Source of the DNA: an uncultured Bacteroidota bacterium
Lineage (GTDB): Bacteria > Bacteroidota > Bacteroidia > NS11-12g > UBA9320
Length of the DNA: 43,840 nucleotides
Direction of reading: 5' to 3'
Assembly: GCA_913054375.1 (NCBI GenBank)
Contig: CAJXIQ010000003.1
Location: 1 to 43,840 of the forward strand
Shown here: positions 1 through 43,840 of the stretch, in pieces
How positions within the stretch are numbered: the first letter of the stretch is position 1
Layout of the letters: every line of letters starts with the position of its first letter
Notes under the pieces: generated by a model
Database searches by the model: none
Seen by the model: the letters and a program-made list of their open reading frames with translations, nothing else
Told to the model about the DNA's origin: nothing
Translations under genes and position numbers: made by a program

Positions 1-153
1 TGAATTATTTCTATATGATTCTTTTCTTGCTCCTACAAACTCAATTTCACTCCCAGGATACTTTGCTTTTATCTCATGGGCAATAGCAATTGCTGGGAAT
101 ATATGACCACCTGTGCCACCACCTGATATGAGTACGCGATACTTTCTAGGCAT
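1..153 (-). CDS. murG: UDP-N-acetylglucosamine--N-acetylmuramyl-(pentapeptide) transferase MurG, N-terminal 51 aa only (runs off window)
   Basis: Own translation of the minus strand from ATG at 153: [42 protein letters not shown]...; the [11 protein letters not shown] motif is typical of MurG; next to ftsW with an 8-nt overlap. Not in the ORF track because it is truncated. Confidence 0.9.
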
Positions 154-1294
154 TTTCTCTTTCTGGATAAATGGTTCTACTGGCACTCAAGATTATACCC
201 AAGGCAATACTGACAAAAAGGATAGACGTACCACCTCTACTTACTATAGGCAGTGCCAATCCTGTAACAGGTAAAATATTGACCGCTACTCCCATATTGA
301 TAAGGGCTTGTACCACCAAACTAAAAGCAAGTCCAATGGCCAGAAGTGCCGCTAATGAATTTTCTGATTTTAGCACGATACGAAACGATCGATAAAGCAA
401 TAACATATACAAAACGATTAATGCTAATCCCCCAAAGATACTTCCATACTCTTCTATGATAATGGCATAAATAAAGTCAGCAAATGGGGAAGGTAAAAAA
501 TTCTTTTGGCGACTACGCCCCGGACCTGTGCCTGTAAAACCTCCACGAGCAACGGCAATTTTTGCATGTCTACTCTGGTATGTACCACCATCATCGCTAC
601 CATCTGTAAAAGCCTCTATCCTACTTTTCATGGTGGCAATACGACCAAACTCTACGTCTGTATTCATCACATAAGCAAAGGCACCGCCTAGAACTAAAAC
701 GCCTATTCCTACAAGCAAACCTACCTGTTTGAGGGGTATTCTACCTAAGAAAAGGACAAGCATACTGGTAAGGAACAATACCGCTGAAGTACTAAAATCC
801 TCTGGGAATATGAGTAGACAAATGCCTAGGATAATCCCAAGAATGGGCATTAACGTTTTTTTAAAATCGTGTACCTCTCCTTGTCTTTTGGCCATAAAAC
901 GAGCTACAAATGCCACCAAGGCAAGCTTGGCAAAGTCAGAAGTTTGTACCGTTAAACCTATACCGGGTAGCATAACCCAACGGCGAGCATCGTTTATTTC
1001 TACCCCAAACAATAAGGTATAGATAAGCAATGGAACGGCTAGTATGAGCATAATTTGAGCTATCCGAGAGAAATACTGAATATTGACCATATGCGTAAGC
1101 CACATTGTAAATAAACCAAAAATCAACAATGCAGAATGCTTGAAAAGGTAATACTCCGTATCACCGCCTCTATCTTGCCATGCCATTGCACCCGTGCTGC
1201 TATATACCGCCAAAACGCCATACACGGAGAGTGCAAATACGACGAACCAAATGTATGGATCGCCTTTCAGGTATTTCCCTAAAAACTCTTTCAC
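146..1294 (-). CDS. ftsW: Lipid II polymerase / cell division protein FtsW (SEDS family), GTG start
   Basis: 382 aa multi-TM protein with SEDS-like segments ([43 protein letters not shown]); dcw context. Confidence 0.95.
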
Positions 1295-1301
1295 CAGTCT
1301 A

Positions 1302-2645
1302 TTAAAGTGATCTTACAGCTCGTTTAAATTGATGGCCTCTGTCTTGGTAGTTATCAAACAAATCGAACGAAGCACACGCTGGAGATAGAAGAACCGTTTC
1401 TCCTTTTTCGCCAAGCCCGTAAGCAATGTCAACAGCTTCTTGTGCAGAGCCTGCATTTATCATCATATCTACATCCTTGCGAAATGCTTGGTGTAATTTC
1501 ATATTATTTTTCCCAAGGCACACGATCATTCTTACTTTCGCTTTTACCAGTGGGCTCAAAGCCTCGTAATCATTTCCTTTGTCTACCCCACCTGCAATCC
1601 AAATGATTGGGCTTTCTGCACTTTCTAGTGCGTACCATGTTGCATTTACATTGGTAGCCTTACTATCATTTATAAAACTGATTCCTTTTACTTTTCCAAC
1701 AAACTCAAGCCTATGCTCTACGTTTTTGAAATCCGAAAGGCTTTCTCTAATATTTTCTTTTCGAATGAGTAGAGAATTAGCGATGATAGAAGCCGCCATG
1801 GAATTATATGTGTTGTGTTTCCCGGCGATAGTTAATTGATTTACTGGCATATGAAATTCTGTTTTTGGTTTGTTTAGTTTTATGTTGATTTGATTATCTG
1901 CTACCCAAGCACCTTCCTCTATCGGTCCACCATCATAGGAGAACGGTATGAGTTGTGCTTTTGTAGTGTGATGCTTTAGTTGATTTACGACATCCGCGTC
2001 GTCAGCACAATAGATGAATTTCTGCTCTGCCGATTGATTGTTATTTATCCTAAACTTAGACTCAATGTATGCTTGATACGAATCGTACCTATCTAAGTGG
2101 TCTGGAGAAATATTGAGCAATACAGCGTAGTCTAGTGCTACGGTATGCATGCCATCTAGCTGAAAGCTACTGATCTCTAATACATAGAAGTCCTTATCAT
2201 TCAAGGCTACTTGCTTAGCGAAACTTATCCCTACATTGCCTGCCATGGCTACATCTAACCCCGCCTTTTCGAGCAAGTGATACGTGAGTAAAGTAGTCGT
2301 AGTTTTGCCATTGGTACCGGTAATCCCAATGAGCGTGGCAGTAGTATATGCAGCAGCAAATTCTATCTCTCCTATTACGGGTATTTTCTCTACTACTGCT
2401 CGAGTCACCATAGGAATGGTATCCGCTATCCCGGGGCTTTTTACTATTTTGACAGAAGAAAGAATCTTAGCCTCGTTGTGCCCTCCTTCTTCGTAGGCTA
2501 TTCCATATTCATCTAACTCAGCTTTAAACTGAGGCTTGATTGTACCGTAGTCGCTCACCCATACATCATACCCTTGTTTTTGGGCAAGTATGGCTGAACC
2601 TACACCGCTTTCACCAGCACCTAATATGGAAATCAGTTTGCTCAA
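1302..2645 (-). CDS. murD: UDP-N-acetylmuramoylalanine--D-glutamate ligase, TTG start
   Basis: GITGTNGKTTTT ATP-binding motif, ILGAGESGVGSA N-terminus, dcw context. Confidence 0.96.
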   Translation of the reverse strand: MSKLISILGAGESGVGSAILAQKQGYDVWVSDYGTIKPQFKAELDEYGIAYEEGGHNEAKILSSVKIVKSPGIADTIPMVTRAVVEKIPVIGEIEFAAAYTTATLIGITGTNGKTTTTLLTYHLLEKAGLDVAMAGNVGISFAKQVALNDKDFYVLEISSFQLDGMHTVALDYAVLLNISPDHLDRYDSYQAYIESKFRINNNQSAEQKFIYCADDADVVNQLKHHTTKAQLIPFSYDGGPIEEGAWVADNQINIKLNKPKTEFHMPVNQLTIAGKHNTYNSMAASIIANSLLIRKENIRESLSDFKNVEHRLEFVGKVKGISFINDSKATNVNATWYALESAESPIIWIAGGVDKGNDYEALSPLVKAKVRMIVCLGKNNMKLHQAFRKDVDMMINAGSAQEAVDIAYGLGEKGETVLLSPACASFDLFDNYQDRGHQFKRAVRSL

Positions 2646-2648
2646 TTC

Positions 2649-3899
2649 TTATCTTAGCTTGAATGTGATAATGGTAAAAATGGCTAGCATGATGCCAACA
2701 ATCCAGAAGCGTACAACTATTTTAGGCTCTGCATATCCTAGTTTTTGGTAATGATGATGAAGTGGAGACATTTTAAAGATCCTTCTACCTTCACCGTATT
2801 TCTTTTTGGTGTACTTGAAATAACTCACTTGCATCATCACACTCAGATTTTCTACTAAGAATATTCCACACAAAATAGGAAGCACAAGCTCCTTGCGTAT
2901 CATAAGAGCAAATACCGCTATAACACCTCCTAGTGCTAAACTGCCCGTATCGCCCATAAAAACCTGAGCAGGAAAGCTATTATACCACAAGAATCCAATA
3001 CATGCACCTGCTAGTGCAGCTGCATAAATCACCAATTCACCCTGATTTGGTATGAACATGATATTGAGGTAATCTGAAAATATGAGGTTACCACTGATAA
3101 AGGCGAGTACTGCCAGCGTAATACTAACAATAGCACTTGTACCCGCAGCTAATCCGTCTATCCCATCTGTAAGGTTGGCACCATTGGATACGGCAGTTAC
3201 CACCACTACTACCACGAGCATAAAAACAATCCAAGACCATTTTTTTGCCGCAGCGTCACTCATCCAAAATAAGAATTTTGAATAATCTATCTCATGTGCT
3301 TTGATAAATGGAAGCGTAGTTGTTGTACTTTTCACATCTTTAAAATACATCAACTGCCCATTGATATTTTTCACCTCAACTCCTTCTGGAGCTTCTTGTA
3401 CGGTAGCTACTTTATACTGCTCACGCACTACAACGTCGTCATTGAAATGAAGAACAAGAGCTACTATAACACCCAAGCCTACTTGACCTACCACCTTAAA
3501 TCTACCGGCTAGTCCTCCTTTGTCTTTCTTATAAATTTTTATATAATCATCTATAAATCCAATAACACCCAGCCATACGGTACTGAATATCATGAGTTGG
3601 ACATAGATATTATTTAGCTTTGCAAAAAGCAATGTAGGAATAAGGATAGCTGCTATAATGATAAGGCCACCCATGGTAGGTGTACCTCTTTTTGCTTCTT
3701 CACCACTAAGACCGAGAGTACGGATAGTCTCCGCAGCTTGCAAGTTTCTTAACTTTTCTATGAGCGTTTTTCCAAAAACCAAGGAAATAATAAGCGACAC
3801 AATTACCGCTAGCGAAGCTCTAAATGAGATATACTGAAACACACCTGCTCCAGGTAGGTTGTATGTGTCTTGTAGGTAGTCGAATAAGTGATATAACAT
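2649..3899 (-). CDS. mraY: Phospho-N-acetylmuramoyl-pentapeptide-transferase
   Basis: 416 aa multi-[35 protein letters not shown] motifs. Confidence 0.97.
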
Positions 3900-5356
3900 T
3901 ACTCTTTTATTAGTTTTAAGTTCTTGATTATGATTTCTTTATCATCAAATGGTTGACGTACTCCATTGATTTCTTGGTAGGTCTCGTGACCCTTGCCTGC
4001 TACTAGTATTACATCTCCATAGCTACTCAGACTTATGGCCGTTTTTATGGCTTCTTCTCTGTTGCTTATTTGCAATACCTTCTTGAAATGTTTGGGTTCT
4101 ACTCCGACCATCATTTCTTTGATGATCTCATTTGGATCCTCGTTACGTGGATTATCGCTAGTTAAAATTACACGCGTACTAGCCTCACAGGCTATACGAG
4201 CCATCACCGGACGTTTCTCTTTGTCTCTATTCCCACCGCAGCCTACTACAGTGATAAATTGCTCATTTGTAGTACGTATTGCATTTACAGTATCTACTAC
4301 ATTTTGCAGTGCATCTGGTGTATGGGCATAGTCTACTATAGCTGTAATCCCTGCTTCTTTTATATTCTGAAAACGCCCATCTACACTATTGATAGCACTG
4401 AGTGCTGTTACTATATCTAAATGCTCTTTACCAAGCAAAAATGCCGCACCATAAACGGACAGTACATTGTATGCATTGAACTTACCTACTAGCCTGAGCC
4501 AAACTTCACTAGTGCGTATATTCAAGAGCATACCATCGAAGTCGCTTTCTATCACTTTCGTTTTGAAATCGCTTATCGACTTTAGACTGTAGGTATACAC
4601 ACTCGCCTTGGTGTTCTGCACCATTACTTTTCCATTCTTATCGTCCTTATTTACCAATGCAAAAGCATCTGCTCCCAAGCCATCAAAAAGGCGTTTTTTG
4701 GTATATAGATATTCTTTGAAGTCTGTATGATAATCGAGATGATCGTGCGTAATATTGGAGAATATTGCTCCATTAAATTCGAGTCCTACAGTTCTTTTTT
4801 GGTGCAACGCATGAGAACTCACTTCCATAAAAGCATACTCACATCCTGCATCTACCATCTCCGCTAGTAGCTCATTGATACGAACACTGTTTGGCGTGGT
4901 ATGCGTACTAATGGTATCTACACCATTGATACTATATTTTATGGTAGAAAGCAGACCGCACTTGTGACCCATATTCATAAAACACTGGTATAGCATAGTA
5001 GCTATCGATGTTTTACCATTGGTACCTGTAACACCCACAAGCTGAATATTGCTACTTGGATTCTCATAGTACTCTGAAGCCAATTTACCTAAAGCCTCTG
5101 CAGCATCTGACACCACTACATATGTAGCATTACCTCGTTCTGCTGGCAATTCCTCACACAGTATTACACTTGCACCTTGCTCTAAAGCCTTGCTAATATA
5201 CAAGTGTCCATCTGTAGAAGCACCGCGAGTAGCTGCAAACAAAAAACCTTGTTTCACCTCACGAGAATCCAATGTAAGTCCATGTAAATCTCGTTCTTGG
5301 TCACCAACTATCGAAGTCGGTTTTATTGCAGATAATATGTCTATTAGTACTCTCAA
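3899..5356 (-). CDS. murE: UDP-N-acetylmuramoyl-L-alanyl-D-glutamate--diaminopimelate-type ligase, TTG start overlapping ftsI stop
   Basis: [37 protein letters not shown] motifs (DNPR suggests meso-DAP ligase). Confidence 0.96.
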
Positions 5357-7422
5357 TTCAACCGGATATAAACTGTTCTATTTGCTTGGACACGTGTACC
5401 TGGTTCTGGACTCTGCTCCATCACTCTACCGTGACCATGAATTATTGATCGAAAGCCGTTTAACTCTAAGAGATACATCGCATCTTTAGCGCCCATACCT
5501 TTCAGGTTTGGAACCTTACCGTCTCGCACAACCACACCACTTGCTGACCCAGAAACCGCATTAATACTTACGATATCTGTATTTACCTCGTTTTTTAGTT
5601 TTACGTTTAGCACATTATTTAGCTGCTTGAAATCTGAATAATAACCGCGGGTGTACAACGGTGACTCTGTGCCTTTGTAGTCAATTTCTTGCTTGACACT
5701 AATGGTAAATATCTTATTAGCGATTTCACTAAATACTGGTGCAGCTACAGATGAGGCATAAAACTTACCGTTACTAGGCTCGGTTACACGCACGTAAATA
5801 CTATACACTGGCTTATCCGCAGGGAAATGACCCACAAAACTGGCATTGTACTTTTTTGATTTCTGGTAAGCACCTTTGGTGGCTATCTGTGCCGTACCTG
5901 TTTTTCCGCCCATAGAAACCACATTACTTCGCACTCCACGAGCAGATCCCTCGGTAAATACAGCAGCAGTTATTTCTTTGATCTTGTCTGATGTTTTCTT
6001 ACTGCAAACGCGAATTCTATTTACTTTTTTGTTATTGTCCTTGATAACCAAACCAGCATCTGTGACCTGATTTACAATCCGTGGCTTAATCATAATGCCG
6101 TCATTAATAATGCCGTTATATGCCGTAAGTAATTGCAAAGGAGTGTGTTGATTCTCATAACCTATGGCCAACCAAGGAAGCGTAAGCTGAGACCAACTAC
6201 TACTTTGCGGATGATTGAGAAACGGTTTTTCTTCTCCCAGTATCTCAATGCCTGTGGTTTTATCTAAATCTAGCTTTCTTAAGTGTGCTATATATTTACT
6301 CGGGTTCTTGGCATAATTGTCAAAAATTATAGAAGAAAATGCTACGTTACTGGAACGGGCAAACGCTTGCTTAAAACTCATTTTAGCAAAGCGACCTTTG
6401 TCTGAATCTCGCATTGGCTTACCGAAATAATCACGTTCACCATTCATTATGTCTATTGTATCATTTACATCAATAAGTCCATCTTCAAATGCTGCCATAG
6501 CGGAGTATACTTTCCATACCGAACCTGGCTCATAACTGCCCCCTACTGCATAATTATACAACTCACCATATGTTCCATCTTCTCTTCTTTTTAGGTTAGA
6601 AATAGCTTTTATTTTACCCGTAGTCACTTCCATTACTACCACACAACCGTGCTTAGCTGCATGCTGTACAAGTGCTTTCTTGAGCGAACGTTGCGCAATT
6701 TCTTGAAAATCTATATTGATAGATGTATGAACATCACGCCCGTTTTGAGGCTCTATTAAATTTGCATCATTGAGTGGACGATAGCCGCCAGAGATACGCT
6801 GCACTAAGCGCTTACCTTTGGTTCCCCCTAAATCTTCATCGTACGCTCTCTCAAGACCTACACCGGGATTATCAACTGTACTATATCCTATAGTCCTGTA
6901 TGCTAATTGGCCCGCTGGCTTCACACGTTTAGTATTTAACTCAAATAATACTCCGCCTTTGTATCTTCCTTTTCTGAAAATAGCAAAGTCACGGATTGCT
7001 TTCTGTTGGTGATAATTCACCTTACGACGAATTAATTTATATCTATTCTGGTCTGCCCTGGCTTTTTTGAGCATTGCCAAGAAGTATGATGCAGAGTGAT
7101 TGGGAAACAATTCTGACAATTGGAAAGCCAGCTCATTCACATACATCTTGAAGGTATCTGCATTTACAACGGTTGCATCCCATCGTATATCGTAAATGGG
7201 CATAGAAGTAGAAAGTAAGCTCCCATCATCCGAATAAATATTTCCTCTGGCTGGGCTAATATCAATACGACGAATAGTCGTGCTGTCTGACAAGCTCAAC
7301 CACTTATCACCCTCGACTATTTGCACTCTAAACATCTGAAAAGTAACATACAATGCAAAAAGAGCTACGACGCTCATGCCGAAGACCACACGCCACATTA
7401 TGCTTTGCCTTACATTAGTCAT
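5353..7422 (-). CDS. ftsI: Penicillin-binding protein / FtsI transpeptidase with C-terminal PASTA domain
   Basis: Transpeptidase motifs SVWK (YEPGSVWKVYSAM), SSN, KTGTAQ; C-terminal PASTA-like VPNLKGMGAKDAMYLLELNGF...EQSPEPGTRV. Confidence 0.94.
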   Translation of the reverse strand: MTNVRQSIMWRVVFGMSVVALFALYVTFQMFRVQIVEGDKWLSLSDSTTIRRIDISPARGNIYSDDGSLLSTSMPIYDIRWDATVVNADTFKMYVNELAFQLSELFPNHSASYFLAMLKKARADQNRYKLIRRKVNYHQQKAIRDFAIFRKGRYKGGVLFELNTKRVKPAGQLAYRTIGYSTVDNPGVGLERAYDEDLGGTKGKRLVQRISGGYRPLNDANLIEPQNGRDVHTSINIDFQEIAQRSLKKALVQHAAKHGCVVVMEVTTGKIKAISNLKRREDGTYGELYNYAVGGSYEPGSVWKVYSAMAAFEDGLIDVNDTIDIMNGERDYFGKPMRDSDKGRFAKMSFKQAFARSSNVAFSSIIFDNYAKNPSKYIAHLRKLDLDKTTGIEILGEEKPFLNHPQSSSWSQLTLPWLAIGYENQHTPLQLLTAYNGIINDGIMIKPRIVNQVTDAGLVIKDNNKKVNRIRVCSKKTSDKIKEITAAVFTEGSARGVRSNVVSMGGKTGTAQIATKGAYQKSKKYNASFVGHFPADKPVYSIYVRVTEPSNGKFYASSVAAPVFSEIANKIFTISVKQEIDYKGTESPLYTRGYYSDFKQLNNVLNVKLKNEVNTDIVSINAVSGSASGVVVRDGKVPNLKGMGAKDAMYLLELNGFRSIIHGHGRVMEQSPEPGTRVQANRTVYIRLN

Positions 7423-7723
7423 TTTTTTGCTTTTTTATGACTGTTACTGCTCTATTGGGTTCTTTCACCCCACGCTCAGTTAGTCGTTCTTCCAGATTTG
7501 CTCTTGAGCGATTTTTCATTAATTCGGATTTGAGTGTGATATTCTCCGCTCTTTTTTCCACTAGGTTTTTTTTAGTAGACTCTATATCGCGTACTATGTT
7601 ATCTGTACGATGTGTGAGGTAGATATACAGTAGAGCCACCCCAAATAAGAAGATAAGGTAGTTGATCCATTCGGTGGTGAGCTTAAGTTCTGGCGTCAAA
7701 ATGGATTTCTTTTGTTTTGCCAT
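7415..7723 (-). CDS. FtsL-like bitopic division protein
   Basis: 102 aa, one TM then coiled coil, located between rsmH and ftsI as expected for FtsL. Confidence 0.75.
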   Translation of the reverse strand: MAKQKKSILTPELKLTTEWINYLIFLFGVALLYIYLTHRTDNIVRDIESTKKNLVEKRAENITLKSELMKNRSRANLEERLTERGVKEPNRAVTVIKKQKND

Positions 7724-8628
7724 CAGATACGTTCTGCTACTCTGAGTTTTGCACTGCGTGCTCTGGAATTTATCTCTATCTCTTGGCTGCTCGCCATGAC
7801 AGGCTTGCGACTTATCGCCTTATACACCTGCGGTAAGTTTCCAAACGGATCTGGATTCTTGTCTCCAGCTACATTGCCCGTTTGCACAAGGTTCTTTACT
7901 ATTCTATCTTCTAACGAGTGGTAAGACATAACTACTAGCCTCCCACTGGGCTTAAGCAAATCTGTAGCCTGCTCAAGCATTAGCTCTAGTGTGCTCATCT
8001 CTGCATTCACCTCGATACGCACTGCCTGGTACACCTTAGCTAGCGTCTTATTTCTTGTCTTATCATTGAGAAATCGCTCCAATGCTATTTCGAGGTCTTC
8101 TGTAGTTTCTATGGGTTTTGCCGCACGATAATTGAGCACAGCATTTGCCATAGGCGACGCCTTATCCAACTCTCCATAACTACGAAACACCTTTGCCAAT
8201 CTTGGCTGATCATACGTATTGAGTACATTCTTAGCGGAAATTTCTGCTTCCGTATTCATACGCATATCCAGATCGGCCTCTCCAAATCGAAAAGAAAAGC
8301 CTCTACCCTTTGCATCTAAGTGATGCGAACTCACACCCAAATCTGCTAAAAGACCGTCTATTTTGCTCACTCCATAGTAGGAGCAGAAGTTTTCTAAATA
8401 CCTAAAATTTCCTTGACAGAAGTACAATCGTGGATCATCTATTCTATTTTCAACAGCATCTTCGTCTTGGTCAAAAACCAATAACTTACCCCTCTCACCA
8501 AGTACGTTTAATATAGCTCGCGAATGGCCACCACCGCCGTAGGTAACATCTACATACACGCCGTTCGGTTCTATTCGCAATCCATCGAGACACTCTTGCA
8601 GCATTACAGGTACGTGATACTTACTCAT
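7723..8628 (-). CDS. rsmH: 16S rRNA (cytosine(1402)-N(4))-methyltransferase RsmH (MraW); start set to ATG at 8628 rather than the ORF-track 8649
   Basis: MSKYHVPVMLQECLDGL, DVTYGGGGHSRAIL, GLLADLGVSSHHLD motifs; strong SD immediately upstream of this ATG. Confidence 0.96.
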   Translation of the reverse strand: MSKYHVPVMLQECLDGLRIEPNGVYVDVTYGGGGHSRAILNVLGERGKLLVFDQDEDAVENRIDDPRLYFCQGNFRYLENFCSYYGVSKIDGLLADLGVSSHHLDAKGRGFSFRFGEADLDMRMNTEAEISAKNVLNTYDQPRLAKVFRSYGELDKASPMANAVLNYRAAKPIETTEDLEIALERFLNDKTRNKTLAKVYQAVRIEVNAEMSTLELMLEQATDLLKPSGRLVVMSYHSLEDRIVKNLVQTGNVAGDKNPDPFGNLPQVYKAISRKPVMASSQEIEINSRARSAKLRVAERI

Positions 8629-9094
8629 TATCACCTCCCTTAGTTGCATTGCCCATTACATCTTCAGCCAAATTAGCAAAGTCGTCTGCATCTACATCCA
8701 TCATGTCTTCATATAGATGTTTACTCCAGATTTCTATTCGATTGCCATACGCATAAAAAATGGCCTCATTCTTAATCTCAGCATACTCACACAATTTTTT
8801 GGGCACTAGCATACGAGAGGAGTTGTCTAATTGTATCTCAGTCGCACCATTACTAAACTGACGAATGAACATACGGTGCTGCTTATTGAAATGATTGAGA
8901 GATTGCAATCCATTCAACTCATCATCCCAGTCTTTTCGGGTATAAAGCGTGAGACACTTTTCAAAGCCACGATTCACCACTAACTTACCTACAGCATCTT
9001 TCGGAAGCTGCTTTTTGAGACCAGCAGGCAAAACCACACGACCCTTGTCGTCTAGTTTGACCTCAAATTCTCCTATGTAAAGTGGTTTAGACAC
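8621..9094 (-). CDS. mraZ: Transcriptional regulator MraZ
   Basis: 157 aa; duplicated SpoVT/AbrB-like DDKGRVVLPAGLKK and NSSRMLVPKKLCEYA; first gene of dcw cluster. Confidence 0.95.
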   Translation of the reverse strand: MSKPLYIGEFEVKLDDKGRVVLPAGLKKQLPKDAVGKLVVNRGFEKCLTLYTRKDWDDELNGLQSLNHFNKQHRMFIRQFSNGATEIQLDNSSRMLVPKKLCEYAEIKNEAIFYAYGNRIEIWSKHLYEDMMDVDADDFANLAEDVMGNATKGGDNE

Positions 9095-9116
9095 GGTTTA
9101 TCTTTTTTGTTGATGT

Positions 9117-9124
9117 CAAAAGTA
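9117..9124 (-). promoter_or_regulatory. Bacteroidetes -7 motif TACTTTTG for mraZ/dcw
   Basis: Minus-strand TACTTTTG ending 22 nt before mraZ ATG; matches TAnnTTTG. Confidence 0.7.
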
Positions 9125-9134
9125 AAACGAAATC

Positions 9135-9159
9135 TCCCACTTTACCCCACTATCTCCCA
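9135..9159 (-). promoter_or_regulatory. MraZ operator: three TGGGN boxes with exact 10-bp period
   Basis: Minus strand reads TGGGA-gatag-TGGGG-taaag-TGGGA (boxes at 9155-9159, 9145-9149, 9135-9139), just upstream of the mraZ -7 motif. Confidence 0.88.
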
Positions 9160-9412
9160 CTTTTTCACATAAGTATTCCACAAACAATGTTATTTACTTG
9201 ATTACTAACGTTTTAATAGGTGGCATAAATTCCCGTAAATTTTCAGTATTAGCGTTTATGGACGGATAAAAAGCGCCTTTTTGGGGTATAAAGGGAGAAT
9301 GTGGGACACGATAGGACCACAGAAAACGCCCAGACGCGTATGCCTACAAAAAGAAGATTACCATACCACACATCGTTCAAAAACAGCGTACCTACATCAT
9401 TGCCACTTCGCT

Positions 9413-9420
9413 TACCTTTG
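9413..9420 (+). promoter_or_regulatory. -7 motif TACCTTTG for rlmF
   Basis: TAnnTTTG, 9 nt before ATG at 9430. Confidence 0.6.
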
Positions 9421-9429
9421 TAGCTGTAT

Positions 9430-10413
9430 ATGTCTCAAAAACAACAGCCAAAACCAAGCACTACCGGAGTAAAAAGTAAACTGCACCCAAGAAATAGAAA
9501 TAAGAGCAGGTATAACTTTAAGCAGCTGATTGAAGAAAACCCTGCTCTAAAAAAATACGTAGCGGTTAACAAGTACGGTTCAGAAACAATAGATTTCTTT
9601 AATGCTGATGCAGTAAAGCTTCTCAATCAAGCATTACTAAAAAAAGACTATGGCATAGATCATTGGGATATTCCTCAAGATTTCTTGTGCCCTCCTATAC
9701 CGGGCAGAGCCGATTATATACACCATATTGCAGACTTACTAGGCAACGACGACAATGAAAATATACCTCGTGGACCACGTGTAAAAGTCCTAGACATAGG
9801 TACGGGAGCAAATTGCATCTATCCCATAATAGGCTGCATAGAATACGATTGGAATTTTGTAGCTGCGGATATCAATCCTAAAAGTATACAAATCGCTACC
9901 GCTATCACTAAAGCAAACAAACTAGCAATAGAAGTACGTTTGCAACGCAATCCTTCTAACATTTTCAAAGGAGTCATTAAAGCAGACGAGCACTTTGATA
10001 TAACGACATGTAACCCTCCGTTTCACGCGAGTGCTGAGGATGCTATACATGCCAATATGCGTAAGGTAAAAAATCTGTCCAAAGGAAAAGCAACTGACAG
10101 TAAAGGTAATAAACCTATTACAGCAGTAAGTTTTGGTGGCCAGCATACTGAACTTTGGTGTGTTGGTGGCGAGATTCGATTTGTCCGCGATATGATAAAA
10201 GAGAGTGCTCTTTTTAAGAAAAACGTATTATGGTTTAGTACTTTGGTGAGTAAGGAGGGCAATCTAAAAGATATATACGAATCGCTTCGAAATGTAAATG
10301 CTCAACAAGTAAAAACCATAGATATGGGACAAGGCAATAAGAGTAGTCGCGTAGTAGCTTGGTCTTACCACACAGCCAATGAGCGTAAAAATTGGAGACG
10401 TGGGAACGGATAA
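9430..10413 (+). CDS. rlmF: 23S rRNA (adenine(1618)-N(6))-methyltransferase RlmF
   Basis: 327 aa; KLHPRNRNKSRYNF, VLDIGTGANCIYPIIG, TCNPPFHASAEDA motifs. Confidence 0.95.
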   Translation: MSQKQQPKPSTTGVKSKLHPRNRNKSRYNFKQLIEENPALKKYVAVNKYGSETIDFFNADAVKLLNQALLKKDYGIDHWDIPQDFLCPPIPGRADYIHHIADLLGNDDNENIPRGPRVKVLDIGTGANCIYPIIGCIEYDWNFVAADINPKSIQIATAITKANKLAIEVRLQRNPSNIFKGVIKADEHFDITTCNPPFHASAEDAIHANMRKVKNLSKGKATDSKGNKPITAVSFGGQHTELWCVGGEIRFVRDMIKESALFKKNVLWFSTLVSKEGNLKDIYESLRNVNAQQVKTIDMGQGNKSSRVVAWSYHTANERKNWRRGNG

Positions 10414-10440
10414 ATACACCTAATCCCTCCCAAATAAAAA

Positions 10441-10468
10441 AGGCAAACCGAGAGGTTTGCCTTTTTTT
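10441..10468 (+). terminator. Intrinsic (probably bidirectional) terminator between rlmF and the PNGase F-like gene
   Basis: AGGCAAACC-GAGA-GGTTTGCCT followed by T-run and preceded by A-run. Confidence 0.92.
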
Positions 10469-10540
10469 GTTTCTTAGCGTATTTTCTTTGTCCTTCAATG
10501 CGTGCCGCTACCGCGAAACTCTCAGGTATTCAAACGAATA

Positions 10541-11605
10541 TCACTCCACCACAGTAGCACTCGTAATCGGCTCGTTACTTTTTACTATCACAAAACTAGA
10601 GGTAGCATAAAATGCTCCACCTTGCCCAGATGCTGTACCACCATCTGTAGTCCACTCCTCGTATTCGTATTCAAAAATGAACGTCTTACCGGCTTGCGAT
10701 TCTGAGAAAATATCTGTACGCACTGGCACTGCCATACCTGGACACCACCCTGCTCTATCAGGCTCCCAGTTCCCACGCTGTGGTTGAATTACATTTTCTG
10801 GGCAACCAATAGGCCCCATAGTATGCGAAAAGACATTCTCTCCATCTATTTTTACATCGTGTGTTCTAAAGCACCACTCTGCACACGGTCTACCGTCGCT
10901 ATCTGCAGGAGTAGCGTGCCCCCAACCCGATATAACAGTACGTAGAGCCGTTTCTTGTGCATTGCTCGGTATAGTGATTGTACGTTCGAGATCATACGCA
11001 TGTTCTTTACCATACGGCACACCAGAGGTAGACCACTGGTCATACATCAGCACTGGACTTACAGCATAGTATTGATAATCTGGCACTCCCGTGGTTACCT
11101 CAAAATTCACTGTAAGATTCCACCCGTCTGCTCCCCACGTCTCTATACGAGCCCGAAGGTCTACATCACCCTGAAGCAGTGATTTAAAATCTGTAACATC
11201 TATCTCGATGCCTTTTTCTAATTGAGAGGTATTTACTCCATATGGAGTAATGTATCTTCCAATTTCATACCACTTATCTGCAGCCTTGTCTTTTACTTTT
11301 ATGTTGGCATATACATCCCAAATATTGCAACCACCCGTTGGACAATCTAAGATCACAAACATTTTGATATTATCTATATTTCGCTCTTGAGGATGCATCG
11401 TAAACGTCTTTTCTACCGTCTGGTTCTCTCCGCCTCCAAAGGCAATGCGTTGTTCTTCAAAGGTTTTGTATTCTATGGTTTCTACTACCACTACTTCCTC
11501 TTCTGGGATAGGATCTTCTTTCACTTCCTTATCCTTACACGCTTGATAACCTAGAATCAGTGGCAAAGCGATAGCTACTATTTTGATATATTTCATTGAC
11601 TTCAA
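10541..11605 (-). CDS. Peptide-N4-(N-acetyl-beta-glucosaminyl)asparagine amidase, PNGase F-like, putative lipoprotein
   Basis: Strong similarity to remembered Elizabethkingia PNGase F: WYEIGRYITPYGV, EIDVTDFKSLLQGD, VISGWGHATP, CAEWCFRTH, NWEPDRAGWCPGMAVP, AFYATSSFVI; N-terminal signal with Cys (LGYQAC). Confidence 0.93.
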   Translation of the reverse strand: MKSMKYIKIVAIALPLILGYQACKDKEVKEDPIPEEEVVVVETIEYKTFEEQRIAFGGGENQTVEKTFTMHPQERNIDNIKMFVILDCPTGGCNIWDVYANIKVKDKAADKWYEIGRYITPYGVNTSQLEKGIEIDVTDFKSLLQGDVDLRARIETWGADGWNLTVNFEVTTGVPDYQYYAVSPVLMYDQWSTSGVPYGKEHAYDLERTITIPSNAQETALRTVISGWGHATPADSDGRPCAEWCFRTHDVKIDGENVFSHTMGPIGCPENVIQPQRGNWEPDRAGWCPGMAVPVRTDIFSESQAGKTFIFEYEYEEWTTDGGTASGQGGAFYATSSFVIVKSNEPITSATVVE

Positions 11606-11755
11606 AGAAAGAAAAAAAAGTCTACAATAGCGAGCAACTAATGTTAGCCATACGTCATCAATCAGCTACCATCGATGAAATACGATAGGTAATATGTTTT
11701 TCTGAGGGTACTCACAAATGCTCCGCTTCTCAACAAGGCGAAAGAAGCACAAAAA

Positions 11756-11781
11756 AAAGGCGAACCTCTCGGTTCGCCTTT
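11756..11781 (-). terminator. Intrinsic terminator downstream of pnp
   Basis: Minus strand AGGCGAACC-GAGA-GGTTCGCCT followed by T-run. Confidence 0.92.
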
Positions 11782-11815
11782 CATCAATAATTTGTAACTG
11801 AATTATTCAGCATTA

Positions 11816-14083
11816 TTATCCTACGTCTGGATCTTGACGTTTTTCACGTCTATCACCACCGCCACGGTTGTCTCTACCACCGCCACGATTATCTCTGCCT
11901 CCTCCGCGTCTGTCATTACCACCTCTACGGTCGTTATCTCTACGCTCTCTTGGTGGACGCTCTACGTATCCTTCTGGCTTTTCAGTAAGCACTTTCATAC
12001 TTAGCTTAAGCTTGCCACTTCTTTCGTCTACAGCCAATAATTTCACTGTAACTTCTTGCCCTTCTTTTAGAGGAGCTTTGTCCATGGTCTCAATACGTTC
12101 CCATGATATTTCTGAAATGTGAAGCAAACCTTCTTTACCTGGAAGTATCTCTACAAATGCACCGAAGTCCATTATTTTAGTGATCTTGCCTGTATACTCG
12201 GTTCCTGGCTCAGGATCAGTGATGATACCCGTAATCCATTCTTTAGCAGCCTCTATTGGACCACTACCTATACCAGAGATCTCAACACGTCCTGTGTCTC
12301 CTTCTTCTTCTATAGTGATAATAGCACCCGTTTCAGCTTGTATTTCTTGTATAACTTTACCTCCAGAACCAATGCAAGCACCGATTTTATCTTTAGGTAT
12401 AATCATCACCTCAATCTGTGGAGCGTGATCTTTCAATCCAGTGTTTGGAGTAGAGATTGTTTTCTCCATCTCACCTAGAATATGCATTCTTCCTTCTTTG
12501 GCTTGTACTAAAGCTTCCTCCAATACGTCATAAGAAAGGCCTTCTACTTTCATATCCATCTGAACAGCGTATATACCGTCAGCGTTACCAACTACTTTAA
12601 AATCCATATCTCCCAAGTGATCTTCATCTCCTAAGATATCTGAAAGGATAGCATAACGACCTTCTTTATCTGCAACCATACCCATGGCGATACCAGAAGC
12701 TCCTGATTTTACCTGAATACCTGCATCCATCATTGCCATACTTGCTGCACATACCGTAGCCATAGAGCTACTTCCGTTACTTTCTAGTATGTCTGACACG
12801 ATACGAAGTGTGTATGGGAAATCATCTGGAATCATTCGCTTGATACCTCTCTCTGCCAATGCACCGTGACCAATCTCTCGTCTACCTGGACCTCTATTTG
12901 GTCTAGCTTCTCCAACAGAGAAAGAAGGGAAATTATAATGTAGCATCAACTTGCTAAATGACTTCGCTTGATAGTTATCAATCATTTGTTGGTCTAGCTT
13001 AGAACCCAATGTTACCGATGTAAGTGACTGAGTTTCTCCTCTGGTAAATAAAGCAGAACCGTGTACGGAAGGTAGATAATCTACCTCAGACCAGATTTGT
13101 CTTACTTCATTAAGTGCTCTTCCATCAAGACGTTGCTTGTTGTCAAGCATCATATTACGTACAGCTTCTTTTTTAGACTTGGCTAGGTATCTTTTTACCA
13201 TAGTCATAGTCTCACCATCTGTATCTTCTGGTAGGGATTCTATGTATTCTTTGCTGATAGCACCGAATTTCTCAGAACGTTCATCCTTTTCGGAAGGAAC
13301 TTTAGCTGCATCATAAAATTTCTGGTAAGTAGCTTCTTTTACAGTAGCTGCCAATTCTTCAGAATTTGTTTCGTGGTTGTACTCACGAGGTGCTTTTCTG
13401 CCACCCATTTGGTCGCAAAGAGCAAGCTGTGCTGCACAATCTTGTTTGATGAATGTATGGGCAAATTTCAATGCCTCTACCATATCTTTTTCAGAAATTC
13501 CGTTCATTTCACCTTCCACCATATTGATGTCAGCAGCTGTACCAGCTACTAAAAGGTCTACGTCAGAATTTTCCATTTCAGTAGCCGTAGGATTTATCAC
13601 CCACTCACCATCTATTCTACCTACTCTAGGAGCAGAAATAGGACCTTCGTAAGGAATATCTGATATCGTAAGTGCTGCAGAGGCAGCAAGTGCTACAAGT
13701 GCATCTGGCAATACATCTGCATCCGCAGATATGAGCTGAATCATTACTTGTGTCTCAGCATGGTAGTCACTAGGGAAAAGTGGACGTAGTGTTCTGTCTA
13801 CGATTCTACATACTAAAATTTCAGAGTTAGAAAGACGGCCTTCTCTACGAAGGAAACCACCTGGAATACGGCCACCAGCCGCAAATTTTTCTTGATAATC
13901 TACAGACATTGGTAAAAAATCAACTCCAGCTCTAGCCTCTTTGTTAGAGACTACTGTGGCCAAAAGTTTTAGTCTGCCTTGAGATAATACGACAGCTCCA
14001 TGTGCTTGTCTTGCGAGTTTACCCGTTTCTAGTGTGACATCTTTGCCAGCACCGTAGGATAGTGTTTGTGTAAATACGTTCAT
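11816..14083 (-). CDS. pnp: Polyribonucleotide nucleotidyltransferase with RGG-rich C-terminal tail; start set to MNVFTQTLSYGAG
   Basis: RNase PH-like domains, KH (IGSGGKVIQEIQAETGA), S1 (YTGKITKIMDFGAFVEILPGKEGLLHISEI); 3' of rpsO. Confidence 0.96.
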   Translation of the reverse strand: MNVFTQTLSYGAGKDVTLETGKLARQAHGAVVLSQGRLKLLATVVSNKEARAGVDFLPMSVDYQEKFAAGGRIPGGFLRREGRLSNSEILVCRIVDRTLRPLFPSDYHAETQVMIQLISADADVLPDALVALAASAALTISDIPYEGPISAPRVGRIDGEWVINPTATEMENSDVDLLVAGTAADINMVEGEMNGISEKDMVEALKFAHTFIKQDCAAQLALCDQMGGRKAPREYNHETNSEELAATVKEATYQKFYDAAKVPSEKDERSEKFGAISKEYIESLPEDTDGETMTMVKRYLAKSKKEAVRNMMLDNKQRLDGRALNEVRQIWSEVDYLPSVHGSALFTRGETQSLTSVTLGSKLDQQMIDNYQAKSFSKLMLHYNFPSFSVGEARPNRGPGRREIGHGALAERGIKRMIPDDFPYTLRIVSDILESNGSSSMATVCAASMAMMDAGIQVKSGASGIAMGMVADKEGRYAILSDILGDEDHLGDMDFKVVGNADGIYAVQMDMKVEGLSYDVLEEALVQAKEGRMHILGEMEKTISTPNTGLKDHAPQIEVMIIPKDKIGACIGSGGKVIQEIQAETGAIITIEEEGDTGRVEISGIGSGPIEAAKEWITGIITDPEPGTEYTGKITKIMDFGAFVEILPGKEGLLHISEISWERIETMDKAPLKEGQEVTVKLLAVDERSGKLKLSMKVLTEKPEGYVERPPRERRDNDRRGGNDRRGGGRDNRGGGRDNRGGGDRREKRQDPDVG

Positions 14084-14348
14084 AATGTTGCGGTTATTCC
14101 GCCAATGTTTAAAAAAATGTTTCATCGCAGACCCAATGCCTACGACGTTTTTATTTTCTGCTCTACATTGTAGAAATTAAAAGCTGTAAGAAATTCCTAC
14201 GCTTGAAATTATTCGACTTCGTAAACAAAAAGTGCAAATACACAAAAACATCAGCGTTAGCCAATGTATTTCTGTACATGCTAGTTTCTCAACTATACGA
14301 AAGGGACTTTTTCCAGAAAGAGTTTCTCGCCACAGGCGAGTAGGCCAA

Positions 14349-14621
14349 TTACTTTCTGATGCCTAATTGCTTGATAAGCTCACGGTAATGAACAATATCT
14401 TTCTTAGCAATATATTTTAGTAAAGATCTTCTTTTACCTACTAGTTTAACCAATGTAAGCTCAGTCGAAAAATCTTTTTTGTTTTTCTTAAGGTGTTCTG
14501 TCAGGTGCGATATTCTCTGTGTGAATATAGCAACTTGTGCTTCTGCATGCCCAGTGTTCTTTGCGTCTCCGCTGTACTGTGCTATTAGTGCTGATTTTGA
14601 TTCAGCTGTTAACTTTTCCAT
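14349..14621 (-). CDS. rpsO: 30S ribosomal protein uS15
   Basis: 90 aa; HLTEHLKKNKKDFSTELTLVKLVGKRRSLLKYIAKKD. Confidence 0.97.
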   Translation of the reverse strand: MEKLTAESKSALIAQYSGDAKNTGHAEAQVAIFTQRISHLTEHLKKNKKDFSTELTLVKLVGKRRSLLKYIAKKDIVHYRELIKQLGIRK

Positions 14622-14648
14622 TATTGTAAATATTCCTATTTAAGCCTG

Positions 14649-14656
14649 CAAAAGTA
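14649..14656 (-). promoter_or_regulatory. -7 motif TACTTTTG for rpsO
   Basis: TAnnTTTG, 27 nt upstream of rpsO ATG. Confidence 0.6.
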
Positions 14657-14780
14657 AGATTAATTCTCAATTATTAGTTGTTATCCTATAATTATTAAGA
14701 TGCTTATTTATTTCTTCTACCTTAAATAGTTGGATTAGCGATGTGAACGTATTTTTAGTTGGGCATAGTCTATTGGTAAC

Positions 14781-16868
14781 TTAATACCCTCCAGCCCATT
14801 TTCTCACAAACCATTCTAAACCAAGCAGACCGAAGATTAGCCAAAAAAGCCACTTCATTTTAATGAGGTCTTCCAGTTTATTTTCTTCTGTGATTACGGA
14901 TTTGAATGCCTCGTTTTCTATCAAGTCCTTGCCCAAGCTTGCTATCTCCGAAAAAGGAACAAATCCACCCCCTGTAGTTTTTGACAAACCACGCAACAGC
15001 TTAAAGTCTGCCGTAAGATTGACTAACTCTTTTTGCTGGCCTAACACCGTGAAATAACCATTATCCTTTAATTTCACTCCTGCTACCGTAGCATTTGCAG
15101 TATATTGATACGCTCCTACTGCTAGATTTTGCAATACCAATCTGTACTGACTACTGCTGGCTGTCATGGTATGCTTGTATATCTTACCCGCAGCATCTTT
15201 TACGCTCACATTAATCTCTTGCCCACCGATAGCCTCTAAACTCTGATTGTACAATTCTCCTAGCACAGTAACACGCTCTCCTACCCCATATTGCTTAGCA
15301 CTCGAATAAACATTCAGTAATTTTTTATCTTCCTTTACGGCCAAGTATTGCACCATTTTACCGATGAGTTCATTTACGTTTTCGTGGCTTTCGTTTTGTT
15401 CAAACTCTGCAAGTCTCCACTGCCACAATCCAGAGCCTGCAAGCAGCCCAAACCGCACTTTACCCGCATTACTCAGCAAAGCCAATGGCTCCTGGGTAGG
15501 AACGGTACCTATCTGCTGGTAGAATAGTACATCACTTGGCTGGTAGCCGGTATACTTGCCAAACAACGCTCGCAATGGAGGCCATTTCTTAATACTGTTT
15601 GTCACCTCCGGTGCGAGGTCAAAATATTCAAAATTGCCATTGACCAATGGAAGGGCCGCATTGGTTCCCCTGCCTCGGGTGATATATTTTATGTCTTGGC
15701 TGCCTGCACTAAAAATTCGTCCGTTGAAATCATCTCCTGCGATAAGTAGGACAGGCACACCACTGCTACGCAATTTTTCATACAAAACCAGCTCTGCTTG
15801 CGAGGCAAACCAATTGTGCAAGACCACTAAATCAAATTCATTACTGACTTCGTAGGTACCTAGTGATAGGATAGCTTCATAATTTTCATTGCTATTGATG
15901 GTAGTTTGCAACATACCTAAATCTGGATGTGGGGAGGCCGCCCAAATACCTACCTTCTTTTTACCATCGATCACGTCTACATAAAACGTATATCCATTAT
16001 TTGCCTTATTCTTCTCATTATCAAAAGCAGTCAATCGTATCTCTACTTTATTCTGACCAACCTTGCCAGCTTTGGCTACTACATCTATCTCTTGATAAAA
16101 AGACTCTTTGGATATACGAAGACTCTTTTGCGTAAGCATATTACCATTGAGCAATACCTGCATATTCACTTGCTTACCTCGGAGTTTGTTTGCCTTCACC
16201 TCTATGCGAAACGGAAAGGCGTTGCCTAAATATGCCAGTGAGTTGTGCGACACATTATTAACACTCAGATCGGCGTAGACCGCAGTATCACCAATCCCAA
16301 CTGTATAAATAGGTACTTTATAATTGTCTGCAATGAAACTTGGATTACTTCCTGCGTTATAAATACCATCACCCAACAGCACAACACCGCCCAAGTTTTG
16401 GTTTACATATTGCTCATTAACGTGTCGTAGGGCTTGATGTAGATTACTCTCACTGCCCGTGTATGACAGTTTATCTAAAGGTGTAAATTGAGCTACATTA
16501 CTATAGCCAATGGTATTCACCTCGTACTTCTGGGCAAGTTCGGTTTTTAAGATACGCAGTGAGGCCGCTATCTGTTCAGACTTAACATCTTTTTGGACTA
16601 TGGATTTACTGTCATCCACTAGTAGAGCTATGATTGGTTTCTGAGTTTCGAAACCTGCATACGTCAGTATAGGACCAAGCAGCAGAAATGCCAAAAGACT
16701 AGCGAATGAAAACCGCAAAAGAGGCAATACAATTTGTACCCACTTATACTCAGAGAATCGGTCGGCATCCTTTGATTTGTAATACAATGCGCCTGCATAT
16801 ACAAATCCAACAAAAAGACAAAGTACACTAAATGTCCAAGAGTACGGTATGGAGATATTCCAATTCAA
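14781..16868 (-). CDS. Membrane-anchored VWA-like domain protein, TTG start
   Basis: N-terminal TM helices, PIIALLVDDSKSIVQ (VWA-like metal site), GGVVLLGDGIYNAGSNP, C-terminal TM. Confidence 0.75.
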   Translation of the reverse strand: MNWNISIPYSWTFSVLCLFVGFVYAGALYYKSKDADRFSEYKWVQIVLPLLRFSFASLLAFLLLGPILTYAGFETQKPIIALLVDDSKSIVQKDVKSEQIAASLRILKTELAQKYEVNTIGYSNVAQFTPLDKLSYTGSESNLHQALRHVNEQYVNQNLGGVVLLGDGIYNAGSNPSFIADNYKVPIYTVGIGDTAVYADLSVNNVSHNSLAYLGNAFPFRIEVKANKLRGKQVNMQVLLNGNMLTQKSLRISKESFYQEIDVVAKAGKVGQNKVEIRLTAFDNEKNKANNGYTFYVDVIDGKKKVGIWAASPHPDLGMLQTTINSNENYEAILSLGTYEVSNEFDLVVLHNWFASQAELVLYEKLRSSGVPVLLIAGDDFNGRIFSAGSQDIKYITRGRGTNAALPLVNGNFEYFDLAPEVTNSIKKWPPLRALFGKYTGYQPSDVLFYQQIGTVPTQEPLALLSNAGKVRFGLLAGSGLWQWRLAEFEQNESHENVNELIGKMVQYLAVKEDKKLLNVYSSAKQYGVGERVTVLGELYNQSLEAIGGQEINVSVKDAAGKIYKHTMTASSSQYRLVLQNLAVGAYQYTANATVAGVKLKDNGYFTVLGQQKELVNLTADFKLLRGLSKTTGGGFVPFSEIASLGKDLIENEAFKSVITEENKLEDLIKMKWLFWLIFGLLGLEWFVRKWAGGY

Positions 16869-17016
16869 GGGGTAAAATTAATAAAATGGTTGGTTACTTG
16901 ACTCTCGATATTCAATTCTAGGCATTCTCCTGTCATCACAATTTGTATTCGGCCTAAAATTACATTCTTTCAATGAACAATTTGACCAATTAATTATTTC
17001 ACTACTAACTAAATTT

Positions 17017-17024
17017 TACATTTG
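17017..17024 (+). promoter_or_regulatory. -7 motif TACATTTG, 4 nt before GTG start
   Basis: TAnnTTTG at 17017-17024; start codon at 17029. Confidence 0.65.
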
Positions 17025-17028
17025 CCGC

Positions 17029-18036
17029 GTGATAGAAACAGACATCATAATAATAGGTGCAGGTCCTACTGGACTTTTTGCCATTTTTGAAGCAGGATTG
17101 CTAAAACTAAAGTGCCACCTCATTGACTACCTTCCACAACCTGGAGGACAGTTGGCAGAGATATACCCTAAAAAACCTATTTATGATATTCCTGGGTTTC
17201 CGAGTATCCTAGCCGGTGAGTTGGTAGACAACCTCATGGAGCAATCTGCTCCCTTTAATCCAGGCTTTACGTTAGGAGAAAGAGCAGAGAGTATAGAGAA
17301 GACTGAGGACGGCCAGTTCATAGTAACTACCAATAGAGGTACGGCTCATAAAGCTCCCAACATAATGATTGCAGGAGGCCTTGGCTGTTTTGCCCCGCGC
17401 AAACCCGAATTAATAAATCTCGAAAAATACGAAGACAAGGGAGTAGACTACATCATAAAAGATCCGGAAAAATTCCGAGACAAGAAAGTTGTAATAGCCG
17501 GCGGTGGCGATAGTGCATTGGACTGGTCCATTTTTCTTGCAGATGTAGCTAGTGAAGTAACGCTAGTACACAGACGTAAGTCTTTTCGTGGAGCACTAGA
17601 CTCTGTAGAAAAGGTAGAGAATCTTGATAAATCAGGTAAACTAAACCTGATCACGGAAGCACAAATATCTGCACTAGACGGTGGCGATGAGCTGAATAAA
17701 GTAACGGTGACCGAGAACAACGGAACAGTGCACGAAATAGAGACGGATAATTTTATTCCACTCTTTGGGCTGAGCCCAAAACTAGGACCCATAAAAGAAT
17801 GGGGACTCGACTTGGGTAAGGAAGCAATACTTGTAGATACGACAGACTACCAAACGAATGTGCCAGGCATTTTTGCCATAGGCGACATCAATCAGTACGA
17901 AGGAAAACTCAAGCTCATCTTGTGCGGTTTTCACGAAGCCACCATGGCAGTACAGAGCTGCTATAAGCGTATTTTTCCTGACAAGAAATTGGTCTTGAAG
18001 TATACCACAGTTATGGGTGCCCCGGGGAGCCAGTAA
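17029..18036 (+). CDS. Ferredoxin/flavodoxin--NADP(+) reductase, thioredoxin-reductase-like type, GTG start
   Basis: DIIIIGAGPTGLFAIFEAG, VVIAGGGDSALDWS, GIFAIGDINQYEGKLKLILCGFHEA; no CxxC redox pair recognised. Confidence 0.9.
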   Translation: MIETDIIIIGAGPTGLFAIFEAGLLKLKCHLIDYLPQPGGQLAEIYPKKPIYDIPGFPSILAGELVDNLMEQSAPFNPGFTLGERAESIEKTEDGQFIVTTNRGTAHKAPNIMIAGGLGCFAPRKPELINLEKYEDKGVDYIIKDPEKFRDKKVVIAGGGDSALDWSIFLADVASEVTLVHRRKSFRGALDSVEKVENLDKSGKLNLITEAQISALDGGDELNKVTVTENNGTVHEIETDNFIPLFGLSPKLGPIKEWGLDLGKEAILVDTTDYQTNVPGIFAIGDINQYEGKLKLILCGFHEATMAVQSCYKRIFPDKKLVLKYTTVMGAPGSQ

Positions 18037-18073
18037 TTATCAATTGTAATTAACGTTTTTCTGTAGAACTAGT

Positions 18074-18418
18074 ATGTTAAAAATTTACCATAACAATCGC
18101 TGCTCCAAGAGCAGGCAATGCCTTGCATTAATACCTACAGAAGGCGTTGAGATAATTGATTACATCAAAAAACCGGTGACCGCAGCTGAGCTGAATGCTT
18201 TGATACAGAAAATCGGGATCACTCCAATTGAACTAGTACGTAAAGGCGAAGTTATTTGGAAAGAAAACTATAAGGGCAAAGAGCTTACAGATGCAGAAGT
18301 AATAGATGCTATGGTGGCCAATCCAAAGTTGATTGAAAGACCAATCGTAGAGACTAGTGCCAAAGCTATGGTATGTAGACCTCCCGAGTTGGTGCTGGAA
18401 GTACTAAACAGGCAATAG
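18074..18418 (+). CDS. Arsenate reductase/Spx (ArsC-like) family protein
   Basis: IYHNNRCSKSRQCL, RKGE, NPKLIERPIVET. Confidence 0.88.
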   Translation: MLKIYHNNRCSKSRQCLALIPTEGVEIIDYIKKPVTAAELNALIQKIGITPIELVRKGEVIWKENYKGKELTDAEVIDAMVANPKLIERPIVETSAKAMVCRPPELVLEVLNRQ

Positions 18419-18459
18419 ACTTGGGACTACTAAAAATACAATCGTAGAAGTGTTAATCC

Positions 18460-19305
18460 CTATTTCCTAATCTCCACTTGATGTGGGTATGGAATCTCGA
18501 TATTATTCTCATCTAGTGCTTTTTTGATAGCCTCATTTGCAGCAAAATAGACGTTCCAATATTCGGCAGATTTCGCATACGGTCTTACCGTTAAATCGAC
18601 TGAGCTATCTCCAAAGCCCAAGATACCGACAAAAGGAGCCGGGCTCTCTAATACGTTGGGCACATTTTTCATCGCTTCTAACAGCACTTTCTTGGCCTTT
18701 TCTATATCTTCACCGTAACCAACACCCACAGTTAAATCAACCCGTCTATTATTCTCCTTGGTATAATTGAGCACTTTATTATTGGCCACCTGCCCATTTG
18801 GCAAAATCGCTGTATTATCTGCGGGTGTAGCTAGTATCGTATTCAAAACAGTGATGCTTTGCACTACACCCAAAACGCCGTCACTTTCTATGAGATCACC
18901 GACTTTGAACGGTTTGAACAGGAGAATCAGCACTCCACCTGCAAAATTGGCAAGGCTACCTTGCAATGCAAGACCTACGGCCAAGGAAGCAGCACCCAGC
19001 ACCGCAACAAAACTGGTAGTTTCTATGCCCACCATAGAGGCTACGCTCACCAATAAGAGGACTTTAAGTGTTGCATTTGTCATACTGCTCAAAAAGGGCA
19101 CAAGAGAGATGTCAACTGTTTTATTCGTAAGTAGTTTATTCAACCAACGATTTATACGACCAATAAGCCACCAGCCTACAAGTAACGTAATAACCGCTGC
19201 AGCTACCTTAGGCAGATAGGTTTCTACTATGTCACTGAGGTAAGCCATCCAAAAGCTCATTTTCTGTTCTAACATTAACTCGGATACTTTATTTTCTGCC
19301 GCCAT
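18460..19305 (-). CDS. MscS-family mechanosensitive channel
   Basis: VAVLGAASLAVGLALQGSLANFAGGVLILLFKPFKVGD; start set to ATG MAAENKV. Confidence 0.95.
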   Translation of the reverse strand: MAAENKVSELMLEQKMSFWMAYLSDIVETYLPKVAAAVITLLVGWWLIGRINRWLNKLLTNKTVDISLVPFLSSMTNATLKVLLLVSVASMVGIETTSFVAVLGAASLAVGLALQGSLANFAGGVLILLFKPFKVGDLIESDGVLGVVQSITVLNTILATPADNTAILPNGQVANNKVLNYTKENNRRVDLTVGVGYGEDIEKAKKVLLEAMKNVPNVLESPAPFVGILGFGDSSVDLTVRPYAKSAEYWNVYFAANEAIKKALDENNIEIPYPHQVEIRK

Positions 19306-19399
19306 AATAAAGGGCAATATATAACATAAATAGATAAAAAGGTTGTTCTAAATATCGAGTTTACAATAAGGGAATTATCTTCGCCCCACAGCTCATATC

Positions 19400-21742
19400 A
19401 TGAAGATATCATACAACTGGTTAAAACGATTCATCAACCTAGACCTACCTCTGGAAGAAATTTGCGAGAAGCTCACTATGAGCGGATTAGAAGTTGAACA
19501 CATTGTAAAAACTGAATCTATAAAAGGTGGACTCCGAAACTTAGTAGTAGGACATGTACTTACCAAGGACAAACATCCTGATGCGGATAAACTAAATAAG
19601 ACGACCGTAGACATCGGAAATGGCGCAATACTAAATATTGTATGCGGAGCCCCAAATATAGCGGCTGGTCAAAAAGTAATAGTTGCTCCCGTAGGAACTA
19701 CGATACATACTGAAGAGGGAAGCTTTGATATAAAAAAAGCCAAAATAAGAGGCGAAGCATCTGAAGGTATGATTTGCGGAGCAGATGAGGTTGGACTCGG
19801 ATTAGACAAGTCTGGTATAATGGTGCTAGAAGAAAGTCTACTTCCAGGCACTCCACTAACAGATGTATTCACGGTTGAAACAGACCATCAATTGGAAATA
19901 GCGATAATACCCAATAGAGGAGATGCTATTTCACACATGGGTGTAGCGCGTGAGCTACAAGCTCTAACGGGCAACAAATACAAGAAACCAAGCATAGAGA
20001 ATTTAGATGCTCGCGGACAAATGCGCGTAGATATTAGCATAGACAATAGTGAAGCGTGTCCACGATATAGTGGCATTACGCTCAAGGGCGTCACTGTGAA
20101 AGAGTCACCAGACTGGTTGCAAAAACGTCTGAAGTCTATTGACTTGAAACCTATTAACAACGTTGTAGATTTTACTAATTTCATACAACATGAGATAGGT
20201 CAACCGATGCACGCCTTTGACTACGATAAGCTTGCTGGCAAAAAAATAGTGGCACGTTATGCTACAGCAGGGGAAAAGCTAACTACACTAGACGATGTAA
20301 ATCGTGAATTGGGCCCTCACCATCTAGTTATTGCTGACGAAAACAAACCAATAGCACTAGCTGGTGTACTCGGCGGTCTAGACTCCGGAGTAACAAAAGA
20401 CACGGTAAATATTTTCTTAGAAAGCGCCTATTTTGACCCTGCGGCTGTCCGCAAAACGGCAAAAAGCTTTGGACTAAACACCGACTCAAGCTACAGATTC
20501 GAACGAGGCACCGACCCAGATATGGTAAACTTTGCCCTTGTGCGCGTATCAAACCTAATTTTGGAAGAAGCAGGTGGCGAGATCGCTTCTGAAGTGGTAG
20601 ACATATACCCAGAGGCTATAGAACCCTTGCAGATAGAAATAAAATTAGAAGACTTTAATAAGTTCATAGGGCATCCCATACCCGAGGAAACCGCAACCGC
20701 CATACTTCAAAGCCTTGAGATTAAAATCTTGAGAAATAACAACGGTAACCTCTTCCTAGAAGTACCTCGCTATAGGCCAGACGTACAACGACCAGTAGAT
20801 ATATATGAAGAAATCCTACGGATATATGGATTTGATAATATTCCTATTCCGCAAAAAGTAAACTACGTACCATCCGTAATAAATAAGAATGCCCCCAATA
20901 AACTAAAAACCAAAATCAGTAACTACTTAACAGATATTGGGTTCAATGAAATAATGAACAACTCCCTTGTAGCTAGCCAGCTATACAGCGAAAAGGAACT
21001 AAAAGAGGCTGTTTATATGCTCAATCCACTGAGTCAAGATATGAATGTGATGCGTATGGAGTTGGTCAATTCTGCACTCTCCTCAGTTGCATATAACATC
21101 AATCGTAAAAATGCCGACCTTAAATTTTTTGAGTTTGGTAAAGTATATTTCAAACAAGAAAAAACCTTTGTAGAACGCGAATTTCTACAACTCACTTTTA
21201 GTGGTAACAGACATCCGGAACACTGGAGCACTACGGCAGCAATAGCGACTACAGACCAACTAACCGCTGTAGCTCTAAACCTTCTAAAAAAGCTCAACAT
21301 AGCTCCGAAGCATCTTGACAAACTACTCACGAAGCATACAGTAGATAAAGTACAGATGAAGAAGCACGGTTTGAAACAAGATGTGATTACGTTAAGTTTG
21401 GACTGGGACGAGTGCCTGCGCCTATCCAATGAGAAAATTACGTTGAAAGACATACCTGTTTTTCCAATAGTACGCAGAGATCTGTCGCTCGTGTTGGATA
21501 AAAGTGTAGCGTTCAAAGAAGTGCAAAAAATTGCGAATCAAACACTTCAACAAACGCTTACAGACACCCTACTCTTTGATGTTTACGAGGGAAAACCATT
21601 AAAGAACGATCAAAAGTCTTTTGCTGTAGCCTTCTTCTTATACAATCCTAAAAAGACTATGGAAGACTCAGAAATAGATGCATTAATGGCCAAATTAATT
21701 ACTAACTTTGAATCCAACCTTAGTGCAGTTATTCGAAAATAA
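19400..21742 (+). CDS. pheT: Phenylalanine--tRNA ligase beta subunit
   Basis: 780 aa; MKISYNWLKRFI, tRNA-binding domain, NNVVDFTNFIQHEIGQPMHAFD, RFERGTDPDM. Confidence 0.97.
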   Translation: MKISYNWLKRFINLDLPLEEICEKLTMSGLEVEHIVKTESIKGGLRNLVVGHVLTKDKHPDADKLNKTTVDIGNGAILNIVCGAPNIAAGQKVIVAPVGTTIHTEEGSFDIKKAKIRGEASEGMICGADEVGLGLDKSGIMVLEESLLPGTPLTDVFTVETDHQLEIAIIPNRGDAISHMGVARELQALTGNKYKKPSIENLDARGQMRVDISIDNSEACPRYSGITLKGVTVKESPDWLQKRLKSIDLKPINNVVDFTNFIQHEIGQPMHAFDYDKLAGKKIVARYATAGEKLTTLDDVNRELGPHHLVIADENKPIALAGVLGGLDSGVTKDTVNIFLESAYFDPAAVRKTAKSFGLNTDSSYRFERGTDPDMVNFALVRVSNLILEEAGGEIASEVVDIYPEAIEPLQIEIKLEDFNKFIGHPIPEETATAILQSLEIKILRNNNGNLFLEVPRYRPDVQRPVDIYEEILRIYGFDNIPIPQKVNYVPSVINKNAPNKLKTKISNYLTDIGFNEIMNNSLVASQLYSEKELKEAVYMLNPLSQDMNVMRMELVNSALSSVAYNINRKNADLKFFEFGKVYFKQEKTFVEREFLQLTFSGNRHPEHWSTTAAIATTDQLTAVALNLLKKLNIAPKHLDKLLTKHTVDKVQMKKHGLKQDVITLSLDWDECLRLSNEKITLKDIPVFPIVRRDLSLVLDKSVAFKEVQKIANQTLQQTLTDTLLFDVYEGKPLKNDQKSFAVAFFLYNPKKTMEDSEIDALMAKLITNFESNLSAVIRK

Positions 21743-22026
21743 TGGAATTATTCGCTCGTTTAGAAAATATAGAATTTCATATTAACCAACTAAAGCAGAA
21801 ATGCAATGTGTTGCAAACTGAAAATGAGCAACTGCGCGCAGAGAAGCGGGAGCTAGAGCGCCAAATATATAAGACAACCCAAGAGCTGCAGGGATTAGAA
21901 GAAACAAATAAAATCACTAAACTTGCAGAGGACACCCGTTCATTTTCTGATAATACTGCGCTAAAAACGCAAATAGACCAGATTATCAGGGAGATAGACC
22001 AGTGTTTGAATTTAGTTAAACAATAA
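21742..22026 (+). CDS. Small coiled-coil protein encoded directly upstream of zapA (ZapB-like candidate)
   Basis: 94 aa with heptad-like pattern; start codon overlaps pheT stop (TAATG). Confidence 0.8.
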   Translation: MELFARLENIEFHINQLKQKCNVLQTENEQLRAEKRELERQIYKTTQELQGLEETNKITKLAEDTRSFSDNTALKTQIDQIIREIDQCLNLVKQ

Positions 22027-22051
22027 TAAAAGATAGACCAAACAGGCGACA

Positions 22052-22333
22052 ATGTCTGAACAAGAAATATCCATAAAAGTCAATATTTGCGACCGGTTTT
22101 ACCCGCTACGAATAAAAACCTCTGAAGAGGAAAACGTACGTTTAGCAGCCAAGACCATCAATGATAGAGCACAGTTTTATATCGAAAATTTTTCGGTACA
22201 AGATAAACAAGACGCTCTCTCTATGGTAGCATTAGAATTTGCATCAGAAGATAACAACACACTTTCTGGAGGCATAGACTTAGAACATATAAATACCAAA
22301 CTGAAAGGATTAGAGCAAATGCTCGATATTTAA
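22052..22333 (+). CDS. zapA: Cell division protein ZapA
   Basis: ISIKVNICDRFYPLRIKTSEEENVRLAAKTINDRAQ; position before rny. Confidence 0.88.
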   Translation: MSEQEISIKVNICDRFYPLRIKTSEEENVRLAAKTINDRAQFYIENFSVQDKQDALSMVALEFASEDNNTLSGGIDLEHINTKLKGLEQMLDI

Positions 22334-22430
22334 TTTTAGATCAGCGTATCGATAGGAAGTTTCTTTTTCACATACCGTCTTTTTGTACTATCCGAACGTA
22401 AATCAAAAATAACGACAAACAAAAAGAACA

Positions 22431-24005
22431 ATGATTGAAGCAATTATAGCAGTAGTAGCCGTCGCCCTAGGGAGTGGAGTAGCATGGGTTATTGCATCCA
22501 AAAATAACAGCACAAAAGCAGTAGAAATAGAGGCAAAAGCCGAATCTATACTAGCCAAAGCACAAGCCAACGCCGATTCTGTAAAGTCAAAAGCGGATGC
22601 ATACAAACGTGAGCGCGAACTAGAAGCAAAAGAAAAGTTTCATAAACTCAAAAATGAACACCGTGAATCAACCAGAGATAAAGATAAGGAGCTAGACAAC
22701 AGGTTTAACGATATCAAAAGAAAAGAGCAAAGTCTTGATTCTAAGATACAGCACAACACGCAAAAAGAAAAAGAGCTGGATGAGGTAAAGAAAAACCTGG
22801 CGAACCAAGTAGATATAGTAAAGCAGAAACAAGAAGAGTTAAAAGAGCAGATAGGTGCACAGATATCGCAACTAGAGAAAATATCAGGACTATCGAAAGA
22901 TGATGCCAAAGCTCAAATGATAGATGCCGTAGCTAAAGATGCTCGTACAGAGGCATTAGCCCAGCAAAAATTGATTATCGAAGAAGCCAAACTATCTGCT
23001 AATAAAGATGCAAAGCGTATGATCTTACAGACCATACAACGTACTGCCGCAGAGCAAGCCATAGAAAATTCTGTCACCGTGTTCAATATAGACAATGACG
23101 ATATAAAAGGACGAATCATTGGTAGAGAAGGCCGGAACATCAGAGCACTAGAAGCAGCTACTGGTATTGAAATAATTGTAGATGACACGCCTGAGGCTAT
23201 TATTCTATCCGGTTTTGATCCAGTACGCAGAGAGATAGCAAGACTATCGCTGCACAGACTGGTAGCAGATGGGAGAATACATCCTGCACGTATAGAGGAA
23301 GTAGTAGAGAAAACAAAAAAAGACGTAGAGCAAGAGATAAACGAATACGGTGAGAAAACGGTAATAGATCTTGGTGTTAACGGGCTTCACCCTGAGCTAA
23401 TTCGTATGGTAGGTAGAATGCGTTTCCGTTCTTCTTATGGCCAGAATCTTCTGAAACACAGTAGAGAGGTTGCCAATCTTTGTGCTACTATGGCAGCCGA
23501 ATTTGGACTGGATGCTAAGCGAGCCAAAAGAGCTGGACTACTGCACGATATAGGTAAAGTGCCTGATAGCGATAGCGAAATGCCTCACGCACTTTTGGGC
23601 ATGAAACTTTGTGAAAAATTTGGCGAGCATCCTGAGGTATGTAATGCAGTAGGAGCTCACCACGACGAGATAGAAATGACAAATCTCTACTCTCCTATTG
23701 TTCAGGCGTGTGATGCGATAAGCGGATCTAGACCGGGTGCACGTAGAGAAGATAGTGAGAATTACATCAAGCGACTACAAGATCTTGAGAAACTAGCTCT
23801 TGGATTTGAAGGTGTAGAGAAATCATTTGCCATACAAGCAGGTAGAGAACTACGGGTGATAGTAGATAGTGATTCACTAGACGATAAACAAGCAGACTTA
23901 CTATCGTTCGATATATCACAGAAAATCATGAAGGAAATGATCTACCCAGGTCAGATCAAGATAACTGTAATACGCGAGCGTAGAGCGGTAAATTTTGCGA
24001 AGTAA
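22431..24005 (+). CDS. rny: Ribonuclease Y
   Basis: N-terminal TM, coiled coil, KH ([29 protein letters not shown]), HD domain ([10 protein letters not shown]). Confidence 0.97.
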
Positions 24006-24056
24006 AGTTGAGTAATCTGCAACTAGTCGAGCCTAACTAGTTGTCAGCATATACAG

Positions 24057-24087
24057 AATGGAGTTGCGAGAGTAGCTCCATTTTTTT
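24057..24087 (+). terminator. Intrinsic terminator after rny
   Basis: AATGGAG...CTCCATT followed by T-run. Confidence 0.8.
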
Positions 24088-24113
24088 GTGATTCATATTC
24101 CTCCACATTCTTT

Positions 24114-24121
24114 TATCTTTG
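24114..24121 (+). promoter_or_regulatory. -7 motif TATCTTTG, 4 nt before TTG start of the FGase-like gene
   Basis: TAnnTTTG at 24114-24121; start codon TTG at 24126. Confidence 0.6.
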
Positions 24122-24125
24122 ATAC

Positions 24126-25301
24126 TTGAATATTATTAAATCACTTATTCTGTCGCTATTTTCATCAATTGTACTCCTCGGGCAAGCACAAACATTCACC
24201 TCAGGAAACACGTACGTAGATAGCAACAGCTATATTGAGTACTTCGTTGGTAATTTACCCCTAATACTCTCATCTCCACACGGCGGATACCTAGAACCAG
24301 ACTCCATTCCTCGTAGAGATTGCGATGGATGTGTATATCAGCGAGACTCCTACACACAAGAACTTACCCGAGGCATAAAAGACGCTATCGTATCCAAGAC
24401 GGGTTGCTACCCTCATATGGTTATAAACCTGCTGCACCGCAACAGACTAGATGCCAATAGAGACATCATAGAGGCGGCAGATAGTAATACGACCGTAGAA
24501 AAATCTTGGGAGTACTTCCATAGAATGACAGACACTGCCAAAGCTATAGCCACGAGACAATATGAAAAAGGACTGTATATAGATATGCACGCTCATGCCC
24601 ATAGCATACAACGACTAGAAATAGGACATGCCGTATGGAAAAGTGACCTTCAACAATCTGATAATCATTTGAATAGTCAGATAGTTTTGGAGAAAAGCAC
24701 GATAAAGAACTTGGCCAACGATAATATCAATAATCTAAGTCATGCACAACTATTACGTGGCGAATATTCACTGGGCACAATGATGCACGAGTCTGGTTTC
24801 CCGTCTGTACCAAGCAGTACAGATAGTTTTCCGTTAGATACTCAGTTGTTTTTCACAGGAGGCTACGATGTAAAACGGCACGGATCTAGAAACGGCGGTA
24901 CGATAGACGCTATACAGATAGAATGCAATCAGAGTTGGAGATTCACCTCTGCAGGTAGAGAGGCCTTTATAGACAGTGCTAGTAATACACTTATTGAATT
25001 CGTAAAGACACACTACTTTTCAGATTTCAAAGCGAACTACTGTGAAAAGCTACTGAGTACATCCAATACAAACCAAGAGAGTTATAGTATGTATCCCAAT
25101 CCAGCTCGCAACACATTATACATTAACTGCAGACTACGAAATGCGTCTATTGCCATATACAAGAACCCAGGAATACTGGTTTTTGAAGGCAAACTAGTCA
25201 ATGAGCAAATAGATATAAGCAAATTTCCTTCTGGCATTTATTACGTCAGAATAAGCAACGCACACAAATCGCTATCGCCTAAAGCATTTGTAAAGCAGTA
25301 A
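24126..25301 (+). CDS. Secreted N-formylglutamate-amidohydrolase-like protein with T9SS type A C-terminal sorting domain, TTG start
   Basis: Signal peptide; SSPHGG, HRNRLDANRD, DMHAHAH; C-terminal YPNPARNTLYIN...FPSGIYYVRISN...KAFVKQ typical of T9SS sorting domains. Confidence 0.85.
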   Translation: MNIIKSLILSLFSSIVLLGQAQTFTSGNTYVDSNSYIEYFVGNLPLILSSPHGGYLEPDSIPRRDCDGCVYQRDSYTQELTRGIKDAIVSKTGCYPHMVINLLHRNRLDANRDIIEAADSNTTVEKSWEYFHRMTDTAKAIATRQYEKGLYIDMHAHAHSIQRLEIGHAVWKSDLQQSDNHLNSQIVLEKSTIKNLANDNINNLSHAQLLRGEYSLGTMMHESGFPSVPSSTDSFPLDTQLFFTGGYDVKRHGSRNGGTIDAIQIECNQSWRFTSAGREAFIDSASNTLIEFVKTHYFSDFKANYCEKLLSTSNTNQESYSMYPNPARNTLYINCRLRNASIAIYKNPGILVFEGKLVNEQIDISKFPSGIYYVRISNAHKSLSPKAFVKQ

Positions 25302-25321
25302 TTGTAACATTGCACCAAGCC

Positions 25322-26539
25322 ATGAACATCCTTCTCAAAAACATAAAACAACTAATCGGGATTACCGATGACTCTAGCATCATAAAACGGGGTAAAGCGC
25401 AAGGCGAGGTAGGAACCATTGACAATGCCTATTTGGTGGTCAGAAATCATACGATTGAATCTTTTGGGCCAATGAGCGAATGCCCTGAGATGAACATGGA
25501 CTCGCACGATTGTGCCGGCAGACTCGTGATGCCTATGTATGTAGATAGCCATACCCATATGATTTTTGCCGAAAGCCGAAGCGGAGAGATGAGCCAACGC
25601 TTGCATGGCAAAACCTACCAAGAAATAGCTGAATCTGGAGGCGGAATACTCAATAGTGCCGCCAAACTACGCTCTTTGAGCGAGCAGCAGTTGTATGATG
25701 CCGCTCAAGAACGTATAGGAAATGCCATAAAACAAGGCACAGGGGCTATAGAGATAAAAAGTGGATATGGATTAACCATTGAGGATGAAATGAAAATGCT
25801 GCGTGTCATACGTATCTTAAAGCAGCTCTCTCCTACTCCGATAAAGGCTACTTTTTTAGGTGCTCACGCTCTACCTGAAGAATTCAAAAACAACAAAGAC
25901 GTGTATATGCACTTGGTATGTAATGAGATGCTTCCGCGTATAGCTGGCGAAGGTTTGGCAGATTACATAGACATCTTCTGTGAGACAGGTTACTTTAGCT
26001 TAGACGACCTAAAACACGTGATAGAAGCTGGAGAGAAACACGGCCTAAAAGCAAAGGTACACGTAAATCAGTTTAGCAGTTTTGGGGCAGTAAAAATGGC
26101 TTGCGAAATGGGAGCTTTATCGGTAGATCATTTAGAGGTAATGAACAATGATGATTATTCGGCATTAGCCAACTCCAATACCATAGCTACAGGATTACCG
26201 CTTTGTTCACTATTCCTAGATATACCCTATACACCGGGAAGACAGCTAATAGACAAAAATATTCCGCTAGCGATAGCCAGTGACTTCAATCCAGGATCTG
26301 CTCCTAGCAGCAATCTTAATCTTGCCTTTGGCCTAGCGTGTAGTCAAATGAAACTTACTCCAGAAGAAGCGTTCAATGCATTAACGTATAATGCTGCTTT
26401 TGCTATGGAAGTACAAGACGAAGTAGGAAGCATCCAAATTGGCAAAAAAGCAAACTTGATTATCACCAAACCAGCGAATGGTTTAGCCGATATCCCATAT
26501 TGGTTTGGGGAGAGTATGATCGGGAGTGTACTAATTTAA
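25322..26539 (+). CDS. hutI: Imidazolonepropionase; start set to ATG MNILLKNIK
   Basis: VDSHTHMIFAESRSGE, GGGILNSAAKLR, EIKSGYGLTIEDEMKMLRVI, LPLCSLFLD, SDFNPGSAPSSNL. Confidence 0.95.
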   Translation: MNILLKNIKQLIGITDDSSIIKRGKAQGEVGTIDNAYLVVRNHTIESFGPMSECPEMNMDSHDCAGRLVMPMYVDSHTHMIFAESRSGEMSQRLHGKTYQEIAESGGGILNSAAKLRSLSEQQLYDAAQERIGNAIKQGTGAIEIKSGYGLTIEDEMKMLRVIRILKQLSPTPIKATFLGAHALPEEFKNNKDVYMHLVCNEMLPRIAGEGLADYIDIFCETGYFSLDDLKHVIEAGEKHGLKAKVHVNQFSSFGAVKMACEMGALSVDHLEVMNNDDYSALANSNTIATGLPLCSLFLDIPYTPGRQLIDKNIPLAIASDFNPGSAPSSNLNLAFGLACSQMKLTPEEAFNALTYNAAFAMEVQDEVGSIQIGKKANLIITKPANGLADIPYWFGESMIGSVLI

Positions 26540-28425
26540 TACGCCCGAGCATTGCTGCCCTGCATGTAGTAAACATAGCTTCTGTTGACTACCTGATTTC
26601 CCCCGGGTGTAGGATAGTTCCCAGAAAAATACCAATCTCCCAGATGGTTAGGACATGAAGCATGGAGTCCTTTAATAGTTTGATAAACTATCTCAACCTG
26701 TGCCTGCATACCTACAGGTGTAACCAATCTACCAATCTCTGCTTCTATTTCCTTGTCTGTGTACCGATCATAAAGCATTTTTACCTTATTCTCCATTTCA
26801 GCCACCGGCTTTTCTAGTTCCGCCGTACACGCTTCAAAAACCACATCCATAAATTGAAGATCCCCTTCTTTTTCGAGCAAACTCTTTACTGCTTGAAAAG
26901 CGATAAACTCATTCATACGACTCATGTCTATCCCATAGCAATCTGGATATTTTATGATAGGGGCACTCGAAGCTACTATTATTTTTTTGGGACCTAAACG
27001 GTCCAATATTCTCAGAATACTTTTCTTCAAGGTGGTGCCTCTTACGATGCTATCATCCACAACCACAAGCGTATCTGTAGGTTTCACCACTTCGTAGGTC
27101 ACATCGTATCCATTACCCACTAAGTCGTCTCTACCCTCGTCTTGAGCAATGAACGTTCGTATTTTGGCGTCTTTGATGAGTAATTTTTCTCTTCTTATTT
27201 TTACAGAAAGGAGTGTATCTATCTCCTGAGCTGTTGCCGTACTCCCCAGTTTAAGGAGCTGCTCTCTCTTCCACTTATCCAAGTACTTGTATACGCCATC
27301 GATAAGTCCATAGTATGATGTAGCTGCCGTATTTGGTATATATGAAAAAACAGTAGATCGAATATCGAAGTCAAGCCTAGTGAGTATCTCTCGCGATATT
27401 TTACGCCCCAGCCGTTTACGCTCCTCATGTATTTTCCCATCACTACCTCTGGAGAAATAGATACGCTCAAAGCTACACGAAAGGCGTTCTTGAGGTTCCA
27501 TAATTTGTTTCTCTTCAAAGCTTCCATCTCGCTTTACGATTAGGGCATTCCCCGGTTTCACTTCTTTCAGATCACCCATTTGCAAGTCGAACGCGGTTTG
27601 AATAGCGGGTCGCTCACTAGCAACTACGACTACTTCATCATTGGCCCAATAGTAGTTGGGTCTTATCCCGTTTGGATCCCGCATTACAAATGCATTTCCA
27701 TCTCCTATTAACCCTACCATGTTGTATCCTCCATCGACACTTTTGAATGAATTTTTTAGTACATTCTCTAGATCTAGGTTGTTTTTAATATACTCCGCAG
27801 TAGCAAGGCTATCCATATCATTCTCCTTACACTCCTTGTACAGTCGTTCGTTCTCATCATCCAAAAAATGTCCAATTTTTTCGAGCATCGTAACGTTATC
27901 ACTTATTTCTTTGGGATGCTGTCCTAGCTCTATGAGTTGCTGGTACATTTCTTGTACGTTGGTCACGTTATAGTTTCCAGCTAACACAAGGTTTCTACTC
28001 ATCCAGTTATTTTGACGCAGAAATGGATGAATATTCTCAATACTATTTTTCCCATGAGTAGCATACCTGAGGTGCCCCAAAAGTACTTCCCCGGCATACG
28101 CGTAATTTTTTTTGAGCCACTTTGTATCTTGGGCTTTCTCCTGATTTAGATTAGCAAATTTTGTATTGACACGTTCAAAAAGTGTAGAAACAGCGCCGCT
28201 ACCGTTTGCTCTTTCTCGGGCTATGTACCTACTACCATACTCTGGATCCAATTTTATCGCCGCAAGACCAGAACCATCTTGGCCTCTATTGAGTTGCTTA
28301 TTCATAAGCATTTGCAATTTCTTTAATCCCCAAAGTTCTGTTCCATACTTCTCTTTGTAGAATTCTAGTGGTTTTCTAAGCCTTATAAAGGCTACACCAC
28401 ACTCGTGTTTTATAGGATCGCTCAT
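26536..28425 (-). CDS. Amidophosphoribosyltransferase-like (PurF family) protein, long form with C-terminal extension
   Basis: Class II GATase with Cys9 after MSDPIKHE (CGVAF), PRPP-binding TLVVVDDSIVRGTT, 629 aa. Confidence 0.88.
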   Translation of the reverse strand: MSDPIKHECGVAFIRLRKPLEFYKEKYGTELWGLKKLQMLMNKQLNRGQDGSGLAAIKLDPEYGSRYIARERANGSGAVSTLFERVNTKFANLNQEKAQDTKWLKKNYAYAGEVLLGHLRYATHGKNSIENIHPFLRQNNWMSRNLVLAGNYNVTNVQEMYQQLIELGQHPKEISDNVTMLEKIGHFLDDENERLYKECKENDMDSLATAEYIKNNLDLENVLKNSFKSVDGGYNMVGLIGDGNAFVMRDPNGIRPNYYWANDEVVVVASERPAIQTAFDLQMGDLKEVKPGNALIVKRDGSFEEKQIMEPQERLSCSFERIYFSRGSDGKIHEERKRLGRKISREILTRLDFDIRSTVFSYIPNTAATSYYGLIDGVYKYLDKWKREQLLKLGSTATAQEIDTLLSVKIRREKLLIKDAKIRTFIAQDEGRDDLVGNGYDVTYEVVKPTDTLVVVDDSIVRGTTLKKSILRILDRLGPKKIIVASSAPIIKYPDCYGIDMSRMNEFIAFQAVKSLLEKEGDLQFMDVVFEACTAELEKPVAEMENKVKMLYDRYTDKEIEAEIGRLVTPVGMQAQVEIVYQTIKGLHASCPNHLGDWYFSGNYPTPGGNQVVNRSYVYYMQGSNARAY

Positions 28426-28443
28426 ATACTGAGATTAAGCAAA

Positions 28444-28459
28444 CAAATGTATAACTTTG
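28444..28459. promoter_or_regulatory. Bidirectional promoter core: abutting -7 motifs CAAATGTA|TAACTTTG
   Basis: Minus-strand TACATTTG (28451-28444) toward purF-like gene; plus-strand TAACTTTG (28452-28459) toward aroQ. Confidence 0.65.
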
Positions 28460-28482
28460 AAGCATCATAAGAGTCACCTTAA

Positions 28483-28905
28483 TTGAAAATACTAATCATA
28501 AACGGCCCAAATTTAAACTTGCTTGGTAAGCGAGAGCCAAGCGTGTATGGACACCAGAGTTTTGAGGAATTCCTTGAGCAGGTTAAGCACCAGTTCTCAA
28601 CACTAGAAATCGACTATTTTCAAAGCAATAGAGAAGGAGAGTTAATCGACCAACTACACCAAACAGAAAATACTGATTATCAAGGAATCGTACTAAATGC
28701 TGGCGGATATTCGCATACTTCAGTAGCCTTAGCAGATGCTGTGGCCGCTATAACTACTCCCGTTATTGGTGTTCATATTTCCAATATATATTCAAGAGAG
28801 CAGGAAAGGCATACAGAGTTATTGGCTCAATATTGCATCGGAGGAATATTTGGTTTAGGACTTCAAGGGTACGTTAGTGCTATACAAGCACTTATAAGTC
28901 TGTAA
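28483..28905 (+). CDS. aroQ: 3-dehydroquinate dehydratase type II, TTG start
   Basis: IINGPNLNLLGKREPSVYG, LNAGGYSHTSVALADA, GVHISNIYSREQERH. Confidence 0.95.
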   Translation: MKILIINGPNLNLLGKREPSVYGHQSFEEFLEQVKHQFSTLEIDYFQSNREGELIDQLHQTENTDYQGIVLNAGGYSHTSVALADAVAAITTPVIGVHISNIYSREQERHTELLAQYCIGGIFGLGLQGYVSAIQALISL

Positions 28906-29914
28906 AGACCTTTTTCCCTTTGGCAAAATAGTGCCAGACTATTGATTTGGAATACAAGTCAACCTTCGTATTACCTATTTTTTTTACACTCTTTCGTTTG
29001 CGTAATGTTGTGCTTAGACTTCCCCAAAAGGCAACGTGTGCTTTAACAATAGTCCCCACTCGCTTTGGCTGGCCGTCCAACATAAATTTTATGGCAGACA
29101 CCCCATCCAGTAGCATTCGCCATACAATAGTGAATAGCCAAAATGGAGAATCCAGATTCTTTGCCAGTAGTATTAGGTTATTCCTGAAATTGAGAAAATA
29201 CTTTCTTTCTGATCCTTCTGCAAGTGTACCCCCACCAAGATGATATACCTCCGAACTGGGTTGTACCATAACAGAATAGCCCATACGCTGAAGTCGCCAA
29301 CAAAGATCTATCTCTTCCATATGAGCAAAAAAGTCCGCATCCAAAGCTCCTGCTTTGTGATATACTTCTGCACGAATAAACATACACGCTCCTGTGGCCC
29401 AAAAGGCTTTCTGCGGTTTATTGTATTGCCCCTTGTCTTCTTCGAGCGTATCAAATATTCGCCCACGGCAAAAGGGATAACCCCATTTATCCAAATACCC
29501 TCCACTGGCTCCTGCATATTCAAATAGTTCAGGCTGCTTGGCATCCAGTATCTTGGGTTGTATTGCTCCAATATTCTTATCGGCAATGGCCATATCTACT
29601 AATGGACTCAGCCAGTTTTCTGGCACTCTTACATCACTATTTAGCAGTACATAGTAATCTGCCTCTATTTGCTCCAATGCCCAATTGTATCCTCCTGCAT
29701 AGCCATAGTTCTCTGGAGACACGAGTAGTTCTATGTCCTCAGCAAAATGTTGTTTAATGTAGCTTGCACTATCATCTGTACTTGCATTGTCTACTACCCA
29801 TACTTCTTTATTGCCATACGCTGTAGCCAATACTGAAGGCAAAAAACGCTCCAGCAACAGACGCGTGTTATAGTTCAATATGACTATGGCAACTTTGGGT
29901 TGTACACTTTTCAT
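28892..29914 (-). CDS. Glycosyltransferase family 2
   Basis: VAIVILNYNTRLLLERFLPSVL, WVVDNASTDDS, YYVLLNSDVRV. Confidence 0.93.
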   Translation of the reverse strand: MKSVQPKVAIVILNYNTRLLLERFLPSVLATAYGNKEVWVVDNASTDDSASYIKQHFAEDIELLVSPENYGYAGGYNWALEQIEADYYVLLNSDVRVPENWLSPLVDMAIADKNIGAIQPKILDAKQPELFEYAGASGGYLDKWGYPFCRGRIFDTLEEDKGQYNKPQKAFWATGACMFIRAEVYHKAGALDADFFAHMEEIDLCWRLQRMGYSVMVQPSSEVYHLGGGTLAEGSERKYFLNFRNNLILLAKNLDSPFWLFTIVWRMLLDGVSAIKFMLDGQPKRVGTIVKAHVAFWGSLSTTLRKRKSVKKIGNTKVDLYSKSIVWHYFAKGKKVFTDL

Positions 29915-29916
29915 CT

Positions 29917-30285
29917 CTATTCGCTTTTATCCGAAAATATAAATTTCATACTTTCAGGATGAACAAGTAAAACACAAAATTTATCCGAATTCCCCTGAAA
30001 TTGTTGTTTGAAATCTGCTTCTCGTTCTTTTACTACTATCTCTCGGGTTACCATTTCTTCCAGCGTACTTGCACTAAAGTGAAAATGTGTTTGATGATCA
30101 CTCCTATCTATCACTTTCTGTGCAATAGCTATCTCATCTGCATGGGCAATAATAACAGGAAACTTAGAGTAACCCCCGTCTACAATGGCTTTCACTGTTT
30201 CATTCAATTCTTTTTTGAGCACTTTAATATCACTCTCCAAATTGTATAGTATTTCTTTCTCTTTTTCTGATATGCTGTTATCCAT
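29917..30285 (-). CDS. Hypothetical 122-aa protein
   Basis: Clean ORF with a 2-nt gap to the GT2 gene; no recognised family. Confidence 0.7.
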   Translation of the reverse strand: MDNSISEKEKEILYNLESDIKVLKKELNETVKAIVDGGYSKFPVIIAHADEIAIAQKVIDRSDHQTHFHFSASTLEEMVTREIVVKEREADFKQQFQGNSDKFCVLLVHPESMKFIFSDKSE

Positions 30286-30465
30286 ATAAGCGTATTTGTA
30301 TTGGCTACCGAAAAAACAATTTTACTTAATCAATGGCAAAAGTGTAGAAATAAAGTCGTATTCTCGACCATAGATTCAAGAAAGCAACGATAATTTAGTG
30401 AATATGAAAATCATTCTCATACATGTGGCAGCTCAAGCCTTCTTGCATCGCGTGAGACCAAGCCT

Positions 30466-30759
30466 ATGAGAGCTACTGCAAATCTACCTGCTCTACTTTT
30501 CAGTGGTCCAATACCCTTTAATAATTTGAATGTAATGGCTCTCAACATTGTTGCTAAAGCAGAACTACGTTTTTATCAGCAAAAAAGAAACACCAATACC
30601 CTGAGAACTGATGTCCTATACCGCGGTATCGGGTGTGTAGAAGCTATAAGACATCCAGGACACTACCTGCAAAAAGAGATCAGTGATCTAATTTACTTTC
30701 CCTGGAGAGAAGGGAAAGGCCAACGCTTGCACATACCTGTAAGTATTTACATAGAATAA
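30466..30759 (+). CDS. Small hypothetical ORF, possibly degenerate
   Basis: 97 aa in otherwise empty interval; C-terminus (EISDLIYFPWREGKGQRLHIPVSIYIE) weakly resembles a TonB C-terminal domain. Confidence 0.4.
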   Translation: MRATANLPALLFSGPIPFNNLNVMALNIVAKAELRFYQQKRNTNTLRTDVLYRGIGCVEAIRHPGHYLQKEISDLIYFPWREGKGQRLHIPVSIYIE

Positions 30760-30761
30760 CT

Positions 30762-31262
30762 TTGAAACACGATAAGCTCCAATCTAAGCAGGTTGTATCT
30801 GAAGAAGATATAACCACTGTAGCCATTCTTGCCAAGCAAATATGGACACAGCACTACACGCCAATTATTGGAATAGCTCAAGTAGACTATATGCTGGCTA
30901 AGTTTCAGGACGAAACCGCTATTGCCGCTCAAATAGAAAAGGGGTACAGCTATACACTATGGCATAACCCAGAGCCCATTGGATACCTTTGTTTACTCCA
31001 TCAAAATGACGGTCTCTTCATAAGCAAAATATACCTTCTACTGGATGAAAGAGGCAAAGGATATGGCAAAAAAATGATGACCTATGCTATCGCAGAAGCG
31101 AAAGTAAACAAGCATAAATACATACGACTTACCGTAAATAAGTACAATGATAAAAGCATTGCGGCTTATGAAAAACTGGGATTTATAAAAAAGCGAGAGG
31201 TAGTTTTTGACATTGGCAAAGGCTACTCCATGGATGACTTTGAGATGGAGTTGGCTATCTAA
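30762..31262 (+). CDS. GNAT family N-acetyltransferase (start uncertain)
   Basis: IYLLLDERGKGYGKKMMTYAIAEAK, KYIRLTVNKYNDKSIAAYEKLGF. Confidence 0.9.
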   Translation: MKHDKLQSKQVVSEEDITTVAILAKQIWTQHYTPIIGIAQVDYMLAKFQDETAIAAQIEKGYSYTLWHNPEPIGYLCLLHQNDGLFISKIYLLLDERGKGYGKKMMTYAIAEAKVNKHKYIRLTVNKYNDKSIAAYEKLGFIKKREVVFDIGKGYSMDDFEMELAI

Positions 31263-32661
31263 GTGCCAATAGGACTACATTCTCAACGTGATGTGTCTGC
31301 GGAAACATATCTACCGCTTGACTTTTTATCACCTTATATTTTGAATCTAACATGGCTAAATCTCTTGCCTGCGTTGCTGGGTTACAACTTACATAGACTA
31401 TCTTAGGGCATGCTATATCTCCCAAGTATTCTACTACTTTAGGATGCATCCCACTGCGAGGAGGGTCTGTGATAATGATATCTGGTTTGCCATGTGTCGT
31501 GTAAAATTCGGCATTGAAAACATCTTTCATATCTCCTGCTAGAAACTCCACGTTGCTCAGTCCATTGATGCCCGCATTTACCTTTGCGGCCTCTATGGCT
31601 TCTTCTATTATTTCTACACCTACAGCTTTCTTGGCAGACTTCGCTGCTACACACGTAATTGTTCCTGTACCACAATACAAGTCATACACTACATCATCTG
31701 CTTGTATATCTGCAAAATCTATGGCTACCTTGTAGAGGCTTTCTGCCTGCTTCGGATTGGTTTGAAAGAATGACTTTGGAGAGATATTGAATTTCAACCC
31801 TCCCAATTCTTCTTGTATCTCAAAATCGCCACTGTATGGGATAAATTCTTGATCGAAGATACTATCATTCAATTTTGTATTGATACAATAGTTCAATGCC
31901 TTCGGGTTGAATTCTTTTTGAATAGCAGCCATAAGAGGCTCTATCTTATCCATCTCTGGCAAAGCAAATACGACATTTACCATCCAATCACCTCCTACCG
32001 TATTGCGTAGCATTAAATTTCTCATAAGACCACCGTGATCTTTCAGATCATAAAATGAATAGTCGTTTTCGATACAAAACGCATACACGAAGTTGCGTAT
32101 GGCATTTCCTCTGTCATCTTGCAACCAGCACTTGTCTATGGCAAGTACTTTGTCAAATCTACCTGGAGCATGAAAACCAAGTGCATTCGTATGGTCCAGA
32201 TCCTCTAATGTCTCATTCTCATACAACCACCTTTTATTGCTAAAGGTGTATTCCATTTTATTGCGATAAAACTGTAGGTCATTAGCTGCCAAAATAGGCA
32301 AGGTCTCTCCAATCTCAATCTTACCGATACGCTCCATACAATCTCTAGCCCATTGATCTTTGAGCTCAGCTTGTGCCGTGTAATCTATATGTTGCCACTT
32401 GCAACCCCCACATGTACCATAATGCTCACAAAACGGCTCTACCCTCAACTTACTAGCGGTGTGTATTTGAGTGATTTTAGCCAGGCTAAATTTCTTCTTA
32501 CGGCCTACTATCTGTAAATCTACTACATCTCCAGGGGCTCCGTATTTTACAAAAATCACCTTGCCTTCTATTTTAGCTAATGCATGGCCTTCACCTCCTG
32601 CGGCAAGCAATTCTACATTTTCAAAATGCATCTGCCTGTCCTTCTTCTTTCTACGTCCCAA
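31255..32661 (-). CDS. rlmD: 23S rRNA (uracil(1939)-C(5))-methyltransferase RlmD-like, TTG start
   Basis: TRAM domain, CEHYGTCGGCKWQHI Fe-S cluster motif, DLYCGTGTI, DPPRSGMHPKV, YVSCNPATQARD. Confidence 0.93.
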   Translation of the reverse strand: MGRRKKKDRQMHFENVELLAAGGEGHALAKIEGKVIFVKYGAPGDVVDLQIVGRKKKFSLAKITQIHTASKLRVEPFCEHYGTCGGCKWQHIDYTAQAELKDQWARDCMERIGKIEIGETLPILAANDLQFYRNKMEYTFSNKRWLYENETLEDLDHTNALGFHAPGRFDKVLAIDKCWLQDDRGNAIRNFVYAFCIENDYSFYDLKDHGGLMRNLMLRNTVGGDWMVNVVFALPEMDKIEPLMAAIQKEFNPKALNYCINTKLNDSIFDQEFIPYSGDFEIQEELGGLKFNISPKSFFQTNPKQAESLYKVAIDFADIQADDVVYDLYCGTGTITCVAAKSAKKAVGVEIIEEAIEAAKVNAGINGLSNVEFLAGDMKDVFNAEFYTTHGKPDIIITDPPRSGMHPKVVEYLGDIACPKIVYVSCNPATQARDLAMLDSKYKVIKSQAVDMFPQTHHVENVVLLALR

Positions 32662-32728
32662 TATGTGTTGTTTTTGATTTGTTATTTTTTCTGGTTTGCT
32701 GCAGTGCGTTCTATACTCGTATGCACTG

Positions 32729-33217
32729 TTATTGCGAAACTGATTTCCTATAGCGTTCTACATTATCCAGTATTTCGCTAAACTTTTTTACATCATGATA
32801 TCCGGGCACTTGAAACATCTTTTTAGTTTCTGGCACAAAAAAGAAGAATGTAGGGTAGCCCCCTGGCTTGTTATTAGACAAAGCCAAAAGTAGCTCTCTA
32901 CCACTTAGCGAGTCACCAGTGCCAGCATCATATCTTCCAGGTTTTTCCGGGTTGAATTTAATAGCTATGTACTTTTCGTTAAACCGCTTTATTATACTAT
33001 CATTGGAGAAAGTCTTCCTGTCCATCACTTTACACCATCCACACCAATCTGTATAACAGTCTATCACCGCTATTTTCCCTTTTTGTTGAGCAAGATCAAA
33101 TCCCGTATTAAAATCATACCATTTTATTTTATTGGGCACATCAGATGTACCGCTAGTGTAATACCGAGCTCCAATAAGAAGAGGAAAAATGGCTAGTGCA
33201 AATACTATTTTTTTCAT
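32729..33217 (-). CDS. Thioredoxin-fold secreted protein (CGWC)
   Basis: Signal peptide then AVIDCYTDWCGWCKVMDRKTF. Confidence 0.88.
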   Translation of the reverse strand: MKKIVFALAIFPLLIGARYYTSGTSDVPNKIKWYDFNTGFDLAQQKGKIAVIDCYTDWCGWCKVMDRKTFSNDSIIKRFNEKYIAIKFNPEKPGRYDAGTGDSLSGRELLLALSNNKPGGYPTFFFFVPETKKMFQVPGYHDVKKFSEILDNVERYRKSVSQ

Positions 33218-33428
33218 AACAGAGACGCAAAAATAACGTTTAGGTCACGGTTTCATGATGTCTAGTTACATTTTTACATGCCACCGAACCTTTGCATACC
33301 TTAAGTGGACCAATACAGACGAGATCAAGTAAATTAAAATTGTCCTAAGGAAGCAGCTAGAGAGGAGCCAGATGCTCTGAAACAAGGCAACAAAAAGTGT
33401 ACATTTGCGTTATACGAAACAGACCAAC

Positions 33429-36400
33429 GTGGCAGTATATAATACACTCATACAGAAACTAGAGAACTTCATCAAAAAGTATTACCAAAATCAACTTCTC
33501 AAGGGAGGTATATTGGGTATTTCTCTTGTGCTTGCCGCATTTTTTGCTCTCTCATTTTTTGAATACTTCGCCCGCTTTGGAACCACCACCAGGACGTTGC
33601 TATTTTATAGCTTTGTACTCCTTAGTTTGGTCGTAATCTGTTGGTATATGATACGACCAATACTTGGTCTTATAAACGTTCACAGAAAATTTGGGGTAAA
33701 AGAAGCCTCACAACTCATTGGCAATCATTTCCCGGAAGTCAAAGACAAATTGATCAATACTTTGCAGCTACAAGATAAAGCTGCACAAAACGACAACGAT
33801 CTGCTTCTTGCAAGCATAGAAAGACGCACCGCATCCCTACAACCCATACCCTTCAGCCATGCCATTCCATTCAGATCCAATCTCAAATATGTAAAATACG
33901 CTTTACTCCCCGCAATTGCTTTTGCATTTATACTTCTCGTAACCCCAGGATTTAAGAAAAGCACCGAACGTGTAGTCAATTTTAATCAACACTTTGAAAT
34001 AGAAGCTCCATTTAAATTCCTCACTAACATAGATAAGCAACAAGCTATACAGAACCAAAATATAGAGGTGCCATTAACCCTGGAAGGAACAGAAATACCT
34101 GCTACTGCTTACATATACATGGGGAGTCAACGTTACAAAATGAACAGTGACGGGGTAGGCAAATTTCGCTATACTATTAGTAATGTTCAACGTCTTGAAA
34201 AGATCTATTTTGAAGCAGGAGGTTTTACAAGCAAAGAATATTCTTTAGATCTGGCATTGAAACCAAGCCTCTCTGGCTACAGTGCAACACTGTTTTACCC
34301 AAAATATCTCGGTCTGGCGAATGAAAAAGTACGCAATATTGGGGAACTCAGTGTCCCGCAGGGAACCACAATACAATGGAATTTTGATACAAAAAATGTA
34401 GACAGTATAGGCATAACTCCAGATAACATAGTACTACATCCCAAGAATAACAAGACTTCTTTCACTAAAAAATTTATGCGTAGCGTACTGCTAAAAGTGA
34501 ATACAAAAAATACACAGGTAGACGAAGGAGATTCTATTTTTTACCAAATAAATGTAATACCAGATGAGTTCCCACAAATAGGCGTAGAATGCAAAACCGA
34601 TAGTTTGAGTAATAAAATTTTTCATTTTTTGGGAGATATCAGAGATGATCATGGTTTTAGCAAGCTCCAATTTAATTATAGATTCAAAAAAAGTAGCCTG
34701 CTTGAAAATAAAAAGAAACAAGGTTATCTCACTATAAAAGTAGCTGCTGATATTGCTACTCAAACCTTCTATCACTACTGGAGCCTAGATGCCCTTAATA
34801 TACAAGCAGAAGATGAGATAGAGTACTATTTCACCGTATGGGATAATGATAGAGTGAATGGCGCAAAGTCTGCCAAGACGCCAACAAACACGTACAAAGC
34901 TCCATCGCTACAAGAAATAAATGACCAAACTGAGAAGGCCAACAAAGAAATAAAAAGTTCTATGGCAGGGGCACAAAGTGATGCTGCAGCGCTCCAAAAA
35001 GAGATACAGAGTATCGAAAAAATGATGACCGAGAAGAAAAACTTGGACTGGAATGATAAAAAGAAAATACAGGACCTACTGGATAAGCAGAAAGAACTCG
35101 AAAAAAAAATACGCGATGCCGTAAATAAGAACAAGCAAAAGAATAACAAAGAAGAGGAGTTTACCCCCCCAGAGGAGAGTTTACTGGAGAAGCAAAAACA
35201 GTTGGAAAAACTGATGGAAGAAGTGCTGGATGAAGAAACTCGCAAGTTGATGGAGAAAATACAAAAATTGCTTGATGAAAATAGGAAAGATGAGCTCCAA
35301 AAAGCAATGGATGAATTCAAATTTAGCGAGAAAGAAATGAGCAAGGAAATGGACCGTATGCTTGAACTTTTTAAAGAACTAGAACTTGAAAAAAAATTAA
35401 ACGAGGCCATAGACAAGCTGAATGAGCTAGCGAAGAAAGAAAAAGAACTGGCAGAGAAGACGAAAGACACAAAAGGTAAAAGTGAGCCCCTTCAGAAAGA
35501 ACAAGAAGAGATAAAGAAAGCGTTTGATGACCTGAAAAAAGACTTGCAAGATATAGATAAGAAAAACCAGGAGCTAGAGTCACCACTGGAGATAAGTAAG
35601 CAAGAAGAGAATAAGGATCAAGTAGATCAAAAAATGGACGATGCTCAGCAAAAGCAGAGCAAAGGCAAAAACAAAGATGCTGCCCAAAGTATGGACGATG
35701 CCGCCAAGAAGATGAAAGAGATGGCAGAAAAAATGCAGCAGGAAATGGAGGATGCCCAAGAAGAACAGCAAGAAGAAGACTACAATAACATTCGACAAAT
35801 ACTCGAAAATCTTGTGCAACTTTCTTTTGATCAAGAGAAAGTAATAGGTGGTTTTAAAAAAAATAAACGCTACAGTCCCAAGTATATAGAGCTACGCCAA
35901 GAACAGCGAAAGATAAAGGACGAAACCAAAATGGTAGAAGACTCTCTGCTCGCATTAAGTAAACGGAATATTAAGATACAATCATTTGTAAATGAAGAAA
36001 TAGCTCGCATAAATGATAACTTGGACAAATCGCTCAAGTACTTGGGTGAACGGTATACAAACAATGCTGTTGTACATCAACAATATGCTATGACAGGGTA
36101 TAACAACTTGGCTCTAATGCTGAGTGAATCTCTCAAGAAAATGCAAGAAGAGATGAAGGCACAAAAGAAAAACAAAGGCAAGCCAAAAGGTGAATGCAAA
36201 AAACCTGGAGGCAAAAAAGGAGACAAACCGAAAAAATCCAATGCCAATGCTATAAAAAAGATGCAAGATCAACTGGCAAAGCAAATGAAAAAATTGCAAG
36301 AGGGTCAGAAAAAAGGCAAGGGAAAACCTAGCAGCAAAGAGTTTGCAGAGATGGCAGCTCAACAATCCGCCATACGTAAGAAATTACGAGAACTCGGGAG

Positions 36401-36749
36401 CAAATTAGAAAAAAACGGGCAACGTGGGAGTCTTGGAGACATTAAAAAAACAGAAGATCTAATGGATCAATTGGAAGAGGATCTTTATAACAAAAGACTC
36501 AATAGTCAAACATTCCAAAAGCTAAATCAGATAGAAATAAAGCTTAGCGAACACGAACGTGCGGAGCGAGAACAAGAACAGGATAACAAACGAACTTCTA
36601 ATGAAGCAACCGAGCAAGAAAGACTGGTGCCTCCGAGTATAAAAAAGTATCTGGAACAGAAGAAAAAAGAAACAGAACTTTTGCGTAGCGTTTCACCAGA
36701 ACTACAACCGTATTACCAGAAAAAAGTAAAGGAATACTTTGCACAGTAA
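33429..36749 (+). CDS. DUF4175-like large membrane protein with long K/E/Q-rich coiled coil; GTG start at 33429 preferred over the track's TTG at 33405
   Basis: N-terminal TM helices, Ig-like middle, extensive charged coiled coil; -7 motif TACATTTG (33400-33407) overlaps the track's TTG. Confidence 0.75.
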   Translation: MAVYNTLIQKLENFIKKYYQNQLLKGGILGISLVLAAFFALSFFEYFARFGTTTRTLLFYSFVLLSLVVICWYMIRPILGLINVHRKFGVKEASQLIGNHFPEVKDKLINTLQLQDKAAQNDNDLLLASIERRTASLQPIPFSHAIPFRSNLKYVKYALLPAIAFAFILLVTPGFKKSTERVVNFNQHFEIEAPFKFLTNIDKQQAIQNQNIEVPLTLEGTEIPATAYIYMGSQRYKMNSDGVGKFRYTISNVQRLEKIYFEAGGFTSKEYSLDLALKPSLSGYSATLFYPKYLGLANEKVRNIGELSVPQGTTIQWNFDTKNVDSIGITPDNIVLHPKNNKTSFTKKFMRSVLLKVNTKNTQVDEGDSIFYQINVIPDEFPQIGVECKTDSLSNKIFHFLGDIRDDHGFSKLQFNYRFKKSSLLENKKKQGYLTIKVAADIATQTFYHYWSLDALNIQAEDEIEYYFTVWDNDRVNGAKSAKTPTNTYKAPSLQEINDQTEKANKEIKSSMAGAQSDAAALQKEIQSIEKMMTEKKNLDWNDKKKIQDLLDKQKELEKKIRDAVNKNKQKNNKEEEFTPPEESLLEKQKQLEKLMEEVLDEETRKLMEKIQKLLDENRKDELQKAMDEFKFSEKEMSKEMDRMLELFKELELEKKLNEAIDKLNELAKKEKELAEKTKDTKGKSEPLQKEQEEIKKAFDDLKKDLQDIDKKNQELESPLEISKQEENKDQVDQKMDDAQQKQSKGKNKDAAQSMDDAAKKMKEMAEKMQQEMEDAQEEQQEEDYNNIRQILENLVQLSFDQEKVIGGFKKNKRYSPKYIELRQEQRKIKDETKMVEDSLLALSKRNIKIQSFVNEEIARINDNLDKSLKYLGERYTNNAVVHQQYAMTGYNNLALMLSESLKKMQEEMKAQKKNKGKPKGECKKPGGKKGDKPKKSNANAIKKMQDQLAKQMKKLQEGQKKGKGKPSSKEFAEMAAQQSAIRKKLRELGSKLEKNGQRGSLGDIKKTEDLMDQLEEDLYNKRLNSQTFQKLNQIEIKLSEHERAEREQEQDNKRTSNEATEQERLVPPSIKKYLEQKKKETELLRSVSPELQPYYQKKVKEYFAQ

Positions 36750-36876
36750 GTCAAATGCACTAGAAGGAACATCGGCCTTCCTCAAAAAGTATTCATACTT
36801 CGGGCAGTGAGATTTCTTTTAACGCTCACAGCATTCCTGTTATGCGAATATGCCGTAGTTTATATTTGTACGTCTT

Positions 36877-37602
36877 CTACGGTCGTAGTTCGAAGTTGGT
36901 ACCCAAGTACACTTTACGTACCATCTCATCATCTGCTAACTCCTGCGGCGTACCTTTTTTGAGCAATCTACCCTCGAAGAGCAGATAAGCTCTATCTACC
37001 AAGTTTAAAGTAGCCTGTACATCGTGATCAGTAATGAGGACTCCTATATTTTTGGTTACTAGCTTCTGTACAATTTCTTGAATGTCTTCTACAGCAATAG
37101 GGTCTACACCAGCAAAGGGTTCATCCAACAATACAAACTTAGGATCCGTGGCCAATGCTCGAGCAATTTCACATCTTCTTCGCTCACCACCACTTAACAC
37201 CTTACCCAAATTCTTACGCACTTTTTCCAATCCAAACTCAGCTATCAACGACTCGGTTTTATCGTGTTGCTCTTGCTTGCTTTTATTGGTCATCTCAAGC
37301 ACTGCTCGTATGTTATCCTCAACTGTAAGATCTCTAAATACTGAAGCTTCCTGCGGCAGGTATCCTACACCTTTCTGTGCTCGTTGATACATAGCTTTGG
37401 ATGTAATATCCTCATCATCTAAATATACCTTTCCTGCATCTGGTTGCACAAGCCCAACCACCATATAAAACGTAGTTGTTTTACCTGCTCCGTTGGGGCC
37501 TAGTAGTCCTACAATTTCTCCTTGATTCACCTCCAAGGACATTTCATTGACCACCTTTCGTTTTTTGTATTGTTTAATGAGATTTTCTGCTTTGAGCCGC
37601 AT
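36877..37602 (-). CDS. lptB: LPS export ABC transporter ATP-binding protein
   Basis: [51 protein letters not shown]. Confidence 0.96.
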
Positions 37603-37610
37603 GTTGTTTT

Positions 37611-37618
37611 CAAAAGTA
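37611..37618 (-). promoter_or_regulatory. -7 motif TACTTTTG for lptB
   Basis: TAnnTTTG, 8 nt before ATG at 37602. Confidence 0.65.
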
Positions 37619-37652
37619 GCACACTAATGAATAAGTAATATCCGTTTTCAAG

Positions 37653-37660
37653 TATATTTG
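37653..37660 (+). promoter_or_regulatory. -7 motif TATATTTG for OM beta-barrel gene
   Basis: TAnnTTTG, 21 nt before ATG at 37682. Confidence 0.55.
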
Positions 37661-37681
37661 TCCAATAATTAATATAACAGG

Positions 37682-38404
37682 ATGAAAAAAATTGTATTAG
37701 CCTTAGCACTCTTCGCCTTATTGCCAGCCAGTACGCGTGCACAAAATTGGCTTACACTGAAAGCCGGTGGAGGTATGGGCACTAATTTGGGTTATACTCA
37801 AGATGTAAACGCAGGAATAACAACGAGCTTTGGTTTGGGTTACAAGCACCAAATATCCAATCAATTATTGTTAGAAGGAGATGTACTACTAGACAGCAGA
37901 GCTGCAGAATACTACACTGGCAAATTAGATGCAAATGACTTACCTATTTACTTTAAAGGTGCAGGAACTTACATACAAGTACCCATCACTTTACAGTATA
38001 TGATCCCAGTCAAGAAAAAAGAATTGGTTCCATACAGAATGGGCCAACCAAAAACATTTTGGTTTATAGAAGGAGGACCTTACGTAGCTTATGGAAGTAG
38101 TGTCACTACTTTTTACGATCCGGACATACTGGCTTTGTGGACAGATCCAGATTCCGACACATTCACAACAAAAGACCTCACTCCTCGTAAAATCGACGTA
38201 GGTATCACCACAGGAATCGGCGTCAACTTTAGCATTGGAAGCAAAGGACAGACACGATTAATTGTAGGCACCAGAGCTAACTACGGATTCCTAAATCTAT
38301 TTAGAGATGACAGACTAGGTACGGCAACGAACTTCTCTGCTGTAGGCTATATTGCTGTTGACTTTAGCCTAACCAAGAGGAAGTATATTAAGCATCGATG
38401 GTAG
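37682..38404 (+). CDS. Outer-membrane beta-barrel protein (PorT/porin-like family)
   Basis: Signal peptide MKKIVLALALFALLPASTRAQ; alternating beta-strand pattern. Confidence 0.8.
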   Translation: MKKIVLALALFALLPASTRAQNWLTLKAGGGMGTNLGYTQDVNAGITTSFGLGYKHQISNQLLLEGDVLLDSRAAEYYTGKLDANDLPIYFKGAGTYIQVPITLQYMIPVKKKELVPYRMGQPKTFWFIEGGPYVAYGSSVTTFYDPDILALWTDPDSDTFTTKDLTPRKIDVGITTGIGVNFSIGSKGQTRLIVGTRANYGFLNLFRDDRLGTATNFSAVGYIAVDFSLTKRKYIKHRW

Positions 38405-40121
38405 GTCGGGCATCTTTCAGCATTAGTTGAATAGAACGATTACCCCGAAAAATATTTTCATTAATCTGAAAGCAAGCTTCAAAAGAGCTTGCTTTTTTAA
38501 TATCTGCCAGTTTATCTGCCATGCCAAAACCTACCGCAGCAAGTGAGTCATTGTCCCGCTTTATATTAAGCCGTATGTGCTCTTTAGTCTTACCTATTAT
38601 CTTACCCGATCCATCATCTTTTAAGCCACTGGCAAAGAACACTGGTGTCATGTTTGCAGGACCAAATGGAGCCATTTTATTCACTATAGATAGCATTTTA
38701 TCGTCAACAGATGCTATGTCCATCTCAGCATCATAATACACTTTTGGGATTAGCATTTCTGGAGTGAGCATCTCCTCGCCCACTTTTTCAAAGGCTTCTC
38801 TAAAGGCATCTAGGTTCTCTATTTTCATCGTCATACCTGCGGCATACATATGCCCACCAAACTGTTCCAGATGCTGACTACACTTTTCCAAAGCTGCATG
38901 CACGTCAAACCCTTTAACACTTCTTGCACTACCAGCCAGCATACCATCTCCACTTTTGGTAAGAATTATCGTTGGTCTATAGTACAACTCAATTGCTCTA
39001 CTTGCTGCTATACCTACTACCCCCTTATGCCAATCCTCTTTATAAAAGACATGCGTCTTATGCTTGAGTAAGTCGCTGTTGTTTGCTATTATCTCCTGAA
39101 AGTCTGCTGTTATTTTCTGATCAACTAGTTTTCGTGTTTCATTCTGTGTTTGCAGCTCACTGGCATACTTATTCGCCGTATCCACATTTTCGGCTATTAA
39201 CATTCTTACCGCACTTTTAGCATCGTCCATACGCCCTGCTGCGTTAATTCTAGGCCCTAAATAAAACACCAAGTCACTTATACTTAGCTCCTCCTTATTC
39301 ACAGAAACCTCTATCAGCTTTTGTAGTCCTATTCGAGGTTGCTGGTTGATTATCTTGAGCCCAAAGTGAGCGATGATTCTATTTTCATCCACTATAGGTA
39401 CTATATCACTGGCTACACTCAACGTAGCAAAATCGAGGTACTGCAGGTACTCTCGCTCGTCCAAACCATTCACTTGGCTATACGCTTGAGCTAGTTTTAA
39501 TCCTATGCCACACCCCGCTAGTTCTTTGAATGGATAATCGCAATCACCTCGTTTAGGGTCAAGTACAGCGGCGGCAGCTGGTATTTCTTTGCCCGGCAAG
39601 TGATGGTCACAGATAATAAAATCTATCCCTAACGAGGTAGCATACTCAATCTTATCCATACTCCTTATGCCACAATCGAGCGCTATAATAAGACTCAAAC
39701 CATTTGCCTTGGCATAGTCTATACCATCCGTACTTATTCCGTAACCCTCCTTGTATCTATCCGGTATATAATAGTCAATCGTATCAAATTTATCCTTAAA
39801 AAAAGAATACGCCAATGCTACAGAAGTAGTCCCATCCACATCATAGTCTCCAAAGATTAAGACCCCTTCGTTCTTCTCTTGAGCCAGGTGAATCCGTTCT
39901 ATGGCTTTATCCATGTCCCTCATTAGAAAAGGATCATGCATATCGCCTATTCTCGGATTAAAGAATTTCTTTACCTTATCAGAAGAATCTATTCCTCGCT
40001 GCACGAGCATTTCTGCAATTAGTTTAGGAGCATTGAGCTCACTCCTTAATACGTCCACCAGTGCTTGGTCTGGCGCAGACTTCTGTTTCCAGATCTTTTG
40101 TTTGATGTTTGATTCACTCAT
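38388..40121 (-). CDS. recJ: Single-stranded-DNA-specific exonuclease RecJ
   Basis: FGDYDVDGTTSVAL, CDHHLPG, GPRINAAGRMDDA, GGHMYAAGMTM. Confidence 0.96.
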   Translation of the reverse strand: MSESNIKQKIWKQKSAPDQALVDVLRSELNAPKLIAEMLVQRGIDSSDKVKKFFNPRIGDMHDPFLMRDMDKAIERIHLAQEKNEGVLIFGDYDVDGTTSVALAYSFFKDKFDTIDYYIPDRYKEGYGISTDGIDYAKANGLSLIIALDCGIRSMDKIEYATSLGIDFIICDHHLPGKEIPAAAAVLDPKRGDCDYPFKELAGCGIGLKLAQAYSQVNGLDEREYLQYLDFATLSVASDIVPIVDENRIIAHFGLKIINQQPRIGLQKLIEVSVNKEELSISDLVFYLGPRINAAGRMDDAKSAVRMLIAENVDTANKYASELQTQNETRKLVDQKITADFQEIIANNSDLLKHKTHVFYKEDWHKGVVGIAASRAIELYYRPTIILTKSGDGMLAGSARSVKGFDVHAALEKCSQHLEQFGGHMYAAGMTMKIENLDAFREAFEKVGEEMLTPEMLIPKVYYDAEMDIASVDDKMLSIVNKMAPFGPANMTPVFFASGLKDDGSGKIIGKTKEHIRLNIKRDNDSLAAVGFGMADKLADIKKASSFEACFQINENIFRGNRSIQLMLKDARPTIDA

Positions 40122-40366
40122 GATTTTATGACCACCTTTCTTACTTAATTTCTACCGAGTATCTGTGCATTGTATACCTCAGCAATTTACGGAAACCAAA
40201 CACAGTCATTCTTATTTTAAAGTTTTTCTGCAGTGCAACACCGCTGTTGTGTGAATTTAAGTCAGAAGTATCACTAACGCTTCTTTCCAAAAACCCGAAG
40301 AGCCTAAGCATGGGTCTGTCTGGTCACAACCGCTTGCTGTCTAACGTCTGGTAGGCTTATCGAGAG

Positions 40367-41287
40367 TTATACGTTGATCTCCACTTGAGAGATATCAATA
40401 AACTGCTGTACTCTATCATTTATCTCCCTATTGCTTAAGTTCACTATTCTCTCTGTACCAAATTTTTCTACACAGAAGCTAGCCATAGCACTGCCGTGTA
40501 TAACCGCACGCTTCATATTCTCAAAAGAAATATCATCTGTTTTGGCAAGATAACCAATAAATCCTCCAGCAAAAGTATCGCCAGCACCCGTTGGGTCAAA
40601 TACCGATTCTAGTGGTAAAGCAGGACAGAAATACACCTTATCCCCTTGAAATAACAAAGCGCCATGCTCCCCTTTTTTAATGATAAGGTACTTAGGACCC
40701 ATGGTCATTATTTTCTTCGCCGCTGTTACAAGTGCATACTCACCACTTAGCTGACGAGCCTCCTCATCATTTATGATTAGCACATCCACCATTGCTATAG
40801 TTTTATCCAGTTCCTCACGCGCTATATCCATCCAAAAATTCATGGTATCCATAGCTATAAGCTTTGGCTTGTTCTCCATACGTTCTATCACCTTGCGCTG
40901 CACATCAGGAGATAAGTTTCCTAGCATTACATAGTCACTACTCTGGTAACTGGCTGGAATAGTCGGGTCAAAATGTTCCAAAACATTCAGCTCCGTTACT
41001 AGCGTATCGCGACTATTCATATCATTATGATATTTCCCACTCCAAAAAAACGATTTTTCGTCCTCCTTCACTTGTAGGCCTTCGGTATCTACACCATGAT
41101 CCTGTAACAGTTTAATATCTTCCTTCGGAAAATCTCCTCCGACTACAGCTACTAGATTCACCTGCTGGGCCAAGTAACTGCTGCTGAGCGCTATATATGT
41201 AGCTGCTCCGCCTATTATTTTATCTGTTTTGCCAAATGGCGTCTCTATGGCATCAAAGGCCACACTTCCTATTACTAATAAACTCAT
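40367..41287 (-). CDS. PfkB-family carbohydrate kinase; start set to ATG MSLLVIGSV
   Basis: IGGAATYIALSSSYL, DPTGAGDTFAGGFIGYLA. Confidence 0.92.
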   Translation of the reverse strand: MSLLVIGSVAFDAIETPFGKTDKIIGGAATYIALSSSYLAQQVNLVAVVGGDFPKEDIKLLQDHGVDTEGLQVKEDEKSFFWSGKYHNDMNSRDTLVTELNVLEHFDPTIPASYQSSDYVMLGNLSPDVQRKVIERMENKPKLIAMDTMNFWMDIAREELDKTIAMVDVLIINDEEARQLSGEYALVTAAKKIMTMGPKYLIIKKGEHGALLFQGDKVYFCPALPLESVFDPTGAGDTFAGGFIGYLAKTDDISFENMKRAVIHGSAMASFCVEKFGTERIVNLSNREINDRVQQFIDISQVEINV

Positions 41288-41292
41288 TGGTA

Positions 41293-41300
41293 CAAAGGTA
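41293..41300 (-). promoter_or_regulatory. -7 motif TACCTTTG for PfkB gene, 5 nt before ATG
   Basis: TAnnTTTG on minus strand; start at 41287. Confidence 0.65.
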
Positions 41301-41464
41301 CGATTTTGAAAACCACAAATGTTGAAATTCCAAATCCTGATATTCACTACTTGTTAAGTATACGTAGTATGATACTTGTATGTGTTCCCTCATATATCAG
41401 TAGTTCAAAACGCATAAATTATCAATGCTATTAAATCTGCATTTCGCATCTTACATTCGCATCG

Positions 41465-42226
41465 ATGAATTTGAACGAAATCGCAAAAACACTTGACAAA
41501 GCTGCTGCTACAGCCAAAGCTACAGCACAAATAAGCAATACCAAAAACTTTACTGAAGACGAAGCATACGAGATACAAAGACTATCGCTCGAAGAGCGGT
41601 ACACCCGCGGCGAACAATTCACCGGGCTCAAGCTTGGATTTACCTCATTTGCCAAAATGGAACAAATGGGTGTGCACGACATGATATGGGGCAGACTAAC
41701 GGATGCAATGCACTACAAAAGCGGAGACGAATTACCCTTAGAAAAGTTCATCCACCCGAGAGCAGAGCCAGAAATAGCCTTTTTATTAAAAAAAGATCTT
41801 GACAGAGAAATATCACTCGAAGAGATACCTGAGTTCATACACGCATGTGCTCCAGCCATAGAAGTGATCGATTCACGGTATGAAAATTTCAAATTTTCGC
41901 TAGAAGATGTAATCGCAGACAATTGCTCCTCTTCTGCATTTGTAGTGGGAGCATGGCAACCACTGCCAGCATCGCTCAATAATTTAGAGATAAGCCTGTC
42001 TTTTGACAAAGAAGTACAACAAAGCGACAGTAGTAATGCCATATTAGACAACCCTTATTTATCTATTTGCAATGCCTCTAGACTCGCAGTAAAATACAAG
42101 CAATCCTTCAAAGCAGGAGAAATACTTCTAGCTGGAGCAGCTACTCCTGCAGTTTTCATCGAAAAAGGTAAAAAAATAACTGCTAAAGTGGCGTCTTTAG
42201 GAAGTTGTACCCTACTCCCAAAATAA
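41465..42226 (+). CDS. FAH-fold 2-keto-4-pentenoate hydratase / 4-oxalocrotonate decarboxylase-like
   Basis: GLKLGFTSFAKMEQMGV, HPRAEPEIAFLLKKDL, AIEVIDSRYENFKF. Confidence 0.88.
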   Translation: MNLNEIAKTLDKAAATAKATAQISNTKNFTEDEAYEIQRLSLEERYTRGEQFTGLKLGFTSFAKMEQMGVHDMIWGRLTDAMHYKSGDELPLEKFIHPRAEPEIAFLLKKDLDREISLEEIPEFIHACAPAIEVIDSRYENFKFSLEDVIADNCSSSAFVVGAWQPLPASLNNLEISLSFDKEVQQSDSSNAILDNPYLSICNASRLAVKYKQSFKAGEILLAGAATPAVFIEKGKKITAKVASLGSCTLLPK

Positions 42227-42261
42227 ATATCAAAAAGTATTTTTCGTTTCAAGTAAAAATC

Positions 42262-42269
42262 TATTTTTG
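42262..42269 (+). promoter_or_regulatory. -7 motif TATTTTTG, candidate tRNA-Asn promoter
   Basis: TAnnTTTG 53 nt upstream of tRNA. Confidence 0.5.
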
Positions 42270-42322
42270 CACTCGCTTTTGAAAGGAGAGAAGAGATTCA
42301 CAGCCGACATAAAGCAACAGAT

Positions 42323-42396
42323 GCCTTCATAGCTCAGCTGGTTAGAGCGGTTGACTGTTAATCAATAGGTCCCTGGTTCGAGTCCAGGTGAGGGCG
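42323..42396 (+). tRNA. tRNA-Asn (GTT), CCA not encoded
   Basis: Cloverleaf: acceptor GCCTTCA/TGAGGGC, discriminator G, anticodon loop CTGTTAA, T-arm CCTGG-TTCGAGT-CCAGG. Confidence 0.97.
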
Positions 42397-42408
42397 CATT
42401 TACCAGAA

Positions 42409-42437
42409 AGGTTCACAGCAATGTGAACCTTTTTTTA
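42409..42437 (+). terminator. Intrinsic terminator after tRNA-Asn
   Basis: AGGTTCACA-GCAA-TGTGAACCT followed by T-run. Confidence 0.93.
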
Positions 42438-42554
42438 TTTACACACGTAAGAGCTCCAGAATTATCTTTTCGCTCTTCTATACCAAAAAACCACACGCCC
42501 ATTCCCCATCTAAACCAATTAAAATATTTCCTTTGCTTAAACGTTGATTCTACA

Positions 42555-43840
42555 ATGAAGCTTTTTAGCAAATACATTCTTCTGGTGATAGGCATTTACC
42601 TTACAATGACCGCTTGCCGTAAAGAGCAATTCACCACCAGTGGCGCAGATAGTGTAACAGTAAATTCAGACACCCTTTGGTTTGACACTGTATTCACAAG
42701 AGCAAAAATTGGAGTCCCACTTTCTGTAAACAAGCAGATCATTGTAAAAAACCCTTCCAAAAAGAGTATTCGTACTCACATTACCCTTGCAGGGGGAGCA
42801 CAATCTCACTTTAGGCTCAATGTAGATGGAGAGCCCGGACATACGTTTCAAAATGTAGAGATATTTCCCGAAGACAGTGTCTTCCTATTTGTAGAGGTAC
42901 ACCCAGACCCCAATAACAATAACCCTGAATTTAATCCGCTTATTATTCGAGACTCTTTACTTTTTAATACAAATGGTAATGAAAGTAAAACAATACTCAT
43001 AGGCTGGGGACAAGACGCTCACTATATTTTTCGCGATAGCATAGAAACCGATACCACATGGAGAGACACAAAACTCCCCATCGTAGTGTACGGCTATTGC
43101 TATGTAAAACCTGACGTACAGCTTACCATAGAAAAAGGAGTACAGGTGCACTTTGCTCCGAGAAGCTGGCTGTTTGTAGAAGGCAAGCTAGACATAAGAG
43201 GATCTAAGGAAGAACCTGTACTAATGCAAGGAGATAGGCTACAACCGGAGTGGGAAGAACGCGCTGGCCAATGGGGAGGCATCTGGATAAGCCACCCGAG
43301 CTACGGCAGTACAATAGAACACGCTACTATTAAAAACGGAACTGTGGGTGTCTATTGCGACTCTACTCCTGGACTAGACGGCGAACGAAACGTAACCCTA
43401 AGCAAAACCATGATACGCAACATGAGTTTTGACGGTATAAGTGGTAAAGGAAGTACCCTATATGCAGAAAACTGCGTAAGCACCAACTGCGGCAGATTCA
43501 CCTTCTTGGGAAATGAAGGGGGTGACTATACCCTCATCCATAATACCTTTTATACTGGCAGTAAAGACTTCAGCCGTCAAAATCCAACATTTGCCTACTT
43601 AAGTACACGCAGAGACCCACTTACCAATGCCATCTTGCAACGGTATACACTCAAATTTAACTTTCTGAACAACATCATCGATGGTATAAATAGCGAAGGA
43701 GAAATACTCGGAGATTTGGAAGGCACCATAGAAGCTCCATCTGTGGTAGATTATAATGTATTGCGTAGCGAAGACAACTTCTATTTTGGCTCGGGGTCTA
43801 ATAATATTCGAAAAGAAGGGGAAAAACTCTTTATAGATGC
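42555..43840 (+). CDS. Lipoprotein with probable right-handed beta-helix region, 3' truncated by window
   Basis: Own translation from ATG 42555: MKLFSKYILLVIGIYLTMTACRKEQFTTSGADSVTVNSDTLWFDTVFTRAKIG...; lipobox TMTAC; WGGIWISHPSYGSTIEHATIKNGTVGV resembles beta-helix repeats. Missing from ORF track because no stop in window. Confidence 0.82.
   Translation, partial: MKLFSKYILLVIGIYLTMTACRKEQFTTSGADSVTVNSDTLWFDTVFTRAKIGVPLSVNKQIIVKNPSKKSIRTHITLAGGAQSHFRLNVDGEPGHTFQNVEIFPEDSVFLFVEVHPDPNNNNPEFNPLIIRDSLLFNTNGNESKTILIGWGQDAHYIFRDSIETDTTWRDTKLPIVVYGYCYVKPDVQLTIEKGVQVHFAPRSWLFVEGKLDIRGSKEEPVLMQGDRLQPEWEERAGQWGGIWISHPSYGSTIEHATIKNGTVGVYCDSTPGLDGERNVTLSKTMIRNMSFDGISGKGSTLYAENCVSTNCGRFTFLGNEGGDYTLIHNTFYTGSKDFSRQNPTFAYLSTRRDPLTNAILQRYTLKFNFLNNIIDGINSEGEILGDLEGTIEAPSVVDYNVLRSEDNFYFGSGSNNIRKEGEKLFID

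Follow-up and report, generated by a model that had tools for sequence, protein, structure and literature searches.

A putative MraZ operator lies upstream of the core promoter motif of the division and cell wall cluster in an uncultured Bacteroidota bacterium

Our analysis concerns the promoter region of mraZ in the window, by which we mean the whole 43,840-nt stretch of DNA that was analysed. MraZ heads the division and cell wall (dcw) cluster in most bacteria, and its role has been studied in few of them. By gene content and order the cluster in the window is a genuine dcw cluster, because mraZ is followed by rsmH (mraW), an FtsL_2 gene, a transpeptidase with PASTA domains, a Mur ligase, mraY, a MurD-like ligase and ftsW (Table 1). 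The predicted MraZ protein scores above the cut-offs of both family profiles (PF02381, 99.6 bits against a cut-off of 23; TIGR00242, 108.1 bits against 98.35) and carries both DxxxR motifs, DDKGR and DNSSR, which align to DSKGR and DGAGR of the Escherichia coli protein. With two DxxxR repeats and its place as the first dcw gene, before rsmH, it belongs to the MraZ family. Several MraZ entries in the PDB match it by sequence, and our literature search found no paper on the recent MraZ entries. The start of rsmH was placed by the ORF caller at the ATG at 8649, but the ATG at 8628, which is in the same frame, overlaps the stop codon of mraZ. In this part of the minus strand (8621-8640) the mraZ/rsmH overlap, ATGAGTAA, is preceded just upstream by AGGGAGGTGA, which resembles a Shine-Dalgarno sequence; the lineage is thought to make little use of Shine-Dalgarno signals, and such a stretch is unusual there. 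On the plus strand, rlmF (9430-10413) diverges from the dcw cluster, and beside it on the minus strand (10541-11605) lies a gene for a protein with a PNGase F C-terminal domain (PF09113, 1.5e-12), in which the match to the N-terminal domain, PF09112, is sub-threshold.

Table 1. Features of the mraZ promoter region and of the dcw cluster in the window
Feature	Position	Strand	Basis or remark
Conserved upstream element TGTGGAATA	9182-9174	minus	one mismatch from TGTGNAWAA (reverse of TTWTNCACA)
Putative degenerate box 4, ATGT	9170-9167	minus	one 10-bp step further upstream; TG core alone kept
MraZ box 1, TGGGA (putative)	9159-9155	minus	within AAAGTGGGA; letters read directly; GTGG/GTGT kept in relatives
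MraZ box 2, TGGGG (putative)	9149-9145	minus	within ATAGTGGGG; letters read directly; 10-bp phase kept
MraZ box 3, TGGGA (putative)	9139-9135	minus	within AAAGTGGGA; letters read directly; 14-17 nt to TAnnTTTG in relatives
Predicted -7 promoter motif TACTTTTG, consensus TAnnTTTG	9124-9117	minus	letters read; sense-strand bias in genus
mraZ, 157 aa, GTG start at 9094	8621-9094	minus	PF02381, 9.4e-29; TIGR00242, 3.5e-31
rsmH (mraW)	7723-8649	minus	PF01795, 5.4e-88
ftsL-like (FtsL_2)	7415-7723	minus	PF19579, 1.5e-15
FtsI-type transpeptidase with PASTA	5353-7422	minus	Pfam match; FtsI identity from gene order
MurE-type Mur ligase	3899-5356	minus	Pfam match; MurE identity from gene order
mraY	2649-3899	minus	Pfam match
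MurD-like ligase (murD)	1302-2645	minus	Pfam match
ftsW	146-1294	minus	Pfam match

Ahead of mraZ the minus strand reads TTTGTGGAATACTTATGTGAAAAAGTGGGAGATAGTGGGGTAAAGTGGGAGATTTCGTTTTACTTTTGACATCAAC. An earlier note on this DNA had claimed three TGGGN boxes with an exact 10-bp period at this site, and direct reading of the minus strand confirms it: 9159-9135 reads TGGGA-N5-TGGGG-N5-TGGGA, with GATAG and TAAAG as the spacers. Ten nucleotides, GATTTCGTTT on the minus strand, separate box 3 from the predicted -7 motif, and the G that precedes box 3 stands 16 nt upstream of the T of that motif. The pattern TGGGN6TGGGN6TGGG has a single match in the window and was found in 0 of 100 dinucleotide shuffles; across the 2.06-Mb genome it again has one match, and the reversed control pattern has 0. 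When the search is made with AGTGG-N5-AGTGG-N5-AGTGG, the dcw site is the sole exact match in the genome and the next best site carries two mismatches. The array thus presents at least three GTG-core boxes with a 10-bp period directly upstream of mraZ, as MraZ operators do. A wider MraZ regulon in the genome was considered and rejected, as sites of this array with up to 3 mismatches number 25 vs 21 for the control, and we claim none of them. About 60 bp upstream of the array, the CCAC of a minus-strand GCCACC (9219-9224), which is GTGG on the other strand, is kept in close relatives.

The array recurs widely upstream of mraZ. Among 97 relatives, 89 have mraZ, and in their regions the array is seen upstream of the gene almost everywhere. 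AGTGG-N5-AGTGG-N5-AGTGG has 35 exact matches in these relatives, of which 33 lie directly upstream of mraZ; the control pattern has 2. Both exceptions are probably assembly breaks at the mraZ promoter: one match (G027:C152:12-36) begins 12 bases into its contig in a genome in which mraZ was not found, and the other (G083:C102:9681-9705) lies on a different contig from mraZ, whose own contig stops a short way ahead of the gene. MraZ is present in 281 of 297 genomes from a broader sample of the phylum. In mraZ upstream regions across the phylum, which the earlier note had suggested aligning as a check, phased boxes recur, with a best score for three phased GTGG boxes of at least 10/12 in 149 of 179 regions (window included) where a first-order Markov control predicts fewer than one. 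These phylum loci cover 34 families and 95 genera, and we use class and family names (f1-f13) as the kinship labels of the genome collection, with the class taken as Bacteroidia in part from the promoter type. Three boxes are not kept by every relative: of 113 class loci, 44 retain just two boxes that are exact and in phase, and 6 lack such boxes when scored as strictly, which weighs against the operator reading.

The relatives also redefine the repeated unit. Across 24 genera with a recognisable -7 motif, weighted by genus, the unit is A-A-A-G-T-G-G-[G/T]-A; the regions were picked for having boxes, so that the frequencies of the core are in part there by construction, which does not hold for the flanks and the G/T ambiguity. 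The unit TGGGN of the earlier note therefore gives way to AAAGTGG[G/T] with the core GTGG, as the last G of TGGG is a T in many relatives. This class-wide unit is the same as that of the site (AAAGTGKN3)3 recognised by MraZ of Mollicutes (PMC5282649), although the lineage and the promoter are different and binding is demonstrated for the Mollicutes site whereas that in the window is putative. A single MraZ site per genome was reported for Mycoplasma genitalium (PMC8475190). The array may in addition have a fourth, degenerate box, since TG occurs at its phase in 49% of the 24 genera (genus-weighted) against 0-21% at neighbouring offsets, and some genera carry a full box there.

MraZ is the obvious ligand of the array, and we expect it to bind there because its gene follows the array, the family binds this unit, the DxxxR motifs are kept and 24 of 27 bases of the operator are identical to those in E. 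coli (AGTGGGAAATTGTGGGGCAAAGTGGGA vs AGTGGGAGATAGTGGGGTAAAGTGGGA). In E. coli, as in the window, the operator consists of three phased boxes upstream of mraZ, and the first gene encodes the binding protein. Conservation and this near identity to the E. coli site support the putative identity of the array as an MraZ operator.

The motif downstream of the boxes is a -7 element of the Bacteroidetes type. We counted TAnnTTTG in the upstream regions of 800 kb from G008, a congener whose genome is near-complete, and obtained 166 sites in sense and 81 in antisense orientation; because of this bias the motif is, on the sequence evidence, a genuine promoter signal in the genus. The sigma-ABfr promoter has TAnnTTTG at -7 and TTTG near -33. 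While TACTTTTG fits the former, reading of the sequence found no -33 TTG at the mraZ promoter in the window, and a TTG 19-24 nt upstream of TAnnTTTG is not enriched in G008 (30/166 sense sites, 18%, vs 12/81 antisense sites, 15%), a comparison in which roughly one sense site in two should be background and a weak -33 preference could escape detection. A smaller earlier sample gave an agreeing result, and in Flavobacterium johnsoniae no -33 motif could be found (PMC7366714). TTTG or TTG near -33 is hence not diagnostic here. The earlier note had proposed that the boxes replace or cover the -33 element; that they cover the DNA around -33 stands, whereas their replacing the element does not, since a -33 TTG is not enriched over antisense sites at the TAnnTTTG promoters of the genus. 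The missing -33 element at mraZ cannot be ascribed to the boxes, because its absence is ordinary in the clade.

What sets this operator apart is where it stands. Counted from the G of the last GTGG/GTGT to the T of TAnnTTTG/A, the spacing is 16 nt at nearly every locus in the window's family and 14-17 nt in several other families of the class. This fixed distance in relatives upholds a further claim of the earlier note, namely that a conserved operator is tied to a Bacteroidetes-type promoter. Of 113 class loci, 56 have TAnnTTTG/A at 12-18 nt beyond the last box on its downstream side, as against 0 of 65 loci from the phylum's other classes. The reverse holds for a TTGA...-10 promoter immediately ahead of the first box, which is present in 43/65 loci outside the class and in 8/113 inside it, where the matches are mostly poor. 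By eye, and uncounted, some other class loci have TATTTAGC at about 17 nt instead of TAnnTTTG, and in family f4 the array has moved one box towards the -7 motif. The sequences thus indicate that in the class the operator usually lies upstream of the core promoter motif, while the other classes of the phylum resemble E. coli. In Pmra of E. coli the boxes begin 7 nt after the -10 element of TTGACA-18-TAAACT, whereas the boxes of the window are upstream of the core motif. Burkholderia cenocepacia has phased 10-bp GTG repeats upstream of mraZ as in the window, and MraZ binding to them was shown there; in contrast to the window, these are four repeats located downstream of the -10 element and overlapping the start site, like those of E. 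coli (PMC7761207). The array of the window does not occupy this position, downstream of -10 and over the start site, which is not a defining feature of the MraZ operator family. As judged from these comparisons, the array is real and is an expected MraZ operator, and the new part is its class-wide placement upstream of the core promoter.

We consider it probable that the array serves as the dcw cluster's MraZ operator and that MraZ bound there lowers transcription of the cluster, a feedback acting on one promoter. MraZ would bind the array just ahead of its own gene, where the boxes span roughly -24 to -50 relative to the start predicted from the -7 motif. Upstream of this motif, bound MraZ would collide with the polymerase carrying the Bacteroidetes primary sigma factor. 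A polymerase blocked in this manner would transcribe less of mraZ and of the division and wall genes, resulting in negative feedback at a single dedicated promoter, and the whole cluster would presumably be co-transcribed. Repression by steric block is the likeliest mechanism, with the sign of the effect suggested by analogy: repression by MraZ is proven in E. coli (Eraso et al. 2014, as cited in PMC8475190 and PMC7761207), and in M. genitalium without MraZ the other genes of the cluster rise (PMC8475190).

The promoter may be common to MraZ and DnaA, which we regard as possible but rather doubtful; TGTGGAATA would then be a (weak) DnaA box tying the dcw cluster to replication, in addition to the MraZ loop. 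Throughout the window's genus, TGTGGA precedes the first box by about 21 bp, and this core is present in almost all family members shown. Support comes mainly from two other families. Exact TTWTNCACA occurs at -150 to -20 in 44/53 loci of f2 (6 expected) and in 8/10 loci of f4 (1.3 expected), and TTATNCACA-N70-95-TGTGNAWAA is found in 61 of 120 f4 genomes, 41 of which have it ahead of mraZ at a distance of less than 300 bp; the other 29 sites of this pattern in the 120 genomes are about as frequent as matches of the backwards control. After TGTG, the f4 elements have either G or C, and their next variable position is filled by A or T; such variation is compatible with a DnaA box but not with a GTGG box. 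In Bacillus subtilis, the region of the ftsL promoter is bound by DnaA (PMC8203912). Against this, the rest of the class (f3-f13 without f4; 1/14) and the other classes (4/65, with 3 expected) are at chance level, and in f2 and f1 the element contains GTGG and could be a further MraZ box, one that is out of phase in the window. In the window itself the conserved element departs from an exact DnaA box by one base, and the exact match that is present, TGTGAAAAA at 9169-9161, is not kept in the genus, where only 2 of 19 members have any exact match in this upstream region. For the window, then, the DnaA link is a weak lead only.

Several f4 loci carry clusters of exact DnaA boxes, among them L147 (boxes at -167, -155, -140 and -77 from mraZ), L122, L146 and L150, and the f4 DnaA-box sequences TTATCCACA, TTATTCACA and TGTGGATAA upstream of mraZ are kept over many genera. 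That these boxes mark a replication origin was considered but is not supported, as sampled GC skew has its minimum at about 2.1 Mb in G008, where mraZ lies at 1.55 Mb, and at about 2.8-3.0 Mb in G129, where the skew is weak and mraZ lies at 2.21 Mb. Neither the class-wide shift of the operator nor the DnaA boxes found alongside it in two families appear in the literature searched, most subscription papers being outside that search.

Two features of the placement count against repression by MraZ. The boxes lie upstream of the -7 motif and not over it, a position that would also fit activation, and the fixed 16-nt register is stricter than a simple blocking site would need, although short conserved promoters may be intolerant of insertions and deletions, which offers an alternative reason for it. 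MraZ bound at this register could instead aid polymerase binding and activate the promoter in positive feedback. The nearly invariant spacing in several families of the class would accord with such a role, as would the lack of a -33 TTG in the window; yet the ordinary promoters of the genus are also without a detectable -33 TTG, so its absence needs no special activator, and MraZ represses in both E. coli and M. genitalium (PMC8475190), which leads us to consider activation unlikely. Least probable is a second promoter, TACTTATG (9175-9168), upstream of the boxes, whereby both promoters would be controlled and the start site of the second one would fall close to the boxes or ahead of them as in E. 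coli, for although exact TATTTTTG or TACTTTTG occurs at the same place in several congeners (e.g., L014, L016, L017 and L021), the window has one mismatch from TAnnTTTG, that motif is not kept there in the other genera of the family, and the bases overlap the TGTGGA element and degenerate box 4, which could explain their conservation.

With repression by MraZ as the preferred reading, we tentatively suggest, as a possibility that we hold with less than even confidence, that the operator kept its sequence and switched promoter side along with an unusual primary sigma factor, and that part of the class adds DnaA boxes, such that the dcw promoter would read both proteins. The box array would be the part under selection, and its place relative to the polymerase can move. 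With this placement one can readily test whether blocking is all that MraZ does, and the DnaA boxes of f4, a well-sampled family, would allow a direct tie of dcw transcription to the initiation of replication to be tested in cultured bacteria of the class.
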